DNA from: Flavihumibacter fluvii
GTDB lineage: Bacteria > Bacteroidota > Bacteroidia > Chitinophagales > Chitinophagaceae
NCBI RefSeq assembly: GCF_018595675.2
Contig: NZ_CP092333.1
Location: forward strand, 2,876,001 to 2,940,000
Length of the DNA stretch: 64,000 nt
Direction: 5' to 3'
This document shows positions 1 through 64,000 of the stretch, in pieces. The translations under genes and the position numbers were made by a program. Every line of letters begins with the position of its first letter. The stretch's first letter is position 1. The notes below the pieces were generated by a model. It was not told the DNA's origin. It saw only the letters and a program-made list of their open reading frames with translations, and did not search any database.

Positions 1-2
1 TA

Positions 3-623
3 GTTGCCCTTGTAGTGGACGAAGACAAGATCGCTATCAAAGGCATTGCTACATGCGGATGGAAGGCTGTTGGCACGTTAAGAACAGTCACTAAAAGTGA
101 AGGGAATCATGTATTTACAGTGGATAACATCCCAGTACTGGACCTAACTGCAAAGTATGGCGGACTTGAAAACATACAGGAAGGAAATTCACAGGTTGCC
201 ATGGAAATAGCCGTCAATTTTCCATTGCAGTTACAAAGAGAGGTTGGTGACCCGGTGATGCGGCCAGGTTTATTGATCGACTGGAACGATCGTTCATTTT
301 ATTGCAGCGGTTCAGTTCCACAGGGTTCTAAGGTGCGCTTCTCCATTCCACCAGATTTTGATGTGATGGATAAGGTGATCAAAGGTGTTGAGGAACTAAA
401 AGCCACTGAAATGCCGGAAGCCGATGCGCTCATCGTTTTTAGCTGTGCAGGCAGAATACTTGCTTTAGGGCCCCTGATGAACATGGAAATTGAGGGAATC
501 AAAAATGTTTGGAATGTTCCACTGGCAGGTATGTTCTCTAATGCTGAACTTGCCAGGGCAACAAAGGGTAACTTGGAGATGCACAATTGTACCACGTGTT
601 GTGTGGTTTTGAAAGAAAAATAA
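3..623 (+). CDS. FIST C-terminal domain sensory protein, 5' end cut by window
   Basis: The reading frame is open to the left edge, so the true start lies outside the window and only the last ~206 residues are visible. Sequence features fit the FIST C-terminal domain: an early CGW...GTLRTVTKSEGN segment, then VPVL-type and PVMRPGL segments, and a late FSCAGR motif followed by a Cys-rich tail ending CTTCCVVL. FIST domains are thought to be ligand-binding sensory modules in bacterial signal transduction (family knowledge). The next gene is a histidine kinase with no sensory domain of its own, starting 23 bases downstream, so this protein may supply its input (inference). Confidence 0.75.
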   Translation, partial: VALVVDEDKIAIKGIATCGWKAVGTLRTVTKSEGNHVFTVDNIPVLDLTAKYGGLENIQEGNSQVAMEIAVNFPLQLQREVGDPVMRPGLLIDWNDRSFYCSGSVPQGSKVRFSIPPDFDVMDKVIKGVEELKATEMPEADALIVFSCAGRILALGPLMNMEIEGIKNVWNVPLAGMFSNAELARATKGNLEMHNCTTCCVVLKEK

Positions 624-646
624 TAGAACTAAAATCAAGCAAAATA

Positions 647-1696
647 ATGGTCCAACAGCTTCAACATTTAATTGAGATCATTAAAAACCATGTGCAGCTT
701 TCTGAACCTGAAAAAGTTTCCATGATTACTCAACTTAAAGAAGTTGATAAGATCATTACGATCGCTGAATTTAAACTTGATCGTACAGAAAAAGTTAAAC
801 GTACCACGGCTATTCTTCTGGAGGAAACGATTGAAGAACTTGAACTGAAAAGAAAGGCCATTGAAGAATCCAATGCCGCATTAACTGCATCACTGAAAGA
901 ACTGAAAGCCGCACAGGCTCAATTGATTCAATCCGAAAAAATGGCCTCGCTTGGTGAACTCACCGCCGGAATCGCGCATGAAATTCAAAACCCATTAAAC
1001 TTTGTCAATAATTTTTCAGAAGTGAATATGGAATTGCTGGTAGAAATGAAAGAAGAAATAGATAAGGGAAACATGGAAGAAGCAAAATCCATTGCAGAAG
1101 ATGTTATTGGAAACCAGGAAAAAATTAACCACCATGGTAAAAGAGCCGATGCGATTGTAAAAGGAATGCTCCAACACAGCCAAAGCAGCAGCGGTGAAAA
1201 AAAACCCACCGATATCAATCCATTGGCGGACGAATACCTGAGGCTGGCATTCCATGGAATGCGCGCTAAAGACAAGAACTTCAATGCCGTACTAAAAACT
1301 GATTATGATGATACTATTGCTAAAATCAATATCATTCCCCAGGATATCGGCAGGGTATTACTTAATCTCTACAACAATGCTTTTTATGCGTTGTCCGTTG
1401 TAGCTAAAGCGAAGGCTGGCAGTTCCTATCAGCCTGGTATATCAGTAAGCACAAAAAAGATGGGCGATAAAGTATTCATATCTGTAAAGGACAACGGCAA
1501 CGGCATTTCCAAAAAAGTAGTAGATAAAATATTCCAACCTTTCTTCACCACCAAACCTACCGGGCAGGGTACAGGATTGGGCTTGTCTTTAAGTTATGAT
1601 ATCATCAAAGCGCATGGAGGGGAAATTAAAGTAGAAAGTACTGAAGGCGAAGGTTCTGTATTTACAATTCAAATACCAGTTAATAACAAACAATGA
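647..1696 (+). CDS. Cytoplasmic histidine kinase without own sensor domain
   Basis: 349 residues. I chose the ATG at 647; the frame is open up to 587 but that would overlap the FIST gene. The N-terminal ~95 residues are charged, helical and probably coiled coil, with no membrane segment. Then HisKA with phospho-acceptor His111 in [16 protein letters not shown], the N box LNLYNNAFYAL, G1 DNGNGI, F box [12 protein letters not shown] and G2 [12 protein letters not shown], so the ATPase domain looks complete. The stop overlaps the next kinase start by 4 bases (ATGA), which implies coupled translation. Input could come from the upstream FIST protein (inference). No receiver-domain partner is present. 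Confidence 0.85.
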   Translation: MVQQLQHLIEIIKNHVQLSEPEKVSMITQLKEVDKIITIAEFKLDRTEKVKRTTAILLEETIEELELKRKAIEESNAALTASLKELKAAQAQLIQSEKMASLGELTAGIAHEIQNPLNFVNNFSEVNMELLVEMKEEIDKGNMEEAKSIAEDVIGNQEKINHHGKRADAIVKGMLQHSQSSSGEKKPTDINPLADEYLRLAFHGMRAKDKNFNAVLKTDYDDTIAKINIIPQDIGRVLLNLYNNAFYALSVVAKAKAGSSYQPGISVSTKKMGDKVFISVKDNGNGISKKVVDKIFQPFFTTKPTGQGTGLGLSLSYDIIKAHGGEIKVESTEGEGSVFTIQIPVNNKQ

Positions 1697-3696
1697 AAAG
1701 ATTATTGCTATTGATTGCTATACTGGTCAATATCATCAGCCCATGCTATGCTCAAATCGTTAATCCGCCACCAGGATATCTGGATAGCCTGAAATATGAG
1801 TCTGTTAAAGCTAAAGATGATACGAGCCGGGTATTAGCCCTTTCTTATTTGAGCTGGACCTATTCCTACATCAATTTTGACACCGCTTCCATGTACAGCC
1901 AAGAGGCGCTAAATATTGCTCAAAAAATAAAATTCTATAAGGGTGAGATAAGAAGCCTCTACGCTTTAGGGCAGGCATTTCTAACGAAGGGCGAACTGGC
2001 CAAAGCATTGGACCTGTTTTATAAAGGATTACAAATAGCCGAAAAAAATAACTGCCAGTTAGAAAAAGCCGCATGCCTAACCCAGATTGGAAATGTATAT
2101 AGTGATTTGAACGATTGGCCCAAAGCGATCAGCTATTACATAAAGGCGAATAAGATAAATGATATTGTTAAAAATGAAAAAGGGACAGAGGATGTGAAAT
2201 TTTTAACTGACATAAACATTGGATGGGCCTATGCACAAACCAAACAATTGGATTCAGCATTGGTGTACCTGGAAAACCTAAATAACAGGACACTAAATAA
2301 TAAATACTGGCATCCGGCGGTTTTAATGTTTTTTGGAGATATTCAATTCAGGTTGGGGAAACATCAGGTTGCAATTGAATACGTTCATCAAAGCCTTGAA
2401 ATATTCCAAAGCAGAAAAGATCATTTTGCAACGGCTGATGCCTGTATTTTTTTAGCAGTATTTTTTAAGGAACTGAACCAGGCTGATTCATGTATTTATT
2501 ATGCTGAACAAGGCCTAAGGGAAGCACAAATCATAAGTTATACTACAAGGACATTATTGATAAGTAAACTATTAGCTGAACAATATGAAACCAGGGATAT
2601 TAACCGGGCCCATTTTTACCTGAAAATAGCCATGGCTGCCAATGATGAACTATATGGTTCAAACAAAGTACAGGATTTACAAAAAATTCTTTTTGATGAA
2701 CAGGAACGGCAAAGACAAGCAGAAGCTGAAAGGGTCGCTTACGGGAACCGGTTAAAACAATACCTATATATAGCAGGTTTAGCAGTAGTGCTTCTTATCG
2801 CTTTCTTTCTTTACCGCAATAACAGGTTAAAACAAAAAGCGAATAGGGTATTGCAACAGCAAAAAGATGAAATCGCGTTACAAAAAACCAGGGCTGAAAA
2901 AACATTGGCTGAACTTTCATCCACACAGGCCCAATTGATTCAATCCGAAAAAATGGCTTCCCTGGGTGAACTCACCGCTGGCATCGCGCATGAGATCCAG
3001 AACCCGCTGAACTTTGTGAATAATTTTTCTGAGGTGAATAAGGAATTGCTGGTAGAAATGCAGGAAGCAATGGATAAAGGCGATCTGGCTGATGCCAGGG
3101 CCCTTGCCATTGATGTGATTGCCAACCAGGAAAAAATAAATCACCATGGCAAAAGAGCCGATAGCATTGTAAAAGGCATGTTGCAACACTCCCGCGAAAC
3201 CAGCAGTATTAAAGAACCCACTGATATCAACAAACTTGCTGATGAATATACAAGTTTAGCTTACCATGGACTCCGCGCAAAGGAAAAATCTTTCAATGCT
3301 ACTTTGCATACCGATTTTGATGAAACGATTGGCAAGATCAATACTATTCCACAGGATATCGGCCGGGTCATCCTCAACCTGGTCAACAATGCTTTCTATG
3401 CAGTTGATGAAAAAAAGAAACAACAACCAACAGGATACGATCCAACCGTTTCATTAACTACCAAAAAGACCAACGGCAAAGTAACCATAAGTGTAAAGGA
3501 CAATGGCAACGGCATTCCCAAAAAAGTAATCGACAAAATCTTCCAGCCTTTCTTCACCACCAAGCCCACCGGCCAGGGAACCGGCCTTGGCCTTAGTCTG
3601 AGTTATGATATTATAAAAGCCCATGGCGGAGAAATAAAGGTGGAAACAAAGGAAGGTGAAGGAACTGAATTCAATATAAAGCTACCAATGGCTTAA
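1693..3696 (+). CDS. TPR-containing membrane sensor histidine kinase
   Basis: 667 residues. Signal peptide (residues 1-21, ending PCYAQ), a periplasmic region of tetratricopeptide repeats (about 40-330), one transmembrane helix near residues 355-375 (YLYIAGLAVVLLIAFFLY), a coiled coil, then a HisKA/HATPase_c transmitter almost identical to the preceding kinase ([51 protein letters not shown]). The start codon overlaps the end of the upstream kinase gene by 4 bases, so the two are probably co-expressed. The TPR region suggests sensing through protein-protein contact in the periplasm (inference). No response regulator lies next to it. Confidence 0.9.
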   Translation: MKRLLLLIAILVNIISPCYAQIVNPPPGYLDSLKYESVKAKDDTSRVLALSYLSWTYSYINFDTASMYSQEALNIAQKIKFYKGEIRSLYALGQAFLTKGELAKALDLFYKGLQIAEKNNCQLEKAACLTQIGNVYSDLNDWPKAISYYIKANKINDIVKNEKGTEDVKFLTDINIGWAYAQTKQLDSALVYLENLNNRTLNNKYWHPAVLMFFGDIQFRLGKHQVAIEYVHQSLEIFQSRKDHFATADACIFLAVFFKELNQADSCIYYAEQGLREAQIISYTTRTLLISKLLAEQYETRDINRAHFYLKIAMAANDELYGSNKVQDLQKILFDEQERQRQAEAERVAYGNRLKQYLYIAGLAVVLLIAFFLYRNNRLKQKANRVLQQQKDEIALQKTRAEKTLAELSSTQAQLIQSEKMASLGELTAGIAHEIQNPLNFVNNFSEVNKELLVEMQEAMDKGDLADARALAIDVIANQEKINHHGKRADSIVKGMLQHSRETSSIKEPTDINKLADEYTSLAYHGLRAKEKSFNATLHTDFDETIGKINTIPQDIGRVILNLVNNAFYAVDEKKKQQPTGYDPTVSLTTKKTNGKVTISVKDNGNGIPKKVIDKIFQPFFTTKPTGQGTGLGLSLSYDIIKAHGGEIKVETKEGEGTEFNIKLPMA

Positions 3697-3918
3697 CTAA
3701 AAATAGGAAGTTATTTGCAAATATTGGATAAACTCTCCAGTTCCCATATTCATTGCCGCCAGTTTTGGAGATTCCTATATTATGTACTAAATTAAGGAAC
3801 CTACTACCCTCCAATTATAAGATAAATATCAACCGAGGGATCCTCTACCTTATATACAATACTTATCGGCTAAAGTCCATCCCCTAAAAACCTTTGGTAA
3901 TGGTAATCCAAAAATCAT

Positions 3919-6090
3919 TTGCCTATGTACGCACAACTCTTTTATTTGTCGGTCATGGTTCTTTTGTCTCTCGCCGGATTTGCACAGGAAAACATCCTGT
4001 TGCCAGATTTGGATACAAAGCCAATTTTAATCGACAAGGGCTGGCAATACAAGATGGGCGATGATCCATCCTGGGCCTCTCCTTCATTTGAAGACCGGCA
4101 ATGGAAACCTTTTCGTCCCACAGCAGACATACATGATTCCCTGCCAGCCGATGCCAGGCAGGGAATTGGCTGGATGCGAACCAGGTTTATAGTAAGTGGG
4201 GAATCAAAAAAAAAGAAACTGGCACTAATTGTGAAGCAATCGGTTGCTTCGGAGATCTACCTGAACGGAATCCTGATTGAACAATATGGTCGTATCAGTA
4301 TAAATCCACAGGAGGTTAAAGCATTTGATCCACAATGGAAACCGCTTCCCATTATTCTTTCTTCCGATACTAGCCAGATCATTGCGGTGCGCTTTGCAGT
4401 TCAGCCTGATCTAAAGTATACAACCGCCTGGGGAGCAACAAACCCCATTCAGACAATCGAAATTGCGAGCTATGATGTGGCCGTTCGGGTCTTTATATCT
4501 ACAACCCATATGACGGCTAATGCCTTTTTTCTAGGAATATACATCATGATGATTATTGTCCATTTATCCTTTTACCTCATGTACGCGGCACAAAAGGCTA
4601 ACCTGTATATTACGCTCTATGGCATTTGCAGTATTATATTTTATTTTAGCCAGCATATTTATTATAGAAATAGAATAGGGACTTTGTTTTACGCTGAACT
4701 AAGCATCATTTTTATGATGTTATCCCATATATTTCTGTTCATGACTGTCCATCGGTTTTTAGAAAATCGTTCTGTATTTTTTATCCGGGCCTTATTGTTC
4801 TATTATATTATTGCCCTGCTCATGAATGCAACTATTTATGATCTTGGCTGGAAACTCGGGGCACTTGGTATCTATAACTTGTCCATGCTCTTTGTACTAT
4901 TCATAAGTTATAACGCTATGAAACAGAAGAAGCCAGGTGGCCTGATATTGTTTATTGGTGTGTTGGTAACTATAATTTTTTCCTGGGCATTCCTTTATGA
5001 AGCAGAAATAAAAGGCAGTACTGCTTTACATCATTTTAGAAGCGAGAATTCATTACTGATGAGTTTTCTTCTTTCCATATCCACTTTAGCAATACCCGCC
5101 GCAGTGTCAATAATCCTGGCGCGGGATTTTGCAACAACCAGCAAGAAACTGGGTCAAAAACTGAAAGAGGTCGAAACCCTATCAGAGATAAATATGACCA
5201 TCGAAAAGGAAAAACAAGAGATACTTTTGTCGCAAAATATCCAACTGGAAGAAAAGGTCAACATGAGGACGGAAGCGCTGAACCAATCTCTTCAGGATCT
5301 GAAGTCGGCCCAGGCCCAGTTGGTACAGTCGGAAAAAATGGCCAGCCTGGGAGAACTCACAGCAGGCATCGCCCATGAAATTCAAAACCCCTTGAACTTT
5401 GTCAATAATTTCTCTGAACTGAGTAATGAATTGATAGCAGAGATGAACCTGGAATTAGACAAAGGCGATATCGGTGAAGTGAAAAAAATCGCATCAGATA
5501 TTTCACAGAACCTGGCTAAGATAAATCATCACGGCAAGCGAGCGGATTCGATTGTAAAAGGAATGTTGGCGCACAGCCAAAGCAGCAGCGGAAATAAAGA
5601 ACAAACTGATATAAATGTTTTGGCTGATGAATACCTGCGACTGGCTTATCATGGTTTGAAGGCAAAGGACAAAAGTTTTAGCCCCAACATCAAAACAGAT
5701 TTTGACCTGCATATTGGTCGCATAAATATTGTGCCGCAGGATATCGGCAGGGTTATCCTCAACCTGGTTAATAATGCATTATATGCAGTGGGTGAGAAAC
5801 TGAAGAAAGCACCACCTGGGTATGAACCTACCGTTTGGCTGCAAACCAGGAGAACTGGTGAAAAAGTTGAGATAAGCGTGCGGGATAATGGGAATGGGAT
5901 ACCTGAAAAGATAAAGGACAAGATCTTCCAGCCTTTCTTTACCACCAAGCCCACCGGCCAGGGAACTGGCCTGGGCCTGAGCCTGAGCTATGATATCGTG
6001 AAGGCACATGGCGGGGAGCTTACAGTAAATACCAGGGAAGGGGAATTTACAGAGTTCATAGTCGGGTTACCAATAAATTTCCCCGCCTGA
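3919..6090 (+). CDS. 7TMR-DISM sensor histidine kinase
   Basis: 723 residues. Signal-like N terminus to about residue 22 (LAGFAQ), an extracytoplasmic jelly-roll (7TMR-DISM extracellular type) over about 35-180, seven closely packed hydrophobic helices over about 190-405, a coiled coil, and a C-terminal HisKA/HATPase_c transmitter with [25 protein letters not shown] and [12 protein letters not shown]. 7TMR-DISM receptors often bind carbohydrate-like ligands (family knowledge). An ATG two codons later (3925) is an equally good start. It is separated from the previous kinase by 222 bases and converges with the TMEM175-like gene with only 9 bases between stops. Confidence 0.9.
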
Positions 6091-6099
6091 GTTTTCTCA

Positions 6100-6750
6100 C
6101 TATCTTTTTCGGCGACCTCTTTTTAAAAGTATTATGGCAAATTCCCTGGGAAAGGCAAATGTTGTAAACAAACCCACGTAAAGGACGATGGCAACAGGAA
6201 TTGAAATGAAACAAACTATGAATGCGAACAGTGTATAAGGGATACTGTACAAATAAGTTTGTTTGATGTAATAAAAAAACACCCGCTTGCCTTCATTAAC
6301 CAGGTGCCGCTTATAGGTATACGAACAGATCCAGTGGGAGGCAATGGACATCATAAAAAAATTAAAACCGAAAAAGCCTAATGCAATTGCCCCTTCTTCA
6401 TCCAGGTACTCCGAAACGATGGCCGTTGGAAATGGGGTAAGTGTCACCATAAACAAGACCAGGCCATTCACCCAGGGCAGCCTGCTATCCGTTTTATCGA
6501 TATAAATAAAAGCATGGTGATGGTTGATCCAGCAAATCAGGATGGTCAGGAAGCCAATGATATAGGATACTATAGGTTCCCAATGGTGGAGAAAATAGGG
6601 CAACAGGTGTTCCCCGTTCTGGGGATGCAACTTTTGAATCAACTCCAATACTAAAAGCGTGATGGCAATTGAAAATACACCATCACTGAAGGCTTCTAAC
6701 CGGGCCGTTTCATTTGGCCTGATCTCAATGGCTGATTTTATTTTACGCAT
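6100..6750 (-). CDS. TMEM175/DUF1211-type putative potassium channel
   Basis: 216 residues, strongly hydrophobic with about five to six helices. The first helix carries the RLEAFSDGVFSIAITLLVLE signature of the DUF1211/TMEM175 family near residues 18-37, where the FSDG motif is diagnostic. A later INHHHAF motif is also typical. Bacterial homologues form lysosomal-TMEM175-like potassium leak channels in the inner membrane (family knowledge). It follows the transhydrogenase gene by 2 bases on the same strand, so the two probably form an operon. Confidence 0.85.
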   Translation of the reverse strand: MRKIKSAIEIRPNETARLEAFSDGVFSIAITLLVLELIQKLHPQNGEHLLPYFLHHWEPIVSYIIGFLTILICWINHHHAFIYIDKTDSRLPWVNGLVLFMVTLTPFPTAIVSEYLDEEGAIALGFFGFNFFMMSIASHWICSYTYKRHLVNEGKRVFFYYIKQTYLYSIPYTLFAFIVCFISIPVAIVLYVGLFTTFAFPREFAIILLKRGRRKR

Positions 6751-6752
6751 GG

Positions 6753-8159
6753 CTAGGGGTTTTTATACTGCAGCCACTCCTGCAATTTTCCCAGTCCATC
6801 ATAGGCGGCATACTTAAAGGAATCCGATAAGGTAGGATAGTTATAGACAGCGTCAATGAATGTATCAATCGTTTCATTACGCGCAATGGCATGCATGGCA
6901 ATATGGATCAATTCAGATGCCCCCTCCCCGATGATATGGGCCCCCAGTAAACGTTTATCCCCTGGCGCAAAAATAAGCTTTATCATCCCATTGACCTCTC
7001 CCGAAATTTGTCCTCGGGCGCTGTTTTCAAATGATGCACGGCCCACCAGGTAAGGGATTTCCCTGTCCTTACATTCCTCCTCATGTAAACCAACCGCTGA
7101 AATTTCAGGGATGCCATATACGGCCAAAGGCAAAACGGAGGACACCTTTTCTTTATAATGCAAATCAAAAGCATGGACCATTGCTACCCGCGCCTGCTCC
7201 ATGGAGGTTGATGCCAGTGCCGGAAAACCGATCACATCTCCAGCAGCATATATATTCGGCACACTGGTCTGGTATTTTTCGTTCACCAAAACCAGTCCGC
7301 GTTGGCCTAGCTTCACGCCAACTTCTTCCAGTCCCAGCCCCTGCACATTACTGTGGCGGCCGGCTGCTATCAGGGCAATATCAAATTCGCAGCTAACGCC
7401 GCTTTGCAATTCGAGATGAACATGGCCATCGCGGACCCCGATGGTGGTCATCCTGTCGTTGAAAATAAATTTTAACCCTAACCCTTCCAGGTGTTTTGTT
7501 AACCTGGTCGCGATCTCCCCATCTATAAAAGCAAGAACCCTGCCCCTTGGTTCAACCAGGGTTACTTCAACACCCAATGCCGTAAAGATGGAGGCGTATT
7601 CGGTTCCAATTACCCCACCACCTACCACCACCATTGATTTGGGGATCCGGTCCATGCACAGGATATCATCCGAATCATAAATATACTTACCGTCAAAAGG
7701 GATTCCGTCGGTCCGTAATGGCGATGACCCTGTTGCGATCAGGATCACATCGGCACTGTATGCAGTTTCACCCATAGGAGACGCTACGATAACGGTGTGC
7801 GCATCTTTTAACCTGGCCTCGCCGGCGATCAGCGTGATCTTATGCTTTGCCAAATTATTACTGATGATCCGCCATTCGTTCCTGACCACCATTTCTTTGC
7901 GGTACATAAATTCCGCGATCGTTAAATTTTCCTTGAGTGAATAATCAATTCCATATAAGCCGCGCTGGCGCAGTCCGCTAAAATACAAGGCTGTCTCCCG
8001 CAAGGTTTTGGAAGGCAGGGTACCGGTATTGATACCAGCGCCGCCAACATGCGCAGCCCGTTCAATAACGGCCACACGTTTACCAAAATACGCTGCCTGC
8101 GCAGCCCCTTTCTCACCTGCCGGACCAGAGCCAATAACGATGAGATCGAAATGTTCCAT
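6753..8159 (-). CDS. sthA: Soluble NAD(P)+ transhydrogenase, Si-specific
   Basis: 468 residues. FAD-binding GSGPAG at residues 10-15, a second Rossmann motif VVGGGVIGTEYASIF near 176, an AAGRHSN segment, a late FAD motif YAAGDVIG and a C-terminal dimerisation domain (YNYPTLSDSFKYAA). This is the flavoprotein disulfide-reductase fold, but the usual CxxxxC redox pair is absent: the site reads GGAGINTGTLPSKTLRE, with Gly42 and Thr47 at the cysteine positions. Loss of the disulfide is the hallmark of SthA, which moves hydride between NADPH and NAD+ in the cytoplasm. Probably an operon with the downstream channel gene. Confidence 0.88.
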   Translation of the reverse strand: MEHFDLIVIGSGPAGEKGAAQAAYFGKRVAVIERAAHVGGAGINTGTLPSKTLRETALYFSGLRQRGLYGIDYSLKENLTIAEFMYRKEMVVRNEWRIISNNLAKHKITLIAGEARLKDAHTVIVASPMGETAYSADVILIATGSSPLRTDGIPFDGKYIYDSDDILCMDRIPKSMVVVGGGVIGTEYASIFTALGVEVTLVEPRGRVLAFIDGEIATRLTKHLEGLGLKFIFNDRMTTIGVRDGHVHLELQSGVSCEFDIALIAAGRHSNVQGLGLEEVGVKLGQRGLVLVNEKYQTSVPNIYAAGDVIGFPALASTSMEQARVAMVHAFDLHYKEKVSSVLPLAVYGIPEISAVGLHEEECKDREIPYLVGRASFENSARGQISGEVNGMIKLIFAPGDKRLLGAHIIGEGASELIHIAMHAIARNETIDTFIDAVYNYPTLSDSFKYAAYDGLGKLQEWLQYKNP

Positions 8160-8298
8160 ATCAATATGCTGATTGGCATATAAGATACTACCTTCTTCGA
8201 ATAGCGTAAAAAAGGATTGTCCGCTTTTGACCTCTTGCTGTCCTTTGGCACCGCCAAAGCCGGACTAGCTTTGTTGTACAAATTAGCCATCAAACAAA

Positions 8299-8475
8299 AT
8301 GAAAAATTTAGTATTCCCGGCATTGGTGCTTAGCCTGCTTGCCTTATTCCCCACGGTGCTTTTCCTTGAAATGAATCATACAACACCAGTCCGGGTCGAA
8401 AATAGCCAGGCCGGAGACAATGCCAATAAGCCGGAAGATGCAGTAATGCATTTAACACTGCAAGCCCTCTTTTAA
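8299..8475 (+). CDS. Small predicted membrane or exported peptide, 58 residues
   Basis: A 58-codon frame starting MKNLVFPALVLSLLALFP and ending LTLQALF. The first ~24 residues form a hydrophobic helix, then a short polar tail. It lies divergently 139 bases from sthA. I do not recognise a family. The region directly downstream holds gene remnants, so this may itself be the surviving front of a decayed gene rather than a functional small protein. Confidence 0.35.
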   Translation: MKNLVFPALVLSLLALFPTVLFLEMNHTTPVRVENSQAGDNANKPEDAVMHLTLQALF

Positions 8476-8554
8476 AATAAAATAACCACCAAGCTCCCTG
8501 CAATCATAGGAATTGCATCAGCGCTGCTCATCCAATTGTTGATCAGTAGACTAA

Positions 8555-8772
8555 AGCAGTCTGTTCTCATCCAATGAAGGAAGGACCATTGGGAAATATT
8601 TTATTGAACAGCGGATCGAAAAGGCAAATGAGTTATTGATCTGCACCTTACCTTGTTAAGGATTGAATATGCCAATACGATGATGCATAATCATGAATAT
8701 ACACTGGATTATATTGCAGCCCAGTATGGCTTTAAAACGGCGCTGCAGTTACAACGGATATTAAAGCGCTAA
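8555..8772 (+). pseudogene. Decayed AraC-type helix-turn-helix remnant
   Basis: Two short frames resemble pieces of an AraC/XylS DNA-binding domain but are separated by stops. One (8555-8659) contains GRTIGKYFIEQRIEKANELL, as seen before the first helix-turn-helix of such proteins, and ends at a TAA. The other (8632-8772) contains RIEYANTMMHNHEYTLDYIA followed by [16 protein letters not shown], like a second helix-turn-helix. The end overlaps the stop of the GMC oxidoreductase gene by 12 bases. No intact regulator is present. The assignment rests on short motif resemblance only. Confidence 0.35.
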
Positions 8773-10377
8773 AATCATATCGGCCGCTTTTTCAGCGATC
8801 ATAATAACAGGAGCATTGGTATTGCCCGACACAATAGTAGGCATGATGGACGCATCAACTACCCGCAAGCCTTCCATGCCATGCACCTGCAAACGGTCAT
8901 TCACTACTGCCATGGCATCATTACCCATTTTACAGGTACCAACCGGGTGATACACGGTTTCAACCCCTTTTTTGATATGGTCAATAATACCCGCCTCAGA
9001 TTGATCCAGCGGCGTGATGACCAACTTACGGTATGAATCAAAGGCATTTGCATATAATATCTCAAGGGCTTTTTTAGTGCCATCCACCAGGATCTTCAGG
9101 TCATCTTCTTCAGCAAGGAAATTGGGCTGGATCAACGGGGCATCCATGAAATTTGCAGATCGCAGTCCAACATAGCCCCTGCTTTTGGGTTTTAGCAAGG
9201 TCGGCAAAATGGAATAGCCATCTTGTTTTGGAAAGGTCTTTGGATCATACACATCCGCCAGGTAATCATTTCCAACATGGATCGGTGCAAAGTGTAACTG
9301 GAGGTTTACACCTGTTGCGCCATTGATCCCTAAAAATGCAACGGCTTCCAGTGGACTGCAGGTCATCAAGCCCTTGTGGGTGACCAGGTATTTCACCAGG
9401 TTAGTCAGCTGGCTGAAAGGATGTAACAGGTGATTAAATCCAGCCTGCTGCTGCGAAAGGCAGGATACCAGGAAGAAGAGATGGTCCTGCAGATTTTGAC
9501 CAACTCCCGGCAATTCTTTTTTAACCGTAATACCTTTGCTCCTGATTGTTGCAGCATCGCCTACACCAGAAAGCAGGAGTAATTGGGGCGACTGAAATGC
9601 TCCTGCAGAAAGTATCACCTCTTTGGATGCACGTGCCTTTTGGGAATGGCCCTTCGCGGTGATATATTCCACACCTGTTGCCCTGTTACCCTCAATCAGG
9701 ATCTGCTTTACCATAGCATGCGTAATGACCCTGAGGTTAGCGCGACGCAGCACCGGTTTTAAAAAAGCGCTAGCAGCACTATGCCGCCGGCCATTTTTGA
9801 TGGTAAACTGAAAAAAGCCGGCCCCCTGCTGCCGGGCGCCGTTGTAGTCAGGGTTTTCCGGGATTCCCATCTCCTTGCAGGCTTCCACAAAAGCCCTTGC
9901 ATACGGTGTTTGGAAAGTTTTCTGAAAAGCCACATTCAGTGCGCCATTCTTCCCATGGTATTCATTGGTGATGTCTTCGTTATGCTCAGACCTCATGAAA
10001 TATGGCAACACATCCTTGTACGACCAACCGGAATTCCCTGATGCCGCCCATTCATCGTAATCAGCTGGATTGCCCCTTACATAAGCCATGGCATTTGTGG
10101 AACTGGATCCGCCCAGGGTTTTGCCGCGCGGCAGATAGATCCGCCGGTTATTGACATGGGATTGCGGCTCGGTGGAGAATCCCCAGTCAACCGCTGACCG
10201 GTGCAGGTTTCCATAGGCAGCCGGAATACCAATTTCCATTTTATCATCCGGGCCCCCTGCTTCAAGCAACAATACTTTATTCGCGGGATTTTCAGACAAC
10301 CGGTTGGCCAGCACACAGCCCGCCGAACCGGCGCCAATGATGATGTAGTCAAACCTGGCAGAATGATCGTTGGTCAT
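8761..10377 (-). CDS. GMC-family FAD oxidoreductase (choline dehydrogenase-like)
   Basis: 538 residues from the ATG at 10377; a longer frame exists to 10431 but the N-terminal FAD motif ([20 protein letters not shown], Gly15-Gly20) fits the shorter start. Further GMC signatures are [20 protein letters not shown], the mid-protein [19 protein letters not shown], and the C-terminal catalytic region [10 protein letters not shown] and [17 protein letters not shown] containing the His and Asn of the active site. Members oxidise alcohols or sugars using FAD; the substrate here cannot be told. No export signal. It is divergent from the DinB-like gene. Confidence 0.88.
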
Positions 10378-10502
10378 AAATTTATGTCCGGAATTATAAT
10401 TAGCTTTATTGAAACGCAGGTATGCCTGCACCTACCCCATAAAATTACAGCTTTCCCACCCTTGCCATTGTTTCCATTCCTGCTCACCTTAAAACTAACG
10501 AT

Positions 10503-11108
10503 ATGAAAATGTTATTCCTGCTGGTCTCTTTCGTGGCCTTAAACGCTTTTATAGCAGATTCGGTTACTATCTCCAAAAAAGAACGAAAATCTGCCGCCAA
10601 ATTCCTGAAAGCTTCAGAAGACAACGCCCTTAAAACAGTTGGAAAACTGAGTGAGGCCCAATTGAAATTCAAGCCTGCAGCAGATAAATGGAGTGTGGAA
10701 GAATGCATGATGCATATTGCCGCTTCTGAAAAGATGTTATGGGGAATGGTGGAAGGCGGGATTAATGCACCTGCAAATCCTGAAAAAAGGTCGGAAATCA
10801 AATGGAGCGACGAGGAAGTCATGAAAAATATTGAGGACCGGAGCAATAAAGTAAAAACCTTTCCGCCATTGCAGCCCGAGAATACCGGCTTCAAAACATT
10901 GGCCGAGGCAACCGCTTCATTCTCTGAAAACAGGGCAAAGCTGATCAGTTATACCAAAAGCACAAAAGTGGACCTGCGCAATCATGTATTAACCCTACCG
11001 GTCGGATCATACGACGCCTACCAGATGATCCTCTTCATCGGCGCCCATACCAACCGGCATGTAAAACAAATGGAGGAAGTGATGGCTGATCCGGGTTTCC
11101 CAAAATAG
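10503..11108 (+). CDS. DinB-family protein with N-terminal export signal
   Basis: 201 residues. The first ~20 residues (MKMLFLLVSFVALNAFIADS) look like a signal peptide or anchor. The rest is a four-helix DinB/YfiT-type domain with the metal-binding His residues in MHIAASE (near 74) and GAHTNRHVKQ (near 180). DinB-fold proteins include metal-dependent thiol transferases, but most Bacteroidota members are uncharacterised. A strong hairpin terminator follows about 100 bases downstream. Confidence 0.8.
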   Translation: MKMLFLLVSFVALNAFIADSVTISKKERKSAAKFLKASEDNALKTVGKLSEAQLKFKPAADKWSVEECMMHIAASEKMLWGMVEGGINAPANPEKRSEIKWSDEEVMKNIEDRSNKVKTFPPLQPENTGFKTLAEATASFSENRAKLISYTKSTKVDLRNHVLTLPVGSYDAYQMILFIGAHTNRHVKQMEEVMADPGFPK

Positions 11109-11208
11109 CGATTGCACTGCTTTTGACCTTTATGGGCCGGTCACCGGCAATATCGATACCTGCAAGAACTTTATCATTGGATTCTTCTCATTTTGACGAC
11201 AGGAAACG

Positions 11209-11236
11209 GCTCCGGGATTTTTTCCCGGGGCTTTTT
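11209..11236 (+). terminator. Rho-independent terminator after the DinB gene
   Basis: Stem GCTCCGGGA (11209-11217) pairs with TCCCGGGGC (11223-11231) with one G-U pair and a 5-base loop, followed directly by five Ts. It ends the transcript of the DinB-like gene and separates it from the sulfatase gene. The rest of 11109-11430 has no convincing small gene. Confidence 0.8.
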
Positions 11237-11363
11237 GTTTGGGACGGTTAATCAGTTGATAATTGGACCAATAAACTGACTAATAACAGTAAAAAACATG
11301 ACAAAAATCAATAATTAAAGAAATTTATAGCGCTTTCTTTGACGAAAGATTACAGTGAAGTGC

Positions 11364-11378
11364 TAACCATAATGGTTA
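11364..11378. promoter_or_regulatory. Perfect 15-bp palindrome upstream of the sulfatase
   Basis: TAACCATAATGGTTA is a perfect 7+1+7 inverted repeat located 52 bases before the sulfatase start. Its size and position suit an operator for a dimeric regulator. No cognate regulator can be named. Confidence 0.35.
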
Positions 11379-11430
11379 CATGAACTGAAATCCAAACATC
11401 AATTCAGGTTTTACCGATACAAGAATTTGT

Positions 11431-13221
11431 ATGAAAAAATTATATCTAGTTGCGTGCATCATGTTGTCAATGGCCCAGGTAGTATCCAGTCAATCTACAG
11501 GAGTACAAACCGGAACCAAACGACCTAATATCGTTATCATCCTTGCAGATGATATGGGCTATTCAGATATGGGTATGTTTGGCAGTGAGATAAAGACGCC
11601 CAATATGGATGCGCTGGCGATGGATGGCGTTCGTTTCACCAATTTCTATACGCATGCCACCTGTTCGCCTTCCCGCTCGATGCTTTTATCAGGAGTAGAT
11701 TCCCACCTTAACGGGCTCGGCAATATGGACGAATTTACCGCGCCTAACCAGGTTGGGAAACCGGGTTACGAAGGAAATCTCAATCTCAGTGTGACAACAA
11801 TTCCCCAATTGCTAAAAGATGCCGGTTACCATACTTATATGGTCGGGAAATGGCACATGGGAAAATCTCCGGATAAAATCCCTGCAGCCCGCGGCTTCGA
11901 ACGCGATTTCAGTTTACTGGACGGTGCGGGAAGTTATTGGGATATGACCAATTTTAGTGCCCTAACGCCTAATTCCCTGTTTACAGAGGATGGCAAATAC
12001 CTCACCAAGCTTCCTAAAAAATATTACGCAACACAAACCTATACAGATAAACTTATCAATTTCATCGATGCCGATCACCGCGATGGCAAACCTTTCTTTG
12101 CCTATGTTGCGCACCAGGCACCGCACGACCCCTACCACCTTCCGCGCGACTGGCGTGACAGGCACGTAGGGCAATATGATTACGGCTGGGATATGCTCCG
12201 GGCGCAGCGCCTCAAACGGCAAAAAGAGCTGGGCATCGTACCAGACTCAACCAACCTGGCCGAGCGTATGTGGTTCGTGCCCGAATACTCCCTGCTTGCT
12301 CCGGCATCGAGAGCAGTGCTCGGCAGAAAAATGGAACTCTATGCGGGACTGGTGGAAAATATGGATTTCCATATCGGCCGCCTGGTTCAACACCTGAAAG
12401 ATATAGGTGAATACGAAAATACCGTGTTCATTGTTTTTGGCGATAATGGTGCAGAGGGGAACGATCTTGCCGGAATGATTGCAGGAACACCCGGAACCCG
12501 CGATTACCTGTATTTTGCCATGAAGTGGTCGCAAACGGATATAAATGCCTGGGGTGACCCTGGCTCTTATGTTGGCTATGGCGCCGGCTGGGCCCAGGTT
12601 TCCATGACGCCTTTCGGTCAGTATAAAGGATGGCTTGGCGAAGGTGGCATCAGGAATGCACTCATTGTCAGTGGTCCTGTCAACAAACGAAAAAAGGGTA
12701 GCATAAACAACGGACTCATGTCAATAGCAGACATCATGCCTACGCTCCTTGATATCGCCGGTACGGAGTATCCAAAAAGTTACAAGGGAAAAGATTTACC
12801 ACCACTTATAGGTAAATCCTGGAAAAGTGTTCTTGCCGGTGAGTCCGAGTCCCCACGTGTACAGCAGGATTATCTTGCCTGGGAGGTATTCGGTAACCGT
12901 GCTGTTCGCCAGGGTGACTGGAAATTGCGGTGGGAATTTACGCCCTTAGGTAAATCTGATTGGGAACTTTACAATGTTGCTGATGATCCTAACGAGCGGA
13001 AAGACCTTGCTGCTGCCAACCCGGGCAAGCTAAAGGAGATGTTGGCGCTTTGGGACGATTATATGAAGAAGAATAATGTAATTATACCCAGCCGTTCTCC
13101 TTTTGAAGCACTTTATGACCAACTACCCGCGCGGTTCCCAGTAGATGCTGGATACCCGCCACTGATCAACAAGCGACAATACACGCCTCCTAAAGAATTA
13201 ATGACTACACCCAAGCAATAA
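11431..13221 (+). CDS. Secreted arylsulfatase (type I, formylglycine-dependent)
   Basis: 596 residues with a signal peptide (about 1-20, ending VVSSQ). Metal ligands appear in IVIILADDMGYSD (Asp40, Asp41). The sulfatase signature CSPSRSMLLSG places the Cys that is converted to formylglycine at residue 78, in a CxPxR context. GKWHMG and FGDNGAEG carry further active-site residues. Type I sulfatases remove sulfate from sugars or aryl esters in the periplasm; a formylglycine-generating enzyme must be elsewhere in the genome. The next gene starts 13 bases downstream, so the two likely form one unit. Confidence 0.88.
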   Translation: MKKLYLVACIMLSMAQVVSSQSTGVQTGTKRPNIVIILADDMGYSDMGMFGSEIKTPNMDALAMDGVRFTNFYTHATCSPSRSMLLSGVDSHLNGLGNMDEFTAPNQVGKPGYEGNLNLSVTTIPQLLKDAGYHTYMVGKWHMGKSPDKIPAARGFERDFSLLDGAGSYWDMTNFSALTPNSLFTEDGKYLTKLPKKYYATQTYTDKLINFIDADHRDGKPFFAYVAHQAPHDPYHLPRDWRDRHVGQYDYGWDMLRAQRLKRQKELGIVPDSTNLAERMWFVPEYSLLAPASRAVLGRKMELYAGLVENMDFHIGRLVQHLKDIGEYENTVFIVFGDNGAEGNDLAGMIAGTPGTRDYLYFAMKWSQTDINAWGDPGSYVGYGAGWAQVSMTPFGQYKGWLGEGGIRNALIVSGPVNKRKKGSINNGLMSIADIMPTLLDIAGTEYPKSYKGKDLPPLIGKSWKSVLAGESESPRVQQDYLAWEVFGNRAVRQGDWKLRWEFTPLGKSDWELYNVADDPNERKDLAAANPGKLKEMLALWDDYMKKNNVIIPSRSPFEALYDQLPARFPVDAGYPPLINKRQYTPPKELMTTPKQ

Positions 13222-13234
13222 AGCAGTTATTACT

Positions 13235-14233
13235 ATGAGACAATTTTTATCTGCCACCAGGTCCTTATATTTAAGAAATCTTAGCGTCATTGCTTTAGTG
13301 CTGGTGATAAACTGGCCGAATGCCGCCCTGGCCCAGGGCGATGGTCCCCGGTTTTACTGGAAAGGGTTAAACGGGACAAACGCTGTTCCCGTGATAGGAT
13401 CCTCACTTAGTGGCAATGCAAACCCTATGGATCCTTCACATAATGTATTTCCCGGAGCAAGTTTCGAAGCAACAATGGCTATGGTCGGCTATGCCAAAAT
13501 GTTACCTGTATTCAAGCGTGCCGGACTTGTTTCGGTTATTATGCCAATGGGCAGGTTATCCAGTGATGTCACAGTTGGCGCGGTAAATTACAAATCAACC
13601 GCAAGAGGATTCGGGGACCCTATGTTGCAATTCAGTGTAAATATTATTGGCCCCAAACCTATCATGAACATTCCAGACATGATACGATACAAGCCTAAAT
13701 TTTCTGTTGATCTTCTTAGCAGCCTCGCTATCCCGATCGGGGAATACGACAATTCCAGTCCCATCAATATTGGCCAGAACCGCTGGTATGGAAGAATTGG
13801 CGCACCGATCGTCTGGCAGCTCGGCGCCTGGGTTCCGGGCCGGCGCACAACATTAGAGTTTCTTCCAGCCGTTTGGCTATTCAGCGATAACAATGATTTT
13901 GTAGGCAAGAAAATGCACACAGAACCCATGTACCAGGTCGAGGCACACCTTACCCGCGATTTCATGGAAAGGCTATGGGGTTCCCTTGATGTTACTTCCT
14001 ATTCAGGTGGTAAAGCGACCATCGATGATGTTGAAGGCAATAGCCTGAACAATATTGGTGTGGGCGGCACGCTTGGCTACCATATCAATGATAACATGCA
14101 GATGAATGCTTCCTACTCCTCAACCATAAACGATAATAATGCTGAAGACCTGAAAATGGATGGCTTCCGTATTACACTTATTTGGGGATGGCATAAAATG
14201 ATTGAAGGCATGCAACGGTTGAAAAATGAGTAA
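13235..14233 (+). CDS. Outer-membrane channel-like protein, phenol MetA-degradation type
   Basis: 332 residues. A cleavable-looking N terminus (to about residue 33, NAALAQG) is followed by alternating amphipathic strands typical of an outer-membrane beta-barrel. The order of segments (FPGASFEATMAMVGYAKMLP, LSSLAIPIGEYDNSSPINIG, WGSLDVTSYSGG, a C-terminal IWGWHKM strand) resembles the Phenol_MetA_deg family of putative outer-membrane transporters. Its place 13 bases after the sulfatase suggests it imports sulfatase substrates or products (inference). Confidence 0.7.
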   Translation: MRQFLSATRSLYLRNLSVIALVLVINWPNAALAQGDGPRFYWKGLNGTNAVPVIGSSLSGNANPMDPSHNVFPGASFEATMAMVGYAKMLPVFKRAGLVSVIMPMGRLSSDVTVGAVNYKSTARGFGDPMLQFSVNIIGPKPIMNIPDMIRYKPKFSVDLLSSLAIPIGEYDNSSPINIGQNRWYGRIGAPIVWQLGAWVPGRRTTLEFLPAVWLFSDNNDFVGKKMHTEPMYQVEAHLTRDFMERLWGSLDVTSYSGGKATIDDVEGNSLNNIGVGGTLGYHINDNMQMNASYSSTINDNNAEDLKMDGFRITLIWGWHKMIEGMQRLKNE

Positions 14234-14269
14234 CCACAGGCTTGATGAAGGCATTGCATTAAAAAAAGG

Positions 14270-15634
14270 TTACCAGTTTGTTTGATATTCATCAGCGCCG
14301 ATATCAAGCTTGCCATTTTCTGTCCTGTTCTTATTGTCAATATCCAATGTTCCGGAAAGTGGCTTGCCCTGTTTATCATTTCCAGGGGCACATGCCGAAT
14401 TTATTGCCGGGGAACCGGCAGACAAGTGCATGTTTGAATAAGGACTTACCAGCATTGGGTCCAGGTATTTCGCATTGGCATCCGGCCAGGAACCAGGTGA
14501 AGATGAACTTTGTCCATAGTAAATATTGCAGTTTATCGTAACCAGGGTATTGTTGCTGCCCCGGTTTTGCAGATATGCCTGGTCTGGCCGCCCGTAAAAT
14601 ATATTGTTCCTGATCGTGATGTTATTGCAATTAAACTGGAGGGCCACTTCGCCTTCCCTTCCCAAATAGGTCGAGTTGTTTATAATCGCAACATTCACTG
14701 CCCGCCCTTTATCAGCGGCATATCCCCCTGCCATAATATTTGCCTGAAAAGAACCCGATACAAAATTATTACGAACAATAATGTCTTCCGTATTTCTATT
14801 CAGGTGTTCGCTGGCCAACTCAATACCAATATCACAATTATACACGGTATTCCGTTCAATGATGATGTTCCGCCCGCCATCCACATAAATACCATCTGCC
14901 GATTGACTTCCATTATACGCCGGGTTTTTCAGGGAAGAAATATTGTACACCGTATTGCCAAAACAAATGCCATCATACGCCTGGTCGAAGCCCTCCGGCC
15001 CAACGCTTTCAAATCCAATAAAATCAATTCCAATATTATCATTGTCATGGATCAGGTTATTGGAAACAACAAATTGGGTAACGTTGCCATTGAGCACCAG
15101 GGATTCACTGGATCCTAACTGGCAATCACTTATTTCATTGCCATCCACAATTATTTTACTTAACACCATTTTATTGGTTCCGTAAATAGCAATCCCGTGG
15201 GCATTTCCAGCGGAATTTTCTATATGGTGTATTGTGTTATTGCGAATCTCAATACTGGTACCGCTGCCCCTTACACTGATGCCAATTGGCACGCCGCTGC
15301 CTTTGAAATGCCGGATTTCCAATCCGATTATTTCCAGGTAACTTTTGTCGTTTACCACAATTCCTTGCCGAAGATTTTTAGTGCCTTCAATGATTGCACC
15401 TTTTTCACCGATTAAAGTGATCGCGTGATTTGCTTTGCCGCTTTTGTTAAAGGTTACAGTTTCATGGTAGATGCCGGCCTTCACCAGCACAGTATCTCCG
15501 GCATTTGCAGCATCGAGTCCGGACTGTATCGTTGAGTATGTCGCACTTCCTGGTGCTACAATGATTGTACCGCCATTGCTGAAGGAAGGCAGCAGGTATA
15601 AGCCGAAAAGCGTGAGTAAACGTAGCTTGTTCAT
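14270..15634 (-). CDS. Secreted right-handed parallel beta-helix protein
   Basis: 454 residues with a signal peptide (1-21). Repeated short turns such as ITLIGEKGAIIEG, IIVDGNEIS, FVVSNNLIHDND, IIIERNTVYN and ITIRNNIFYG give the roughly 22-24-residue coil spacing of pectate-lyase-like right-handed beta-helices (PbH1 repeats). Such proteins bind or cleave polysaccharides outside the cell. No catalytic residues can be assigned with confidence. It starts 2 bases after the stop of the upstream Tat-exported protein, so the two are co-translated partners. Confidence 0.8.
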   Translation of the reverse strand: MNKLRLLTLFGLYLLPSFSNGGTIIVAPGSATYSTIQSGLDAANAGDTVLVKAGIYHETVTFNKSGKANHAITLIGEKGAIIEGTKNLRQGIVVNDKSYLEIIGLEIRHFKGSGVPIGISVRGSGTSIEIRNNTIHHIENSAGNAHGIAIYGTNKMVLSKIIVDGNEISDCQLGSSESLVLNGNVTQFVVSNNLIHDNDNIGIDFIGFESVGPEGFDQAYDGICFGNTVYNISSLKNPAYNGSQSADGIYVDGGRNIIIERNTVYNCDIGIELASEHLNRNTEDIIVRNNFVSGSFQANIMAGGYAADKGRAVNVAIINNSTYLGREGEVALQFNCNNITIRNNIFYGRPDQAYLQNRGSNNTLVTINCNIYYGQSSSSPGSWPDANAKYLDPMLVSPYSNMHLSAGSPAINSACAPGNDKQGKPLSGTLDIDNKNRTENGKLDIGADEYQTNW

Positions 15635-15636
15635 AC

Positions 15637-17178
15637 TTAAATATTTCTGCGCAATAAAAGAGCACCATCTGCTTCAGTCTTCTGGTGGCAGGCCCAGTTG
15701 ACTTTACGGCGAATGCCCTTCACCTCGATCTCTGCATACATACGTACGCCTTCCATATTCGTGCCCTTCGGGAATACAAACATAGCCTGGCGTACTTTAC
15801 CTGGTTTCGGATAACCAGGGTCCAGGCTGCCTTCGGCGAGCTTTTCTCCGGCAGCACTGACCATGTAGACCCGCAAAGCACCCGGAACACCGGCAACCCC
15901 ATCATTAACCAGTCCCAGCACCAGCCCGGGATGCCCGTCTTTTTCAAAAGACCAGATCCAGGATGGGCGCACGCGATAGCCAATAGTGCGCGCAAGGTCA
16001 TCGATCGCATCGGGATACTGTTCGTAATAATGCTGCAACCTTTCCGCCTGGATATTGTGCCAGTTCCATAAAGAAAAATAATGCGGACCCACATCTTTTG
16101 CGTGGGCAATGATGCTATCCGTGCGGGTGATGCCTTCGGCAATTTTAAGGCTTTCGGCACTGCCATCTGAGATACCGTTTTCCACAAATCCGCCGATCCA
16201 GGCAGGTCGGTTGCTCAGGCTTTCGATCTGCATATTTTCGATAAAGATCGTATCGGTGCGCAGCCAGTTGTGCGACCTGATGGTGCGGTCTACGATCTCA
16301 GAATTGCCCACCCGGCTAAAATCGGGTTGCGTGTTGGTGAGCAGTGGCGTGTGCTTCCAGTTGGCAGCCTGTCGCTCGAAAATATTGATGAAGGTATTTT
16401 CTGCTGTCGTATAATCTTTGAAAGGATGCTTGTCCGCGAAAGGCCAGGTATGGCCTTCACCCCAAAAGCCATACATATAGGTATCCATACATTCTACCTG
16501 CGTATGGCCGTCGTATTGGGTGGCGAGCATGCCATCGAGCTCCTGCAAGGCCGCTAAAAATGCCGGGTGGTCGTATTGGGGTGCGTATAAGATTTTCCCG
16601 GGAAGGCCAATTTCATTGGTGATCCCAAATTTATACAACGGGACTTTCTTCGTGAGAAAATCGGGCATGGATTCGGGTACGATATCCGGACTCATCAACT
16701 GTATGCGAAAGGCGATGCGCTTGTTGTATTGTTTGGCCAGGTCGAAGGCAATCTTCCAATGGGCACAGGGACCGAGCTGTCCGGGTTTGCTTTGCATATC
16801 ACGCCAATCAAGCCTGATATAAAGCACATCCGTGAGTGGAAACGCAACGAGTTTTTCCAGGGACTTTTCGAGCGACTCCTTGTCTTTCCTTGCCGGACCC
16901 ATTTCATCGCAGAGGTAGGTGGCCATTCCCATGCCGTAATTCGGTACGCGTTTTTTTGAAGGCGTTGTCGCCATGATCACTTCTGCCCCGGGAACCACAT
17001 CTTCGGGCTGGTAAGACGGGAAGGGACCCTGGTTCAGGCGGTTGGTAATGACGGGGCCATTGCCGAAATTATAACCATCCCAATTGTGCGCAGGCACAAA
17101 AGCATTTGCCCGGTGAGGTAAAGCGCTTGCTGCTAAAGAAGCAAGCGCAGCTTTCTGGATAAAATTTCTTCTGTTCAT
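15637..17178 (-). CDS. Tat-exported glycoside-hydrolase-like protein
   Basis: 513 residues from the ATG at 17178, which places the twin-arginine signal MNRRNFIQKAALASLAASAL at the N terminus; an upstream in-frame ATG (17217) would bury it. The body looks like a TIM-barrel sugar hydrolase followed by a small beta domain: VLYIRLDWRDM, QVECMDTYMYGFWGEGHTWP (an acidic cluster like a catalytic-site strand), NWHNIQAERLQ. It may belong with the DUF4832 group of barrel proteins, but I cannot place it firmly. Operon with the downstream beta-helix protein supports a role in polysaccharide breakdown (inference). Confidence 0.55.
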   Translation of the reverse strand: MNRRNFIQKAALASLAASALPHRANAFVPAHNWDGYNFGNGPVITNRLNQGPFPSYQPEDVVPGAEVIMATTPSKKRVPNYGMGMATYLCDEMGPARKDKESLEKSLEKLVAFPLTDVLYIRLDWRDMQSKPGQLGPCAHWKIAFDLAKQYNKRIAFRIQLMSPDIVPESMPDFLTKKVPLYKFGITNEIGLPGKILYAPQYDHPAFLAALQELDGMLATQYDGHTQVECMDTYMYGFWGEGHTWPFADKHPFKDYTTAENTFINIFERQAANWKHTPLLTNTQPDFSRVGNSEIVDRTIRSHNWLRTDTIFIENMQIESLSNRPAWIGGFVENGISDGSAESLKIAEGITRTDSIIAHAKDVGPHYFSLWNWHNIQAERLQHYYEQYPDAIDDLARTIGYRVRPSWIWSFEKDGHPGLVLGLVNDGVAGVPGALRVYMVSAAGEKLAEGSLDPGYPKPGKVRQAMFVFPKGTNMEGVRMYAEIEVKGIRRKVNWACHQKTEADGALLLRRNI

Positions 17179-17425
17179 GGTATTAAATGTAGGCAATGGG
17201 CGGGCTAAATGGTTCAATTAACCAGATAAAATATACTATGAATATTAGAATAATTATGCGCTGCGCTGAAGGTATGGCACTGGAAGGAATCCACAAGTGC
17301 AACCTCGGGGTATTTCCTGTATTGTACGACTATCAAAAAACTTCTTTGCATTTGCAGAGATGTTAACAGCTTTCGGTCTGCTTCTTTTGCATAAGATGTT
17401 TGACTGACCACATGTTTAATAATTC

Positions 17426-17614
17426 CTATAATTGTTTGGCCATTTCAGGGGTCCTAAAACCTTTCACGACCTGGTAGATACCCAGTGAAAACTCAAATAC
17501 TGCAACTAAAACTGCGGCCAACCCTGCCAGTGCGGAATATTGCCCGATGGGACCGAACATCACAGCGAAGTAGCCCGCGATGATAGAAGTAGTTCTGTTG
17601 GCATTCATTTTCAT
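17426..17614 (-). CDS. Short DUF4386-like membrane protein, probably internally deleted
   Basis: 62 residues. The first part, NRTTSIIAGYF, matches the start of DUF4386 membrane proteins, and the remainder (a VFEFSLGIYQVVKGF helix) matches their last helix. DUF4386 proteins are normally about 220-240 residues with several helices; here everything between is missing, but the frame is intact. It could be a remnant that is still translated or a functional miniature. It lies 19 bases after the stop of the upstream beta-barrel gene and may share its AraC-type promoter. Confidence 0.5.
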   Translation of the reverse strand: MKMNANRTTSIIAGYFAVMFGPIGQYSALAGLAAVLVAVFEFSLGIYQVVKGFRTPEMAKQL

Positions 17615-17633
17615 TAAATCTTAAAATCTACAG

Positions 17634-18293
17634 TTATTTTTTCCCGAGCGGATATTTCTTCCAGGGTGCAGAACAATGCAAACTGATATTCAGGTATCGA
17701 TTGTACATTTCCTGGTTGTTGGAAATATTGGATAAACCATAGGTGTACCGCATATCTACTACAACGGCCTTTTGTTTCACCTTAAACCGGTAACCAGCGC
17801 CCATTTGAATGCCTGCATCCCAACGTTTAAAGGCATCGTTTGAATCATCAAATGGAAGCGCTTTAGTCGACCCTTCCATTTTCCGGGTTCCATAAACATT
17901 GTAGGCTATATAAGGTCCTGCATTCACATAAATTTTACCGAAATTAAAACGGACCAGCACTGGTAATTCTATTGTGTATAGTCGAAGTGTTGTTTTGTTG
18001 TAGGTTAGCGGATTATCGGCTTTTAATGTTCCCCCTTTCATGATAAAATACAATTCGGAGACAAAAGAAAACTTCGGTGTAATACCAGCCTGAAACGACA
18101 CCCCAACCTGCGCCCCCAGGACCGGTTTTTTATACTCCTTTAAAGAGCTGTTTAACTCGCCATAGTTGAGGTTTGTACTCACCACATTCAGCAGGATGTC
18201 CAGATAGGTCTTTGTGCCCGCTGCCTGGCCAAATGTGTTGGCGCTCAGGAAAAGCATACTTAGTATAAGTGCTGCCTGTAACTGCTTTTTCAT
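17634..18293 (-). CDS. Outer membrane beta-barrel protein (PorT-like)
   Basis: 219 residues with a signal peptide (about 1-22, ending NTFGQA). Amphipathic strands such as VLGAQVGVSFQAGITPKFSF, IYVNAGPYIAYN and AGIQMGAGYRFKV, ending in MRYTYGLSNI, fit the Bacteroidota outer-membrane beta-barrel family (PF13568 type). Its promoter region carries the operator and -7 element shared with two nearby genes, so it is likely controlled by the AraC regulator at 19.8-20.7 kb. Confidence 0.8.
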   Translation of the reverse strand: MKKQLQAALILSMLFLSANTFGQAAGTKTYLDILLNVVSTNLNYGELNSSLKEYKKPVLGAQVGVSFQAGITPKFSFVSELYFIMKGGTLKADNPLTYNKTTLRLYTIELPVLVRFNFGKIYVNAGPYIAYNVYGTRKMEGSTKALPFDDSNDAFKRWDAGIQMGAGYRFKVKQKAVVVDMRYTYGLSNISNNQEMYNRYLNISLHCSAPWKKYPLGKK

Positions 18294-18322
18294 AATTTTT
18301 ATTTTTACGTTTGATTAATACG

Positions 18323-18371
18323 CAAAACTAATTTTGGGAGCAGGCAGGCTGGCAGGACAAACCTGCAGTTG
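18323..18371 (-). promoter_or_regulatory. AraC-type operator plus -7 element for the beta-barrel gene
   Basis: Read on the minus strand: CAACTGCAG, 2 bases, TTGTCCTG, exactly 22 bases, then TAGTTTTG, which fits the Bacteroidota -7 consensus TAnnTTTG. The -7 element ends 29 bases before the gene start at 18293. The same layout occurs at 18464-18512 and 20659-20707. No good -33 element is visible, as expected for an activator-dependent promoter. Confidence 0.65.
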
Positions 18372-18463
18372 AACCGGATTCAACTGAAGTTTTATCCATT
18401 CCATTTATTGAACAAGGAAAGATGAAATGGGGAGCCTGCCAGGGATTTTACATTTGTCCTGCT

Positions 18464-18512
18464 TAACTACATAATTGTCCTATCCGCCAGGTCAGCGTTG
18501 CAATTATTTTTG
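18464..18512 (+). promoter_or_regulatory. AraC-type operator plus -7 element for the 2TM/flavoprotein operon
   Basis: TAACTACAT, 2 bases, TTGTCCTA (18475-18482), 22 bases, TATTTTTG (18505-18512). This is a weaker match to the upstream half (6 of 9) but has the same spacing as the other two copies. An extra TTGTCCTG box lies at 18454-18461. Confidence 0.6.
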
Positions 18513-18549
18513 CAGGCAAATCACTTTAATACGCCACAAATAAATCAGT

Positions 18550-18780
18550 ATGAAAACAAAAATGAAATTGTTCGCCGCATTAAAGATCTGGGTGGTAATT
18601 TATCCATCTATTACCCTGTTTCTTTTCTTATTTGGCAAACCATTATCCCTCTTGCCCTTATACCAGCGGACCTTCCTGCTAACCATCTCATTGGTTCCCC
18701 TGATCGTGTTTGCCGGCGTACCTTTAGTGGATTCGATCATCCGCCAGTTGTCAAAAAAAAGCGGAAAGGATAAATTATAA
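18550..18780 (+). CDS. Small two-helix membrane protein
   Basis: 76 residues: a short basic N terminus, two hydrophobic helices (VVIYPSITLFLFLFG and FLLTISLVPLIVFAGVPLV) and a basic Lys-rich tail. I do not recognise a family. The stop overlaps the next start as TAATG, so it is translationally coupled to the flavoprotein gene. It lies behind an AraC-type promoter. Confidence 0.7.
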   Translation: MKTKMKLFAALKIWVVIYPSITLFLFLFGKPLSLLPLYQRTFLLTISLVPLIVFAGVPLVDSIIRQLSKKSGKDKL

Positions 18781-19709
18781 TGAACTCAAAACATCATCCA
18801 GTGTCAGATCATAATACATACGATGTTATCATAGTGGGCGGCAGCTATTCCGGTCTTGCTGCTGGTATGGCCCTTGGAAGAGCCCTTAAAAAAGTATTAA
18901 TCATTGATGATGGCAAACCCTGTAACCGGCAAACTCCCTATTCACATAACTTCATTACGCATGACGGGCACACCCCCAGGGAAATTGCTGCATTAGCCAA
19001 CCTGCAAGTCAACAGGTATGAAACAGTGAAGTTTTTTTACGGCCTGGCAACAAGTGGAAGTAAAACTGCCCTTGGTTATGACATTCAGGTAGCAACTGGT
19101 GAATCCTTCACGGCTAAGAGATTAATCTTTGCCACAGGCATTAGGGATATTATGCCTGCAATTGACGGATTTGCCGCATGCTGGGGTATCTCAATGCTTC
19201 ACTGCCCTTATTGTCATGGCTACGAAGTGAGGCACGAACCAACTGGTCTCCTGGGCAACGGCGAAACTGGTTTTGACTTAGCGAGGCTAATTTCAAACTG
19301 GACCAATGATTTAACCCTCTTTACCAATGGAGCTTCAACACTAACTTTTGAACAAACTGCACAACTTGACAAGCACAGTGTTAGAATAGTAGAAAAGGAA
19401 ATTGAGCAATTCGAGCATAGCAACGGTCATCTTAGCATGATCAATTTCCGGGATGGAACAACATCAGCTATCAAAGTCATTTATGCGCCTGTTCCATTTG
19501 AGCAGCAGTGCAGCATACCGGAATCTTTGGGGTGCGAATTAACTGCGGAAGGCTATATTCAGGTTGATCCTTTTCACGAAACTTCAGTGAAGGGCGTTTT
19601 TGCATGTGGCGATAATGTTACCCGGATGCGAACTGTTGCCAATGCTGTCGGAATGGGAACTACAACCGGAATAACAGTAAGCAAGAACCTGATTCTGGAA
19701 GAATTTTAA
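18780..19709 (+). CDS. Thioredoxin-reductase-like NAD(P)/FAD oxidoreductase
   Basis: 309 residues. FAD motif DVIIVGGSYSGLAAGMALGR near residues 14-33, a redox-active-looking CPYCHGYE motif near residue 141, a second nucleotide-binding region (TGLLGNGETGFDLA) and a C-terminal FAD motif GVFACGDNVT. This matches the class of stand-alone thioredoxin-reductase-like flavoproteins. The CxxC suggests disulfide exchange with an unknown partner. Coupled to the preceding 2TM gene and next to an AraC regulator whose operator appears upstream. Confidence 0.85.
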   Translation: MNSKHHPVSDHNTYDVIIVGGSYSGLAAGMALGRALKKVLIIDDGKPCNRQTPYSHNFITHDGHTPREIAALANLQVNRYETVKFFYGLATSGSKTALGYDIQVATGESFTAKRLIFATGIRDIMPAIDGFAACWGISMLHCPYCHGYEVRHEPTGLLGNGETGFDLARLISNWTNDLTLFTNGASTLTFEQTAQLDKHSVRIVEKEIEQFEHSNGHLSMINFRDGTTSAIKVIYAPVPFEQQCSIPESLGCELTAEGYIQVDPFHETSVKGVFACGDNVTRMRTVANAVGMGTTTGITVSKNLILEEF

Positions 19710-19765
19710 TATATAGCCAACCATCGGGTAGCTATCCTGTTTGGCTTTTAATAGTTAACTTCAAC

Positions 19766-20650
19766 ATGACCGGCAATTCAGCCAAAATGAAGAAAATTCC
19801 GATAAGGCAACTCATTTCCCCAAGGCAGGAAATTCCATCTACCGAACGTTTTAAGATACGCAAGGTCCAGGACCTGCTGGACAGGGAGGACTTATTCCAT
19901 GAATTGCACCGGCATGATTTCTTTTTTATTATTGCTTTACAAAAGGGCGCGGGTATCCATGAAATCGACTTTACACCGTATAAAGTTATCGATAATGCTA
20001 TTTTCTTTATGCGCCCCGGACAGGTGCACCAGCTCCAATTGAAAGCGGATTCGACAGGATACATAATAGAATTTAACACCGAATTTTACCATCCAAAAGA
20101 CAGGGTGTCAACCCAGCGATTACGAAAAGCCAGCAATAAAAACTACTGTGAACTGGAGACAAACAGGTTTGAAAAATTATATGGTATTCTAACGAATATT
20201 TTCCAGGAGTATACTGACAGGGAGGAAGGATTCCAGGATGTCATTAAAGCAAACCTGGATATTTTCTTTATTGAATATGTAAGGCAGAGCCCGAATCCCA
20301 ATGGCCCGTCAACAACTGTCAATCCCTATACACAGGAACGCCTTGAAGAATTTTTAGCCCTTTTGGAATCCCACATTACTACACAAAAACAAGTTAGCCA
20401 GTACACTGACCTGATGAATCTTTCCCCTTACCAGCTAAATGAAATCACGAAAGCAACGATGGGGAAAACAGCCTCTGAATTAATCAATGAACATATTATC
20501 CTGGAGGCCAAAAGAAACCTGCTGGCCACACCCAATCAAATCAAAGATATAGCCGACATCCTGGGCTACGAAGACGTTTCCTATTTTATCCGATTCTTCA
20601 GGAAGCAAACCGGGTATTCGCCTGAAGCGTTCCGGAATAATCATAGATAA
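19766..20650 (+). CDS. AraC-family transcriptional regulator
   Basis: 294 residues (an ATG seven codons in, at 19787, is an alternative start). N-terminal cupin-like ligand domain (LHRHDFFFIIALQKG, MRPGQVHQL) and C-terminal double helix-turn-helix: QVSQYTDLMNLSPYQLNEIT then IKDIADILGYEDVSYFIRFF and KQTGYSPEAFR. It sits between the flavoprotein operon and the dehydrogenase gene. Three promoters around it share an operator with identical geometry, so it is the natural candidate to bind them (inference). Confidence 0.88.
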   Translation: MTGNSAKMKKIPIRQLISPRQEIPSTERFKIRKVQDLLDREDLFHELHRHDFFFIIALQKGAGIHEIDFTPYKVIDNAIFFMRPGQVHQLQLKADSTGYIIEFNTEFYHPKDRVSTQRLRKASNKNYCELETNRFEKLYGILTNIFQEYTDREEGFQDVIKANLDIFFIEYVRQSPNPNGPSTTVNPYTQERLEEFLALLESHITTQKQVSQYTDLMNLSPYQLNEITKATMGKTASELINEHIILEAKRNLLATPNQIKDIADILGYEDVSYFIRFFRKQTGYSPEAFRNNHR

Positions 20651-20658
20651 GTCCCACA

Positions 20659-20707
20659 CAACTGCAGCATTGTCCTGTCCTGCCACCTGCCGGTGAAATT
20701 ACTTTTG
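20659..20707 (+). promoter_or_regulatory. AraC-type operator plus -7 element for the SDR gene
   Basis: CAACTGCAG (20659-20667), 2 bases, TTGTCCTG (20670-20677), 22 bases, TACTTTTG (20700-20707). The operator halves are identical to those before the beta-barrel gene. The gene starts 22 bases after the -7 element. Confidence 0.65.
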
Positions 20708-20729
20708 TGTCTATAAATATTTACACAAC

Positions 20730-21326
20730 ATGAAAATTATCATCGTAGGTGCATCAGGCACAATGGGAAAGCACTTAGCCAGTGCATTTGAAAAAGAACA
20801 TGAAGTAATTAAAGCTTCTGCAAACGGCGGGGATGTACAGGTAGATATTACGTCTACCGAATCCATCGAAAGTTTTTTCAGGCAGGTCGGTCCATTTGAT
20901 GCACTCATCAGTACAGCAGGCCCGACCTATGTTGGTCCATGGAAAAAAATGTCCGGCAAGGAATTCAGGAAAGGCGTTGACGGCAAAATGATGGGACAGA
21001 TCAACCTGGTACTTATCGGGCAGCACTACATCAATCCTAACGGATCATTTACATTAATTACCGGTGCCCTGACCCATGATCCCCAAAAGAATTTTGCCAA
21101 TGCCTCGGCAGCCAATGGAGCTGTAGAAGCATTTGTACGGGCAGCGGCCATTGAATTGGACAATGGCATCCGCATCAATGCAGTCAGTCCTACTGTAATT
21201 GAAAATTCACCACAATATTTTCCCTTTTTTCCCGGGGATATTCCTGTAACCATGCAACAGTTGGAATTCGGCTTCCGTAAAGCTGTGTTTGGCGCCAATA
21301 CCGGGCAGGTAATAAAACCATACTAA
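20730..21326 (+). CDS. Short-chain dehydrogenase of the Tyr-less PRK07578-like type
   Basis: 198 residues. NAD(P)-binding GASGTMGKHLA near residue 7, the acidic segment DVQVDITS, a DALISTAGP strand, GQINLVLIGQHYINPNGSFT and a C-terminal GIRINAVSPTVIE. The sequence order matches short-chain dehydrogenases like PRK07578. The catalytic YxxxK is replaced (ASAANGAVEAFVRAAA), which I believe is typical of this subfamily, so it may not be a classical alcohol dehydrogenase. Its promoter carries the AraC operator described above. Confidence 0.8.
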   Translation: MKIIIVGASGTMGKHLASAFEKEHEVIKASANGGDVQVDITSTESIESFFRQVGPFDALISTAGPTYVGPWKKMSGKEFRKGVDGKMMGQINLVLIGQHYINPNGSFTLITGALTHDPQKNFANASAANGAVEAFVRAAAIELDNGIRINAVSPTVIENSPQYFPFFPGDIPVTMQQLEFGFRKAVFGANTGQVIKPY

Positions 21327-21366
21327 TGAATAGTCGTAGTGATAATGATTTGCGGTTATGGTGGTG

Positions 21367-21449
21367 GACCAACCTTATAATATAAATACAAGGATTACCA
21401 TTTGTGGTATTTTAAGTTTGAAATGGAAGAGCAAATTAAAGCAGCCTTC
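21367..21449 (+). pseudogene. Scar of a DUF433-like antitoxin gene
   Basis: One frame reads DQPYNINTRITICGILSL, which matches the start of DUF433 (compare the remnant at 40.4 kb, QPCIINTWITIFYILSW). Shortly after, a second frame reads MEEQIKAAF, matching the later DUF433 helix. The middle is deleted and the frames differ. It fills the gap between two convergent genes. Confidence 0.4.
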
Positions 21450-22959
21450 ACACCACCGCATTCCTTTTCGCCGCTTCCTGAAACCATTTAGCGCTCAGTT
21501 TCGGAATGCGCTGTTGTGTTTTAAAATCAACGTATACCAATCCGAATCGCCGGCCATAGCCGTCGGTCCATTCGAGGTTATCCATGGCGCTCCAAACAAA
21601 GTTACCTTTCACCGGAACCCCTTCGGTGGTGGCGCGTTGCAATTGTTGCATCACATTGCGCAGGTACATCACGCGGTCTTCATCGTACACGTTACCATCG
21701 GGAGCTACGGAATCTGATGCAGCACAGCCATTCTCCGTGATATAAATTGCACGGGGTTTCCAGATGGCGTTGGTCAGTCGCGGGGCCCAGTACATCACTT
21801 CAGGGGAGAAGGTATGCCAGCCGGAAGACATTTTCGGATGCGATACATTCATGGGCACTTCGGTGTAACCAGGGGCTGTATCGCTCGGTATAACATAAGA
21901 TTTAGGGATGTATATATTGATGCCGACAAAGTCTACGGGTGAGGCGATGATTGCAAGGTCTTCGGGGGTGAATTTTGGCGCATCAGCACCTGCGGTGCGA
22001 AGGTAATCTTCATGGTATTGTCCGGAGAGCATTACATCGAGGAAGCGTGCATTGTAACTGCGGGTGGCTTTTTCGGCGGCAGCCACATAATCGGGTGTAT
22101 CGATGATGGGCACGGCGGAGAACATCACTTCGGCCGGACCGACCCTGGTGCCCGTAGTACCCATGGCGCGGATGGCCTGCACGCCCAGACCATGCGCCAG
22201 TACGGCATGATGCGCCACCTGGTTAATGGCGCCTGGTTTCAGTTTCAGTCCGGGTGCCAGTTCAATATTCACTGCTTTACCCTGCGCGGTCATACTAACA
22301 CCCTTGTGGCCCATATCAACAAAATTCTGGAATTCATTAAGCGTGAAATAATCCTTTACACGGTCGCCCAGGCCTTTGGCCACAAAGCCGGCATAATCCC
22401 CGAAGGCTTTGGCTGTATCGCGCGATTGCCAGCCACCTTTATCCTGCAGGGCTTGTGGCAGGTCCCAATGATATAATGTTGGATATGGCGTGACGCCTGC
22501 GGCGAGTAGTTCATCTACCAGGCGGGAATAAAAATCGAGCCCGGCGGGGTTTGGTTTTCCTGTGCCATTTGGAAAGATCCTGGTCCAGGCGATAGAGAAA
22601 CGATAGGCATTGGCACCGAGGTCTTTAATGATTGTCACATCTTCTTTATAACGCCGGTAATGGTCGATGGCTACATCACCGGTATCGTTGTTGCGCATTT
22701 TACCAGGAATATGGCTGTAGGTATCCCAGATCGATTTGCCCTTTCCATCGGCGGCAGGTGAGCCCTCTATTTGGTAGGCAGCAGTGGCGACACCCCATTG
22801 GAACCCGTCCGGAAAACGCAGGTCGGCAGGTTTTGGCGACCCTGCGGCAGGCGCGGCATTGGGGGCAGCAAACCCAAGCAAGGTGGCTACAGAAGCACCG
22901 GCAGCTGTTACACTGGAAGCTTTTACAAAATCACGGCGGCTGAATGTACTCTTTTTCAT
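21448..22959 (-). CDS. Tat-exported family 1 glycoside hydrolase (beta-glucosidase-like)
   Basis: 503 residues. Tat signal with SRRDFVKASSV near the N terminus, then a complete GH1 barrel starting FPDGFQWGVATAAYQIEG. The acid/base is Glu209 in YFTLNEFQ and the nucleophile Glu409 in IYITENG. The usual TLNEP has Phe instead of Pro. GH1 enzymes hydrolyse beta-glucosides and beta-galactosides; export by Tat points to periplasmic action. Single gene on the minus strand, facing the SDR gene. Confidence 0.92.
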   Translation of the reverse strand: MKKSTFSRRDFVKASSVTAAGASVATLLGFAAPNAAPAAGSPKPADLRFPDGFQWGVATAAYQIEGSPAADGKGKSIWDTYSHIPGKMRNNDTGDVAIDHYRRYKEDVTIIKDLGANAYRFSIAWTRIFPNGTGKPNPAGLDFYSRLVDELLAAGVTPYPTLYHWDLPQALQDKGGWQSRDTAKAFGDYAGFVAKGLGDRVKDYFTLNEFQNFVDMGHKGVSMTAQGKAVNIELAPGLKLKPGAINQVAHHAVLAHGLGVQAIRAMGTTGTRVGPAEVMFSAVPIIDTPDYVAAAEKATRSYNARFLDVMLSGQYHEDYLRTAGADAPKFTPEDLAIIASPVDFVGINIYIPKSYVIPSDTAPGYTEVPMNVSHPKMSSGWHTFSPEVMYWAPRLTNAIWKPRAIYITENGCAASDSVAPDGNVYDEDRVMYLRNVMQQLQRATTEGVPVKGNFVWSAMDNLEWTDGYGRRFGLVYVDFKTQQRIPKLSAKWFQEAAKRNAVV

Positions 22960-23258
22960 GATCAGGTTTTTAATGGATGTAACAGGGTGCGGGATAAATG
23001 CGGGGACGGGAATTTAAAATATAAAATTAATTGATTGGAGGGTTACGGTATTGATGGGAAATGGGTAAAGATGTGCTGGTACTTAAACAGAAACGGCTAT
23101 ACTGCTGCCAGCGATTACATGCGTTAATTATGGCCTTGCATAGGCCCGGTGGCCAAACGATTATCGTCTATGTTAACCTCTATTATCTGGAGGATAAATC
23201 TTATCTTTTATACAGTTTATTTGTCATAATGGCTTATCCGCAGCAATAACCCCATACC
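22960..23258. other. Divergent intergenic region, no gene seen
   Basis: 299 bases between the GH1 gene and the secreted unknown, which diverge. It must contain both promoters. I see no clear palindrome, terminator or small gene in it. Confidence 0.5.
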
Positions 23259-24668
23259 GTGATAAAGACAGCGATACTCATTTGCCTTAGCCTGCTACAA
23301 ATTGTTTGCTACAGCCAGCAACCTGTTATCTCCGTTCAAAGTTTTGAATACATCTGGCAAAAGAAATTAACCCCAGAATCAGTTGGCAACCAGGTAAACA
23401 TTCTTTTACCAGAAGATAATAAACGGGTTGTTGAAAATAGTTTTGCGAATGCCATTCGACAAAGGTGGAATACAGAAATATCACCACTAAAATTGACAGT
23501 TAAATCTTTTTCCAGCCTTACATTTTCAAATACCCCAAAATTCAATACAAAGCTTAAAGAAAAGCAGCCCGGCACCTGGTATATGTTTCTTCAACTGTTT
23601 GACGATGGCGGTACCGTATTCTATAATGAGGATGGCAGTTTGGCCACTCCCCTGCAACTAAAATGTAAAGTAGTAAGCTTTAATGATTCAGTCGTATTTG
23701 AACGAATCTTAACTGTGAAAATGAATATAGAAAAAGCCCCTTCAGACCAGGTGGTACTCGAAAGACTGAAAGCGCATCCGGTACATTTTATACAATCATT
23801 TGATAGCCTCGCAGCCTGGCTGTTCCAGCCTGAAAATATCACCAGGAAAGAGGTTTGGCTTAAGCCGGCATGTGTATATACACTAAGGAAACCTGCATCG
23901 CAGCCTATAACCCAATTGCTTTACGAATATAATGACTCCATTGTTCATCACCTGACACAGCCACAGTTCCTGTTTCACAGTTCCGGACCAGCCTACACAG
24001 ATAAGGCTTCCCATAACAATGCGGGTGGCAATACCGTTTCAGGTGCAATTACACTTTTTACGGGGATCAGCATTAAAAAGGCAAGGGTATTTGAATACAC
24101 GGCTAATTTCCTTTTTAGGGAAGATGACAACACCGCTTATAATTGTATAATTAATTATGCAGAAAGGGAAAGTAGCGAACGGGAAAGAGAAAAAATGGTG
24201 AATAGCGACGGTAGTAAAACCTATTCGCTTAAAAGCGGCGCTTACACTTTGGCCGAGCGACGTACAGACTCCCAGTACCTTCAGGTAATAACAAGGAATG
24301 CCGATACTACTGCTACGTTTACCATTAGTTATAGAAGGGATGCAAATGCACGCAGCTTCTATAAACAAATGTGGGATGGAATGGACAGTTCCACCATTAT
24401 TGACTTGCCCGCCGAATGGAATAACAGATCGGAGGAAGATGATTTAATTGTGCGGGTTAAAACAGCTGGTCATGGTTTTTATATGAAGACAAAAGAGGAA
24501 AACACTGTTAAAGAATTTTATATCAATGATACACCGGCCCTGATTATATATGGAAAAACAAGGCCTTCCAAAGCCCTGCTGTTACAACCCGTTTCAGTGG
24601 GGGATCTTAAGCTTTGTACCATTCTTGCATCTTTGCCTTATGCATATTTCAACTATAGTGCCCTTTAA
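23259..24668 (+). CDS. Secreted protein of unknown function
   Basis: 469 residues from a GTG start; the start is chosen because it gives a clean signal peptide (MIKTAILICLSLLQIVCYSQ). The rest is soluble and beta-rich, with no motif I recognise. A central segment (ARVFEYTANFLFREDDNTAY) and repeated short strands suggest a lipoprotein-like or binding fold, but this is a guess. It stands alone between a divergent and a convergent neighbour. Confidence 0.7.
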   Translation: MIKTAILICLSLLQIVCYSQQPVISVQSFEYIWQKKLTPESVGNQVNILLPEDNKRVVENSFANAIRQRWNTEISPLKLTVKSFSSLTFSNTPKFNTKLKEKQPGTWYMFLQLFDDGGTVFYNEDGSLATPLQLKCKVVSFNDSVVFERILTVKMNIEKAPSDQVVLERLKAHPVHFIQSFDSLAAWLFQPENITRKEVWLKPACVYTLRKPASQPITQLLYEYNDSIVHHLTQPQFLFHSSGPAYTDKASHNNAGGNTVSGAITLFTGISIKKARVFEYTANFLFREDDNTAYNCIINYAERESSEREREKMVNSDGSKTYSLKSGAYTLAERRTDSQYLQVITRNADTTATFTISYRRDANARSFYKQMWDGMDSSTIIDLPAEWNNRSEEDDLIVRVKTAGHGFYMKTKEENTVKEFYINDTPALIIYGKTRPSKALLLQPVSVGDLKLCTILASLPYAYFNYSAL

Positions 24669-24766
24669 TTCAAGATTTGTATCTCCCGGTAGTTCATTTC
24701 CTATAACCGGGGTGTCCGGTAGTTTTTCTCCAATTGCACGATGTCGTCTTCATGTATCATCCCGCT

Positions 24767-25867
24767 TCAATAATTTTTATATAAGTACTTCTCAACTTTT
24801 TTCCAATAGGCAAAAAAAGAAGGATGATAACCGAAGACTTCCGGTGCGATCCAATCCCTTGCATCCATTGTTCCCGTATATCCAACATTCAGTGGATGTT
24901 CCTTATAATAGATATCGCTTACATTATACTGCTTCAAAAAAGCTTCAAAAGACCCGCGGTACACCTGCAAACCTGGAATATTCTTACTTAGCGCCAGCAT
25001 AAATTCAATACATTTTTTACTCACCGGGTAGGCCGAAAAAAAATCCGGATCAATCAGTAAAATCCGGTTACCGGCTTCATGCTGGTGCCATAACGGATCG
25101 AGGTTGTAGTAATTATAGATAAAAGTTGGCAGCCTCGCATTAAGTTGAATGGCCGCGCTAACCGGCAATTCAATTCCAGGAATGAACTTTTGGGTGACCA
25201 ACAATTGATCGGGAGTTTCCATTGCCTCAATTGCCGCATACGAATCATCCAAATACGTGTTTTGTTGGCTGGTGTGTGTGTATTTATTGATGTTCTCCTG
25301 GTTGGCATAATACTTTTTATGGCTGTTGGCACCCGCAACCCACTGCCAGCTGCAGGCATTACTGGCCCAATCCCCATCCAGTAAATGGTAATACATCCAT
25401 TGGGCCGGATGATACCAATGGCATTTTGCAATATTACACACCAGGGAAGCCGTGTACATCCTGCAATGATTGTGCATGTAGCCACTGTCGTATAATTGCG
25501 CTATAGCATTGTCAATACCCTTTATACCGGTTGCAGCCTGTAAAATTTGTGAAGGAATCCCATCATTCAAAACGGGCTGTTGCGGTTGTTTTATATCCTG
25601 GTTCAAATCTTTAACCTGGCCCAGCCGCTGGAAATAATCCCGCCAGCATAATTCTTTTACAAAGGAGCTGATTTCCGGGAGCGTATAGCCCTTTTCCATA
25701 ACCCTTTCAAGCACTTGCCTGGTGCTGATGACGCCTCTTGAAATATAGGGCGACAAACCGGTTATCGCACCGTCAACGTAGTTGCGCGTCCTGCCATATT
25801 GTAACGGATCAACCTGGTCAATTTTTTCAAGAATACTTTCAAAGCCTGTTGGAAATTTCAACGCCAT
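24767..25867 (-). CDS. Photolyase/cryptochrome-like FAD protein, apparently permuted
   Basis: 366 residues. The FAD-binding part of photolyases comes first: YVDGAITGLSPYISRGVIS, FVKELCWRDYFQRL, NHCRMYTASLVCNIAK, LDGDWASNACSWQWVAGANS. After about residue 225 a short alpha/beta stretch follows (ILLIDPDFFSAYPVSKKCIE, GLQVYRGSFEAFLKQYNV) that resembles the antenna Rossmann domain normally found at the N terminus. The usual N-terminal antenna domain is absent. It is immediately downstream of the TIGR03643 gene (TAG followed by ATG), in an operon with an acyl-CoA ligase. DNA repair or light sensing are both possible. Confidence 0.75.
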   Translation of the reverse strand: MALKFPTGFESILEKIDQVDPLQYGRTRNYVDGAITGLSPYISRGVISTRQVLERVMEKGYTLPEISSFVKELCWRDYFQRLGQVKDLNQDIKQPQQPVLNDGIPSQILQAATGIKGIDNAIAQLYDSGYMHNHCRMYTASLVCNIAKCHWYHPAQWMYYHLLDGDWASNACSWQWVAGANSHKKYYANQENINKYTHTSQQNTYLDDSYAAIEAMETPDQLLVTQKFIPGIELPVSAAIQLNARLPTFIYNYYNLDPLWHQHEAGNRILLIDPDFFSAYPVSKKCIEFMLALSKNIPGLQVYRGSFEAFLKQYNVSDIYYKEHPLNVGYTGTMDARDWIAPEVFGYHPSFFAYWKKVEKYLYKNY

Positions 25868-26137
25868 CTATCGCTTGCTTATTTTATTCATCGAAATGGT
25901 TTTTTGAAGCGTGCATTTAAACCGGTTTATTCCGGGATGTCTTTTTTTTGCATGCTTTTGGCTGGTGCCGCTGTTTACCCGCTTTCTCCACAAATTAAAA
26001 CTGCCCCGTTTTAATTCTTTCCGCATTAAGGCAATTACATCAGCCTCTGAAAAACCAAACTGTATTTTGATGGCTTCAAAAGGTGTCCGGTCTTCCCAGG
26101 CCATTTCAATTATTCTGTCAATATCTTTTTGTTCCAT
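25868..26137 (-). CDS. TIGR03643-family protein
   Basis: 89 residues from the ATG at 26137 (upstream in-frame codons are within the neighbouring intergenic region and less like the family). The core DRIIEMAWEDRTPFEAIKIQ, then FGFSEADVIALMRKELK, is the signature of TIGR03643, a small family of unknown function; the helical layout resembles a helix-turn-helix. It lies between the acyl-CoA ligase and the photolyase-like gene with no spacing to the latter, so a joint role with the flavoprotein is likely (inference). Confidence 0.8.
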   Translation of the reverse strand: MEQKDIDRIIEMAWEDRTPFEAIKIQFGFSEADVIALMRKELKRGSFNLWRKRVNSGTSQKHAKKRHPGINRFKCTLQKTISMNKISKR

Positions 26138-26186
26138 CAATAGATAATAGGTGATGTTTGCGTTAACATAAAACGCAGGCATTTGT

Positions 26187-27827
26187 TCAATGGATGACAG
26201 CCCCCTTGCGGTTATACCATTCCTCGTAAAATTCCGCATAGCGCATTTCAATCTCATGGCGCCTGATCTTCAGGGATGGCGTAAGCAGGTTATTCTCCAC
26301 CAGCCATTGGTCCTTCAGGACGATGATCTTATCCAGCCGTTCATGCGCATCCAGCGAAGCATTAATCGTCACCATCGTTTTCTTTAAAGCAGCAGCAAGT
26401 GCAGGTTCCGTTTGTTTCCTTCCGGCAGCCGACAAAGTAACCAGGGCCATGGGCTGGGGCAGCCCGGAACCCACCACGCAAACCTGTTCTACAAAGGGGT
26501 TGGTGGCAAACTTCATTTCAATGGGCGAAGGCACCACATACTTTCCCTTCGCGGTTTTAAAGATATCTTTTATCCTGCCGGTAATTTTCAGGAAGCTGTC
26601 CGTATCAATAAACCCTTCATCACCGGTTTTCAGGAAGCCATCCGGCGTAAACGCTTCAGCAGTTTTACCAGGGTCTTTAAAATATCCTTTCATCATGCCG
26701 AAATGCTTCACCTGGATTTCATTGTCCACCCCTAAGCGGACCTCACAATCCGGCAGCGGCTGGCCAACAAAACCAATGCGGATCTTTTCCTTTATGGTAA
26801 CATGGGAATAGCTGCAATTCTCGGTCATGGCATAGGCCTCCTGGATATTAATACCAATCCGGGCAAACCACCTGAGCAGGTCCGGCGGAGTTGGTGAAGC
26901 CCCGGTAAAAACCAGCGAAGCTTCGTGCAAGCCGAGGTCTTTCCGGATCTTCTTTTTGATGTATTGGGCAAGGAACGGCACTTGCAGCAGGATGTTTAAT
27001 TTCTGCTGGGGCATTTTGGCCAATACGCCCTGCTGGAATTTGCTCCAGATTCGGTGAACGCCGAGAAAAACCGTTGGCTTAGCGTCTGCCATATTCTGTG
27101 CGAAGGATTGCAGGGATTCAGCAAAATAAACCTGTCCGCCTGCATATAGACTCACCATCTCCACCAGCACCCGTTCCGCAATATGCGAAAGCGGCAGGTA
27201 AGAGAAAAAGCGGTCGTACTGCCTGAAGCCCAGGTGCGCGATGGCATTTTGTGCAACAAAAGAAAAAGCGGCAAAGGTGAACATAGCCCCTTTGGGAGCA
27301 CCGGAAGTACCTGAGGTATAAATAATGCTGCAGAGGTCACTCGACGCCCGGGTGATATTGCCTTGCAATGGCCGGTGTGGCCCGGTAAACATGGACCAAT
27401 GTTCACAACCCTCATACATGCAAAATGGCAGCGAGATACATTTTATATGCGCAGGGATGCTATTTTTTATGGCATCCCAGTTATCCAGCTTCCCGACAAA
27501 TAAAACAACCGACTCACTGTGTTCCAGGATCTCCTTTAGGTTGTCTGGTTTCGTGTTAGGATAAAGCGGAACAGACACGTGGCCAGCCAGCATAATGCCC
27601 AAATCACAAACCATCCAGTGGGCGCTGTTTTTTGAGAGGATGGCAATATGGCTATGCTTAGGCAGTTTGAGTGCCAGCAGGGCCGCACCCAGTTGGCGCA
27701 CTTCCAGGGCAATCTGTCGCCAGGTCCAGCTTTGCCATTCCCCTTCAACAGGTTCCCGAAGGAAAAGCTCGTAGGGCGTTTCCTTTTCCCAGTGAAACAA
27801 CATGCTAAGCGGTGACTGGTATTCCAT
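26187..27827 (-). CDS. AMP-forming long-chain acyl-CoA synthetase
   Basis: 546 residues. The adenylate-forming signature IIYTSGTSGAPKGAMFTF lies near residue 188, then AYAMTENCSYSHV, a GEVRLG-like stretch (CEVRLGVDNEI), TGDEGFIDTDSFLKITGR and a C-terminal KGKYVVPSPIEMKF. This is the FadD15-like type that activates fatty acids with ATP and CoA in the cytoplasm. First gene of an apparent three-gene operon with TIGR03643 and the photolyase-like protein; divergent from the gene at 27.9 kb. Confidence 0.88.
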   Translation of the reverse strand: MEYQSPLSMLFHWEKETPYELFLREPVEGEWQSWTWRQIALEVRQLGAALLALKLPKHSHIAILSKNSAHWMVCDLGIMLAGHVSVPLYPNTKPDNLKEILEHSESVVLFVGKLDNWDAIKNSIPAHIKCISLPFCMYEGCEHWSMFTGPHRPLQGNITRASSDLCSIIYTSGTSGAPKGAMFTFAAFSFVAQNAIAHLGFRQYDRFFSYLPLSHIAERVLVEMVSLYAGGQVYFAESLQSFAQNMADAKPTVFLGVHRIWSKFQQGVLAKMPQQKLNILLQVPFLAQYIKKKIRKDLGLHEASLVFTGASPTPPDLLRWFARIGINIQEAYAMTENCSYSHVTIKEKIRIGFVGQPLPDCEVRLGVDNEIQVKHFGMMKGYFKDPGKTAEAFTPDGFLKTGDEGFIDTDSFLKITGRIKDIFKTAKGKYVVPSPIEMKFATNPFVEQVCVVGSGLPQPMALVTLSAAGRKQTEPALAAALKKTMVTINASLDAHERLDKIIVLKDQWLVENNLLTPSLKIRRHEIEMRYAEFYEEWYNRKGAVIH

Positions 27828-27917
27828 GATTGCTGACTAAAATACAGTAAAGGTATGATTAAGGGTAACTATTCCATAACAGTCCGGCTCACGGTATGGT
27901 TATTGAATGACTGTCAT

Positions 27918-28286
27918 ATGAACAATCAAAAACAATTCGGCGTTTGGATGGATAACCACCAGGCTGCAGTAGTAGGTAATGAAAATACAGAAGAGGGCGC
28001 TTTAAAGGTACTGGCCCATGTAAAAGGTGAAATTCCAGCGCCAAATTCCAGTGAGAAGAATTCCAATAATCATGAAAAAACCGCCCAGGCGAAGTTTTTT
28101 AAGGAAATAGCTTCACACATGGTAAACGCCACGCATGTACATGTAACGGGAACCGGCCAGGCGCAGGAGCAATTTATTCATTACCTGGCAGCCACTCCCC
28201 AATTCAAAAAAAGCAAAACAGAAGAATCTACATCCAATAAAATGAGCGACGAAAAGCTGCTCGCCTATTTTACAGATAAATTTTAA
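27918..28286 (+). CDS. Conserved Bacteroidota protein with FGVWMDNHQA start
   Basis: 122 residues from the ATG at 27918 (an upstream in-frame ATG at 27855 adds a segment unlike the family). The sequence FGVWMDNHQAAVVG ... HVKGEIPAPNSSEKN ... ATHVHVTGTGQAQEQFI is a recurrent short family in Bacteroidota. The pattern of a strand followed by VTGTG resembles release-factor-like (baeRF) folds, which would place it near ribosome-related functions, but that is speculative. Confidence 0.65.
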   Translation: MNNQKQFGVWMDNHQAAVVGNENTEEGALKVLAHVKGEIPAPNSSEKNSNNHEKTAQAKFFKEIASHMVNATHVHVTGTGQAQEQFIHYLAATPQFKKSKTEESTSNKMSDEKLLAYFTDKF

Positions 28287-28410
28287 GGGCATCCAGCCAG
28301 TTGATGGATATCGGGGTCGCCACCCGCCTTCCACCTGGTGGTTAAGTCTGCAAGCTTGCGACTAACGCCAATAAAAGAAGAGCCCCTGGGCCGGGCATGT
28401 TGTATGGATG

Positions 28411-29085
28411 CTAATCAGGTATGATCTTAAGATCAGCAAAATAACCTTCTGTCCCGATATCCACCCAAAGCCCAATGGCACCTGATAATGCCGCGCCGTG
28501 TTTCAAATCATTTACGATGAGTGCCGGCTGTGAATTGTTGTTTAAGAACAGTTTTGCCTGGGTGTCTCTGACTTCAATCCGCATGGTTATCCAGGAATCC
28601 ATTTCCATATCAGCATAGGCTTCATAGCGCTCGGGGGCTTCTTTCCGCAGGCGGTCAAACTTATAATCGGGATAGGCATAATATTGGATGGAATGGTTCC
28701 GCCGCACCTGGTCATCTACTCTTGCATTAACTGGACGGAGATAAATACTTTCATATTTTGTATTGCTATCATTGATCCGAAAGGCAATGCCGATAAAACC
28801 TCTTGCAAAACCCGGTGCATCTTTCAACAGCCGGCTCAATACCTTTACTTCAATTACGCCATTTTTAAAATTGACGCCTTTGATCTTTACAAAAGTGGGC
28901 TCGTCAACATCCTTTATGCCTGCATCCTTCACCACTTTTACCACTTCCTTTCCCGCCAGCTGTTCAACCGACCAAACAACATTGACAGGTTCGAGATTTT
29001 TCTTTTCGAAGCTGATGGATTGGGCATGCAGGTTGTTGACCAGTAACAGTAAGCAGCCTATCACTTGTAAGTAAATATGTTTCAT
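28411..29085 (-). CDS. Secreted concanavalin-like (DUF1080-type) protein
   Basis: 224 residues with a signal peptide (1-22, ending NLHAQ). Beta-sandwich pattern with GFIGIAFRIND, IYLRPVNARVDDQVRRNHSI, WITMRIEVRDTQAKLFLNN and a final GAIGLWVDIGTEGYFADLKI, as in the 3-keto-disaccharide hydrolase/DUF1080 and LamG-like families. It is the last gene of a minus-strand cluster that runs from the Crp regulator at 33 kb. Confidence 0.7.
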   Translation of the reverse strand: MKHIYLQVIGCLLLLVNNLHAQSISFEKKNLEPVNVVWSVEQLAGKEVVKVVKDAGIKDVDEPTFVKIKGVNFKNGVIEVKVLSRLLKDAPGFARGFIGIAFRINDSNTKYESIYLRPVNARVDDQVRRNHSIQYYAYPDYKFDRLRKEAPERYEAYADMEMDSWITMRIEVRDTQAKLFLNNNSQPALIVNDLKHGAALSGAIGLWVDIGTEGYFADLKIIPD

Positions 29086-29106
29086 ATGCGCAATCTGACT
29101 TGTGAT

Positions 29107-29976
29107 TTATTGTTTCAAAAAAGGAACGACGCAGGCCCATACGGCCGGAAAGTTTTCCAGGAAAACACCATGCGTGCAATTTGGAATAATGCCGATTTGG
29201 CTATGGAGTATCATTTGCGCCGTTGAAACCACGCGCTGTGGCGGATTGGATTGATCTCCGTCGCCGGCCATGACCAAAACGGGGCACTGGATGGTTTGAA
29301 AAAAATCTTTCCCTAAGGTAAGCTGGTTATACATATTTCCAAGTCCTGTAAACATTTCCTGTAGTCGCTGCGGCTCGGGCATCAGGCTATATTGTTGTTT
29401 CCAGTAAGCAGTATCTAAAGCCATAGCCTGCTTAACATCAAAACCAAAATTACGAAGTCCAGGATACAATTCAGTAGCACCAATCGCAACCAGTTTCTTT
29501 ACACGACCGGGATACATGCTGGCCAGATTATACCCGGCATAACCGCCATCACTAAAGCCAAGCACAATAACAGGGTCTTTGGTCACTGCATTGATCACTG
29601 CCAGTACATCCTTCGCTTTTTGTGCATAGCTGATGGGCTCTTTTCCCAACTCAGATTTGCCGTGACCTCTTGTAGAAACAGCAATCACCTGGTACTGTTT
29701 GGAAAGGCTGTCGATGAATGGATACATTTCATAGGTTGAGCCAAAAATACCACCATGCAAAATAACAATTGGTTCCCCCTGACCATATACTTCATAATAC
29801 ATCCTGGCATCACCAGCATTGACGTAATGCCCGGCTGCAGGATTATTCCCGTATTGTATGGCCTGAACCGGTGAAGGTCCGGCCTGCAGGAAATGCCGCA
29901 ATCCTGCCTGGGCTTGTTGCTGGGTATACGCCTGCAAGAAGCAAAAAGTTAAGAGAAAAGATAGTATTGTCTTCAT
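29107..29976 (-). CDS. Secreted alpha/beta hydrolase
   Basis: 289 residues, signal peptide (1-18, LQAYTQQ). Oxyanion motif ILHGGIFG, nucleophile elbow GFSDGGYAG (Ser in GxSxG), acid in VMAGDGDQSNP and catalytic His in NCTHGVF. It acts on an ester or lactone outside the cytoplasm; substrate unknown. It starts 6 bases after the beta-helix gene stop, so they are co-transcribed. Confidence 0.85.
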   Translation of the reverse strand: MKTILSFLLTFCFLQAYTQQQAQAGLRHFLQAGPSPVQAIQYGNNPAAGHYVNAGDARMYYEVYGQGEPIVILHGGIFGSTYEMYPFIDSLSKQYQVIAVSTRGHGKSELGKEPISYAQKAKDVLAVINAVTKDPVIVLGFSDGGYAGYNLASMYPGRVKKLVAIGATELYPGLRNFGFDVKQAMALDTAYWKQQYSLMPEPQRLQEMFTGLGNMYNQLTLGKDFFQTIQCPVLVMAGDGDQSNPPQRVVSTAQMILHSQIGIIPNCTHGVFLENFPAVWACVVPFLKQ

Positions 29977-29982
29977 GTTTTG

Positions 29983-31062
29983 TCACTTTGTAAATAATCC
30001 GGCGCCCAGATTTGCACCTAAAGTACCTGGTTTTAAATGAAGATAGTTTCGTTTGGTTTGATCTTCTTCTACTTCAACCTGCGCATCTTTTTGCAGGATA
30101 ACATCCTTACCCATTTTCAATTTTCCGGTATCCCCTTTTGTTCCAAAATCCAATGCGCCGCCGCCCTTATTCACCAATTCATGATATCCCAACACCATTG
30201 AGTTAGACAAGGTAAAGGAAGTTTGCTCCTTTTTGTCGAGGATCCAGAAAACATTTGTATTGGCAACGACATTATTGTAATAGGAAAAGTCCGGCGCAAG
30301 TGACCACGACCACACTGCTGCACCATAGTTTCCGATCATCAAATTATGGTGCATTTCACAACGCTCAGCCGGACGATCAGCCATAAAAAACACAACTGCA
30401 TCCTTAACCTTGTAAAATACACAATGGTCCACCACAATACCATGGCCATCCACCAATATCGGCAAGTGATTTGGCAACGCAATCCTGTCTCCGATGAAAA
30501 GACATTGCGTTATTCTAAGATCATCCAGGTTCTTTCCTTCCCTAACGATAGGGTAAACACGCTGTACTTTTCCTTCGGCTGGCTTCTCGTGCACCGGGGT
30601 ACCTAATACGCGCAAACCCTGGATGGTTACATGATCTGTTTCTACCTGTATACCATAGGCCGTGGTGCCAAAATCATCCTTCGCCAGAGGCATTACAGAA
30701 ATGATAACAGGCATTTTTGCTGGTTCCCAGTCCATGTCATCAGGTAAAGATGCCGCCCGGATGGTGAGGCGTTCTGTGGTTGAAAATTTCCAATTGGCAG
30801 GTTGGAATTTAACAACCGAGTCGAGACCGTACATGCCTTCAGCAAGAAATATAGTGATTGGCCCGGATCCTTTTAATTGGTTTACCCGAAAGGCTGCTTC
30901 ACTCAATGTTTTCAGTGGACTTTCTTTGGCACCACTATTTGTATTATTTCCATAAGCGGGATTTATATAGATGTTGCCGTGCTGAGCGAAAGAAAAACAA
31001 GAGATAAATAATAATACCACTGTGAATAATGCCAGTCCCCTAAATACTTTGATTTGTTTCAT
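29983..31062 (-). CDS. Secreted beta-helix (DUF1565-like) protein
   Basis: 359 residues with a signal peptide (1-26, SFAQHG). The opening IYINPAYGNNTNSGAKESPLK then TLSEAAFRVN is typical of DUF1565/pectate-lyase-like proteins, followed by repeated short beta coils (VTIQGLRVLGTPV, IVVDHCVFYKVKDAVVF, EMHHNLMIGNYGAAVW). Likely binds or processes a polysaccharide outside the cell. Part of the cluster with the SnoaL-like lipoprotein and hydrolase. Confidence 0.72.
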   Translation of the reverse strand: MKQIKVFRGLALFTVVLLFISCFSFAQHGNIYINPAYGNNTNSGAKESPLKTLSEAAFRVNQLKGSGPITIFLAEGMYGLDSVVKFQPANWKFSTTERLTIRAASLPDDMDWEPAKMPVIISVMPLAKDDFGTTAYGIQVETDHVTIQGLRVLGTPVHEKPAEGKVQRVYPIVREGKNLDDLRITQCLFIGDRIALPNHLPILVDGHGIVVDHCVFYKVKDAVVFFMADRPAERCEMHHNLMIGNYGAAVWSWSLAPDFSYYNNVVANTNVFWILDKKEQTSFTLSNSMVLGYHELVNKGGGALDFGTKGDTGKLKMGKDVILQKDAQVEVEEDQTKRNYLHLKPGTLGANLGAGLFTK

Positions 31063-31080
31063 ATTCTCTTTTAATTATCG

Positions 31081-31665
31081 TTACAAGCCAATTTGTTTTG
31101 CATAAGTCTGGTTATCCCAGAAAAGATGTTCTTCAATCATCACCCCGTTTTCCCAGATACCAACTGTGGCCATGGGCATTTTAAACGCCTTGCCAGTTGG
31201 CTGGATAAATTTGCCGTTTCCTATGGGCATGGGTTTGGTGAAAGTGCCTTCAAATACACCGGTTACCAGGGTGTAGTTACCAGAACCAAATTTGATGGGA
31301 TGTTCTTTGATCCTCGTGTCGGGGGCATGAATAAATAGCTTTTTCATGTCTTCAATATGTACCGGAAGTCCTTCTGTAATATGTCCATCTGGCCAGAATA
31401 CTTTTATGTTTTGTGCATGACTTTCCTTGAACCTATCCCATTGCTGGTTGCTGAAGACCTCAAAATCCAATACGTCAAAGGTTGTAAGGCGACTTGAAAT
31501 GGTGTCGTCAGCCGCGACCAATTGCAGCGCTATCTTTTTCAGGCTGTCGATATTTTCTGTTGTACTACCTGTTGAAGATGAAGATTGACTGCAGCTATCA
31601 AGAAGGCTTACTGAAACGACGAGGCTTACAGCAATAAACCATGATTTTATAGTTGTGTTGTTCAT
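31081..31665 (-). CDS. SnoaL-like ester cyclase-type lipoprotein
   Basis: 194 residues. Signal with a lipobox, SLLDSC, so Cys25 is probably lipidated. The mature part matches the NTF2-like/SnoaL fold: QWDRFKESHAQNIKVFWPDG, GLPVHIEDMKKLF, TGVFEGTFTKPMP, and C-terminal IWENGVMIEEHLFWDNQTYA. Such ester cyclases act on polyketide-like or small aromatic substrates, but most homologues are of unknown role. Confidence 0.78.
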   Translation of the reverse strand: MNNTTIKSWFIAVSLVVSVSLLDSCSQSSSSTGSTTENIDSLKKIALQLVAADDTISSRLTTFDVLDFEVFSNQQWDRFKESHAQNIKVFWPDGHITEGLPVHIEDMKKLFIHAPDTRIKEHPIKFGSGNYTLVTGVFEGTFTKPMPIGNGKFIQPTGKAFKMPMATVGIWENGVMIEEHLFWDNQTYAKQIGL

Positions 31666-31698
31666 TTCATTTCTGTTGAATGGATGAATAGATTAGTA

Positions 31699-32349
31699 TT
31701 AAGCTACCTGCATGGCTTCGGCCAGTGTAACTGTTTTACCCAATGCACCGAACTCGTGCAGGGCACCAAATACTTCAATGCTGATGGATTGGTCAAGTGC
31801 ACCTACACGTACCGGCTCAAAGCCTGTGGCATGGATCAGGGACTCGATTGCTGGATTGATGCCGGTATCATCTGTTGCATAAAAGAGGACAGCCCTTTCT
31901 GGTTGGCGGAACGCCGCATTTTCCAAAGTGGCCGCACCCAAAGTACCCAATGCTTTAGCCAGCTTTGCGCCTTTTGGCAAGAGGGTTGAAAGGACCTGGC
32001 CGGAAGACTGGTCATTACCGATGATCTTTTTAAATCCGCCTTTTTCATCGGGTGCAATCGGGTTCGAAGGATCGACAATAATTTTTCCTTCTAAGGCCGT
32101 AGCGTAGGTATTGAACAATTCTTTAATGGTATCGAAATAAACCGCCAATACAATGATGTCTGCTGCTTTAATGGCATCAGCTATTGTTAGCGCTGTCGCC
32201 TGGCTGCCTAATTTTTGGGCAAGCTGATTTGCTTTTTCAATTGTCCTGTCCGCAACAATAACGGCACGATTTCCTTTTACGAGATTGGCGGCTACTGTTT
32301 TGCCGATATTTCCAAGACCGATTACGGCCACTTTTGATGTTTGTGTCAT
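31699..32349 (-). CDS. NAD(P)-binding F420-reductase-like oxidoreductase
   Basis: 216 residues from the ATG at 32349; a longer frame to 32403 adds a stretch before the nucleotide motif and is less likely. Rossmann motif KVAVIGLGNIGKTVAANL, then IVLAVYFDTIKELF and IIVDPSNPIAPDEKG, and a C-terminal dimerisation helix bundle. This matches the NADP-dependent F420 reductase/ProC-like superfamily, which in bacteria lacking F420 uses other cofactors or metals. It follows a Crp gene by 80 bases. Confidence 0.8.
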   Translation of the reverse strand: MTQTSKVAVIGLGNIGKTVAANLVKGNRAVIVADRTIEKANQLAQKLGSQATALTIADAIKAADIIVLAVYFDTIKELFNTYATALEGKIIVDPSNPIAPDEKGGFKKIIGNDQSSGQVLSTLLPKGAKLAKALGTLGAATLENAAFRQPERAVLFYATDDTGINPAIESLIHATGFEPVRVGALDQSISIEVFGALHEFGALGKTVTLAEAMQVA

Positions 32350-32429
32350 AACTATTTCTTTAGGGCAAATCTCCGCCATGGATGCCCGGTGCTCCAATGA
32401 CATGGATTAAGAAATAGTCTTGATGTAGA

Positions 32430-33050
32430 TTAAGCTTTTGTGGACCCGGGCGCTTTGCTTCGCAGGTTTCGTAACCGACTTAAGAACTCGGGGGTGATGC
32501 CCAGGTAGGCCGCAATCTGCACCTGCGACAGGCGGTTAGCCAGGTGTGGGTAAAGCGCCAAAAAAGTGGCATACCGCTCTTCGGCTGTGGAGCTGATGTT
32601 CTGCAGCAATCTTTCCTGCAGGCGGATAAATCCGTTTTCAATCAGTACCCTGAAAATCCGGTCAAATTTCGGGGCTTTCAGGTACAGGTCAACCAGGTCG
32701 TCGCGGCTGATCTGTAACACCACCGTGTCTTCCAGCGCATCGATATTAAGGGCGGAAGGATTCTCGCCATGAAAACTGCCGAGGTCGTTGATCCAGTTAT
32801 TTTCTGAAGCAAACTGCAGGATATGGATAGCGCCTTTTTCATCGATCTTATAGGTTCTCAGGCAGCCCCGGATGACAAAATTAAACTGGGTGCAAATATT
32901 GCCTTCCTGTAACACATACTGCCGTTTGCGGTAGAGGCGCGAATGGAATTTTTGGGCTACTAAATCCTTCTCGGCATTGGTCAGCGGGATCAGTTGCTGG
33001 AAATAATCCAACAATATGTCAATTGTATCCTGCGCTGGCGGTAATCCCAT
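32430..33050 (-). CDS. Crp/Fnr-family transcriptional regulator
   Basis: 206 residues. N-terminal cyclic-nucleotide-binding-type barrel (YVLQEGNICTQFNFVIRGCL, YKIDEKGAIHILQF) and a C-terminal winged helix-turn-helix (LSQVQIAAYLGITPEFLSRL). The residues that contact cAMP in Escherichia coli Crp are not evident, so the effector is unknown. It heads a minus-strand cluster of a Rossmann oxidoreductase and secreted proteins, which it may control (inference). Confidence 0.85.
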   Translation of the reverse strand: MGLPPAQDTIDILLDYFQQLIPLTNAEKDLVAQKFHSRLYRKRQYVLQEGNICTQFNFVIRGCLRTYKIDEKGAIHILQFASENNWINDLGSFHGENPSALNIDALEDTVVLQISRDDLVDLYLKAPKFDRIFRVLIENGFIRLQERLLQNISSTAEERYATFLALYPHLANRLSQVQIAAYLGITPEFLSRLRNLRSKAPGSTKA

Positions 33051-33307
33051 GAGTAGATCGCGTTTGAGCTTTGGTGGTAAAAATAGCTATTAAATGGCCA
33101 AAGAGGGCCAGGATTAGCCGTTCAATACGAAGCTTTGCGGCGAATCATGGCCCTATGACATTTTGGAAGCCACCCAAAAAGGCTCATTAGATATCACCAA
33201 TTGGCTAAGCTGACGAAGACTTCACCCCACACAGCCTTAAGGGATATACAAGACCTGATGGGTAAACAAATACTAATAAAAGAGGCAGGCGGAAGAAGGA
33301 GTACATG

Positions 33308-33375
33308 TTATACGATAGCTGTATAATTTGTATGTTTTGGTGATTATATTCACCGAATATTATAATAATTGGTGA
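33308..33375. promoter_or_regulatory. Inverted repeats in front of the amidase gene
   Basis: Within the 371-base gap 33051-33421 lie two palindromes: TTATAC (33308-33313), 7 bases, GTATAA (33321-33326); and GGTGA (33339-33343), 6 bases, TCACC (33350-33354), with a third half-site GGTGA at 33371-33375. They lie 46-114 bases before the amidase start. No small gene is visible in the rest of the gap. Confidence 0.4.
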
Positions 33376-33421
33376 AAGACTCATTTTACCTGGGTCATAG
33401 GATCCCTAAATAAGCGCTGTT

Positions 33422-35092
33422 ATGAAAATAAAATCAACTATTCTACAGTCAATTATTGGTTGTTCATTTTTAATTGCCGTTACAGCAACCGCCCATGCCC
33501 AGGATATTTCGGTCAGTGAAATTCCCGCTGCGGAAAAAATGGCTGGACTACAATTTACGCCTGCCCAAAGGGATTCGATGGTGAACCAACTGAACTACAA
33601 CCTGAAAGTGTATCAATACCTGCATGGTTTTAATTTGCAAAATAGTGTGCCCTTGCCACAATGGTTCGACCCCGTGCTGCCACAGATGACCTTCAGCACC
33701 AATCAACAACCCACCAGGTTTAGCATTCCTGCAACAGTAGCCATGCCGGCGGATACCAACCAATTGGCATTTTATTCCATTGCACAATTGTCTTCCCTGC
33801 TCAGGCAGCATAAAATCACTTCTGTGCAGCTCAGCCGTTTTTTTATCAACCGCCTGAAGAAATATGGCGACACCCTGCATTGCGTAATCAGCCTGACTGA
33901 AGACATCGCCATGCGGGAGGCGAAGAAGGCAGACGAAGCATTTGCAAAAGGAATTATTAAAAGTCCATTGCAGGGCATTCCCTACGGACTAAAAGACCTG
34001 TTTGCTGTAAAAGGCACTAAAACAACTTATGGTACGCCACCTTTTAAAGACCAGGTCATTGAAGAAGATGCCTTTGTGTACCAGCAACTGGAAAAGGCCG
34101 GCGCCGTGCTGGTCGCGAAGCTATCCATGGGCGAGCTGGCGATGGATGATATCTGGTTCGGCGGACAAACAAAAAACCCCTGGGACCTGCAGCAAGGGTC
34201 CAATGGCTCCTCTGCAGGCTCTGCTTCCGCTACTGTAGCCGGACTGGTGCCCTTCGCTATAGGCACAGAAACCTATGGCTCTATTGTAGCGCCTTCAGCG
34301 GTTTGTGGTGCAACCGGGCTGCGGCCAACCTTTGGCACCGTTGCCCGCACGGGCGGCATGACGCTGGCCTGGACCTCGGATCGTATCGGACCCATTTGCC
34401 GCAGCGCTGAAGATGCAGCCATGGTGTTTGCATCCATACATGGTGCGGATAACTATGACCGCGCTTCACGTGCGATGCCCTTTAATTATACGGGTAAGGT
34501 TGATGTCAAAAATATCAAAGTGGCGTATGCCAAAAACTATATTGACCAGCTGCCTGGTAACAGTGCAGAAAAAGGTGTTCTTAAAACCTTGCGGGACGCG
34601 GGTGTGAAGGTCACGCCTATAGATTTCCCTGCCAACCTGCATACCAATGACCTGCTGGTAACCATCTGGGCTGCGGAATCAGCTGCGGCCTTTGATCCGT
34701 TGACGAGATCCGGCAAAGACAACGAGATGGTGCAGCAATGGCAAAGCCGCTACCCGAATATGTTCCGGAGTGCCCGCTTTATACCTGCGGTGGAATACCT
34801 GAATGTTTGTCGCTTACGCTACCTGGTGATGCAGCAGGCATTCCCTTTATTAAGCCAATACGATATCATCATTGTGCCCAGCATGGCCGATGAACCGATG
34901 GCGCTTACTTGCCTTACCGGCAATCCGTGTATCACTTTACCCGCGGGACTGCCACTTAGCGGTAGTGCGCCGCCCAGTATTACGTTTATCGGTGGAAAAT
35001 TATACAGTGAGGCAACGATAACTGCGTTTGCTAAACTATTCCAGGATCTGACGCATTATGAGCAAAAGCATCCGGCTATGTTTGGGAAATAG
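33422..35092 (+). CDS. Exported amidase of the amidase-signature family
   Basis: 556 residues with a signal peptide (about 1-27, ATAHAQ). Amidase signature elements: catalytic Lys191 in IPYGLKDLFAVKG, the Gly/Ser loop GSNGSSAGSASATVAG (Ser263-264, cis-Ser), and nucleophile Ser287 in GTETYGSIVAPSA. The Ser-cisSer-Lys triad is therefore complete. Related to GatA-type amidases but exported and not part of a gatCAB set, so it likely hydrolyses an amide in the periplasm. Stands alone after a palindrome-rich promoter region. Confidence 0.9.
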   Translation: MKIKSTILQSIIGCSFLIAVTATAHAQDISVSEIPAAEKMAGLQFTPAQRDSMVNQLNYNLKVYQYLHGFNLQNSVPLPQWFDPVLPQMTFSTNQQPTRFSIPATVAMPADTNQLAFYSIAQLSSLLRQHKITSVQLSRFFINRLKKYGDTLHCVISLTEDIAMREAKKADEAFAKGIIKSPLQGIPYGLKDLFAVKGTKTTYGTPPFKDQVIEEDAFVYQQLEKAGAVLVAKLSMGELAMDDIWFGGQTKNPWDLQQGSNGSSAGSASATVAGLVPFAIGTETYGSIVAPSAVCGATGLRPTFGTVARTGGMTLAWTSDRIGPICRSAEDAAMVFASIHGADNYDRASRAMPFNYTGKVDVKNIKVAYAKNYIDQLPGNSAEKGVLKTLRDAGVKVTPIDFPANLHTNDLLVTIWAAESAAAFDPLTRSGKDNEMVQQWQSRYPNMFRSARFIPAVEYLNVCRLRYLVMQQAFPLLSQYDIIIVPSMADEPMALTCLTGNPCITLPAGLPLSGSAPPSITFIGGKLYSEATITAFAKLFQDLTHYEQKHPAMFGK

Positions 35093-35154
35093 GTGAGGGT
35101 TAATTGGTTAAGCGACAGGCACCTGTTTACAAAGCAGGGATTTTGTTGGTAGGA

Positions 35155-35316
35155 TTACTTTTTAGTGCGGGTAAGAAAAAATACCAGCAAGCCTATAACG
35201 GCTACAACGAGGAATATTCCAAACCACATACCCCCTTTGAAGATCGTTCCGATGGCTGAACAGCCAGATAAGAAGGCCGGCAATACAAACATGCCGAATA
35301 GATGTATTTTTTTCAT
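35155..35316 (-). CDS. Small lipoprotein with one membrane helix, 53 residues
   Basis: Frame starting MKKIHLFGMFVLPAFLSGCS: a short signal with lipobox LSGC (Cys19), then GTIFKGGMWFGIFLVVAVIG as a hydrophobic helix and a basic tail. The layout of a Cys-terminated signal followed directly by a second helix is a recurrent tiny family in Bacteroidota, sometimes mislabelled as phosphatidate cytidylyltransferase. Function unknown. Confidence 0.6.
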   Translation of the reverse strand: MKKIHLFGMFVLPAFLSGCSAIGTIFKGGMWFGIFLVVAVIGLLVFFLTRTKK

Positions 35317-35392
35317 GTAACGTAGGTTGTAGAAATAAAAAATAGCAATGGCCTACTGCATACAAATGCAAAGGCCATTGGCTGTATGCACA

Positions 35393-35944
35393 TTAAACAC
35401 TCGCAGCATCAACATTCACGGAAGTTTCCGCAACTTCTGATAATTTCATATCTGCCTCTTTTTCTTCCTGTAAAGATTCATGCAGCAAAGCAGCCACATC
35501 ATATTCTTTTAACATTTTAGCAAAGGCGCACAAGGTGCCGTAACTGGCAATTTCATAATGCTCCACTTTTTGTCCGGCTGCAATAATACCCGCATCGCGT
35601 ACCACCCCTTTTTCTGTTTCTTCCATAATGCCTTCAGCTTCCTTTATCAGGCCTTCCATCGCATCGCATTTTTTAGTGCTGGCGGGTTTTCCCAATAAGG
35701 TAAACACTTCTTCGAGGCGGGTCACCTGGCCCTTGGTTACCAGAAGATGGCCTTCCAGTGCTGCTGCCAATTCATTGGATGTAGCATTCTTCATCATTTT
35801 AGGAATAGCTTTTACCAGGGCTTTTTCGGCCCAATAAATATCCTTAAGGAAATCTTCAAACAGGTTGCGCAATCCCTGCGTTTCCGTGGAAGAATGCATG
35901 TTTTTAGTTGCCCCTTTGGCCTGAGCCGTTTCGTTAGATTTCAT
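35393..35944 (-). CDS. Ferritin-like DUF892 (YciE/YciF) protein
   Basis: 183 residues, all helical. LRNLFEDFLKDIYWAEKALV, LEGHLLVTKGQVTRLEEVF, GQKVEHYEIASYGTLCAFAK and LLHESLQEEKEADMKLSEVA show the four-helix ferritin-like bundle with repeated Glu and His metal ligands (E..H and E..H pairs). Members are stress-induced and may bind a di-iron centre. Monocistronic; small lipoprotein gene lies downstream. Confidence 0.9.
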   Translation of the reverse strand: MKSNETAQAKGATKNMHSSTETQGLRNLFEDFLKDIYWAEKALVKAIPKMMKNATSNELAAALEGHLLVTKGQVTRLEEVFTLLGKPASTKKCDAMEGLIKEAEGIMEETEKGVVRDAGIIAAGQKVEHYEIASYGTLCAFAKMLKEYDVAALLHESLQEEKEADMKLSEVAETSVNVDAASV

Positions 35945-36293
35945 TTTTTTTAATTTAAATGTGGTGAATGGATAACCGGGATTTTCAAAAAATATGCCAT
36001 CGCAGGGACCGGGTAAGCCCAGCCGGGAATACGGGCCTTTTTGACGCTACAATCCCAAACCGTGTAATCGATTCCACATTAAAGAGACAGCTCAAAAAAA
36101 GTCCAGCTGATAGAGCATGCACCTGGTAATAAATACAATAAGATAATTCAATACTGAGCGTACAAACATCAAACCATTTACCTGTGAAACCTGGAGATAC
36201 AGATTGACGCTTGAAACAGGGATTAGAAAGAAAAGAAAAAGCGGATGTTTTCTTATATGATTAGAAAATGGTTGATGTTGCAGCATGCTGAGA
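35945..36293. other. Intergenic region, no gene seen
   Basis: 349 bases between the DUF892 start and the stop of the NTF2-like gene, both on the minus strand. It should hold the DUF892 promoter. I see no clear terminator, palindrome or small gene with family resemblance. Confidence 0.5.
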
Positions 36294-36737
36294 TCAGTTG
36301 ACTGGTTTGGCTATTATCTGAGGCATATCATTAATAATTAACCAAGTACCGCCATTTTTAATAAGACTGTAGTAATTTGTAAAAATGTTTTTTTCGCCTT
36401 CCAGCTGAACCTTTACTACAGCAGCATTGTCGTGAATGTCCGTCAAAAGAAATTTTACCTTTCTTTTGTTTCCGCCAACTTTTCCAGACCGCATCATCCC
36501 GGTATATTGCTCACGGGAAAGAATGGCTATGGTGCCGGAATTATTGTAATTGTTAAGCACCACCCTGAATTCCTTATCAAGAAACTTTTCCGCTTCTGGT
36601 ACATTTTGCGCATCTAACGCAGTGGCATAATTTTCAATAATTTTCTGAATGAATAACTCTTCCATCTTGTTTTTGTTTTGTGCATTACCTTCCATTATAG
36701 CAAACAGAAGAAATACGATTAATAAAATTTGCTTCAT
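36294..36737 (-). CDS. Secreted NTF2-like (DUF4440-type) protein
   Basis: 147 residues with a signal peptide (1-19, MEGNAQ). The rest shows the cone-shaped NTF2 fold pattern: FIQKIIENYATALDAQNVPE, AEKFLDKEFRVVL, AVVKVQLEGEKNIFTNYYSL, TWLIINDMPQI. Small binding or enzyme fold, function unknown. It lies 69 bases downstream of a Crp-type regulator on the same strand. Confidence 0.75.
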   Translation of the reverse strand: MKQILLIVFLLFAIMEGNAQNKNKMEELFIQKIIENYATALDAQNVPEAEKFLDKEFRVVLNNYNNSGTIAILSREQYTGMMRSGKVGGNKRKVKFLLTDIHDNAAVVKVQLEGEKNIFTNYYSLIKNGGTWLIINDMPQIIAKPVN

Positions 36738-36806
36738 AAATAATTATTTACAAAGGCAAAGTTTAGTAATGCGCAACACATGTTTTGTGACTTAAATCAA
36801 AAACAA

Positions 36807-37403
36807 CTAGTGGGAGATGCGACTTCGGATCCGGCTCAGGGTTTCCCGCCGGATGCCAAGAAATGACGCAACATGCTGCAGTGAGATGCGTTGCAATAGC
36901 GCTGGCGATTTATGCAGTAAATATTTATATCGTTCCTCAGGGTCATACAGTGTGTACATTTCTTTCCATTCATTTTCTTCTACAATCATACCTTCTAAAA
37001 TCGCCCTGCCGACTGACTGTAATTCTGCGGATTTTTCATATAACCCGATAAGTCTTTCCTTTTGCAATCTTACCGTAATTGAATCCTCCAAAGCTTGCAA
37101 ATAGATAAGGGAAGGCGTATTAGTAGTAAGGCTTTTCATATTTGTCAGGCAAATTCCTTCCAGGTATAATCCGGTAGTAATATCTTCCCCATCTTTATTG
37201 GAGAATGCCCTGAAAGCGCCTCTATAAATAAAGTCTATATGCCGGCAAACCTTCCCTTCCTCCACAATGAAACTGCCTTTCCTGATTTCGGTAATTGACA
37301 ATATGCTTTCAATCAGCGACCAGGTTTCCTCCTTAAAAGAAGAAAAAGAACCTATGTGTTTTTTAAATGCGTCAAATATATCAACTGGATCGGCTGGTTT
37401 CAT
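36807..37403 (-). CDS. Crp/Fnr-family transcriptional regulator
   Basis: 198 residues. Cyclic-nucleotide-binding-type barrel (GSFIVEEGKVCRHIDFIYRG, AFRAFSNKDGED) and C-terminal helix-turn-helix (ISLQHVASFLGIRRETLSRI). Same architecture as the regulator at 32.4 kb but clearly divergent in sequence. It likely regulates itself and the NTF2-like gene downstream (inference). Confidence 0.85.
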   Translation of the reverse strand: MKPADPVDIFDAFKKHIGSFSSFKEETWSLIESILSITEIRKGSFIVEEGKVCRHIDFIYRGAFRAFSNKDGEDITTGLYLEGICLTNMKSLTTNTPSLIYLQALEDSITVRLQKERLIGLYEKSAELQSVGRAILEGMIVEENEWKEMYTLYDPEERYKYLLHKSPALLQRISLQHVASFLGIRRETLSRIRSRISH

Positions 37404-37538
37404 ACAATTAAAATAATAAAACTATAGCAATTTTGAAAAATATCCGCCGCACTACAACACCCATTTTGTATTGCCTTTACCGTGCGTAAGTATATAAGTA
37501 AACAACAACCAAACTAGCCCCCATTATCGATGTGCCAC

Positions 37539-38147
37539 TCACGGCTTTGCATAAGCCAGCCTTCCAATCTCTTTGGATACAAAATACGCATCAAGCCCCT
37601 GGCTGATGAGCACATCGGCGGCGGATAAATCTACAAATCCGTCGGGACCCACCATGGCCGCATCGATCTCCACCTGCTGCACACTGCCGATGACCAGCAC
37701 CGTACCATTCAATTGGATGGGGATGCTTTCTTCGAACTTCATGGCGATTTTTACGACCGCATCTTCCACAAAGGGTGCATGGAAAGCGGGGTGATAGGCT
37801 TCGGGAAAACCCACCTGCTCAAATTCTGAAATACCACGATCATAGCGGGCGGAGGTCTGGTGCGCTTTTTTATAATGCGCAGCCTGGATAAAGTTTAGGG
37901 TATACTCCTTTGTATCCAAAATATTTTGCAGGGTATCGCGTTGCACGGTATCGGGGCGGCTCATCAATCCGAATAAAGCCGGGTTAGCGCCCAGGTGGAT
38001 GAGGGAATTAAATATCGCCAGGTTGGCAAAGCCATCCGCGGATTTCGTGCCCACTAATACCGCCTGGCGGAAACCCGCCAATGAATTGATGAAGGCAGTG
38101 CGGTAGCGTTTTTCAAACTGGCTGATGTCGTTGTAATGAATAATCAC
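37539..38147 (-). CDS. Flavin reductase-like FMN-binding protein
   Basis: 202 residues. Split-barrel pattern with ANLAIFNSLIHLGANPALFG, RDTLQNILDTKEYTLNF and VLVIGSVQQVEI, as in the flavin reductase domain family. It lacks a partner monooxygenase nearby. Third gene of an operon with an SDR and DUF2071 protein (spacings 12 and 20 bases). Such combinations are seen in light- and stress-responsive clusters of Bacteroidota (recollection, not verified). Confidence 0.82.
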   Translation of the reverse strand: MIIHYNDISQFEKRYRTAFINSLAGFRQAVLVGTKSADGFANLAIFNSLIHLGANPALFGLMSRPDTVQRDTLQNILDTKEYTLNFIQAAHYKKAHQTSARYDRGISEFEQVGFPEAYHPAFHAPFVEDAVVKIAMKFEESIPIQLNGTVLVIGSVQQVEIDAAMVGPDGFVDLSAADVLISQGLDAYFVSKEIGRLAYAKP

Positions 38148-38167
38148 GGATCATTAATTTATGCTAG

Positions 38168-38884
38168 TTAAATGTCTGTCCTTTTCCATTTCACGGTAAC
38201 CGGCGAGCCTTCTGCCAGGATCACCGAATCGGGTGGCTGGTGTTGCAGGAAAGCGAAACTGTCGCCATACATGGCCCGGAAATCGCAGTGGATATCATAC
38301 CCGTTCACGGTGTTCACCAGCCAGCGCGGATGATTCACTTTGTATTCCTGCGTGCTTTGGGCATCGATTCTAGTATAGCCATAATAATGTTCAAAAATGA
38401 ATTCTTCGATGCTGCCGGGCAACATAGGCGCTTTTTCAGCAGCAGCGTTTACTGCCAGGTGGTTCCAGGCCTTATTGATCTTCCATTCATAGCGGATCTG
38501 TTTGGCAGTACCCGTACGCGTGATGGTATTTTTTGTGGGGATCGCCATATAGTGTTCCTTGTATAATCTGTTGGCCAGCCAGGCGACTGCCTTAAAAGGC
38601 ACGGTTTCATTGATAAAGACCACACCGCGTTTAACACCTTCTGCTTCCACGCGTTTGACATAAAACCGCAGGTTAATTTCTTCGAAAGTGCCCAGGAAGG
38701 GAATCGGGATATGGAAGAGGCTAGTCTGTTTAAACATAAAGCCGACGAGACTTATATAAGCGTTGTCCCGGAAGGTGTCCAGCTCCACACCTTTGGGCAA
38801 ATACGGTTGCAGGATGGCCGGATCGACGGCGTAATTGGCCATGACCAGGTCTTCCCAGCGGGCGGATAAAAATGTGTCGGTCAT
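38168..38884 (-). CDS. DUF2071 (YqjF-like) protein
   Basis: 238 residues. WEDLVMANYAVDPAILQPYL near the N terminus, then GVELDTF, YISLVGFMFKQT, EINLRFYVK and VNHPRWLVNTVNGYDI, the segment order of DUF2071, whose fold resembles acetoacetate decarboxylase. Function unknown. Middle gene of the SDR-DUF2071-flavin reductase operon. Confidence 0.85.
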   Translation of the reverse strand: MTDTFLSARWEDLVMANYAVDPAILQPYLPKGVELDTFRDNAYISLVGFMFKQTSLFHIPIPFLGTFEEINLRFYVKRVEAEGVKRGVVFINETVPFKAVAWLANRLYKEHYMAIPTKNTITRTGTAKQIRYEWKINKAWNHLAVNAAAEKAPMLPGSIEEFIFEHYYGYTRIDAQSTQEYKVNHPRWLVNTVNGYDIHCDFRAMYGDSFAFLQHQPPDSVILAEGSPVTVKWKRTDI

Positions 38885-38896
38885 GCAGGTAAAGTT

Positions 38897-39583
38897 TTAA
38901 GACATCCCGCCATCTACGTGCATGATTTGTCCGGTTATCCAACTGGCCTTTTCGGATAATAAAAACGCGGCCATATTGGCGATGTCTTCCGGGGTGCCGA
39001 TCCTTTTCATCGGATGCCGAACTGCGTTGGCTTCCAGTTTTTGTTCCGTATTCAGCAAGGATGCTGCAAGGGGTGTATTGGTCAGGGATGGGGCGATACA
39101 ATTCACGCGGACCTTGGGTGCGTATTCCGCTGCCAGGGCTTTTGTTAAGCCTTCGATGGCCCCTTTGGAGGCGGATACCTGGGTATGAAAAGGCAATCCG
39201 GATTGCACAGCAACGGTAGAAAACAGCACAATGGAGGAATGCTCCGATTGCTTTAAACGGGGCAGTGCCAATTGCATGACCTTAATAGCGCCGATGACCT
39301 GGAGTTTATAATCCGCTTCAAAGTCCGCGGGCTTGATGCGTTCAAAGGGCCTGAGGTTGATGCTACCCGGACAATACACCAATCCGGCTAAGGCCCCGGG
39401 TAAAAAATCGAGGGACAGGTTGTCGTCCAGCACATTCAAGGGGTGGTAGCTGATCTGTGGGTGTGTGGTAACCGGTGGATGCGTATTGTAGGTGGCGATG
39501 ACCGAATGGCCGGCATCGGCCAGTTGCCTGGCCAGTTGTTGCCCGATACCGCTGGAGCCCCCGATGATTAGGTAATGTTGCAT
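38897..39583 (-). CDS. SDR-family oxidoreductase lacking the catalytic Tyr
   Basis: 228 residues. GGSSGIGQQLARQLA near residue 8, LVYCPGSINLRP, SIVLFSTVAVQSG and C-terminal SWITGQIMHVDGGMS give a classical SDR. At the active site the sequence is HTQVSASKGAIEGLT: Lys is kept but the usual Tyr four residues before it is Val (codon GTA on the coding strand). Either the enzyme uses another acid or it has lost dehydrogenase activity. First gene of its operon, divergent from hsp20. Confidence 0.85.
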   Translation of the reverse strand: MQHYLIIGGSSGIGQQLARQLADAGHSVIATYNTHPPVTTHPQISYHPLNVLDDNLSLDFLPGALAGLVYCPGSINLRPFERIKPADFEADYKLQVIGAIKVMQLALPRLKQSEHSSIVLFSTVAVQSGLPFHTQVSASKGAIEGLTKALAAEYAPKVRVNCIAPSLTNTPLAASLLNTEQKLEANAVRHPMKRIGTPEDIANMAAFLLSEKASWITGQIMHVDGGMS

Positions 39584-39680
39584 GGTTAATTGTTCGGTTC
39601 ATGACAAGAACAAGGCATGCAGGGATTTGTTTATTTATTTGATGTTTGGGTGCTACCGCAGCAGGGATTCGGACCATTCA

Positions 39681-39737
39681 CTGAAATTCTGACTTTCCGG
39701 AAATGCAAAAATTTCAGTGCTGGTGAAAAAATTTCAG
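39681..39737. promoter_or_regulatory. AATTTCAG repeat cluster between SDR operon and hsp20
   Basis: CTGAAATT (39681-39688) is inverted relative to AATTTCAG at 39710-39717 and 39730-39737. The two direct copies start 20 bases apart, about two DNA turns, and share flanking A tracts. The 240-base divergent region serves both the SDR operon and hsp20, so this may be a shared operator. Confidence 0.4.
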
Positions 39738-39811
39738 GGCACAGGATCTGCAATTTGCGCTGGCATTTATTTTGTGCCTACCCAGGTAACTAATTATTTA
39801 ACCAAATTAAA

Positions 39812-39818
39812 AAGGAGG
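39812..39818 (+). promoter_or_regulatory. Strong Shine-Dalgarno sequence of hsp20
   Basis: AAGGAGG stands 5 bases before the ATG at 39824. Most genes in this window lack a recognisable Shine-Dalgarno, as usual in Bacteroidota, so this perfect site is an exception and fixes the start of hsp20. Confidence 0.7.
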
Positions 39819-39823
39819 TAATT

Positions 39824-40231
39824 ATGAAATTCGATGATTTCCTTATCCGTGACATTTTTAATTGGGGGTTGACTAATTTTTCAGACACCAACACCACAAT
39901 TCCTGCTGTAAACATTAAGGAAACAGCGGATAACTATGAAGTGGAAGTCGCTGCACCGGGCATGACAAAAAATGATTTCAGGGTGCAACTCGATGGAAAC
40001 AGCCTGGTCATCAGTTCAGAAAAAACAACCGGCAAAGAGGAAAAAGAGGATACCCGTTATGTGAGCCGTGAATTCAGTTACCAGTCTTTTTCAAGGACTT
40101 TTAACCTGCAAAAAGATGTGGTTGACACGGAAAGAATCCAGGCCAAATATGAAGATGGTGTTTTGCATCTGCTGATTCCTAAAATGGAACATGTAAAGCA
40201 AAAACAGCCCAGGCTCATTGAGATATCCTGA
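39824..40231 (+). CDS. Hsp20/alpha-crystallin small heat shock protein
   Basis: 135 residues. Alpha-crystallin domain with VNIKETADNYEVEVAAPGMT, DFRVQLDGNSLVISSEK, YQSFSRTFNLQKDVV and the conserved YEDGVLHLLIPK. A short N-terminal arm and a C-terminal tail complete the usual size. It acts as an ATP-independent holdase in the cytoplasm. Monocistronic, with a perfect terminator directly downstream and an unusually strong ribosome binding site. Confidence 0.93.
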   Translation: MKFDDFLIRDIFNWGLTNFSDTNTTIPAVNIKETADNYEVEVAAPGMTKNDFRVQLDGNSLVISSEKTTGKEEKEDTRYVSREFSYQSFSRTFNLQKDVVDTERIQAKYEDGVLHLLIPKMEHVKQKQPRLIEIS

Positions 40232-40246
40232 TGCGTTGAAATGGAT

Positions 40247-40282
40247 AACCAAAGTTGCTTTTTAGAGCAACTTTGGTTTTTT
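40247..40282 (+). terminator. Rho-independent terminator of hsp20
   Basis: A perfect 13-bp stem: AACCAAAGTTGCT (40247-40259) pairs with AGCAACTTTGGTT (40266-40278) around a 6-base loop, followed by a T tract. It lies 15 bases after the hsp20 stop. Confidence 0.9.
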
Positions 40283-40373
40283 ATACCGCTTGTGGTAAAA
40301 TTTGCCCCATTTAATCACTTACCTGGAAAGCCTGTCATCCTGCATAAGACCTCAGCGCCGGGGGGGTTAACAA

Positions 40374-40574
40374 GGAATAAAAGCACAAAAGCGCTTTGGC
40401 CAGCCTTGTATTATTAATACCTGGATTACCATTTTTTATATTTTAAGTTGGTTAGCATCCGGTATGTCTAATGAGGATATTATCGCTGATTTTCCTGAAC
40501 TAAAGGAAGAGCATATTCAAGCCGCCTTGTCATTTGCTGCAGAAAGGGAACCTGTTCTAAGAATTGCCTCGTGA
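40374..40574 (+). pseudogene. Truncated DUF433 antitoxin-like gene
   Basis: The frame, bounded upstream by a TAA and lacking a start codon at the expected place, encodes FGQPCIINTWITIFYILSWL then ASGMSNEDIIADFPELKEEH and IQAALSFAAERE. This is DUF433, the antitoxin partner of DUF5615 PIN-like toxins. Two Arg residues usual in the first strand are replaced (Ile, Trp). The stop TGA overlaps a GTG of a toxin fragment, as in an intact toxin-antitoxin pair. Confidence 0.6.
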
Positions 40575-40633
40575 AGCTTTTATTAGATCAGAATATTTCC
40601 TTTAGAATTGTCTACTATCAGGAAATAGCTTAA
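40571..40633 (+). pseudogene. DUF5615 PIN-like toxin fragment
   Basis: GTG-started frame reading VKLLLDQNISFRIVYYQEIA then stop. KLLLDxNIS is the first strand and catalytic Asp of DUF5615/Mut7-C-like toxins. Only about 20 residues remain of roughly 110. It overlaps the DUF433 remnant by 4 bases. Confidence 0.5.
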
Positions 40634-40645
40634 ATGACACATACA

Positions 40646-40775
40646 TTAATTCCCCAAGCTGCGATAGTCTTTAGGCTTGCACCCAACATGTTGTTTGAAC
40701 AATCGGGTGAAGTGCTGTGGTTAGTGGTTGATCCGATTTGAAGTATTTGTTCAGTATTTCTTCAAATTCCGCCAG
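40646..40775 (-). pseudogene. Deleted and frameshifted AraC-family remnant
   Basis: On the minus strand one frame gives LAEFEEILNKYFKSDQPLTT, which matches the linker before the helix-turn-helix domain of AraC proteins. Right after it another frame gives HFTRLFKQHVGCKPKDYRSL ending GN-stop, the very C-terminal end of such proteins. The helix-turn-helix between them is deleted. Confidence 0.5.
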
Positions 40776-40779
40776 CCGG

Positions 40780-40824
40780 GCAATAGGTCATACCTTAGTG
40801 GTTGATGGTGGTTATAGTATTCAA
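40780..40824 (+). pseudogene. C-terminal tail of a lost SDR gene
   Basis: The frame reads AIGHTLVVDGGYSIQ, the characteristic last strand of short-chain dehydrogenases (TGxxLxVDGGxS). The original stop is gone and the frame runs on into the ABM gene. It abuts the AraC remnant, marking a deletion junction near 40776-40780. Confidence 0.5.
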
Positions 40825-40839
40825 TTAAAACAAAGCATT

Positions 40840-41271
40840 ATGAACAAATACAAGTTTTTGAACTGGATATTGTTTTTTGTTTTACCCCTGTGCAGTTCCG
40901 GTCAAAGCACGGTATCAAAGCCGCCAGCGCAAATTATGGAAGACAGTATGTTCATACGAATAGCTGAAATTGAGATCCTGCCCGAATACCTGCAGGAATA
41001 CAATGCCATTTTAAAAGAAGAAGCAGCTGCCTCCGTTAAAGCAGAACCGGGGGTGATCGCCATCTTTCCCATGTACCTGCAGGAAAGCCCCAACCAGATC
41101 AGGATCCTTGAAATTTATGCCAATAAAGCAGCGTACCAGGCGCATTTGCAGGCACCCTACTTCCAGCATTATAAAACCACTACCCTTAAGATGGTGAAAA
41201 CCTTGAAGCTGGTGGAAATGAAGACCCTTGATAAAGACATGATGGCGGAGCTTTTTAAGAAAATGAAATAA
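40840..41271 (+). CDS. Exported ABM-domain (quinol monooxygenase-like) protein
   Basis: 143 residues from the ATG at 40840, which gives a clean signal peptide (LFFVLPLCSSGQS); the frame is open upstream only because it fuses with an SDR remnant. The mature part is a ferredoxin-like antibiotic-biosynthesis-monooxygenase fold: FIRIAEIEILPEYLQEYNAI, GVIAIFPMYLQESPNQIRIL, EIYANKAAYQAHLQAPYFQH. Cofactor-free dioxygen-using enzymes share this fold; the substrate is unknown. Confidence 0.78.
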   Translation: MNKYKFLNWILFFVLPLCSSGQSTVSKPPAQIMEDSMFIRIAEIEILPEYLQEYNAILKEEAAASVKAEPGVIAIFPMYLQESPNQIRILEIYANKAAYQAHLQAPYFQHYKTTTLKMVKTLKLVEMKTLDKDMMAELFKKMK

Positions 41272-41314
41272 TTAATGAATAAATCCTGGATTAGCAATAC
41301 ACCAGATTTGGAGA

Positions 41315-42418
41315 TTACTGTTGCATGAGCAGATTTTTCTGATCTGTTCTGCCTAATTTTTTTAACAGGTTATAGTGTGAGCGGATGGCTCCATAGGTGG
41401 TTGTTTCTTTGTATTTGAATCCATACTCATCCATTGTATCCTTTAATATTTGCGTTAAAGGAATGTAATGTGCGTGGCAGATATTAGGGAACAGGTGATG
41501 GATGACATGCGTATTTAGTCCGCCAAACATCCAATTAGCCAACACACTTTTCCTGGCAAAATCTGTTGTGGTATCCAAATGGTGGGTCAGCCGGCTATGG
41601 TGCAGGTACCCTTCTTTATCTACGGTGGGAAAAACGGTCTCTTCGCCAAGATGGGGCGGAATGGCTACCAGCGCGCCGATGAATCCAGCCGCCATTTGCA
41701 TGGCCAGAAACCCGATCAGCACCTGCCACCAGGCTACACTTAAGAAGATGATGGGAAGTACAATTGTCAACGTGAAATACACCAGTTTTGACAAGAAGAA
41801 TATTATTTGGTCTTTGACGCTGGGTTTTAAATCGAGTATGTTGCCGATCTTCCTGCTATAGAACATCTCAAACTCTTTGTATAAGATGAGAAAGATGGTG
41901 TACACGCAATAAAGGGGTGGACTATAAATGTGCTGGTAACGCAATAATTTTGATATCTTCTTGTTTGGGTCCACCGATAATATTTTCCAGTGGATGTTTA
42001 CGGTCCAGTCGTATTCCGGAACATTGTTAGTGCTGTGATGGTTGAGGTTGTGTTTGATATTCCACAGGTAGGCACTGCTGCCGGTAAGGTAGAGCGTATT
42101 GGACAATAATTTGTTGATCCTTGGACTGGTTGAAAAAGCATTATGCGCTGCATCGTGCCCGATGTTAAACACCAGCATGATGGAAGAAACGCCCAAAACC
42201 ATTGCCAGCAGCAGCATCACGAAAGGGCTGAATCGGTCTGACATGATCAGGGCATAGGCGCCAATCGTAACCAGTATGTTGAGGATGGATTTTATAATAA
42301 CCCCTGTATTTGCATGCCTTGTAATATTGCGCTCTTTAAAGTACTGCTCAATGCGGTGTTTGAGCACTTTGTAGGCTTCTTCTTCCCGGTTCTTATATTT
42401 GAAGGTTTTTATTTCCAT
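41315..42418 (-). CDS. Membrane fatty acid desaturase
   Basis: 367 residues with about four to five membrane helices. Three histidine boxes: HDAAH (88-92), HNLNHH (123-128) and HVIHH (303-307), the di-iron ligands of acyl-lipid/acyl-CoA desaturases; an additional RLTHHLDTTTDFA segment (275-287) is typical of the linoleoyl-CoA type. It introduces double bonds into acyl chains of membrane lipids. It starts 12 bases after the GNAT gene on the same strand. Confidence 0.9.
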   Translation of the reverse strand: MEIKTFKYKNREEEAYKVLKHRIEQYFKERNITRHANTGVIIKSILNILVTIGAYALIMSDRFSPFVMLLLAMVLGVSSIMLVFNIGHDAAHNAFSTSPRINKLLSNTLYLTGSSAYLWNIKHNLNHHSTNNVPEYDWTVNIHWKILSVDPNKKISKLLRYQHIYSPPLYCVYTIFLILYKEFEMFYSRKIGNILDLKPSVKDQIIFFLSKLVYFTLTIVLPIIFLSVAWWQVLIGFLAMQMAAGFIGALVAIPPHLGEETVFPTVDKEGYLHHSRLTHHLDTTTDFARKSVLANWMFGGLNTHVIHHLFPNICHAHYIPLTQILKDTMDEYGFKYKETTTYGAIRSHYNLLKKLGRTDQKNLLMQQ

Positions 42419-42430
42419 GGATGGTGTTAT

Positions 42431-43009
42431 TTATGGTTTCCAGATTAGTTGATTTATTTTTATGCCATATTTCTCGAAGGAATTGTACAGCGAAAATCCG
42501 ACCCGCTGGTAAATACGGCAGGTTCTTTCATCTGATGTTTCTGCATAAATAGGGATATCGTCTTTCCTGGCTAAGTCAAAAATATGGTGGGAGAGTTCCC
42601 ATCCAGCACGGCCGCCCCTTTCCTCTTTTTCCACCGCCAGGAACCAAAAGTAAAAATAATTGCCATCCCTGGGCCGCTGTGCGCTGATAGCAGATTGTCT
42701 TTTCATCACCCAGAATATCCTTTCGGGGCTCATCCCTTTGAAGCCCAGGCGCAACTTAATGTAGTAGTCATATATAGAGTTGGACTTCAGGTTCATCCGG
42801 TAACAGACTGCGACTGCCTTTTCATTCGAGGAGATCATCACTCCGTTTCGGGGAAAAGCTGTTTCAAAGGCATAGCGGATAAGCTCACGGATCCTTTGCA
42901 AACGCTTGTGATCCTGCTTTACAACCCAGTTCACTCTTGGATTATCATCAAAAGCCGCTGAAATAATATCGATGACCTTTTCTTTATCCTGGATGGTAGC
43001 TAGTCTCAT
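42431..43009 (-). CDS. GNAT-family N-acetyltransferase
   Basis: 192 residues. GNAT pattern with IIDIISAAFDDNP-like N-terminal helix, a central strand YFYFWFLAVEKEERGGRAGW where the acetyl-CoA-binding loop is RGGRAGW, and DDIPIYAETSDERTCRIYQR then VGFSLYNSFEKYG. The acceptor is unknown. Probably co-transcribed with the desaturase. Confidence 0.82.
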   Translation of the reverse strand: MRLATIQDKEKVIDIISAAFDDNPRVNWVVKQDHKRLQRIRELIRYAFETAFPRNGVMISSNEKAVAVCYRMNLKSNSIYDYYIKLRLGFKGMSPERIFWVMKRQSAISAQRPRDGNYFYFWFLAVEKEERGGRAGWELSHHIFDLARKDDIPIYAETSDERTCRIYQRVGFSLYNSFEKYGIKINQLIWKP

Positions 43010-43164
43010 TTGATATGATTCATAAATGAATAAGCAGTGCCTGAAATAAGTGTAAGATCTTTTAGCCTACTAAAAATACAAAGAGTTATTGATTTATTAC
43101 CGGGCAAGGAAACCGGAAAAGAAATCCCCGGCTTTGGCGATGCGGCAACAGAGTGGGTGTAATG

Positions 43165-45111
43165 CTACGCCGGCAGGGTAATAACAAACACAGAGCCTTC
43201 ACCCTCTTTGCTCTCTGCCCTTATTTCCCCGCCATGGGCTTTTATAATATCATAAGCAATTGACAAACCCAATCCCGTTCCTTGTCCGGTTGGTTTCGTG
43301 GTAAAGAAGGGCTGAAATATTTTATCAATAATCTGCTGCGGAATGCCATTGCCGTTATCCCGTATGTCAACTTCTACTTTATTGACCAGTTTTTTCGTAA
43401 CTATGGAAACAGTTGGTTCATAGTTGTTAGCTTTAGCGAAGGCTGAAGCGTTTTTTTCATTTACCGCATAAAATGCATTGTTGATCAAATTTAAAATCAC
43501 CCTTCCTATATCTTGCGGAATGACCGGTATATCCCCTATCGTTTTATCAAAATCAGTTACCAGGGAGGCAGTAAATAATTTGTCTTTTACTCTTAGTCCA
43601 TTATTGGCCAACCGTACATATTCATCCACCAGCTTATTAAAATCTGTCTTTTCTTTTATACCAGGACTGTTGCGACTGTGCTGGAGCATTCCCTTTACAA
43701 TGCCATCAGCACGATTCCCATGATGGTGTATTTTTTCTTCATTGGCGAGCAGGTCATTTGTGAGCGCTTTGGCATCTTCCAGGTTGCCCTGCTCCAGTGA
43801 GGTGCTCAGGTCTCCCAGCAATTCTTTATTGATTTCTGAAAAATTGTTGACGAAATTCAGGGGGTTCTGGATTTCATGGGCAATACCTGCAGTGAGCTCT
43901 CCGAGTGAAGCCATTTTTTCTGACTGGATCAACTGTGATTGTGTCGCTTTCAATTCACGGAGATTGCTTTGTATTTCATCCTTTTGTTGTTGCAACAATA
44001 CGTTGAGCTTTTGTTTATGACGGTTATTACGAACCAGGATAATGGCTATAAGTACAAGGCATAACAATAACACCAACAAAACCACGATTTTGTTTTTATT
44101 CAGGGCAAGCTGCCGGGCATTCCTGATTTCAGATTGCCTGAGTTCTTCATTGAACTTATAGCTGAGCAGTTGCTTCTGTTTGTCCTGGTTAAAAAGACTG
44201 TCTTTAACTATAAGGGCCTGTTTGTAATATTCAAGTGCAGTTTTTGTATTTACTTTTTCAAAAGCAGTTGACAATAACAAATAACACTCAACTTTTTCTT
44301 TATTGAATTTTTTATCGTTTGCGATTTCCAGGCCCTGCATGCCATAATAGATGGCCGAATCAGTATATCCTGCTTGTTCATACAACATACCTGTGCTTAT
44401 AAATGTACCTGCCAGGTCTTTGTAGTTGTTTTCGGCCCTTAAGCTTTCAAAAGCCTTCTTATAGAAACCTAAGGCTGTAGCTGTTTTATTCAACTTTGCA
44501 TAAAGCCGGCCATTCATCAGGAATATCCAACCCTCACTAAGCCTGTCTGGATATTCCAATGCTTTAGCCAGGTAAAAATGTGCCGAATCATAATTGTTCA
44601 TGCCAAAATACACCGAGCCTTTCATAGCGTTAGCAACAGCGAGAATTTTATCCAAATGCTTCGGAATTGCCTGCAACATAAGGGAACTGTAGTGTAATGC
44701 TTCATTGAAGTCACCCTGGTCCCGGTAAGAATTCAGTAAATTGGAATAAATTCTAGGCATTTTATCTTCATCATGCTTCGACTTATAATATTCCAGAACC
44801 TGTAACAGCAATTTTACAGCAGTTGCATAATCACCTACGGCCCACCAGTAATCACTGATTTTTTCTTTACATCTCATCTCACCATCCAGGTAACCTGCGG
44901 ATTGCGCTATTTTCAGTCCTTCGTTTGCAAATAAAAAAATGGAATCCGGATTTGAATTAAAAAATTCATCACTTAACTCAATCAACAGGTTAACCCGTGT
45001 AATATCTTCTTTAACGGTGGGAAGTACTCTTAATAAACTGTCAATATGTGAACGCTGGGCAGAAGCAGTAATTACACAAAACAGCACTAAAAAAAGTAGC
45101 GAAAATTTCAT
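43165..45111 (-). CDS. TPR-containing membrane sensor histidine kinase
   Basis: 648 residues. Signal peptide (1-19), tetratricopeptide repeats (about 30-310: AHFYLAKALEYPDRLSEG, LGFYKKAFESLR, AIYYGMQGLEIAN, ALEYYKQALIV), a membrane helix near 345-365, then a transmitter with [36 protein letters not shown] and GTGLGLSIAYDI. It is a paralogue of the kinases at 1.7-3.7 kb, here on the other strand and 40 kb away. No receiver protein is nearby. Confidence 0.9.
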   Translation of the reverse strand: MKFSLLFLVLFCVITASAQRSHIDSLLRVLPTVKEDITRVNLLIELSDEFFNSNPDSIFLFANEGLKIAQSAGYLDGEMRCKEKISDYWWAVGDYATAVKLLLQVLEYYKSKHDEDKMPRIYSNLLNSYRDQGDFNEALHYSSLMLQAIPKHLDKILAVANAMKGSVYFGMNNYDSAHFYLAKALEYPDRLSEGWIFLMNGRLYAKLNKTATALGFYKKAFESLRAENNYKDLAGTFISTGMLYEQAGYTDSAIYYGMQGLEIANDKKFNKEKVECYLLLSTAFEKVNTKTALEYYKQALIVKDSLFNQDKQKQLLSYKFNEELRQSEIRNARQLALNKNKIVVLLVLLLCLVLIAIILVRNNRHKQKLNVLLQQQKDEIQSNLRELKATQSQLIQSEKMASLGELTAGIAHEIQNPLNFVNNFSEINKELLGDLSTSLEQGNLEDAKALTNDLLANEEKIHHHGNRADGIVKGMLQHSRNSPGIKEKTDFNKLVDEYVRLANNGLRVKDKLFTASLVTDFDKTIGDIPVIPQDIGRVILNLINNAFYAVNEKNASAFAKANNYEPTVSIVTKKLVNKVEVDIRDNGNGIPQQIIDKIFQPFFTTKPTGQGTGLGLSIAYDIIKAHGGEIRAESKEGEGSVFVITLPA

Positions 45112-45156
45112 GCATCAATTTACCGCTACTTTGCCAGATACAGTGCTACGTTTTTA

Positions 45157-45516
45157 CTACATTTTCGCCTTTAAGGATTTTGCTTTAGACAGGTGGGTCT
45201 CCAAAGTGGGCAGGGTGGATTTGGCAAATGCCTTGATGCCGGCATTTTCGTTGGATGCCACAGCTTTCTTAAATTCAGCAATATCTTTCGTGTGGTCATC
45301 GATCATCATGGGGATAAAAGCATTATCGAAATCCTTACCGGTAAGGGTTTGCATGTGATCGATTTCCTCATGGTCTTTTTCGAGCATCTTACCATAATCC
45401 TTAACGCCGTCACTACCGCCGTTGGACTGGGCCAGTTTGCCCATTTCCACTTCCATCATACCCCCTGCGCCGGCCGTATACACAGATTCACTTGTTGGTG
45501 ACTTCCATGGTTTCAA
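45157..45516 (-). CDS. DUF4142 protein lacking its export signal and part of the bundle
   Basis: 119 residues. GGMMEVEMGKLAQSN, FDNAFIPMMIDDHTKDIAEF and TLPTLETHLSKAK are clear DUF4142 helices. Two things are missing relative to the family as I recall it: the N-terminal signal peptide, and about 20 residues after GKMLEKDH. The start overlaps the preceding gene by 29 bases. It may be a degraded copy still held open, or a cytoplasmic derivative. Confidence 0.55.
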   Translation of the reverse strand: MKPWKSPTSESVYTAGAGGMMEVEMGKLAQSNGGSDGVKDYGKMLEKDHEEIDHMQTLTGKDFDNAFIPMMIDDHTKDIAEFKKAVASNENAGIKAFAKSTLPTLETHLSKAKSLKAKM

Positions 45517-45847
45517 TAGGAAAATTATTGGCGGTAACGGTAAAGTTCAATTCACCGAAATATTCCACCACTTCGTTGAAAGGCACCCCGGAAATCTTGA
45601 ATTTTTTTACAGGAATTTTATCGGAATTGATCTTTTTATTGCCGGTAATTTTAAGTCCGTCGACCGCATAGAGGGTCAGTACATTTTCTTTGCCCAGCAG
45701 CAATCGGAAAGCACAGGGTTCGAAGCGTTCGGGCGTATAGTCAAATACGTACTGGGCGAAAAGTTCGTGTAAGGTGCGGCCCTCTTTAAGGGTGAGGGAA
45801 ATTTCGCCGGTGAGGTCGCCTTTATGAAAATGAAGTTCCTGTTTCAT
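45488..45847 (-). CDS. Unrecognised small protein
   Basis: 119 residues from the ATG at 45847; the frame is open to 46009 but that extension looks non-coding. Soluble, mixed alpha/beta with HFHKGDLTGEISLTLKEGRT then FEPCAFRLLLGKENVLTLYA and PVKKFKISGVPFNEVVEYFG. No signal or membrane segment, and no family recognised. The end overlaps the DUF4142 gene start. Confidence 0.6.
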   Translation of the reverse strand: MKQELHFHKGDLTGEISLTLKEGRTLHELFAQYVFDYTPERFEPCAFRLLLGKENVLTLYAVDGLKITGNKKINSDKIPVKKFKISGVPFNEVVEYFGELNFTVTANNFPIETMEVTNK

Positions 45848-46171
45848 GATAGCATGTTGAATACATGCTATGCAATAATACCGCCAGCTAAAGCGCCGGT
45901 GGGGTGTAGAAGTAATTGCCCATGGGTGGCACCTCCAGGAATATAGCGAAAGAGCCGGCGCAGTGCCAATTACCGGAATTGGGGTCTGTAGAGACCAGGT
46001 TTGGGTCATTTGGAAAGGTTTGTGCGGCTTTTTGGTGTAGCCGGGGCGTTTTAAGGTGCGAGATGTACAAATTGAAAAGCAGGCTGGTGGCGGATCCGCG
46101 AGGTTAAGGCTGGGTTTGGCATTTTATAATACCTTGAAAATAAGGGCATTGACCGGACTAAGGGTAGAATT

Positions 46172-46479
46172 TGTATAAGCTTTGCATAAGGTGGGCATTA
46201 AGGTCTGCATAGCCAGTACATAAGCCCGACATAGCGTTTACATAGCCGGTGCAGTTTAATCTAAGTCTCATCTAAGCTTCATCTAATAGTCATCCTATAG
46301 CCAGTGTATAGTTAATCCAGGATTTATTCATTAACCTGTATAGCTATTTTAGGACTAGACATCCTGTAGGCACCAAATAGGCTCGCTCCGGGCTTCGGGC
46401 AGGCTTCCGGTAGGCTTCAAAGAGGCTTATGGAAGGCAAATGGAAGGCCTACTGAAGACTTCAGAGAGGCCTGAAACCA
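46172..46479. repeat. Degenerate tandem array, 28 units of 11 bp
   Basis: Cut every 11 bases from 46172, the first 13 units (to 46314) share a CATA-like core at the same position (for example TGCATAAGGTG, CTGCATAGCCA, GTACATAAGCC, TTACATAGCCG). From about 46381 the units share AGGCTTC-like words in one register (GCTTCGGGCAG, GCTTCCGGTAG, GCTTCAAAGAG, GCTTATGGAAG). Phase holds throughout with no insertion of extra bases. Units vary too much for recent slippage. Confidence 0.75.
46331..46368 (+). repeat. Direct repeat copy A (TTTTAGGACTAG marker)
   Basis: 38 bases containing AACCTGTATAG, then TTTTAGGACTAG, then CCTGTA. Copy B at 47448-47484 differs by one substitution and one missing base. Copy A lies inside the 11-bp array and in phase with it. 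Confidence 0.75.
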
Positions 46480-46580
46480 ACTATCAATTGCCTTTGACAT
46501 TTTGACATTTTTTAGTTTTTTAAAAAATGAATGTGTTGTTATTTACGGGTAACGGAAGTGCATTTTTGGGAATTTTCACA

Positions 46581-46613
46581 TGGTCTTCATGTGGTCCTTA
46601 AGTGGTCCTTAAA
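46581..46613. repeat. Three 11-bp tandem units
   Basis: TGGTCTTCATG, TGGTCCTTAAG, TGGTCCTTAAA follow one another. The last two differ at one base. Same unit length as the larger array nearby but a different word. Confidence 0.7.
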
Positions 46614-46700
46614 TACACGCATCAAACGCCAACAATTTACCAGGATAACCGCCAGGTCATTAGCCGCCAATCTGGCACAACCTGAATCCTTAAGCGCTGG

Positions 46701-47108
46701 CTACCGGGGCCGTTCTACCCGGTAGCCAAACGGGCAAGCGCTTAGGGTATGAACCGGTAGTTCAATATCACCCAGGTGAACAATGCCTTTTCGATAAAGA
46801 CTAATGTGTTCGATAGCAACGAGGTAAGACCGGTGTATGCGCACAAACCTGCCAGGTGGTAATTTGCTTTGCAGGTGGTCAAGAGACATCCGGAGATCCC
46901 AAACATGATTGGTACAAAAAATACGCATGTTGGATTGGCTACACTCGACGAACATGATATCGGCAACCTGGACATGAATAATACGTTTTTCCGCATAGAA
47001 GGAAATGTGTTCCTGGATCATACTTTTAGGTTTTTTTGTTTGTGATTTGTTTAGATAACTATACAGCGCAGAAACATCCACACCAAACATTCTGCTCCAA
47101 ATGCACAA
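46701..47108 (-). CDS. Stand-alone LytTR DNA-binding domain protein
   Basis: 135 residues; the domain core starts about residue 30 (EHISFYAEKRIIHVQVADIM, FVECSQSNMRIF, LDHLQSKLPPGRFVRIHRSY, LVAIEHISLYRKG), the LytTR fold usually found behind a receiver domain. No receiver is present. The start is uncertain: codons before residue 30 lack family resemblance. It is bracketed by the two 37-38 bp repeats and an IS3 fragment, so it may be a remnant of a LytTR response regulator. Confidence 0.6.
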   Translation of the reverse strand: MCIWSRMFGVDVSALYSYLNKSQTKKPKSMIQEHISFYAEKRIIHVQVADIMFVECSQSNMRIFCTNHVWDLRMSLDHLQSKLPPGRFVRIHRSYLVAIEHISLYRKGIVHLGDIELPVHTLSACPFGYRVERPR

Positions 47109-47208
47109 AAAGTTGATTCAATGGTATCTACTCCTGATCAAACGGTAGTGGCAGGCAGGAAAAAAATGACAGCGGTTTACATCAGGACGGGAAAATCAGT
47201 GGAAAATC

Positions 47209-47250
47209 GCTCCCGAATTTGCCGTTTTGGCTCCCGAAATTGCGTTTTTG
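47209..47250. repeat. 21-base tandem duplication
   Basis: Two adjacent 21-base units both starting GCTCCCGAA and ending TTTTG (47209-47229 and 47230-47250), with three differences between them. Confidence 0.65.
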
Positions 47251-47377
47251 GAAATTGGAGCTGGCTGATCAAACCATCAACCAGCGTAGTCTGCAGCGGG
47301 ATGTTTAAAGGCATTGGAAATGGCCCTTAAAAATCGGTAAAGGTCGATCTGCTAATCGAAAGAATATTGCTATCTGT

Positions 47378-47503
47378 ATGACCAACAATGGAGATCCTTA
47401 TGAAAATGCGATTGCAGAAAGGGTCAATGGTATCTTAAAGCAAGCGTTTAACCTGTATAGTTATTTTAGGACTAGACACCTGTACATTCAAAAGAACCAG
47501 TGA
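47378..47503 (+). mobile_element. IS3-family transposase fragment
   Basis: 41 codons starting MTNNGDPYENAIAERVNGIL then KQAF. NGDPYENAIAERVNGILK is the conserved region around the last catalytic acidic residue in the integrase core of IS3-family OrfB. The reading then runs into repeat copy B and stops. Only this fragment is left; no terminal inverted repeats are seen. Confidence 0.65.
47448..47484 (+). repeat. Direct repeat copy B (TTTTAGGACTAG marker)
   Basis: 37 bases nearly identical to 46331-46368, in the same orientation. It truncates the IS3 transposase fragment, so it was probably joined there by a rearrangement. Confidence 0.75.
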
Positions 47504-47624
47504 TAATATGAAAATTACCTGATTGCTCCAGGTGGCTGCATGAAGTCTATTGTAATTGTTACCGAAACCTTCTATATTGTAGCCTATATTTTTATTTCGT
47601 GCCTTAAACCTTACCTAATCCCTT

Positions 47625-50600
47625 ATGCCTAAGAAGGCGGTGTACTTTATTCCCCTGCTCGTAATGGCCTGCATGTGCAGTCTCATTGCCCATGGACAAT
47701 TAACAGCTGATTTTACGGTAGATAAAGAAGGCGGTTGCGCGCCACTGGTGGTAGCTTTTACCAGTACCACCACCGGGGCATCGGCCAATGCGCTGTTTGA
47801 ATGGAAATTCGGCAATGGCAATACAGCCATCCTGCCCAATGCAAAAGCGGCCTTCCTGGATATCGGCAGTTATAGCGTAACCTTAACCGTTAGGGATGGC
47901 AGCCAGGTGTCCACCGCTACTAAAAACATCCAGGTATATAAGGCGCCGGAAGTAGCATTCAACACCGATATCACGAAAGGATGCTTCCCGCTGGCAGTGA
48001 ACCTGGCCAGTACTTCTACCCCCGGCGACGGAACGATCACCAATTATTTCTGGGATTTCGGGGATGGAGTTACCACTTCCACAGATGCCAGTTCCATTAA
48101 CCATAGTTTTATCGCTGCCGCTAAACCACAGATCAGTCTCACCGTAACGAATAGCTATGGCTGCCAGGCTGCGTTGCTCCGGAAAGACCTGCTGACAGTA
48201 TTGCCGGAATTAAAGCCTGAATTTGCGCCAGATAAAAATTACCTCTGCCTCATCACAGACCCCGTTAGTTTTACCAATACCAGTAGCGGTCCGGGTACCC
48301 TCTCCTATGCCTGGGATTTTGGCGATGGGGAAACCAGTACGGCCAAATCGCCGGCGCATGTTTTTAAAAAGCCGGGGGTCTACGGCACGAAACTGACGAT
48401 CAACAGTTCAGCAGGATGCAGTGTAACGCGCGAACTGCCAGGCAAAATCAATGTCGCGAATTTCGTGAATGATTTTGCGCCGCTCGATCCGTTATGCAAT
48501 GCCAACGGTATTCAATTTGAAAATAAATCCACACCCCTGCCCGACCGGACGGTCTGGGATTTTGGCTATGGCAATGTGTACACCTACACACCCGATCAAC
48601 AGGTGTATGGTTATTTTCCCAATGCGGGAGCTAACACGGTTAAGATCACCAATGAATTCGGCACCTGTAAGATCAGTGCAACCAAAAATTTCACGGTTAA
48701 CCCCGTGCCTAAACTGGAAGGATTTATTGTGGATATTCTTGGGGAATGTGGCGCGCCGGTGGATGTGCAATTCAGGGATACAACAGCAAGCGCAGTAAAA
48801 TGGGATTGGTCTTTCGGTTATTCTGACGGGCAGTCGGGGGAAAAAAATCCGCTTTACCGGTATACCTATAACGAACAGAAATCAGTCATATTAACGGTTC
48901 ATGATAAAAATGGTTGCAAAGCAATTACATCCAAATCGTTTTATATTATGCCGCCGCGTGTGGAAATCAAGCCCACCAAACTTAACGCAGCCGATAATAG
49001 TGGCTGGATAAGCGCCTGTGGACCACTGACCATTTCATATACAGCCAACTCAACCGAAACAATAGCCAGCTACAACTGGGAATTTGGCGATGGTGAATTT
49101 TCAACGGAGATAAGTCCAACCCATACTTTTAAGAAAGAAGGCGCGTATAGAACAACCCTGCATTATATTACGGACAAGGGTTGTATTGGCGACGCAACAT
49201 TCAGTGAACTATTTGGCGTAACGGACTCCATAAAGGCCGATTTCACGGTAGATAACACCACGATCTGTGGTAATACACCTGTAGTATTTTACAATGCTTC
49301 AAGTACTAATGGAGGTTTCTACTGGTACTATGGGGATGGGTCTGAACCTGGATCTACAGCGTATATAAATGGCAATTCGATACACAAATATGAAGCTGAA
49401 GGGAAATATACCGTCATGGGAATCCTGAACTATGGCGCCTGTATTGATACAGTGATTAAGGAAAATTATTTAACCGTTGTTCCACCCTTTCCAAAGATCA
49501 GCGGGTATGAAAAAACCTGCGAGGGCACAAGAGGAAAGGTTGTTTTTTCGCAGGCATCGAGGCAAACCGATTATTGGGATTGGGATTTTGGTGATGGCGG
49601 CACTATGCACCTGACCACCGACCAGCCAAAGGTTGAACATGAGTATACCAGGACCGGTTTTTACAAAGTTTTCCTGACTACAGCCCGGGGCGGATGTACT
49701 GTTAAGGATTCCATGTTTATAGAAGTTGTACTGAAGCAAAAACCTGTATTAACGGCTGACAGAACAGCTATGTGTGCCAGTAGCGATTACATCAATTTAG
49801 TGGTTAAATACCCGGTAAAATTGCCCACAGAAAATACTAATGATGCTTATGGAAGCTGGTACCGGCCTGAAAACCTGCAATATGGCGATGGCACAATCTA
49901 CAATTGGGATGCCGAGTATACCGGCGGCAACTATGGCGAGGCCTATCCGGATGGATTTTTATTACGCACTTATGGATTCGCTCCTGGTAAAAAGGACCTG
50001 CGGATAATCGTTAGTACCGGCGCATTAGGATGCAAAGATACCAGCAATTATGTACCGATTAAATTCAATGGTCCAAAAGCAAAATTCAAACAGGTAATTG
50101 AAGATCCCTGTGCGAATGGAAATGTGGTTAAACTGGAAGACATTTCTTACCTCTCTGAAAACAGGCCCATCAAACAGTGGGACATCTTTTGGTCTGAAGG
50201 TGCCTGGGACACGCAACAAAAAGGACCTTTTCTTTCCCATACATACTATTATGCGCAGAAATACCAGGTGGGCGTGCGCGTTACCGATGTTGATGGGTGC
50301 AGCAGCCTATATTTAGATTCCGTTACCACCCAGAGCCATGAACTGGTCACATCTTTCCAGGCATCGGCCACCAATATTTCGCCGGGCACACAGGTCGATT
50401 TTACCAATACATCAGTAACCTCCGACGAAGCCAGCACCACCCACAAATGGTTGTTGGGCGATGGAACCGTGCAGACCAGTTTTAATGCCTCCAAAACATA
50501 TACCCAACCGGGCTCTTACAAAGTATTCCTGGTATCAGTAAACAATAAAAGTGGCTGCAGGGATACTGCCGAAGTCACGATCCTGGTGAAGAATGTGAAT

Positions 50601-52604
50601 GCGGCATTTGCCATCAATAGTTCCTTTATCAGTTCCAGTACCTGTCCGCCGGTATTGGTGAACTTTTCCAATACCTCCAGCAATATCACGACCATCAAAT
50701 GGGATTTCGGCGATGGCACAATTGTAGACAATGTGTACAATCCCAGTCATGTGTATACGAAGCCGGGATTTTACCTGGTGAAGCTGACGACCACCAGTGA
50801 AAACGGCACTACCTATTCGACCCTTGATTCGATCAGGATCAAGGACCAGAGCGCCAATTTGCTGGCCGATAAATTATCGGGCTGTACCGACCAGCTCATC
50901 ACGTTCAAGTCTGCGGCGGAAAATATTGTTTCCTATACCTGGGATTTTGGCGATGGCAGTGTAACACAAAGTGCGGACAGTTTTGCAACACATCATTTTA
51001 AAACGCCGGGCATTTACAAGCCAACGCTGGTGGTGACCAACGATGCCGGCTGTTCCTCTTCGGTGAAACTGCCCGACCAGATCGTAATAGATAAACTCGA
51101 TATCAGCCTCAATAGCATTCCGGCGACCATTTGCAGTCCGAAGACCCTGAGTTTCGTTCCTGTTGTAACCAGTGTATCCGGCAGCCAATCGGCGAGCAAC
51201 CTGGTGTACCATTGGAATTTCGGCACCGGCATAGCGCGGGATACGGCCAATACGGCGCAGGCGGATTTCACGTACACGAACCCCGGCAAATTCAATATCG
51301 CCTTAACGGTGCAATCGGCGTACGGTTGCAAGCAATCGCTTACTAAACCGATAGAAGTCTTCCAGGGGCTGGGCGGATATATTGATGGTCCGGTTGCTTT
51401 CTGCCAGGATGAGACCATCAGTTTCCTGGGCAAGACGCAGATCCCGGGCCAACCGAAATGGAGCTGGATATTTCCGGATGGATCAGGCTCTGGCCAGCAG
51501 AATCCGCCGGCGATTAAATTTACTACAGCCGGAAGCCTGCCGTTGAAACTGGTGGTGGACAATGGCGGTTGTGCGGATACGGTAGTAAGGACCCTGACCG
51601 TGCATCCGAAACCGGCAGGTATCCTTGCGGTGAAATCAGCCTTGCTCTGTGAAGGCGCGAGCCTGGGCATTACGGCAGGGAATGCCAGTGCATATTTGTG
51701 GACACCCAGTAGCGGATTGAGCAGCAATACCGGGGCAACAGTGCAGGCAAATCCGGCAGCAGATATTGTGTATGTAGTAACCGCGACCAGTGAATTTGGC
51801 TGCAGCGGGAAAGATTCTATAGCGATCCAGGTGGCGCATCCGATTACAGTGCAGCTGGCAGCTGAAGGGCGGGTGTGTTTGGGTGAACCAATTGAGCTGG
51901 CTGCCAGTGGTGCAACGGGTTACCAGTGGATCAATGAGACGGTATCCTTAAGCAATACAGGCATTGGCAACCCGATAGCCCGTCCGGCGGCAACTACAAC
52001 CTATACGGTAGTTGGAAAAGACCGGGCGAATTGTTTTACGGATACGGCAAGCATCAGTGTGGTTGTGAAGCCGCTGCCCAGTATTGATGCCGGTGCCGAT
52101 GTGGAGCTGAACCCGGGCGACAGTTACCTCATGAAGACTGTTGCCAGCAGCGATGTTGCCAGCTATACCTGGACGCCGTCGAGTTTCCTGAGTTGTAGTA
52201 ATTGTCCGGCTCCTGAGACCCGGCCCACTCAGCCAATAGAATATACTGTAACTGTAACCAATGGAGATGGCTGTGTGGCATCAGACAAAATCGCCATAGC
52301 GTTAAACTGCAAGGATAGTAAGGTGTATATCCCCAATGCCTTCACGCCGAATAAAGACGGTAAAAATGATCGCTTCCATATAACCGGCAGCGGAATTACG
52401 AAAGCCAATTATTTGCGGATTTTCAACCGGTTCGGGCAGATGGTATTCGAAAGGAAGAACTTTGCTTTGGAGGATAGGGCTAATGACTGGGATGGGTATT
52501 TTAATGGGCAGTTGGCGGCGGCTGGGACTTATGTGTACTTCTTGGAAATGAATTGTTTAGACCAGGTGATTACGAGGAAGGGGAGTTTGGTGATTGTGTA
52601 TTAG
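47625..52604 (+). CDS. Giant secreted PKD-repeat protein with T9SS C-terminal domain
   Basis: 1659 residues. Signal peptide (about 1-25, AHGQL), then about thirteen PKD-like domains of roughly 80-90 residues, each with a core such as WDFGDGVTTS, WDFGDGETST, WEFGDGEFST, WDWDFGDGGTM, WDFGDGTIVD, WDFGDGSVTQ, followed by HxFxxxGxY. Later Ig-like segments and then VYIPNAFTPNKDGKNDRF, IFNRFGQMVFER and TYVYFLEMNC, the gliding-motility-associated C-terminal domain that directs export through the type IX system. It is probably a cell-surface adhesin or matrix protein. Confidence 0.92.
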   Translation: MPKKAVYFIPLLVMACMCSLIAHGQLTADFTVDKEGGCAPLVVAFTSTTTGASANALFEWKFGNGNTAILPNAKAAFLDIGSYSVTLTVRDGSQVSTATKNIQVYKAPEVAFNTDITKGCFPLAVNLASTSTPGDGTITNYFWDFGDGVTTSTDASSINHSFIAAAKPQISLTVTNSYGCQAALLRKDLLTVLPELKPEFAPDKNYLCLITDPVSFTNTSSGPGTLSYAWDFGDGETSTAKSPAHVFKKPGVYGTKLTINSSAGCSVTRELPGKINVANFVNDFAPLDPLCNANGIQFENKSTPLPDRTVWDFGYGNVYTYTPDQQVYGYFPNAGANTVKITNEFGTCKISATKNFTVNPVPKLEGFIVDILGECGAPVDVQFRDTTASAVKWDWSFGYSDGQSGEKNPLYRYTYNEQKSVILTVHDKNGCKAITSKSFYIMPPRVEIKPTKLNAADNSGWISACGPLTISYTANSTETIASYNWEFGDGEFSTEISPTHTFKKEGAYRTTLHYITDKGCIGDATFSELFGVTDSIKADFTVDNTTICGNTPVVFYNASSTNGGFYWYYGDGSEPGSTAYINGNSIHKYEAEGKYTVMGILNYGACIDTVIKENYLTVVPPFPKISGYEKTCEGTRGKVVFSQASRQTDYWDWDFGDGGTMHLTTDQPKVEHEYTRTGFYKVFLTTARGGCTVKDSMFIEVVLKQKPVLTADRTAMCASSDYINLVVKYPVKLPTENTNDAYGSWYRPENLQYGDGTIYNWDAEYTGGNYGEAYPDGFLLRTYGFAPGKKDLRIIVSTGALGCKDTSNYVPIKFNGPKAKFKQVIEDPCANGNVVKLEDISYLSENRPIKQWDIFWSEGAWDTQQKGPFLSHTYYYAQKYQVGVRVTDVDGCSSLYLDSVTTQSHELVTSFQASATNISPGTQVDFTNTSVTSDEASTTHKWLLGDGTVQTSFNASKTYTQPGSYKVFLVSVNNKSGCRDTAEVTILVKNVNAAFAINSSFISSSTCPPVLVNFSNTSSNITTIKWDFGDGTIVDNVYNPSHVYTKPGFYLVKLTTTSENGTTYSTLDSIRIKDQSANLLADKLSGCTDQLITFKSAAENIVSYTWDFGDGSVTQSADSFATHHFKTPGIYKPTLVVTNDAGCSSSVKLPDQIVIDKLDISLNSIPATICSPKTLSFVPVVTSVSGSQSASNLVYHWNFGTGIARDTANTAQADFTYTNPGKFNIALTVQSAYGCKQSLTKPIEVFQGLGGYIDGPVAFCQDETISFLGKTQIPGQPKWSWIFPDGSGSGQQNPPAIKFTTAGSLPLKLVVDNGGCADTVVRTLTVHPKPAGILAVKSALLCEGASLGITAGNASAYLWTPSSGLSSNTGATVQANPAADIVYVVTATSEFGCSGKDSIAIQVAHPITVQLAAEGRVCLGEPIELAASGATGYQWINETVSLSNTGIGNPIARPAATTTYTVVGKDRANCFTDTASISVVVKPLPSIDAGADVELNPGDSYLMKTVASSDVASYTWTPSSFLSCSNCPAPETRPTQPIEYTVTVTNGDGCVASDKIAIALNCKDSKVYIPNAFTPNKDGKNDRFHITGSGITKANYLRIFNRFGQMVFERKNFALEDRANDWDGYFNGQLAAAGTYVYFLEMNCLDQVITRKGSLVIVY

Positions 52605-53051
52605 GGGGGGCTTGGAGGTGAGTTGTATACCAATTTTAGGACTAGTCAGAATTAGGCTTTCGAAGGCCCTAAATTAGGTACTTAGAAAGCAAATGCTAAT
52701 CTTATTGAAGGCTTCAGAATACCTACTATACAAAAAAAGACTCAGAAACCTTACCGGGTTTTTTCCCGTATAATAATTCGAAATACTATAAATACATTTA
52801 TACATTAGCTATCAGTCACCATTGATCGAGGACTTAATGCCGTGAGATAGTTCTTTTCGAGAATTTACTCAAATAAATATTATCCTAACATTAACAAATG
52901 ACACTTTCGCAAATCATAGCAGCACCTTTATACATATTTCTTTTTACAAAGTGCAACACGACAACAATCCACAAAACAGAAGTATCATCAGTGCAATCAT
53001 CTATCAAAATACTTCCGCATATTTCACTTTTAAAAATTAAATCTTATTAAT
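52605..53051. other. Left border of the AT-rich defence island
   Basis: 447 bases between the PKD gene and the CBASS-like operon. The first part is the 11-bp array at 52624-52733; a weak GC hairpin with a T6 loop lies near 52752-52770. From about 52780 the sequence becomes AT-rich and should contain the promoter of the plus-strand operon. No integrase or tRNA gene is seen. Confidence 0.55.
52624..52733. repeat. Second 11-bp periodic array, ten units
   Basis: Begins TGTATACCAAT, TTTAGGACTAG (the same two-unit marker as in the array at 46 kb), then units such as TCAGAATTAGG, CCTAAATTAGG, TACTTAGAAAG, CTTATTGAAGG, CTTCAGAATAC. AGG or AAG recurs at positions 9-11 and the word AGGCTT is shared with the other array. 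Confidence 0.65.
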
Positions 53052-53630
53052 ATGACTCCTTCAAAATTACATTCACAGTTACCATCCATCTTCAATTTAT
53101 TTGAAAGTAGACAAAAACTTTTCGACATTGCTATTAAAAACCTACAATTGAAGCATGTAAAAGAGGAAATAGATTTTGAAAATACCAAAGCTCAAATAAA
53201 AGAACAATATTTACTTCAACCTATTATGCTTGGCGACCCAATAATAAATAGCCACCGAACACAGAATAAGCAGTATGGAACTTCAGCTCGTGGAGGTGAC
53301 AGAATCGAAGAAGTAATTACAGTTGAAGTTGAAGTGCCTTTGACTGGACACGCGGAACTTTTGGGCTATATACCTAACGGATTTTCATTCTCAAGCTCAG
53401 ACACATCGATTTTTCAGCCCACTGGCAATTCAATTAAGTTAGAAATAGACGTTTTATCATTAGATAAAGAAAAAGTGTTAGAAAAAACCAACAACGCATT
53501 AAAAACAACAAGATCTCTTATAAGGCAATCCAACCCATCAATTGAAAAATGGTCTGCCGATCAGGAGAAAATAATAGAGGAACTTCTAACAAAAAAAAGG
53601 ATCGAGATCATGAAATTTTATAGCAACTAA
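53052..53630 (+). CDS. Unrecognised protein in CBASS-like operon
   Basis: 192 residues, no signal or membrane segment. An N-terminal helical part (about 1-70), a central beta-rich stretch (EEVITVEVEVPLTGHAELLG, SIKLEIDVLSLD) and a C-terminal helical region (EKIIEELLTKKRIEIMKFY). I cannot place it in any family. It starts a three-gene unit, 41 bases before the SLATT-like gene. It could be a sensor, regulator or additional component of the nucleotide-signalling system, or merely a passenger. Confidence 0.7.
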   Translation: MTPSKLHSQLPSIFNLFESRQKLFDIAIKNLQLKHVKEEIDFENTKAQIKEQYLLQPIMLGDPIINSHRTQNKQYGTSARGGDRIEEVITVEVEVPLTGHAELLGYIPNGFSFSSSDTSIFQPTGNSIKLEIDVLSLDKEKVLEKTNNALKTTRSLIRQSNPSIEKWSADQEKIIEELLTKKRIEIMKFYSN

Positions 53631-53671
53631 AAACAATTCATTAAACAAGTAAGTAATAAATTAAGTCTTTA

Positions 53672-54232
53672 ATGAGTAATACTTTAGCCCCTCAAACCCT
53701 TCTTGCACTGCGTAAACTTAAGGTTGATTGTTTATACAAAAAAGGCACTCATTCTAATGCTGCCCGACGCGTACTTATTGATAGCGATCGATTTCGTGTC
53801 GCTCTTGTAGCTGGCACAATTTTCGCGTCCTTCAGCACCATCATGAACGTAGGTCTTTGGGATAAGATTCCAGGAAATCACGTTTTCATTGAAGTTGCTA
53901 TAAATATCCTTGGGGCACTAGGAGGCTTCCTAATACTTTATACAACAACATTTTCCGACTACAAAAGCAAAATAGAACTTGCTAATAAGCACGAGAGCAT
54001 ATCCGTAGAGCTTAACATGATATTTAAAAAAATTCGTAATACTGAAGCCTGCTTCCTTGATTCGATATCAACAGAAAAGGATCTCATAAAAGAACTAGAA
54101 ATACTTACGCAGGAATATATTTCTCGTTGCCAAAATGCCCCATTAACAAAGGATGAAGATTTTCAAAAGGCAAGAGCGAATTTTAAAAACGGCTACTCTG
54201 CCGACTACTCAGATAAAGAGCTAACCTGCTAA
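53672..54232 (+). CDS. SLATT-type two-helix membrane effector
   Basis: 186 residues. Two adjacent membrane helices near 43-63 (VALVAGTIFASFSTIMNVGL) and 71-94 (IEVAINILGALGGFLILYTT), flanked by an N-terminal cytoplasmic segment and a long C-terminal helical region (KHESISVELNMIFKKIRNTE). This is the layout of SLATT (SMODS and SLOG-associating 2TM effector) domains, thought to form membrane pores when a cyclic nucleotide is made. It precedes the CD-NTase by 18 bases. Confidence 0.75.
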   Translation: MSNTLAPQTLLALRKLKVDCLYKKGTHSNAARRVLIDSDRFRVALVAGTIFASFSTIMNVGLWDKIPGNHVFIEVAINILGALGGFLILYTTTFSDYKSKIELANKHESISVELNMIFKKIRNTEACFLDSISTEKDLIKELEILTQEYISRCQNAPLTKDEDFQKARANFKNGYSADYSDKELTC

Positions 54233-54250
54233 ACCTTAAAACAAAAACTC

Positions 54251-55045
54251 ATGTCCGTTCAAAGTCATTTGGAAACAACAGCCAGTGCACTTGTATTATC
54301 TGAATCAGAAAAGGGTGGTATAAGCACTTCCATTTCAAGATTAAAAAGCAAACTAAGCGAAAATTTCGGCGACAGCGAAATATCTGAACAACTCCAATTT
54401 GGATCATCCACTCGAGGAACTCAATTACCTAGAAAGGTTGATATGGAATCTGACATAGATTATATGGTCGTTTTCAAAAATGCAGAAAGTTACAAACCAC
54501 AAACATTCATAGAAAAGTTAAAACAATTCGCGGAAACGAAGTATCCGACTTCTGAGATATATCGGAGTTACCCGACAGTTGTATTGGAGCTAAATCACAT
54601 AAAATTTGAACTTGTCCCAGCCTACAAAGGACCTTGGATTAGTAATAATTATTTTATCCCGGGACCAAAATCAGGATTTAGTGAATGGATTACAACTGAT
54701 CCAAATGGGTTCAACAGAGGTTTGATTGACAAAAACCAAGGCTGCAATTATTTACTGAAGCCTCTAATTCGGCTTGTAAAATATTGGAATGCACAAAATG
54801 GCTACATATATAATTCTTACGAACTAGAGTTAGATATCACTAATGCGAGCTATTGGAATTGCTCTACTCTTAAAGATTACTTTTATACAGCTATTCAAAA
54901 TCTTCACACTTGGAATTTATCCATTTCTGATTCTAACAAAGTTGCCAGAGCTAAAGAAATTATTCAAAATGCCAAAAAGTCAGAAGCTGATGGTATGCCC
55001 TTTACAGCAGAGTTAGAAATCAAAAAATTGATACCAGAGTTATAA
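54251..55045 (+). CDS. CD-NTase (SMODS-type nucleotidyltransferase)
   Basis: 264 residues. Nucleotidyltransferase motif LQFGSSTRGTQLPRKVDMES then DIDYMVVF: Gly51-Ser52 and metal ligands Asp68 and Asp70. The third acidic position is Glu120 in KFELVPAY. A C-terminal helical domain (LLKPLIRLVKYWNAQNGYIY) resembles the OAS/SMODS fold. CD-NTases make cyclic oligonucleotides after phage infection and activate an effector (family knowledge). With the SLATT gene it forms a minimal CBASS; no ubiquitin-like or HORMA/TRIP13 accessory genes are present. Confidence 0.82.
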   Translation: MSVQSHLETTASALVLSESEKGGISTSISRLKSKLSENFGDSEISEQLQFGSSTRGTQLPRKVDMESDIDYMVVFKNAESYKPQTFIEKLKQFAETKYPTSEIYRSYPTVVLELNHIKFELVPAYKGPWISNNYFIPGPKSGFSEWITTDPNGFNRGLIDKNQGCNYLLKPLIRLVKYWNAQNGYIYNSYELELDITNASYWNCSTLKDYFYTAIQNLHTWNLSISDSNKVARAKEIIQNAKKSEADGMPFTAELEIKKLIPEL

Positions 55046-55137
55046 ATTATAATCCAATAGCCCGGTAGAATAGAGAGACATTATCCCGTTTCTATAATTA
55101 AAAGACACAAAATCAACTATGGAGATTTAAACCGAAA

Positions 55138-56361
55138 TTATACATCTATCCATTTTTGCCTATCTAAAATTAATTTAATAAAATCCAATAAAGAAATTAT
55201 TGATTTTTGTTGGTACTTACTATAAGTTGCAATTAATTGCTCAGGCAGAATTAACTGAACTTTTAGTGCTAACATTTCATCTGTTTGATTTTTACTTATA
55301 GAGGGTTCGAGTGTAATCAGATGTTTTATTGAAACTCTGTCCGCCTCCATTAGAATTTGACGCCATCTATCTTTGGCTGAGGTCTTAACACCAAGCATTG
55401 TAAGTAGTTCATCCGGGAAGTGTGGGTTTGAATAATCTGATGAACTTGGAAACAAAAAATCCGGTTTATTGTTTCTTTCAGTGGTAGATCCTTTTGAAAA
55501 CATTATCTTATATGTCTCAAAAATAACTGCCAAATTATTTTCAAATGCATGCCCGGCTCTCGATTTTCTTCTGTTTTGTACACTTAGCGAAAATGAAATA
55601 AAATCATCGACATTATTGTTTCCCAATCCAAAACCATCCTTTAATTTATTGGCTACTATTTTTGCTTCCAACGCTTTGAACAATTGCTCTTCACGTTCCA
55701 TCCATGCTAAAAGTGTTTTATCAGGCTCTTCCATAACTGAAACTCCTTTAACAGTTGATCTGGAATAATCAGAGAATATTTTTGTGGAAGGAAACGTAGT
55801 TCCGAATCTATTAAACATTTCATCCAGATAGTCTAAATCATGGTCGACTATTTCAATACCCAATTCTGCCAATATATATTTGCCGGCAAATCCCAGTTCA
55901 TGCCTTTCCCCTGTAAGATCTTTCGTAACAAATTTATCATCAACTTCCTCAAGTCCAAATAACCACATTAATTGCCTTTCAGATGTTGAATCAAAAGGAG
56001 CAACAATAATAAGCAATGTTTCTTGGCCCGTTCGGGCAATAAGTAAAAGATCGCCCCGTGAGGCAGCTTCAATAACCGAATTGGAAGTATAGTATAATCT
56101 GAATTCGCTTCGCCTCGGATGGTTTTCCCTGGCATCATACCATGTTAAACTGCCGTCAGTTTTATCTACCATATCCTGATCGTCGCATAAATAAATAAAA
56201 GTACCATTAAAGTTTATTCTTTCAGTTCCAAAGAATTCCTTCATTACACTAGTTCCATTGAATTCATGCTGATTGGACTTGTCTGGTTTCACTTCAACTC
56301 TGCTTAGCCTTTTCACACCGATTCCTGAAAAATAGGAAGACAGATTATCGCTCGCTGGCAT
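55138..56361 (-). CDS. EcoRII-like type II restriction endonuclease
   Basis: 407 residues. The C-terminal half matches the EcoRII catalytic domain: KSRAGHAFENNLAVIFETY, KPDFLFP (Asp301), then LGVKTSAKDRWRQIL with Lys326 as the PD-(D/E)xK lysine and Lys330-Arg332 following. The N-terminal half, about 1-170, corresponds to the effector DNA-binding domain of EcoRII. EcoRII cuts at CCWGG after binding two sites; the same or a related specificity is expected. It overlaps the methyltransferase gene by 17 bases. Confidence 0.88.
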   Translation of the reverse strand: MPASDNLSSYFSGIGVKRLSRVEVKPDKSNQHEFNGTSVMKEFFGTERINFNGTFIYLCDDQDMVDKTDGSLTWYDARENHPRRSEFRLYYTSNSVIEAASRGDLLLIARTGQETLLIIVAPFDSTSERQLMWLFGLEEVDDKFVTKDLTGERHELGFAGKYILAELGIEIVDHDLDYLDEMFNRFGTTFPSTKIFSDYSRSTVKGVSVMEEPDKTLLAWMEREEQLFKALEAKIVANKLKDGFGLGNNNVDDFISFSLSVQNRRKSRAGHAFENNLAVIFETYKIMFSKGSTTERNNKPDFLFPSSSDYSNPHFPDELLTMLGVKTSAKDRWRQILMEADRVSIKHLITLEPSISKNQTDEMLALKVQLILPEQLIATYSKYQQKSIISLLDFIKLILDRQKWIDV

Positions 56362-57694
56362 TGGTTTTTCTTTTAATAAGAACTTTTACTATTTCCTCAC
56401 CGATGGCCTGAATTAATGGAACGACAACAGAATTCCCAAATTGCTTGTATGCTTGGTTCATTGATACTTCATCTACTTTGAAGTCTTCTGGATAGCCTTG
56501 CAACATTGCACATTCTTCAATTGTAAGCCTTCTTGGATTTTGGTTTTCTTGCGGTATAAGAATTTCCGAGCCATCTTTGTAATATCTGGCGCTCATCGTT
56601 CTTGATATTCCATCCAGATTTACTAAGCCATATCCAAAGCCATTGCCTTTTTCCTTATGCTTTTTTGAGTAATCCTGCAGGTATTTCCAAAGCTGGTCAG
56701 ATAGAGTATACTTTTTATCTGGATTCGGAACTAAAATGCCACCAATTTTCTTGGTAGGTTCCGGCATTTTTGGAAATACAAATTTTTCTTTTCCTTTGAA
56801 TACCTTCTTATCAAATCCAACCATGAATGTGCGCTCGCGGTTTTGTGGAACATAGTGCTTACCATTTAGAACAGTTGAATAAAATGTATAACCTAAACCT
56901 TCGAGAGTTTCTCTGATAACCTTAAAAGTATTACCCTTGTCATGGGAAACCAGATTTTTGACATTTTCCAGAAAGAAAGCTTTGGGTCGTTTTTCTTCAA
57001 TGATTTCTGCGACATGAAAAAAAAGATTACCCTGTTTTATATCTTCAAAACCATGTTTTCTTCCAAGACTATTCTTTTTTGAAACACCTGCTATCGAAAA
57101 TGGCTGACAAGGAAACCCGCCACATAAAATATCAAATTTTTCTGGTAGCCAGTGCTTAGTTTCTTCCTTAGTAATGTCACCAAAAGGAATCTCGCCAAAA
57201 TTTGCAGAATAAGTCCTTTGCGCCATTTTATCCCATTCTGAAGAAAACACACATTTACCCCCATTATTTTGCATTGCAATTCTGAATCCTCCAATTCCTG
57301 CAAAGAGATCTATGAAGGTAAATTTTGGATTCTCTGGCCCTGGAAATCTTATATCCTCAAATCTGAAAAGCAATTGCATTGCTTCTTCTGCAATTGAGTC
57401 AGAGATATCCTCATATGGTAGATAATCCTTTAGAATTTCAGAAGCATACTTGACTGCATCCTTCTTAAGCTTTTTATCTCTGGAGATAATATAATGGCTG
57501 ATCAGAGCAGATTTATAATTGTCGGGACCATAAAGTGCGACCTTTATTATTTTACCGGCTATATTATAAATCTTAGAACTTGTGAGGACTAAGTCTCCAA
57601 TTAGAACTTTTTGAGACTTAACAGAATATGTTTCAATGTTTCTACCTGCTTTTCTTTCTTTAATTGACACTCCCACACTTTTATGATTTTCCAT
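56345..57694 (-). CDS. C5 cytosine DNA methyltransferase (Dcm/M.EcoRII-like)
   Basis: 449 residues. Motif I FTFIDLFAGIGGFR (from 125), motif IV GGFPCQPFSIAG with catalytic Cys196, motif VI FLENV (241-245), motif VIII QNRERTFMVGF (284-294), and C-terminal RLTIEECAMLQGYP and YKQFGNSVVVPLIQ. The ~120-residue N-terminal extension fits the Dcm/M.EcoRII type. Its 5' end overlaps the Vsr gene by 94 bases and its 3' end overlaps the endonuclease by 17. It protects host DNA from the EcoRII-like enzyme. Confidence 0.92.
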   Translation of the reverse strand: MENHKSVGVSIKERKAGRNIETYSVKSQKVLIGDLVLTSSKIYNIAGKIIKVALYGPDNYKSALISHYIISRDKKLKKDAVKYASEILKDYLPYEDISDSIAEEAMQLLFRFEDIRFPGPENPKFTFIDLFAGIGGFRIAMQNNGGKCVFSSEWDKMAQRTYSANFGEIPFGDITKEETKHWLPEKFDILCGGFPCQPFSIAGVSKKNSLGRKHGFEDIKQGNLFFHVAEIIEEKRPKAFFLENVKNLVSHDKGNTFKVIRETLEGLGYTFYSTVLNGKHYVPQNRERTFMVGFDKKVFKGKEKFVFPKMPEPTKKIGGILVPNPDKKYTLSDQLWKYLQDYSKKHKEKGNGFGYGLVNLDGISRTMSARYYKDGSEILIPQENQNPRRLTIEECAMLQGYPEDFKVDEVSMNQAYKQFGNSVVVPLIQAIGEEIVKVLIKRKTNASER

Positions 57695-58020
57695 CCCAAT
57701 ATTTTTAAAGATTTTTCAACATATTGATCGTTTGCAATATTACTGTTAATCTTTGCCAGCCACCATTCAGTTCGTGTTTTGGGGATAACAAAGTATTTAC
57801 AATGTTTATGGCCATGCCAAAAACATCCATTTACAAAAATCACGGTTTTATATTTAGGCAGAACAACATCAGGCCTACCAGGCAACTTCTTGGAATGTAA
57901 CCTGAAGCGGTACCCTTCACTAAACAGAAACTTTCTAACAATCACCTCTGGTTTGGTATTACTACCCCTAATTCGGCTCATGTTATAGCTTCTCTGATCT
58001 TTAGTGTGAACGTCTGTCAT
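57601..58020 (-). CDS. vsr: Very short patch repair endonuclease
   Basis: 139 residues from the ATG at 58020 (four codons after an upstream ATG), which aligns the start with known Vsr proteins: MTDVHTKDQRSYNMSRIRGS. Catalytic Asp51 in GRPDVVLPKY and His69 in CFWHGH are present. At residue 64, where many Vsr proteins have His (THGCFW or VHGCFW), this one has Asn (VNGCFW). Vsr nicks T:G mismatches caused by deamination of 5-methylcytosine. It overlaps the methyltransferase gene by 94 bases in another frame. Confidence 0.9.
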   Translation of the reverse strand: MTDVHTKDQRSYNMSRIRGSNTKPEVIVRKFLFSEGYRFRLHSKKLPGRPDVVLPKYKTVIFVNGCFWHGHKHCKYFVIPKTRTEWWLAKINSNIANDQYVEKSLKILGWKIIKVWECQLKKEKQVETLKHILLSLKKF

Positions 58021-58297
58021 GGAATATTTCACTAAATTAATTAGTAATCATGAATAAAACTAAATTTCCTGGTTTTATTATTGAATTTTACTATTATTTT
58101 ATAGAAATGCTAGAATCTACGATGGGAATAGATTGTTTTTTAAACTAACCTTTCACAATCAAAAAAGACATTAAAGGAAATGACAGGATTATACATAAAT
58201 GGGCAAAGTTGGATGTGATTTTTCAATACAACCTGAATTTAATGATTTAAACTAATATTGTAAATCAGTCCAGTTCTATAGGGAGGCCAAGACAACA

Positions 58298-59032
58298 TTA
58301 CGCTGAAATCTTATATCCATAATATTCAATTAAATCTCCAAGGATTTGCTTTATTTCTTCTTTGTTATGGACGGGTAAAACCTTTACACCACCAATTGAA
58401 TTTAATGCTGTAAACAGTCTTCTAAGCTGGTCTTCTTTTAGATAATTCTTCTCCGAATAAAACTCTAAAAAACCTTTTACAACTGAATCATAAGTGCCAT
58501 AACTTCTTTCAACTAAATTTTGAAATATATCTTGCTTACTGAATAATAACTTCGTTAATTCATAAGGATCTTCTCTATTTTTATCATAAGTAAGCTTAGC
58601 AGACCACCATAAGCGCGAAATACTGTTCCTCATTCTGGTTTCTAAGCTGGCACCTTCGAAATGGAATCTTCTTCTTATCATTTCACTTGTAAATTCTTCT
58701 GATTTTAACCACCTGGATTTTGAATATTTAAAAAATATGTGGTGTGATAAGGTTACCCAAAGCCTCTTGTCATTTGCCTGGACTCTATCTATATCCTTAA
58801 GTAATTCAAAAATTAATATTGAATTATTAAGGTCTTTCTTAGAATTATCTGGATCCCTTGGATGAACAGATAATTCCAATTCGAAATCTGAAGGAATATT
58901 AATATTATTTTCAATTCCCAAAAATTCAAATTTTGAACTATCGAATGTTTCATTTAAATATTCCTTTTTTTTATCATCATCTATTGCTATGTTTAAAAGA
59001 ACTTCACAACAACTCTCTGTAAATATTTTCAT
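58298..59032 (-). CDS. DUF6339-like protein of the GHKL operon
   Basis: 244 residues. The segments DKRLWVTLSHHIFFKYSKSR, FHFEGASLETRMRNSISRLW then WSAKLTYDKN and DPYELTKLLFSKQDIFQNLV match what I recall of DUF6339, a helical family of unknown function that occurs in restriction-like and defence loci. It is the last gene of a four-gene unit, 3 bases after the previous gene, and is followed by the Vsr-methyltransferase-endonuclease set after 266 bases. Confidence 0.65.
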   Translation of the reverse strand: MKIFTESCCEVLLNIAIDDDKKKEYLNETFDSSKFEFLGIENNINIPSDFELELSVHPRDPDNSKKDLNNSILIFELLKDIDRVQANDKRLWVTLSHHIFFKYSKSRWLKSEEFTSEMIRRRFHFEGASLETRMRNSISRLWWSAKLTYDKNREDPYELTKLLFSKQDIFQNLVERSYGTYDSVVKGFLEFYSEKNYLKEDQLRRLFTALNSIGGVKVLPVHNKEEIKQILGDLIEYYGYKISA

Positions 59033-59035
59033 TAC

Positions 59036-59869
59036 TTAATTTTTTACACATAATTCATTAAAGGCCTTCAATACTGGAATTTCTCTATTTAGTATAAGTT
59101 GAGCATTAATAAATGGATCCTCACTCCATTCACTTCTCGGCAAAAGTTTATTTAAAGCATAAAACCATTCAAAACCTTCGACATCAGCTTTCTTATCATC
59201 GTCTGCCATAATTCGAAATGCTTCAGTCAAAGCTGGAACTATAAAAATATTATATGCAACATAAGGCGCAGTATTAAATAAAGCTGTAGGCGGGTGTTCA
59301 AATTCAGCAGTTGGGGGATACTTTATTACAATTTTATCTCCTGTAAAATCAAATGAACAAGGTTTCAGATGGCTTTCTTCAGGCACAAATTGAAATATAT
59401 TTCCCAACCCTAAAGATTCATACTCTTTATCAATAGGAATAATTATCTTATCCAACAACCCAATTACTTCATACTTATTAACTGCAAACATTTGACCATT
59501 AAATTCATCACTAAAAGTATCATCAGTGAAATCACCAATATACTCCAAGGCAATTATTTTAGGTTCAATTTCAACTTTTGAACATAATTCATCCTCCGGG
59601 ATTTCAATATACTCGTAAGAATTTACAAAGACCCATGTTTTTAATGTCGCACTACAATAAACCTTTAATAAGAACCCAGCTTTTCCGACATTAAACAAAT
59701 TCTTAAAATAGTCATTATTAATATTAAATGAAGAAATCTCAAATCGAATATTTCTAGATTCAGAAATCCTACTTACGTTTATTATTAATGAAATTTCGCC
59801 AGAAATATCTTGCGATTCACCAATTGACAAACCCAATACAGGATGTGGAAAAGAATAAGTTTCAGACAT
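59036..59869 (-). CDS. Unrecognised protein between GHKL ATPase and DUF6339
   Basis: 277 residues, soluble. Beta-rich first half (SGEISLIINVSRISESRNIR, AGFLLKVYCSATLKTWVFVN) and a helical C-terminal quarter (FYALNKLLPRSEW, LNREIPVLKAFNELC). No motif I know. Spacing of 18 and 3 bases to its neighbours makes it a firm operon member. It could be a structural adaptor linking the ATPase to an effector. Confidence 0.7.
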   Translation of the reverse strand: MSETYSFPHPVLGLSIGESQDISGEISLIINVSRISESRNIRFEISSFNINNDYFKNLFNVGKAGFLLKVYCSATLKTWVFVNSYEYIEIPEDELCSKVEIEPKIIALEYIGDFTDDTFSDEFNGQMFAVNKYEVIGLLDKIIIPIDKEYESLGLGNIFQFVPEESHLKPCSFDFTGDKIVIKYPPTAEFEHPPTALFNTAPYVAYNIFIVPALTEAFRIMADDDKKADVEGFEWFYALNKLLPRSEWSEDPFINAQLILNREIPVLKAFNELCVKN

Positions 59870-59887
59870 TATTTTTATTTATTAAAA

Positions 59888-61828
59888 TTAGAATTCCTGA
59901 ACCTTAAATGAGCTCTTATATGGTTCCCTAATTTTCAGATTTAAAATTGTTGGCATATTAATTCCTGAAATTTGATAATATGTAAGTTCTCCCTGCTTAT
60001 TATAGTTTTCTTTAAATTTCATAAACGTCCCATCCTGATCTTTAATTTCCAAAACTTCAAAGCAGGCTGAATTACCACTGTCACCAATTTGAAAAAGCTT
60101 TAATGAGGTATCAATTATATCTTTATCAGACTTAAGTATAATTTTATATTCTGCTGAATCATTATTGTCCGCTTTCGCTCTAAATATTCTAGCCGTAAAC
60201 TTTTGCTTGGTTGTTTTCTTGAGTCTTGGTCCCGGTTTCAAAGGAATCCTAAAATGCTCTTCATCTGGTACCACAATTCCAGGAACTTTTCCCTTTTCAA
60301 TTATTTCACCATTGCTGCTAGTTATTACTTGATTTGATTCGATACTATTAAATTTCAACTCAAACTTCCTATCAGAAGTTATTCGTTCCAATGTTTCGTC
60401 TTCCGATACACTTCCCGCACGCTTGCCCGAACCTTTCTCTTTGAAGCCTTTTAATGATTTTATTAAATTATTAAGCCATGGGATATCTTCTGCCTTTTTT
60501 CGATACTTATTCAAAATATCAGATAGACAAACCCTAATTATAACATCGATATCCTTCAAAACCTTCTCCCCATCCTTTGCACTATATTTATCAGTTTTAT
60601 CTATTATTCTTGCTGGGTCGAACCTATCATGGGTATGCGGTTCCATCATTCTAAGGAATGAATTTCCCTCCACAGTTTCGCACATAAAAACACCACAATA
60701 GCCAATTGAGCTAAACCCCCAAGCGGCTTTTGTTTGAATGACCATTCCATTTCTGATATACGCAATTTTATTAGTATTCTTATGATCAAGTTCTTTAAAA
60801 TAAAACTTTGTTTCACCTAGTATTCTAACTTCTTGAGTCTTGGGATTATTGTCCAAAAAAGAAGAATAAAAATCATATGGATTCCCTTCCTGGGATGTAT
60901 TGCCTTGTTCATAATTAGTAGGACTAAAATACTTCAACATTAACTGATTTAAGTTCTGGCTAGAAACAACGTCAACAATATTATCTTCTATTTTCAATTC
61001 AACTATTAATTCGTTAGTGTGCAATAGAGGCCAATAGTTTCTCAAAATAGCCTTAATAAATTCTTCAATCCAATTCTCATTTTCTATAGGGCAAAGAGCA
61101 AATTGGGATAGACCAATTTGGCTTCGGTTAAAAATCTTTCTAAGAGATTCAGGCATCTCATTTATATCCCTTATAGAATTTAATTTATCTCCTTTTCCGA
61201 AATAAACACGTGAATCATAGGTTGCTTCTCCAATTGTATATGAAGCAAGTTTCCCTAATCCTTGAAAAATATATTCGCCTTCACCATTTAGGGATGAATA
61301 AAAAACTGTTCGAACTTTTGAAAAACCATAGATTGAGTTTTTCCCTATACCATAGCTCCCTCCTGCATTATTATCACCTTTTACCGACGTCCCCTCTGAA
61401 AGGATACAAGAATTAAAGCTACACTCTGGGTCATTATCACTGCCACTTAAACCTGTCGTATTGTAATCTTCATATACAAACATTTTTATCTTATCATTAC
61501 CCCGAATTGCTTCAAATCCGTTATTGAAAAATTGTTTGTGTTGCTTATTTGAATTTGATTGCGACATTTTTTCAAAAATGTTTACAAATTGGTCCAAATA
61601 AATAAGATCCTCCTTTAAGACTGTCCGATAAGCAATTGACACTTTTAGTGGAAGTTTAATACCAGTTGTAGAATCCTTCCTTCTTGCATCATTCGAATTC
61701 TGAATAATCTCCCTTACAAATGAGTTGATAACATTACTATTGAATGAGTTAATAGCAGCATTATTAAGACCCTCCCATCCCTTTTCCTTTAACAGACTAC
61801 CCCACCACAATTTGTTATTCATATTCAT
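59888..61828 (-). CDS. GHKL-type ATPase (MutL/MORC/Hsp90-like fold)
   Basis: 646 residues. N box FVREIIQNSNDARR with catalytic Glu40 and Asn44, a G1-like MFVYEDYNTTGLSG, and a glycine-rich lid GGSYGIGKNSIYGFSKVRTV. This matches GHKL ATPases of the kind found in predicted bacterial defence operons. The C-terminal ~170 residues (from about 470) contain a beta-rich domain (FTARIFRAKADNN, YKIILKSDKDII) without recognised motif. No nuclease domain is apparent. It likely acts as an ATP-driven clamp or switch. Confidence 0.8.
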   Translation of the reverse strand: MNMNNKLWWGSLLKEKGWEGLNNAAINSFNSNVINSFVREIIQNSNDARRKDSTTGIKLPLKVSIAYRTVLKEDLIYLDQFVNIFEKMSQSNSNKQHKQFFNNGFEAIRGNDKIKMFVYEDYNTTGLSGSDNDPECSFNSCILSEGTSVKGDNNAGGSYGIGKNSIYGFSKVRTVFYSSLNGEGEYIFQGLGKLASYTIGEATYDSRVYFGKGDKLNSIRDINEMPESLRKIFNRSQIGLSQFALCPIENENWIEEFIKAILRNYWPLLHTNELIVELKIEDNIVDVVSSQNLNQLMLKYFSPTNYEQGNTSQEGNPYDFYSSFLDNNPKTQEVRILGETKFYFKELDHKNTNKIAYIRNGMVIQTKAAWGFSSIGYCGVFMCETVEGNSFLRMMEPHTHDRFDPARIIDKTDKYSAKDGEKVLKDIDVIIRVCLSDILNKYRKKAEDIPWLNNLIKSLKGFKEKGSGKRAGSVSEDETLERITSDRKFELKFNSIESNQVITSSNGEIIEKGKVPGIVVPDEEHFRIPLKPGPRLKKTTKQKFTARIFRAKADNNDSAEYKIILKSDKDIIDTSLKLFQIGDSGNSACFEVLEIKDQDGTFMKFKENYNKQGELTYYQISGINMPTILNLKIREPYKSSFKVQEF

Positions 61829-61837
61829 AAATCTTGA

Positions 61838-62074
61838 CTAAAATTCAAATGTTTGTTTTCCTGTTTTCGAATTACTTTCAAAAGACGCTTTAAGTAATGT
61901 AACCTTCTCGTTTATCGCTTTCATCATTCTCTTTATATCCTCTTCCCCATATTCATAGGTACTTCGATTTGAACATTTTGAAAGGCTATCCAAATCGTCT
62001 AATACTTTTTGAACACGTCTTGAAGCAACGGACTTAAACCTATCTTTTTTTATCGATGAAGCAGACTTTGCCAT
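61838..62074 (-). CDS. Small basic helical protein, first gene of the GHKL operon
   Basis: 78 residues: KKDRFKSVASRRVQKVLDDL then DSLSKCSNRSTYEYGEEDIK and RMMKAINEKVTLLKASF. Two helices separated by an SNRSxYEYxEED turn. I have seen similar short proteins in mobile defence loci but can give no function. It ends 9 bases before the GHKL gene start. Confidence 0.7.
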   Translation of the reverse strand: MAKSASSIKKDRFKSVASRRVQKVLDDLDSLSKCSNRSTYEYGEEDIKRMMKAINEKVTLLKASFESNSKTGKQTFEF

Positions 62075-62453
62075 TTCTCATTTTTTATTAATTCAGATAA
62101 TATAGTTAAAAATATATATACTATTATATATAGTACATTATTTATCCAACTATTTAGTTAAATAAACATACAATATAATTTCAATAAAATGCGAATAAAA
62201 GTCCCCGGTTATTTTTTAAATAATTGCAGGTATATTTTAGCGGCTATATTACATTTATCGGTTAATAATAAATGAATATGTTGCATTTATATATTAACTT
62301 TATCAATATTCCATTAAAGAGAAAGAAATAATCAATAAAATACTTCTTAACTATTACATTAAATATTTAGTTTGATATGGGCCTAATTTTGTCTATTCTC
62401 CATTGACCGCTACACATTAAATATTCGTTTCTAGGCAGGAAATTTTTAGTTAT
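62075..62453. other. AT-rich promoter region at right border of defence island
   Basis: 379 bases, extremely AT-rich, between the GHKL operon and the propeller gene. A palindrome TACTA-7-TAGTA spans 62119-62135, 44 bases before the small protein start, and could be an operator of the operon. No gene, tRNA or integrase is seen. GC content rises again inside the next gene. Confidence 0.55.
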
Positions 62454-64000
62454 CTATTCCTTCACCCCCACCACCGTCAGCTTCTTCTCCCTTACCAGCT
62501 CATTAAACTTCGCCAGATCTTCCTTCTTCAATTTCGCCAGCTTCGCTAATTCAATATCACACTTCCCAGCAATATCTGCATACACATCACGCGACTGTTT
62601 CGAAGGCGCCATATTTCCGCTGTTGGCGGCGTTGAAGACACCGGCGAGTTTGTCGTTGAGGCGGATCGGGTAATTCAGTACATCCTGGCCGCTCTTGGCC
62701 CTGGTCTGGTAGAGGGCTTCTTCGATGGTGGTGAGTTGCTTCGAAAGGGTATCGGCGGCGGCTTTCACATCAGCCGGACAATCCTTGCCCTGGCGCGCTT
62801 CAAAATCGGTTAACTGCCCGCGGATCGAACGGATATCCTTAATGCCTTTCTGCACTTCATTGAACTTATCCTGGGCCTGCTTTAAGAAGGCAAACTGCGC
62901 GGTGTAATCTGCAGGACTGATCTTGTAATTGGGATCGCCTTTTACGACAAAGGGCACTTCGGTACTATCATTGCCGACTTTCACCCGGGCGAAATAATTG
63001 CCAGGTGGCGCCGTGATATTTCCCGGTACACCATTCCATAAGATCATGCCCTCGATCTTCTCGCCGGTGCCATATAAAAGGTTCCAGACAAAGCGGTTCA
63101 TGCCGGCTCGGATATCTAATTTATTGTCTTTGTCATCGGGTGTAAAGGTTTTAATCAGTTTGTGCTCAGCATCAAAAATGCTTACGGAAGATTTGCTGCT
63201 GGTATCTGCTGCATAAAAATTCACTATCGCACCGGCGATCGGATTTGCACCGGCATTGGTGGGCGCAGAAGCCCGATACCCACCACCCGCATCACCGGGG
63301 ATGCGCCATACTTCATTCACCGGAAACACATGCAGCTTCTTGCTGGTGATCGCGGGGTCGAATTGCTGAACTGTCGTGAGGTCATCCAGCACCCAGAAGG
63401 CACGGCCCTGGGTGGCCACGACCAGGTCATTGTCTTTAATGGTGAGGTCGGTAATGGGCACCATGGGCAGGTTCAGCTGGAAAGGTTTCCAGCTAGCACC
63501 ATCATTGTAACTGATGTACATGCCGTATTCGGTTCCGGCATAGAGCAGTCCATCGCGCTTATGGTCGGCACGCATCACCCGCGTGAAATGCAGGGGCGCG
63601 ATACCGTTCGTGATCAGGGTCCAGGTTTTGCCGTAGTCGGTCGTCTTGTAGATATAGGGCGCGAAATCATCCAGCTTATAGCGCGTGCCGGTGAGGTAGG
63701 CCACACCCTTTTTCGTCGGATGCGTTTCGATAGCATTCCACATCATCCACTTCGGCGCGGCAGCCGGCGTTACATTGCTCCAGTTCTTGCCGCCATCTGT
63801 ACTGATGTGTACCAGTCCATCGTCGGAGCCGGTCCAGAGCAGGTCTTTTTCCAACGCACTCTCGGTGGCGGTGAAAATGGTGCAATAGTATTCTACAGAA
63901 GTATTGTCCTGCGTAATGGGCCCGCCGCTGGATTTCTGTTTGCTTTTGTCATTGGTGGTGAGGTCAGGCGAGATCTGCTCCCAGCTGGCGCCTTCATTCT
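62454..64000 (-). CDS. BNR/VPS10-type beta-propeller protein, 5' end cut by window
   Basis: The frame stays open to the right edge; about 514 residues are visible, so the N terminus is missing. BNR-type repeats: WTGSDDGLVHISTDGGKNWS, YIYKTTDYGKTWTLI, GTEYGMYISYNDGASWKPF, then AFWVLDDLTTVQQF. A middle beta-sandwich domain and a C-terminal helical region (FAFLKQAQDKFNEVQKGIKD-like) follow. These large secreted propellers are common in Bacteroidota (WD40/YVTN/BNR-like, sortilin-type) and of unknown function. No enzyme motif is seen. Confidence 0.82.
   Translation of the reverse strand, partial: NEGASWEQISPDLTTNDKSKQKSSGGPITQDNTSVEYYCTIFTATESALEKDLLWTGSDDGLVHISTDGGKNWSNVTPAAAPKWMMWNAIETHPTKKGVAYLTGTRYKLDDFAPYIYKTTDYGKTWTLITNGIAPLHFTRVMRADHKRDGLLYAGTEYGMYISYNDGASWKPFQLNLPMVPITDLTIKDNDLVVATQGRAFWVLDDLTTVQQFDPAITSKKLHVFPVNEVWRIPGDAGGGYRASAPTNAGANPIAGAIVNFYAADTSSKSSVSIFDAEHKLIKTFTPDDKDNKLDIRAGMNRFVWNLLYGTGEKIEGMILWNGVPGNITAPPGNYFARVKVGNDSTEVPFVVKGDPNYKISPADYTAQFAFLKQAQDKFNEVQKGIKDIRSIRGQLTDFEARQGKDCPADVKAAADTLSKQLTTIEEALYQTRAKSGQDVLNYPIRLNDKLAGVFNAANSGNMAPSKQSRDVYADIAGKCDIELAKLAKLKKEDLAKFNELVREKKLTVVGVKE

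Follow-up and report, generated by a model that had tools for sequence, protein, structure and literature searches.

In Escherichia coli, AraC acts at araI1-I2, two direct-repeat half-sites at 21 bp with two boxes each; the dimer on this repeat recruits RNA polymerase, its proximal half-site lying next to the -33 region, and in the absence of ligand AraC represses. To our knowledge, few AraC-family regulators with mapped sites are known in Bacteroidota. Members of the family bind direct repeats while forming symmetric dimers, according to an excerpt of PMC9723621, and TAnnTTTG is given in an excerpt of PMC7366714 as the -7 consensus of Bacteroidota primary-sigma promoters. On the enzymatic side, DnoP (PA4170) of Pseudomonas aeruginosa, a member of the DepH group, is an inducible enzyme detoxifying gliotoxin and related toxins, and it responds to zinc starvation by a signalling path stated to be unknown (PMC11317636). 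In Aspergillus, the GliT oxidase and the GtmA S-methyltransferase share the handling of the dithiol gliotoxin (PMC5356443, in excerpt).

The locus described here lies in a 64,000-nucleotide stretch of DNA from Flavihumibacter fluvii (hereafter the window), and it shares with araI1-I2 an AraC/XylS-type regulator, a 21-bp direct repeat, two boxes per half-site, and a right half adjoining the -35/-33 region. Unlike araI, it has other box sequences, a Bacteroidota -7 element instead of a -10 element, an operator at the 3' end of the regulator gene, and other targets. Its features are the following, with operator scores from a position-weight matrix trained on sites 3' of araC.

17426..17614, minus strand: 62-aa peptide encoded behind the barrel gene, probably what is left of the C-terminus of a larger, putatively DUF4386-like membrane protein
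17634..18293, minus strand: outer-membrane beta-barrel protein (OMP_b-brl_2, Pfam)
18323..18330, minus strand (read 18330-18323): -7 element of promoter A, TAGTTTTG, by pattern match
18353..18391, minus strand: operator A, two half-sites in a 21-bp direct repeat, before the beta-barrel gene; 46.2 bits, outside the training set (shuffled matches all below 20)
18444..18482, plus strand: operator B, 21-bp direct repeat with GTCC in both halves, before the 2TM-flavoprotein genes; 47.4 bits, outside the training set
18505..18512, plus strand: -7 element of promoter B, TATTTTTG, by pattern match
18550..18780, plus strand: small hydrophobic protein of 76 aa, 2TM by eye, with homologues near araC in many loci
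18780..19709, plus strand: TrxR-like flavoprotein with CPYC; nearest solved relatives 3fbs, DepH and 4ntd, with GliT further down
19787..20650, plus strand: AraC-family regulator (HTH_18, AraC_binding, Pfam), with the start Met at 19787 rather than 19766
20639..20677, plus strand: operator C, overlapping the araC 3' end with the stop codon within its left half-site, before the SDR gene; 56.7 bits, in the training set
20648..20650, plus strand: araC stop codon TAA, in columns 10-12 of operator C
20700..20707, plus strand: -7 element of promoter C, TACTTTTG, by pattern match
20730..21326, plus strand: SDR (NCBIfam PRK07578, 243.7 bits for a cut-off of 167)

In each of the three promoters, the operator is made of two half-sites arranged as a direct repeat, 21 bp apart, with a consensus of about AACTTCA-N3-AAGTCC-N5-AACTGCA-N3-TTGTCCT, then 22 bp counted from the base that follows TTGTCCT, then TAnnTTTG (TTGTCCT-N23-TAnnTTTG in our gap notation equals an earlier TTGTCCT(G/A)-N22). 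A sequence-only reading of the same DNA had described three sites with a common layout, and all three were found in place (A on the minus strand, B and C on the plus strand); it had also noted identical upstream halves in two promoters, and CAACTGCAG-N2-TTGTCCTG is indeed the same in A and C. What it had taken for the operator is the right half-site and not a single site, since an upstream half-site lies exactly 21 bp before it in all three promoters. It had missed this upstream half-site, and also that operator C runs over the araC stop codon. A distance of 52 bp separates the outer ends of the divergent operators A and B.

The number of such sites in the genome is unremarkable when only the short pattern TTGTCCT-N21-23-TAnnTTTG is considered, with three matches in 5,001,887 bases versus three for the reversed control. 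Yet all three genomic matches of this pattern fall within 2.4 kb, and the chance that three random sites do so is roughly 7e-7 by a simple estimate made after the data were seen. The extended pattern RTCC-N5-AACTNCA-N3-TTGTCCT has three exact matches in the genome (5.0 Mb), all at the locus. Allowing one mismatch adds no site, and allowing two adds two; only the exact matches stand out, because the 30 matches with up to three mismatches are fewer than the 38 of the reversed control. A loose half-site pattern with up to two mismatches was uninformative in this genome (428 matches versus 561 for the reversed control). We rejected as a further operator a 21-bp GTCC repeat at window position 8219, which has no AACT box, has no AraC gene among the adjoining reading frames, and overlaps a short palindrome. 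No relative was found among viral contigs, and a DNA-level search of plasmids gave no match.

The regulator belongs to the AraC/XylS family, with C-terminal HTH_18/HTH_AraC and N-terminal AraC_binding domains (Pfam scores of 71.6, 51.5 and 34.5 bits, all above the cut-offs), and an AraC/XylS-type direct-repeat operator at about 21 bp is found at all three sites and at the aligned orthologue sites. Its identification as HpaA, the regulator of 4-hydroxyphenylacetate catabolism, was rejected (NCBIfam TIGR02297, 102.5 bits for a cut-off of 274.65). The gene probably starts at 19787 and not at 19766, because 62 of 66 aligned orthologues (window included) have the Met at 19787; residues are nevertheless numbered here from 19766. 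The first helix-turn-helix carries Tyr222 in 63 of the 66 orthologues and Gln223 in all of them, positions where 63 paralogues mostly have Asn/Lys and His/Tyr, while Leu-Asn at 224-225 is common to both groups. In the second helix-turn-helix, Ile275 is present in 59 of the 66, against Ser or Thr in 44 of the 63 paralogues. These residues fit, as a correlation only, a shared GTCC-type box plus a box of the regulator's own. A thiol sensor is not indicated, because no cysteine is conserved throughout the regulator in the 66 aligned orthologues (Cys128 occurs in 44).

Searches with the AraC protein and with larger stretches of the locus gave 68 distinct araC-orthologue loci, including the window, once three of 71 were dropped as duplicates. 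These relatives, at 45-81% identity, include members of the window's own genus and family as well as of other classes of the phylum, and record titles include Chitinophaga, Niastella, Ferruginibacter and Sporocytophaga. The orthologue is patchy, with occurrences in 45 of 394 genomes of the family and in 15 of 395 of a sample of the phylum, own genome included (E 1e-60). Sites 3' of araC could be picked in 60 of the 68 loci, and the 51 left after removal of near-duplicates were used to build the position-weight matrix. It gave 85 matches of at least 24 bits in the 68 loci (949 kb), and none of at least 20 bits in five rounds of shuffling.

The sequence-only reading had proposed one operator common to the three promoters around araC, and a search for it near AraC homologues of related genomes. 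The search supports this proposal: among the 68 loci, which are related to each other and whose counts are not independent, 63 have the operator directly 3' of araC (window included). The operator also precedes the same target genes in other genomes, and it is absent from 11 SDR homologues outside the system (see below). By the rule used, five loci lack the 3' operator: one lies on a cut contig (L044); one araC frame is interrupted and its gene boundary misplaced, with the operator following the C-terminal match by 7 bases (L101); one operator lies about 360 bp beyond araC (L099); and two loci have operators elsewhere only (L089 and L130). Some remote operators are weak, at 25-31 bits (L100, L106, L225, L230, L039 and L089). 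In the 67 sites with a 22-bp gap to the -7 element, operator columns have a mean identity of 0.77 and those of the -7 element one of 0.89, versus 0.47 in the spacer and 0.49 downstream; the value is 0.59 in the 20 bases upstream of the operator, which in 3' sites are mostly araC coding sequence. What the computation shows is the operator, with its conservation, spacing and targets.

The gap between operator and -7 element, for which 20-24 bp were allowed, is of 22 bp in 67 of the 85 operators and of 21 bp in the other 18, and the -7 element TAnnTTTG is present at the three window sites and in at least 76 of the 85. The promoters had been described as lacking -33 elements, and this holds across loci: TTG at -33 (N17-23 from the -7) occurs in 5 of the 85 operator promoters versus 119 of 768 TAnnTTTG places in the same loci, these 85 included (Fisher p about 0.007 once the 85 are taken out of the comparison). 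By eye, the Bacteroidota -33 TTTG is absent at that place in A, B and C. The rarity of -33 TTG is as expected of activator-dependent promoters.

We regard it as highly likely that one AraC-type activator controls a small local regulon through an araI-like operator, its binding and activation being what the layout leads us to infer, and the switch site very probably belongs to the regulator gene that lies among the three promoters. An AraC dimer would bind the two direct-repeat half-sites, two helical turns (21 bp) apart, and each half-site would be read by two helix-turn-helix motifs, through the boxes AACTKCA and WWGTCC. As the right half-site ends beside the -33 place, the regulator, once bound, would bring RNA polymerase to the TAnnTTTG -7 element. 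Site B would also drive araC, if the 2TM, flavoprotein and araC genes are one operon. We infer this operon structure from the order of the genes, and positive autoregulation is predicted because araC follows the 2TM and flavoprotein genes behind B. Among the other 67 loci, some of which are cut close to araC, only L036 has an operator upstream of araC.

Since AraC itself represses without ligand, and since the divergent operators A and B, so close at their outer ends, could contact each other, the protein might act as a repressor, or both ways, rather than as a simple activator. We find this improbable, because the gap of 22 or 21 bp leaves the -7 element and the start free, and because -33 TTG is rarer than at other TAnnTTTG places, as activator-dependent promoters would have it.

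We searched 40 whole genomes, chosen for an AraC orthologue, for a 57-bp pattern with fixed gap and at most one mismatch, a 21-bp gap not being allowed. There were 37 matches in 31 of the 40 genomes, versus one for the reversed control, and the other nine genomes had no match to this fixed pattern. While 35 of the 37 were within the araC loci already fetched, the remaining two (in G925 and G947) precede an SDR-2TM pair far from araC, at about 1.5 Mb in the former and on another contig in the latter. Judged from these sequences, the operator follows genes, and not only map position.

The SDR genes show the same association. At the SDR loci of the system, the operator was present in the stretch read in 25 of 33 cases, and none was seen in eight. 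None of 11 SDR homologues outside the system had the operator, at thresholds of 10 bits on the SDR strand and 15 on the other strand. These comprise three diverged second copies in genomes with the orthologue, and eight genes in seven genomes without an AraC orthologue (E 1e-60), an absence that is unsure in two of the seven because they are incomplete (63 and 69%). Conversely, 31 of the 32 genomes with an SDR of at least 67% identity also hold the AraC orthologue, versus 45 of 394 overall; the probability of this co-occurrence, 5e-34, is not literal, as related genomes are not independent.

More distant AraC genes, at 29-37% identity, were analysed as well (62 of the 74 distant matches listed plus L047, with one dropped as redundant). 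In these 62 non-redundant genes, WGTnC pairs around the stop codon have a distance of 21 in 11 cases, and no other distance between 8 and 39 is seen more than once. As some of the genes are interrelated, the independent cases number fewer than 11, and the strict pattern is lacking in most of the 62. A mid-gene control had no WGTnC pair at 21 and at most three at any other distance. A 21-bp operator at the 3' end of the AraC gene may thus be family-wide. These results bear on the idea that a different regulator binds the sites and that araC is merely a neighbour, for which one can invoke that the operator was mapped by conservation alone. We consider it very unlikely: the site adjoins araC in the 63 loci whatever gene comes next, its 21-bp direct repeat has the AraC-type geometry of araI, the SDR homologues outside the system are without it, and the distant AraC genes have related 21-bp repeats at their own 3' ends.

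The position of the operator relative to the end of araC is itself conserved. In 57 of the 63 3' operators, the window included, the stop codon falls on one fixed set of three columns in the left half-site, the six exceptions being L034, L116, L125, L128, L133 and L136. Of these 63 orthologues, 60 end in TAA, and among 63 more distant AraC genes 32 do. The left half-site reflects more than the end of the protein, because 22 operators off the araC end, A and B among them, retain it (with agreement in 20, 21 and 19 of the 22 at columns 2, 4 and 5), even if two of these (L101 and L099) are at or near the araC end and the agreement is partly built in because the matrix was trained on 3' sites. A and B were first named independently of the matrix, by the earlier reading. 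It is scarcely credible that the conservation behind araC stems from an RNA element, be it terminator or leader, or from coding constraint on the AraC C-terminus. Part of the left half-site does encode the final residues (often N-F-K/R-stop), and protein constraint adds to conservation there, but the operators off the araC end keep this half, and the direct repeat lies at a fixed distance from a promoter element, on both strands.

Taking the sites as operators of an AraC-type activator, their targets can be listed. We called as target the longest reading frame with its start no more than 400 bases behind the -7 element, a rule by which a short gene in between can be passed over. The 85 operators precede the flavoprotein (30, often with a 2TM gene in front), the SDR (21), the barrel (8), the 2TM protein (2), a full-length relative of the 62-aa peptide (1), and other genes (23). 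The latter include 11 SAM methyltransferases, three DUF2938 proteins, two zinc-type dehydrogenases, one DUF4386 protein, and six others or doubtful frames, families that were assigned by family search for six representatives and by eye from sequence for the rest. Divergent operator pairs like A and B occur in L039, between barrel and 2TM-flavoprotein genes, and in L089, between a relative of the 62-aa peptide and 2TM-flavoprotein genes.

Two of the window's targets have no family of their own in these searches: the 76-aa 2TM protein has no significant Pfam or NCBIfam family, and the 62-aa peptide no significant Pfam match. Over 44 aa, the latter shares 57% identity with the C-terminus of a 222-aa protein in L089, and it is probably the C-terminal remnant of a larger, putatively DUF4386-like membrane protein. 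It had been counted as a DUF4386-like member of the regulon; its 44 matching residues correspond only to the C-terminal part of the full-length relative. As for the SDR, six loci outside the system were inspected, and in three of them (L247, L249 and L253) its gene is divergent from one for a small HxlR-like regulator, assigned by eye to a type known for redox and quinone sensing.

Among the araC loci read, the 11 with a methyltransferase have no flavoprotein match. Genome-wide exclusion of the two enzymes was rejected, because five of the 11 methyltransferase-type genomes have a flavoprotein relative elsewhere at 48-53% and two at 34-37%; no relative was found in the other four (E 1e-50), one of which is only 79% complete. 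A relative of the methyltransferase (E 1e-30) was found in 9 of 29 other genomes searched, own genome included.

The flavoprotein is not a thioredoxin-disulfide reductase by the corresponding family model (NCBIfam TIGR01292, 70.6 bits for a cut-off of 343.45). It is TrxR-like with a CxxC motif, and among solved structures it is closest to the GliT/DepH/HlmI group: its best solved relatives are 3fbs (an oxidoreductase of unstated role), DepH and 4ntd, which we take to be HlmI, and GliT comes seventh. In sequence comparison it aligns over most of its length with these four, and its CPYC motif shows up when it is aligned with 3fbs, DepH and 4ntd. We liken it to DnoP by group and not by DnoP's own sequence; DnoP responds to zinc starvation, whereas the window flavoprotein has a predicted AraC-type operator. 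The likeness to GliT and GtmA is that of an oxidase and a SAM methyltransferase as two options, since a methyltransferase instead of the flavoprotein stands behind 11 of the 85 operators. In contrast to GtmA, the operator-linked methyltransferase is Slr1183-like, and its activity on thiols is only conjectural; we know of no substrate for Slr1183. The pairing of the operator with an oxidase or a methyltransferase is suggestive, no more. A purpose in detoxifying dithiol/disulfide or other redox-active compounds, via the GliT/DepH-like flavoprotein, the SDR and, elsewhere, the SAM methyltransferase, is a tentative guess from the enzyme families, with the balance somewhat against it, and other redox or aromatic substrates fit as well.

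Overall, the locus is well explained as an AraC-type regulon of a known kind, and what is unusual is the operator at the regulator gene's own end. A literature search of open-licence papers gave, among its best matches, no AraC operator or regulon of this sort in Bacteroidota, nor an operator over a stop codon. A wider scheme, which we hold to be more doubtful still than the proposed purpose, is that many Bacteroidota AraC genes carry their own operator at the 3' end, often with the stop codon in its left half, making of regulator gene and switch a single movable piece that could be placed ahead of any gene, and that the branch described here runs a dithiol/disulfide defence with a GliT-like oxidase or a methyltransferase as its alternative. 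The results yield a testable operator, a list of targets and a regulator for a poorly understood set of genes that many Bacteroidota have. With the 21-bp signature found where AraC genes end, operators for regulators of this family could be read straight from genome sequence. Should the flavoprotein prove to be a dithiol oxidase, the regulon would help to explain how such toxins are sensed by these bacteria.

The 62-aa peptide encoded near the predicted AraC regulon is probably the remnant of a regulon gene. It lies close to the gene of a larger protein:

15637-17217, minus strand: 526-aa protein, neighbouring the regulon region
17426-17614, minus strand: 62-aa peptide; its match is confined to the C-terminal region of a 222-aa membrane protein in L089, a locus from another genome

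The match to the membrane protein, whose gene immediately follows a divergent operator in L089, reaches 57% identity over 44 residues. For the 526-aa protein, neither Pfam nor NCBIfam gave a match at E 0.001.

Within operator A, one of the predicted regulator-binding sites, the stretch at 18366-18386 (minus strand, CAGTTGAA-TCCGG-TTCAACTG) forms a perfect inverted repeat spanning the left half and the first right box; by eye, this repeat was not seen in operators B or C. A further GTCC direct repeat with 21-bp spacing, followed by TAGCTTTG, occurs at 8219-8275 (plus strand). This stretch includes a short palindrome (TTTGGC-ACC-GCCAAA), and has neither an AACT box nor an adjoining AraC gene.

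The 3' ends of some more distant AraC genes carry a putative AGTACC-like half-site, with a second, GTnC half-site 21 bp after it (L014, L015, L021, L027, L030, L033, L182, L190, L203 and L208). In L021, L027 and L190, the TAG stop codon of the gene falls inside the putative left half-site.

Outside the AraC system, related SDR genes (L247, L249 and L253) are divergent from a small regulator gene, HxlR-like by eye, and have in common an upstream TACTTGACAAA-like motif different from the AraC operator. This suggests that the SDR-type enzyme is controlled elsewhere by another regulator.
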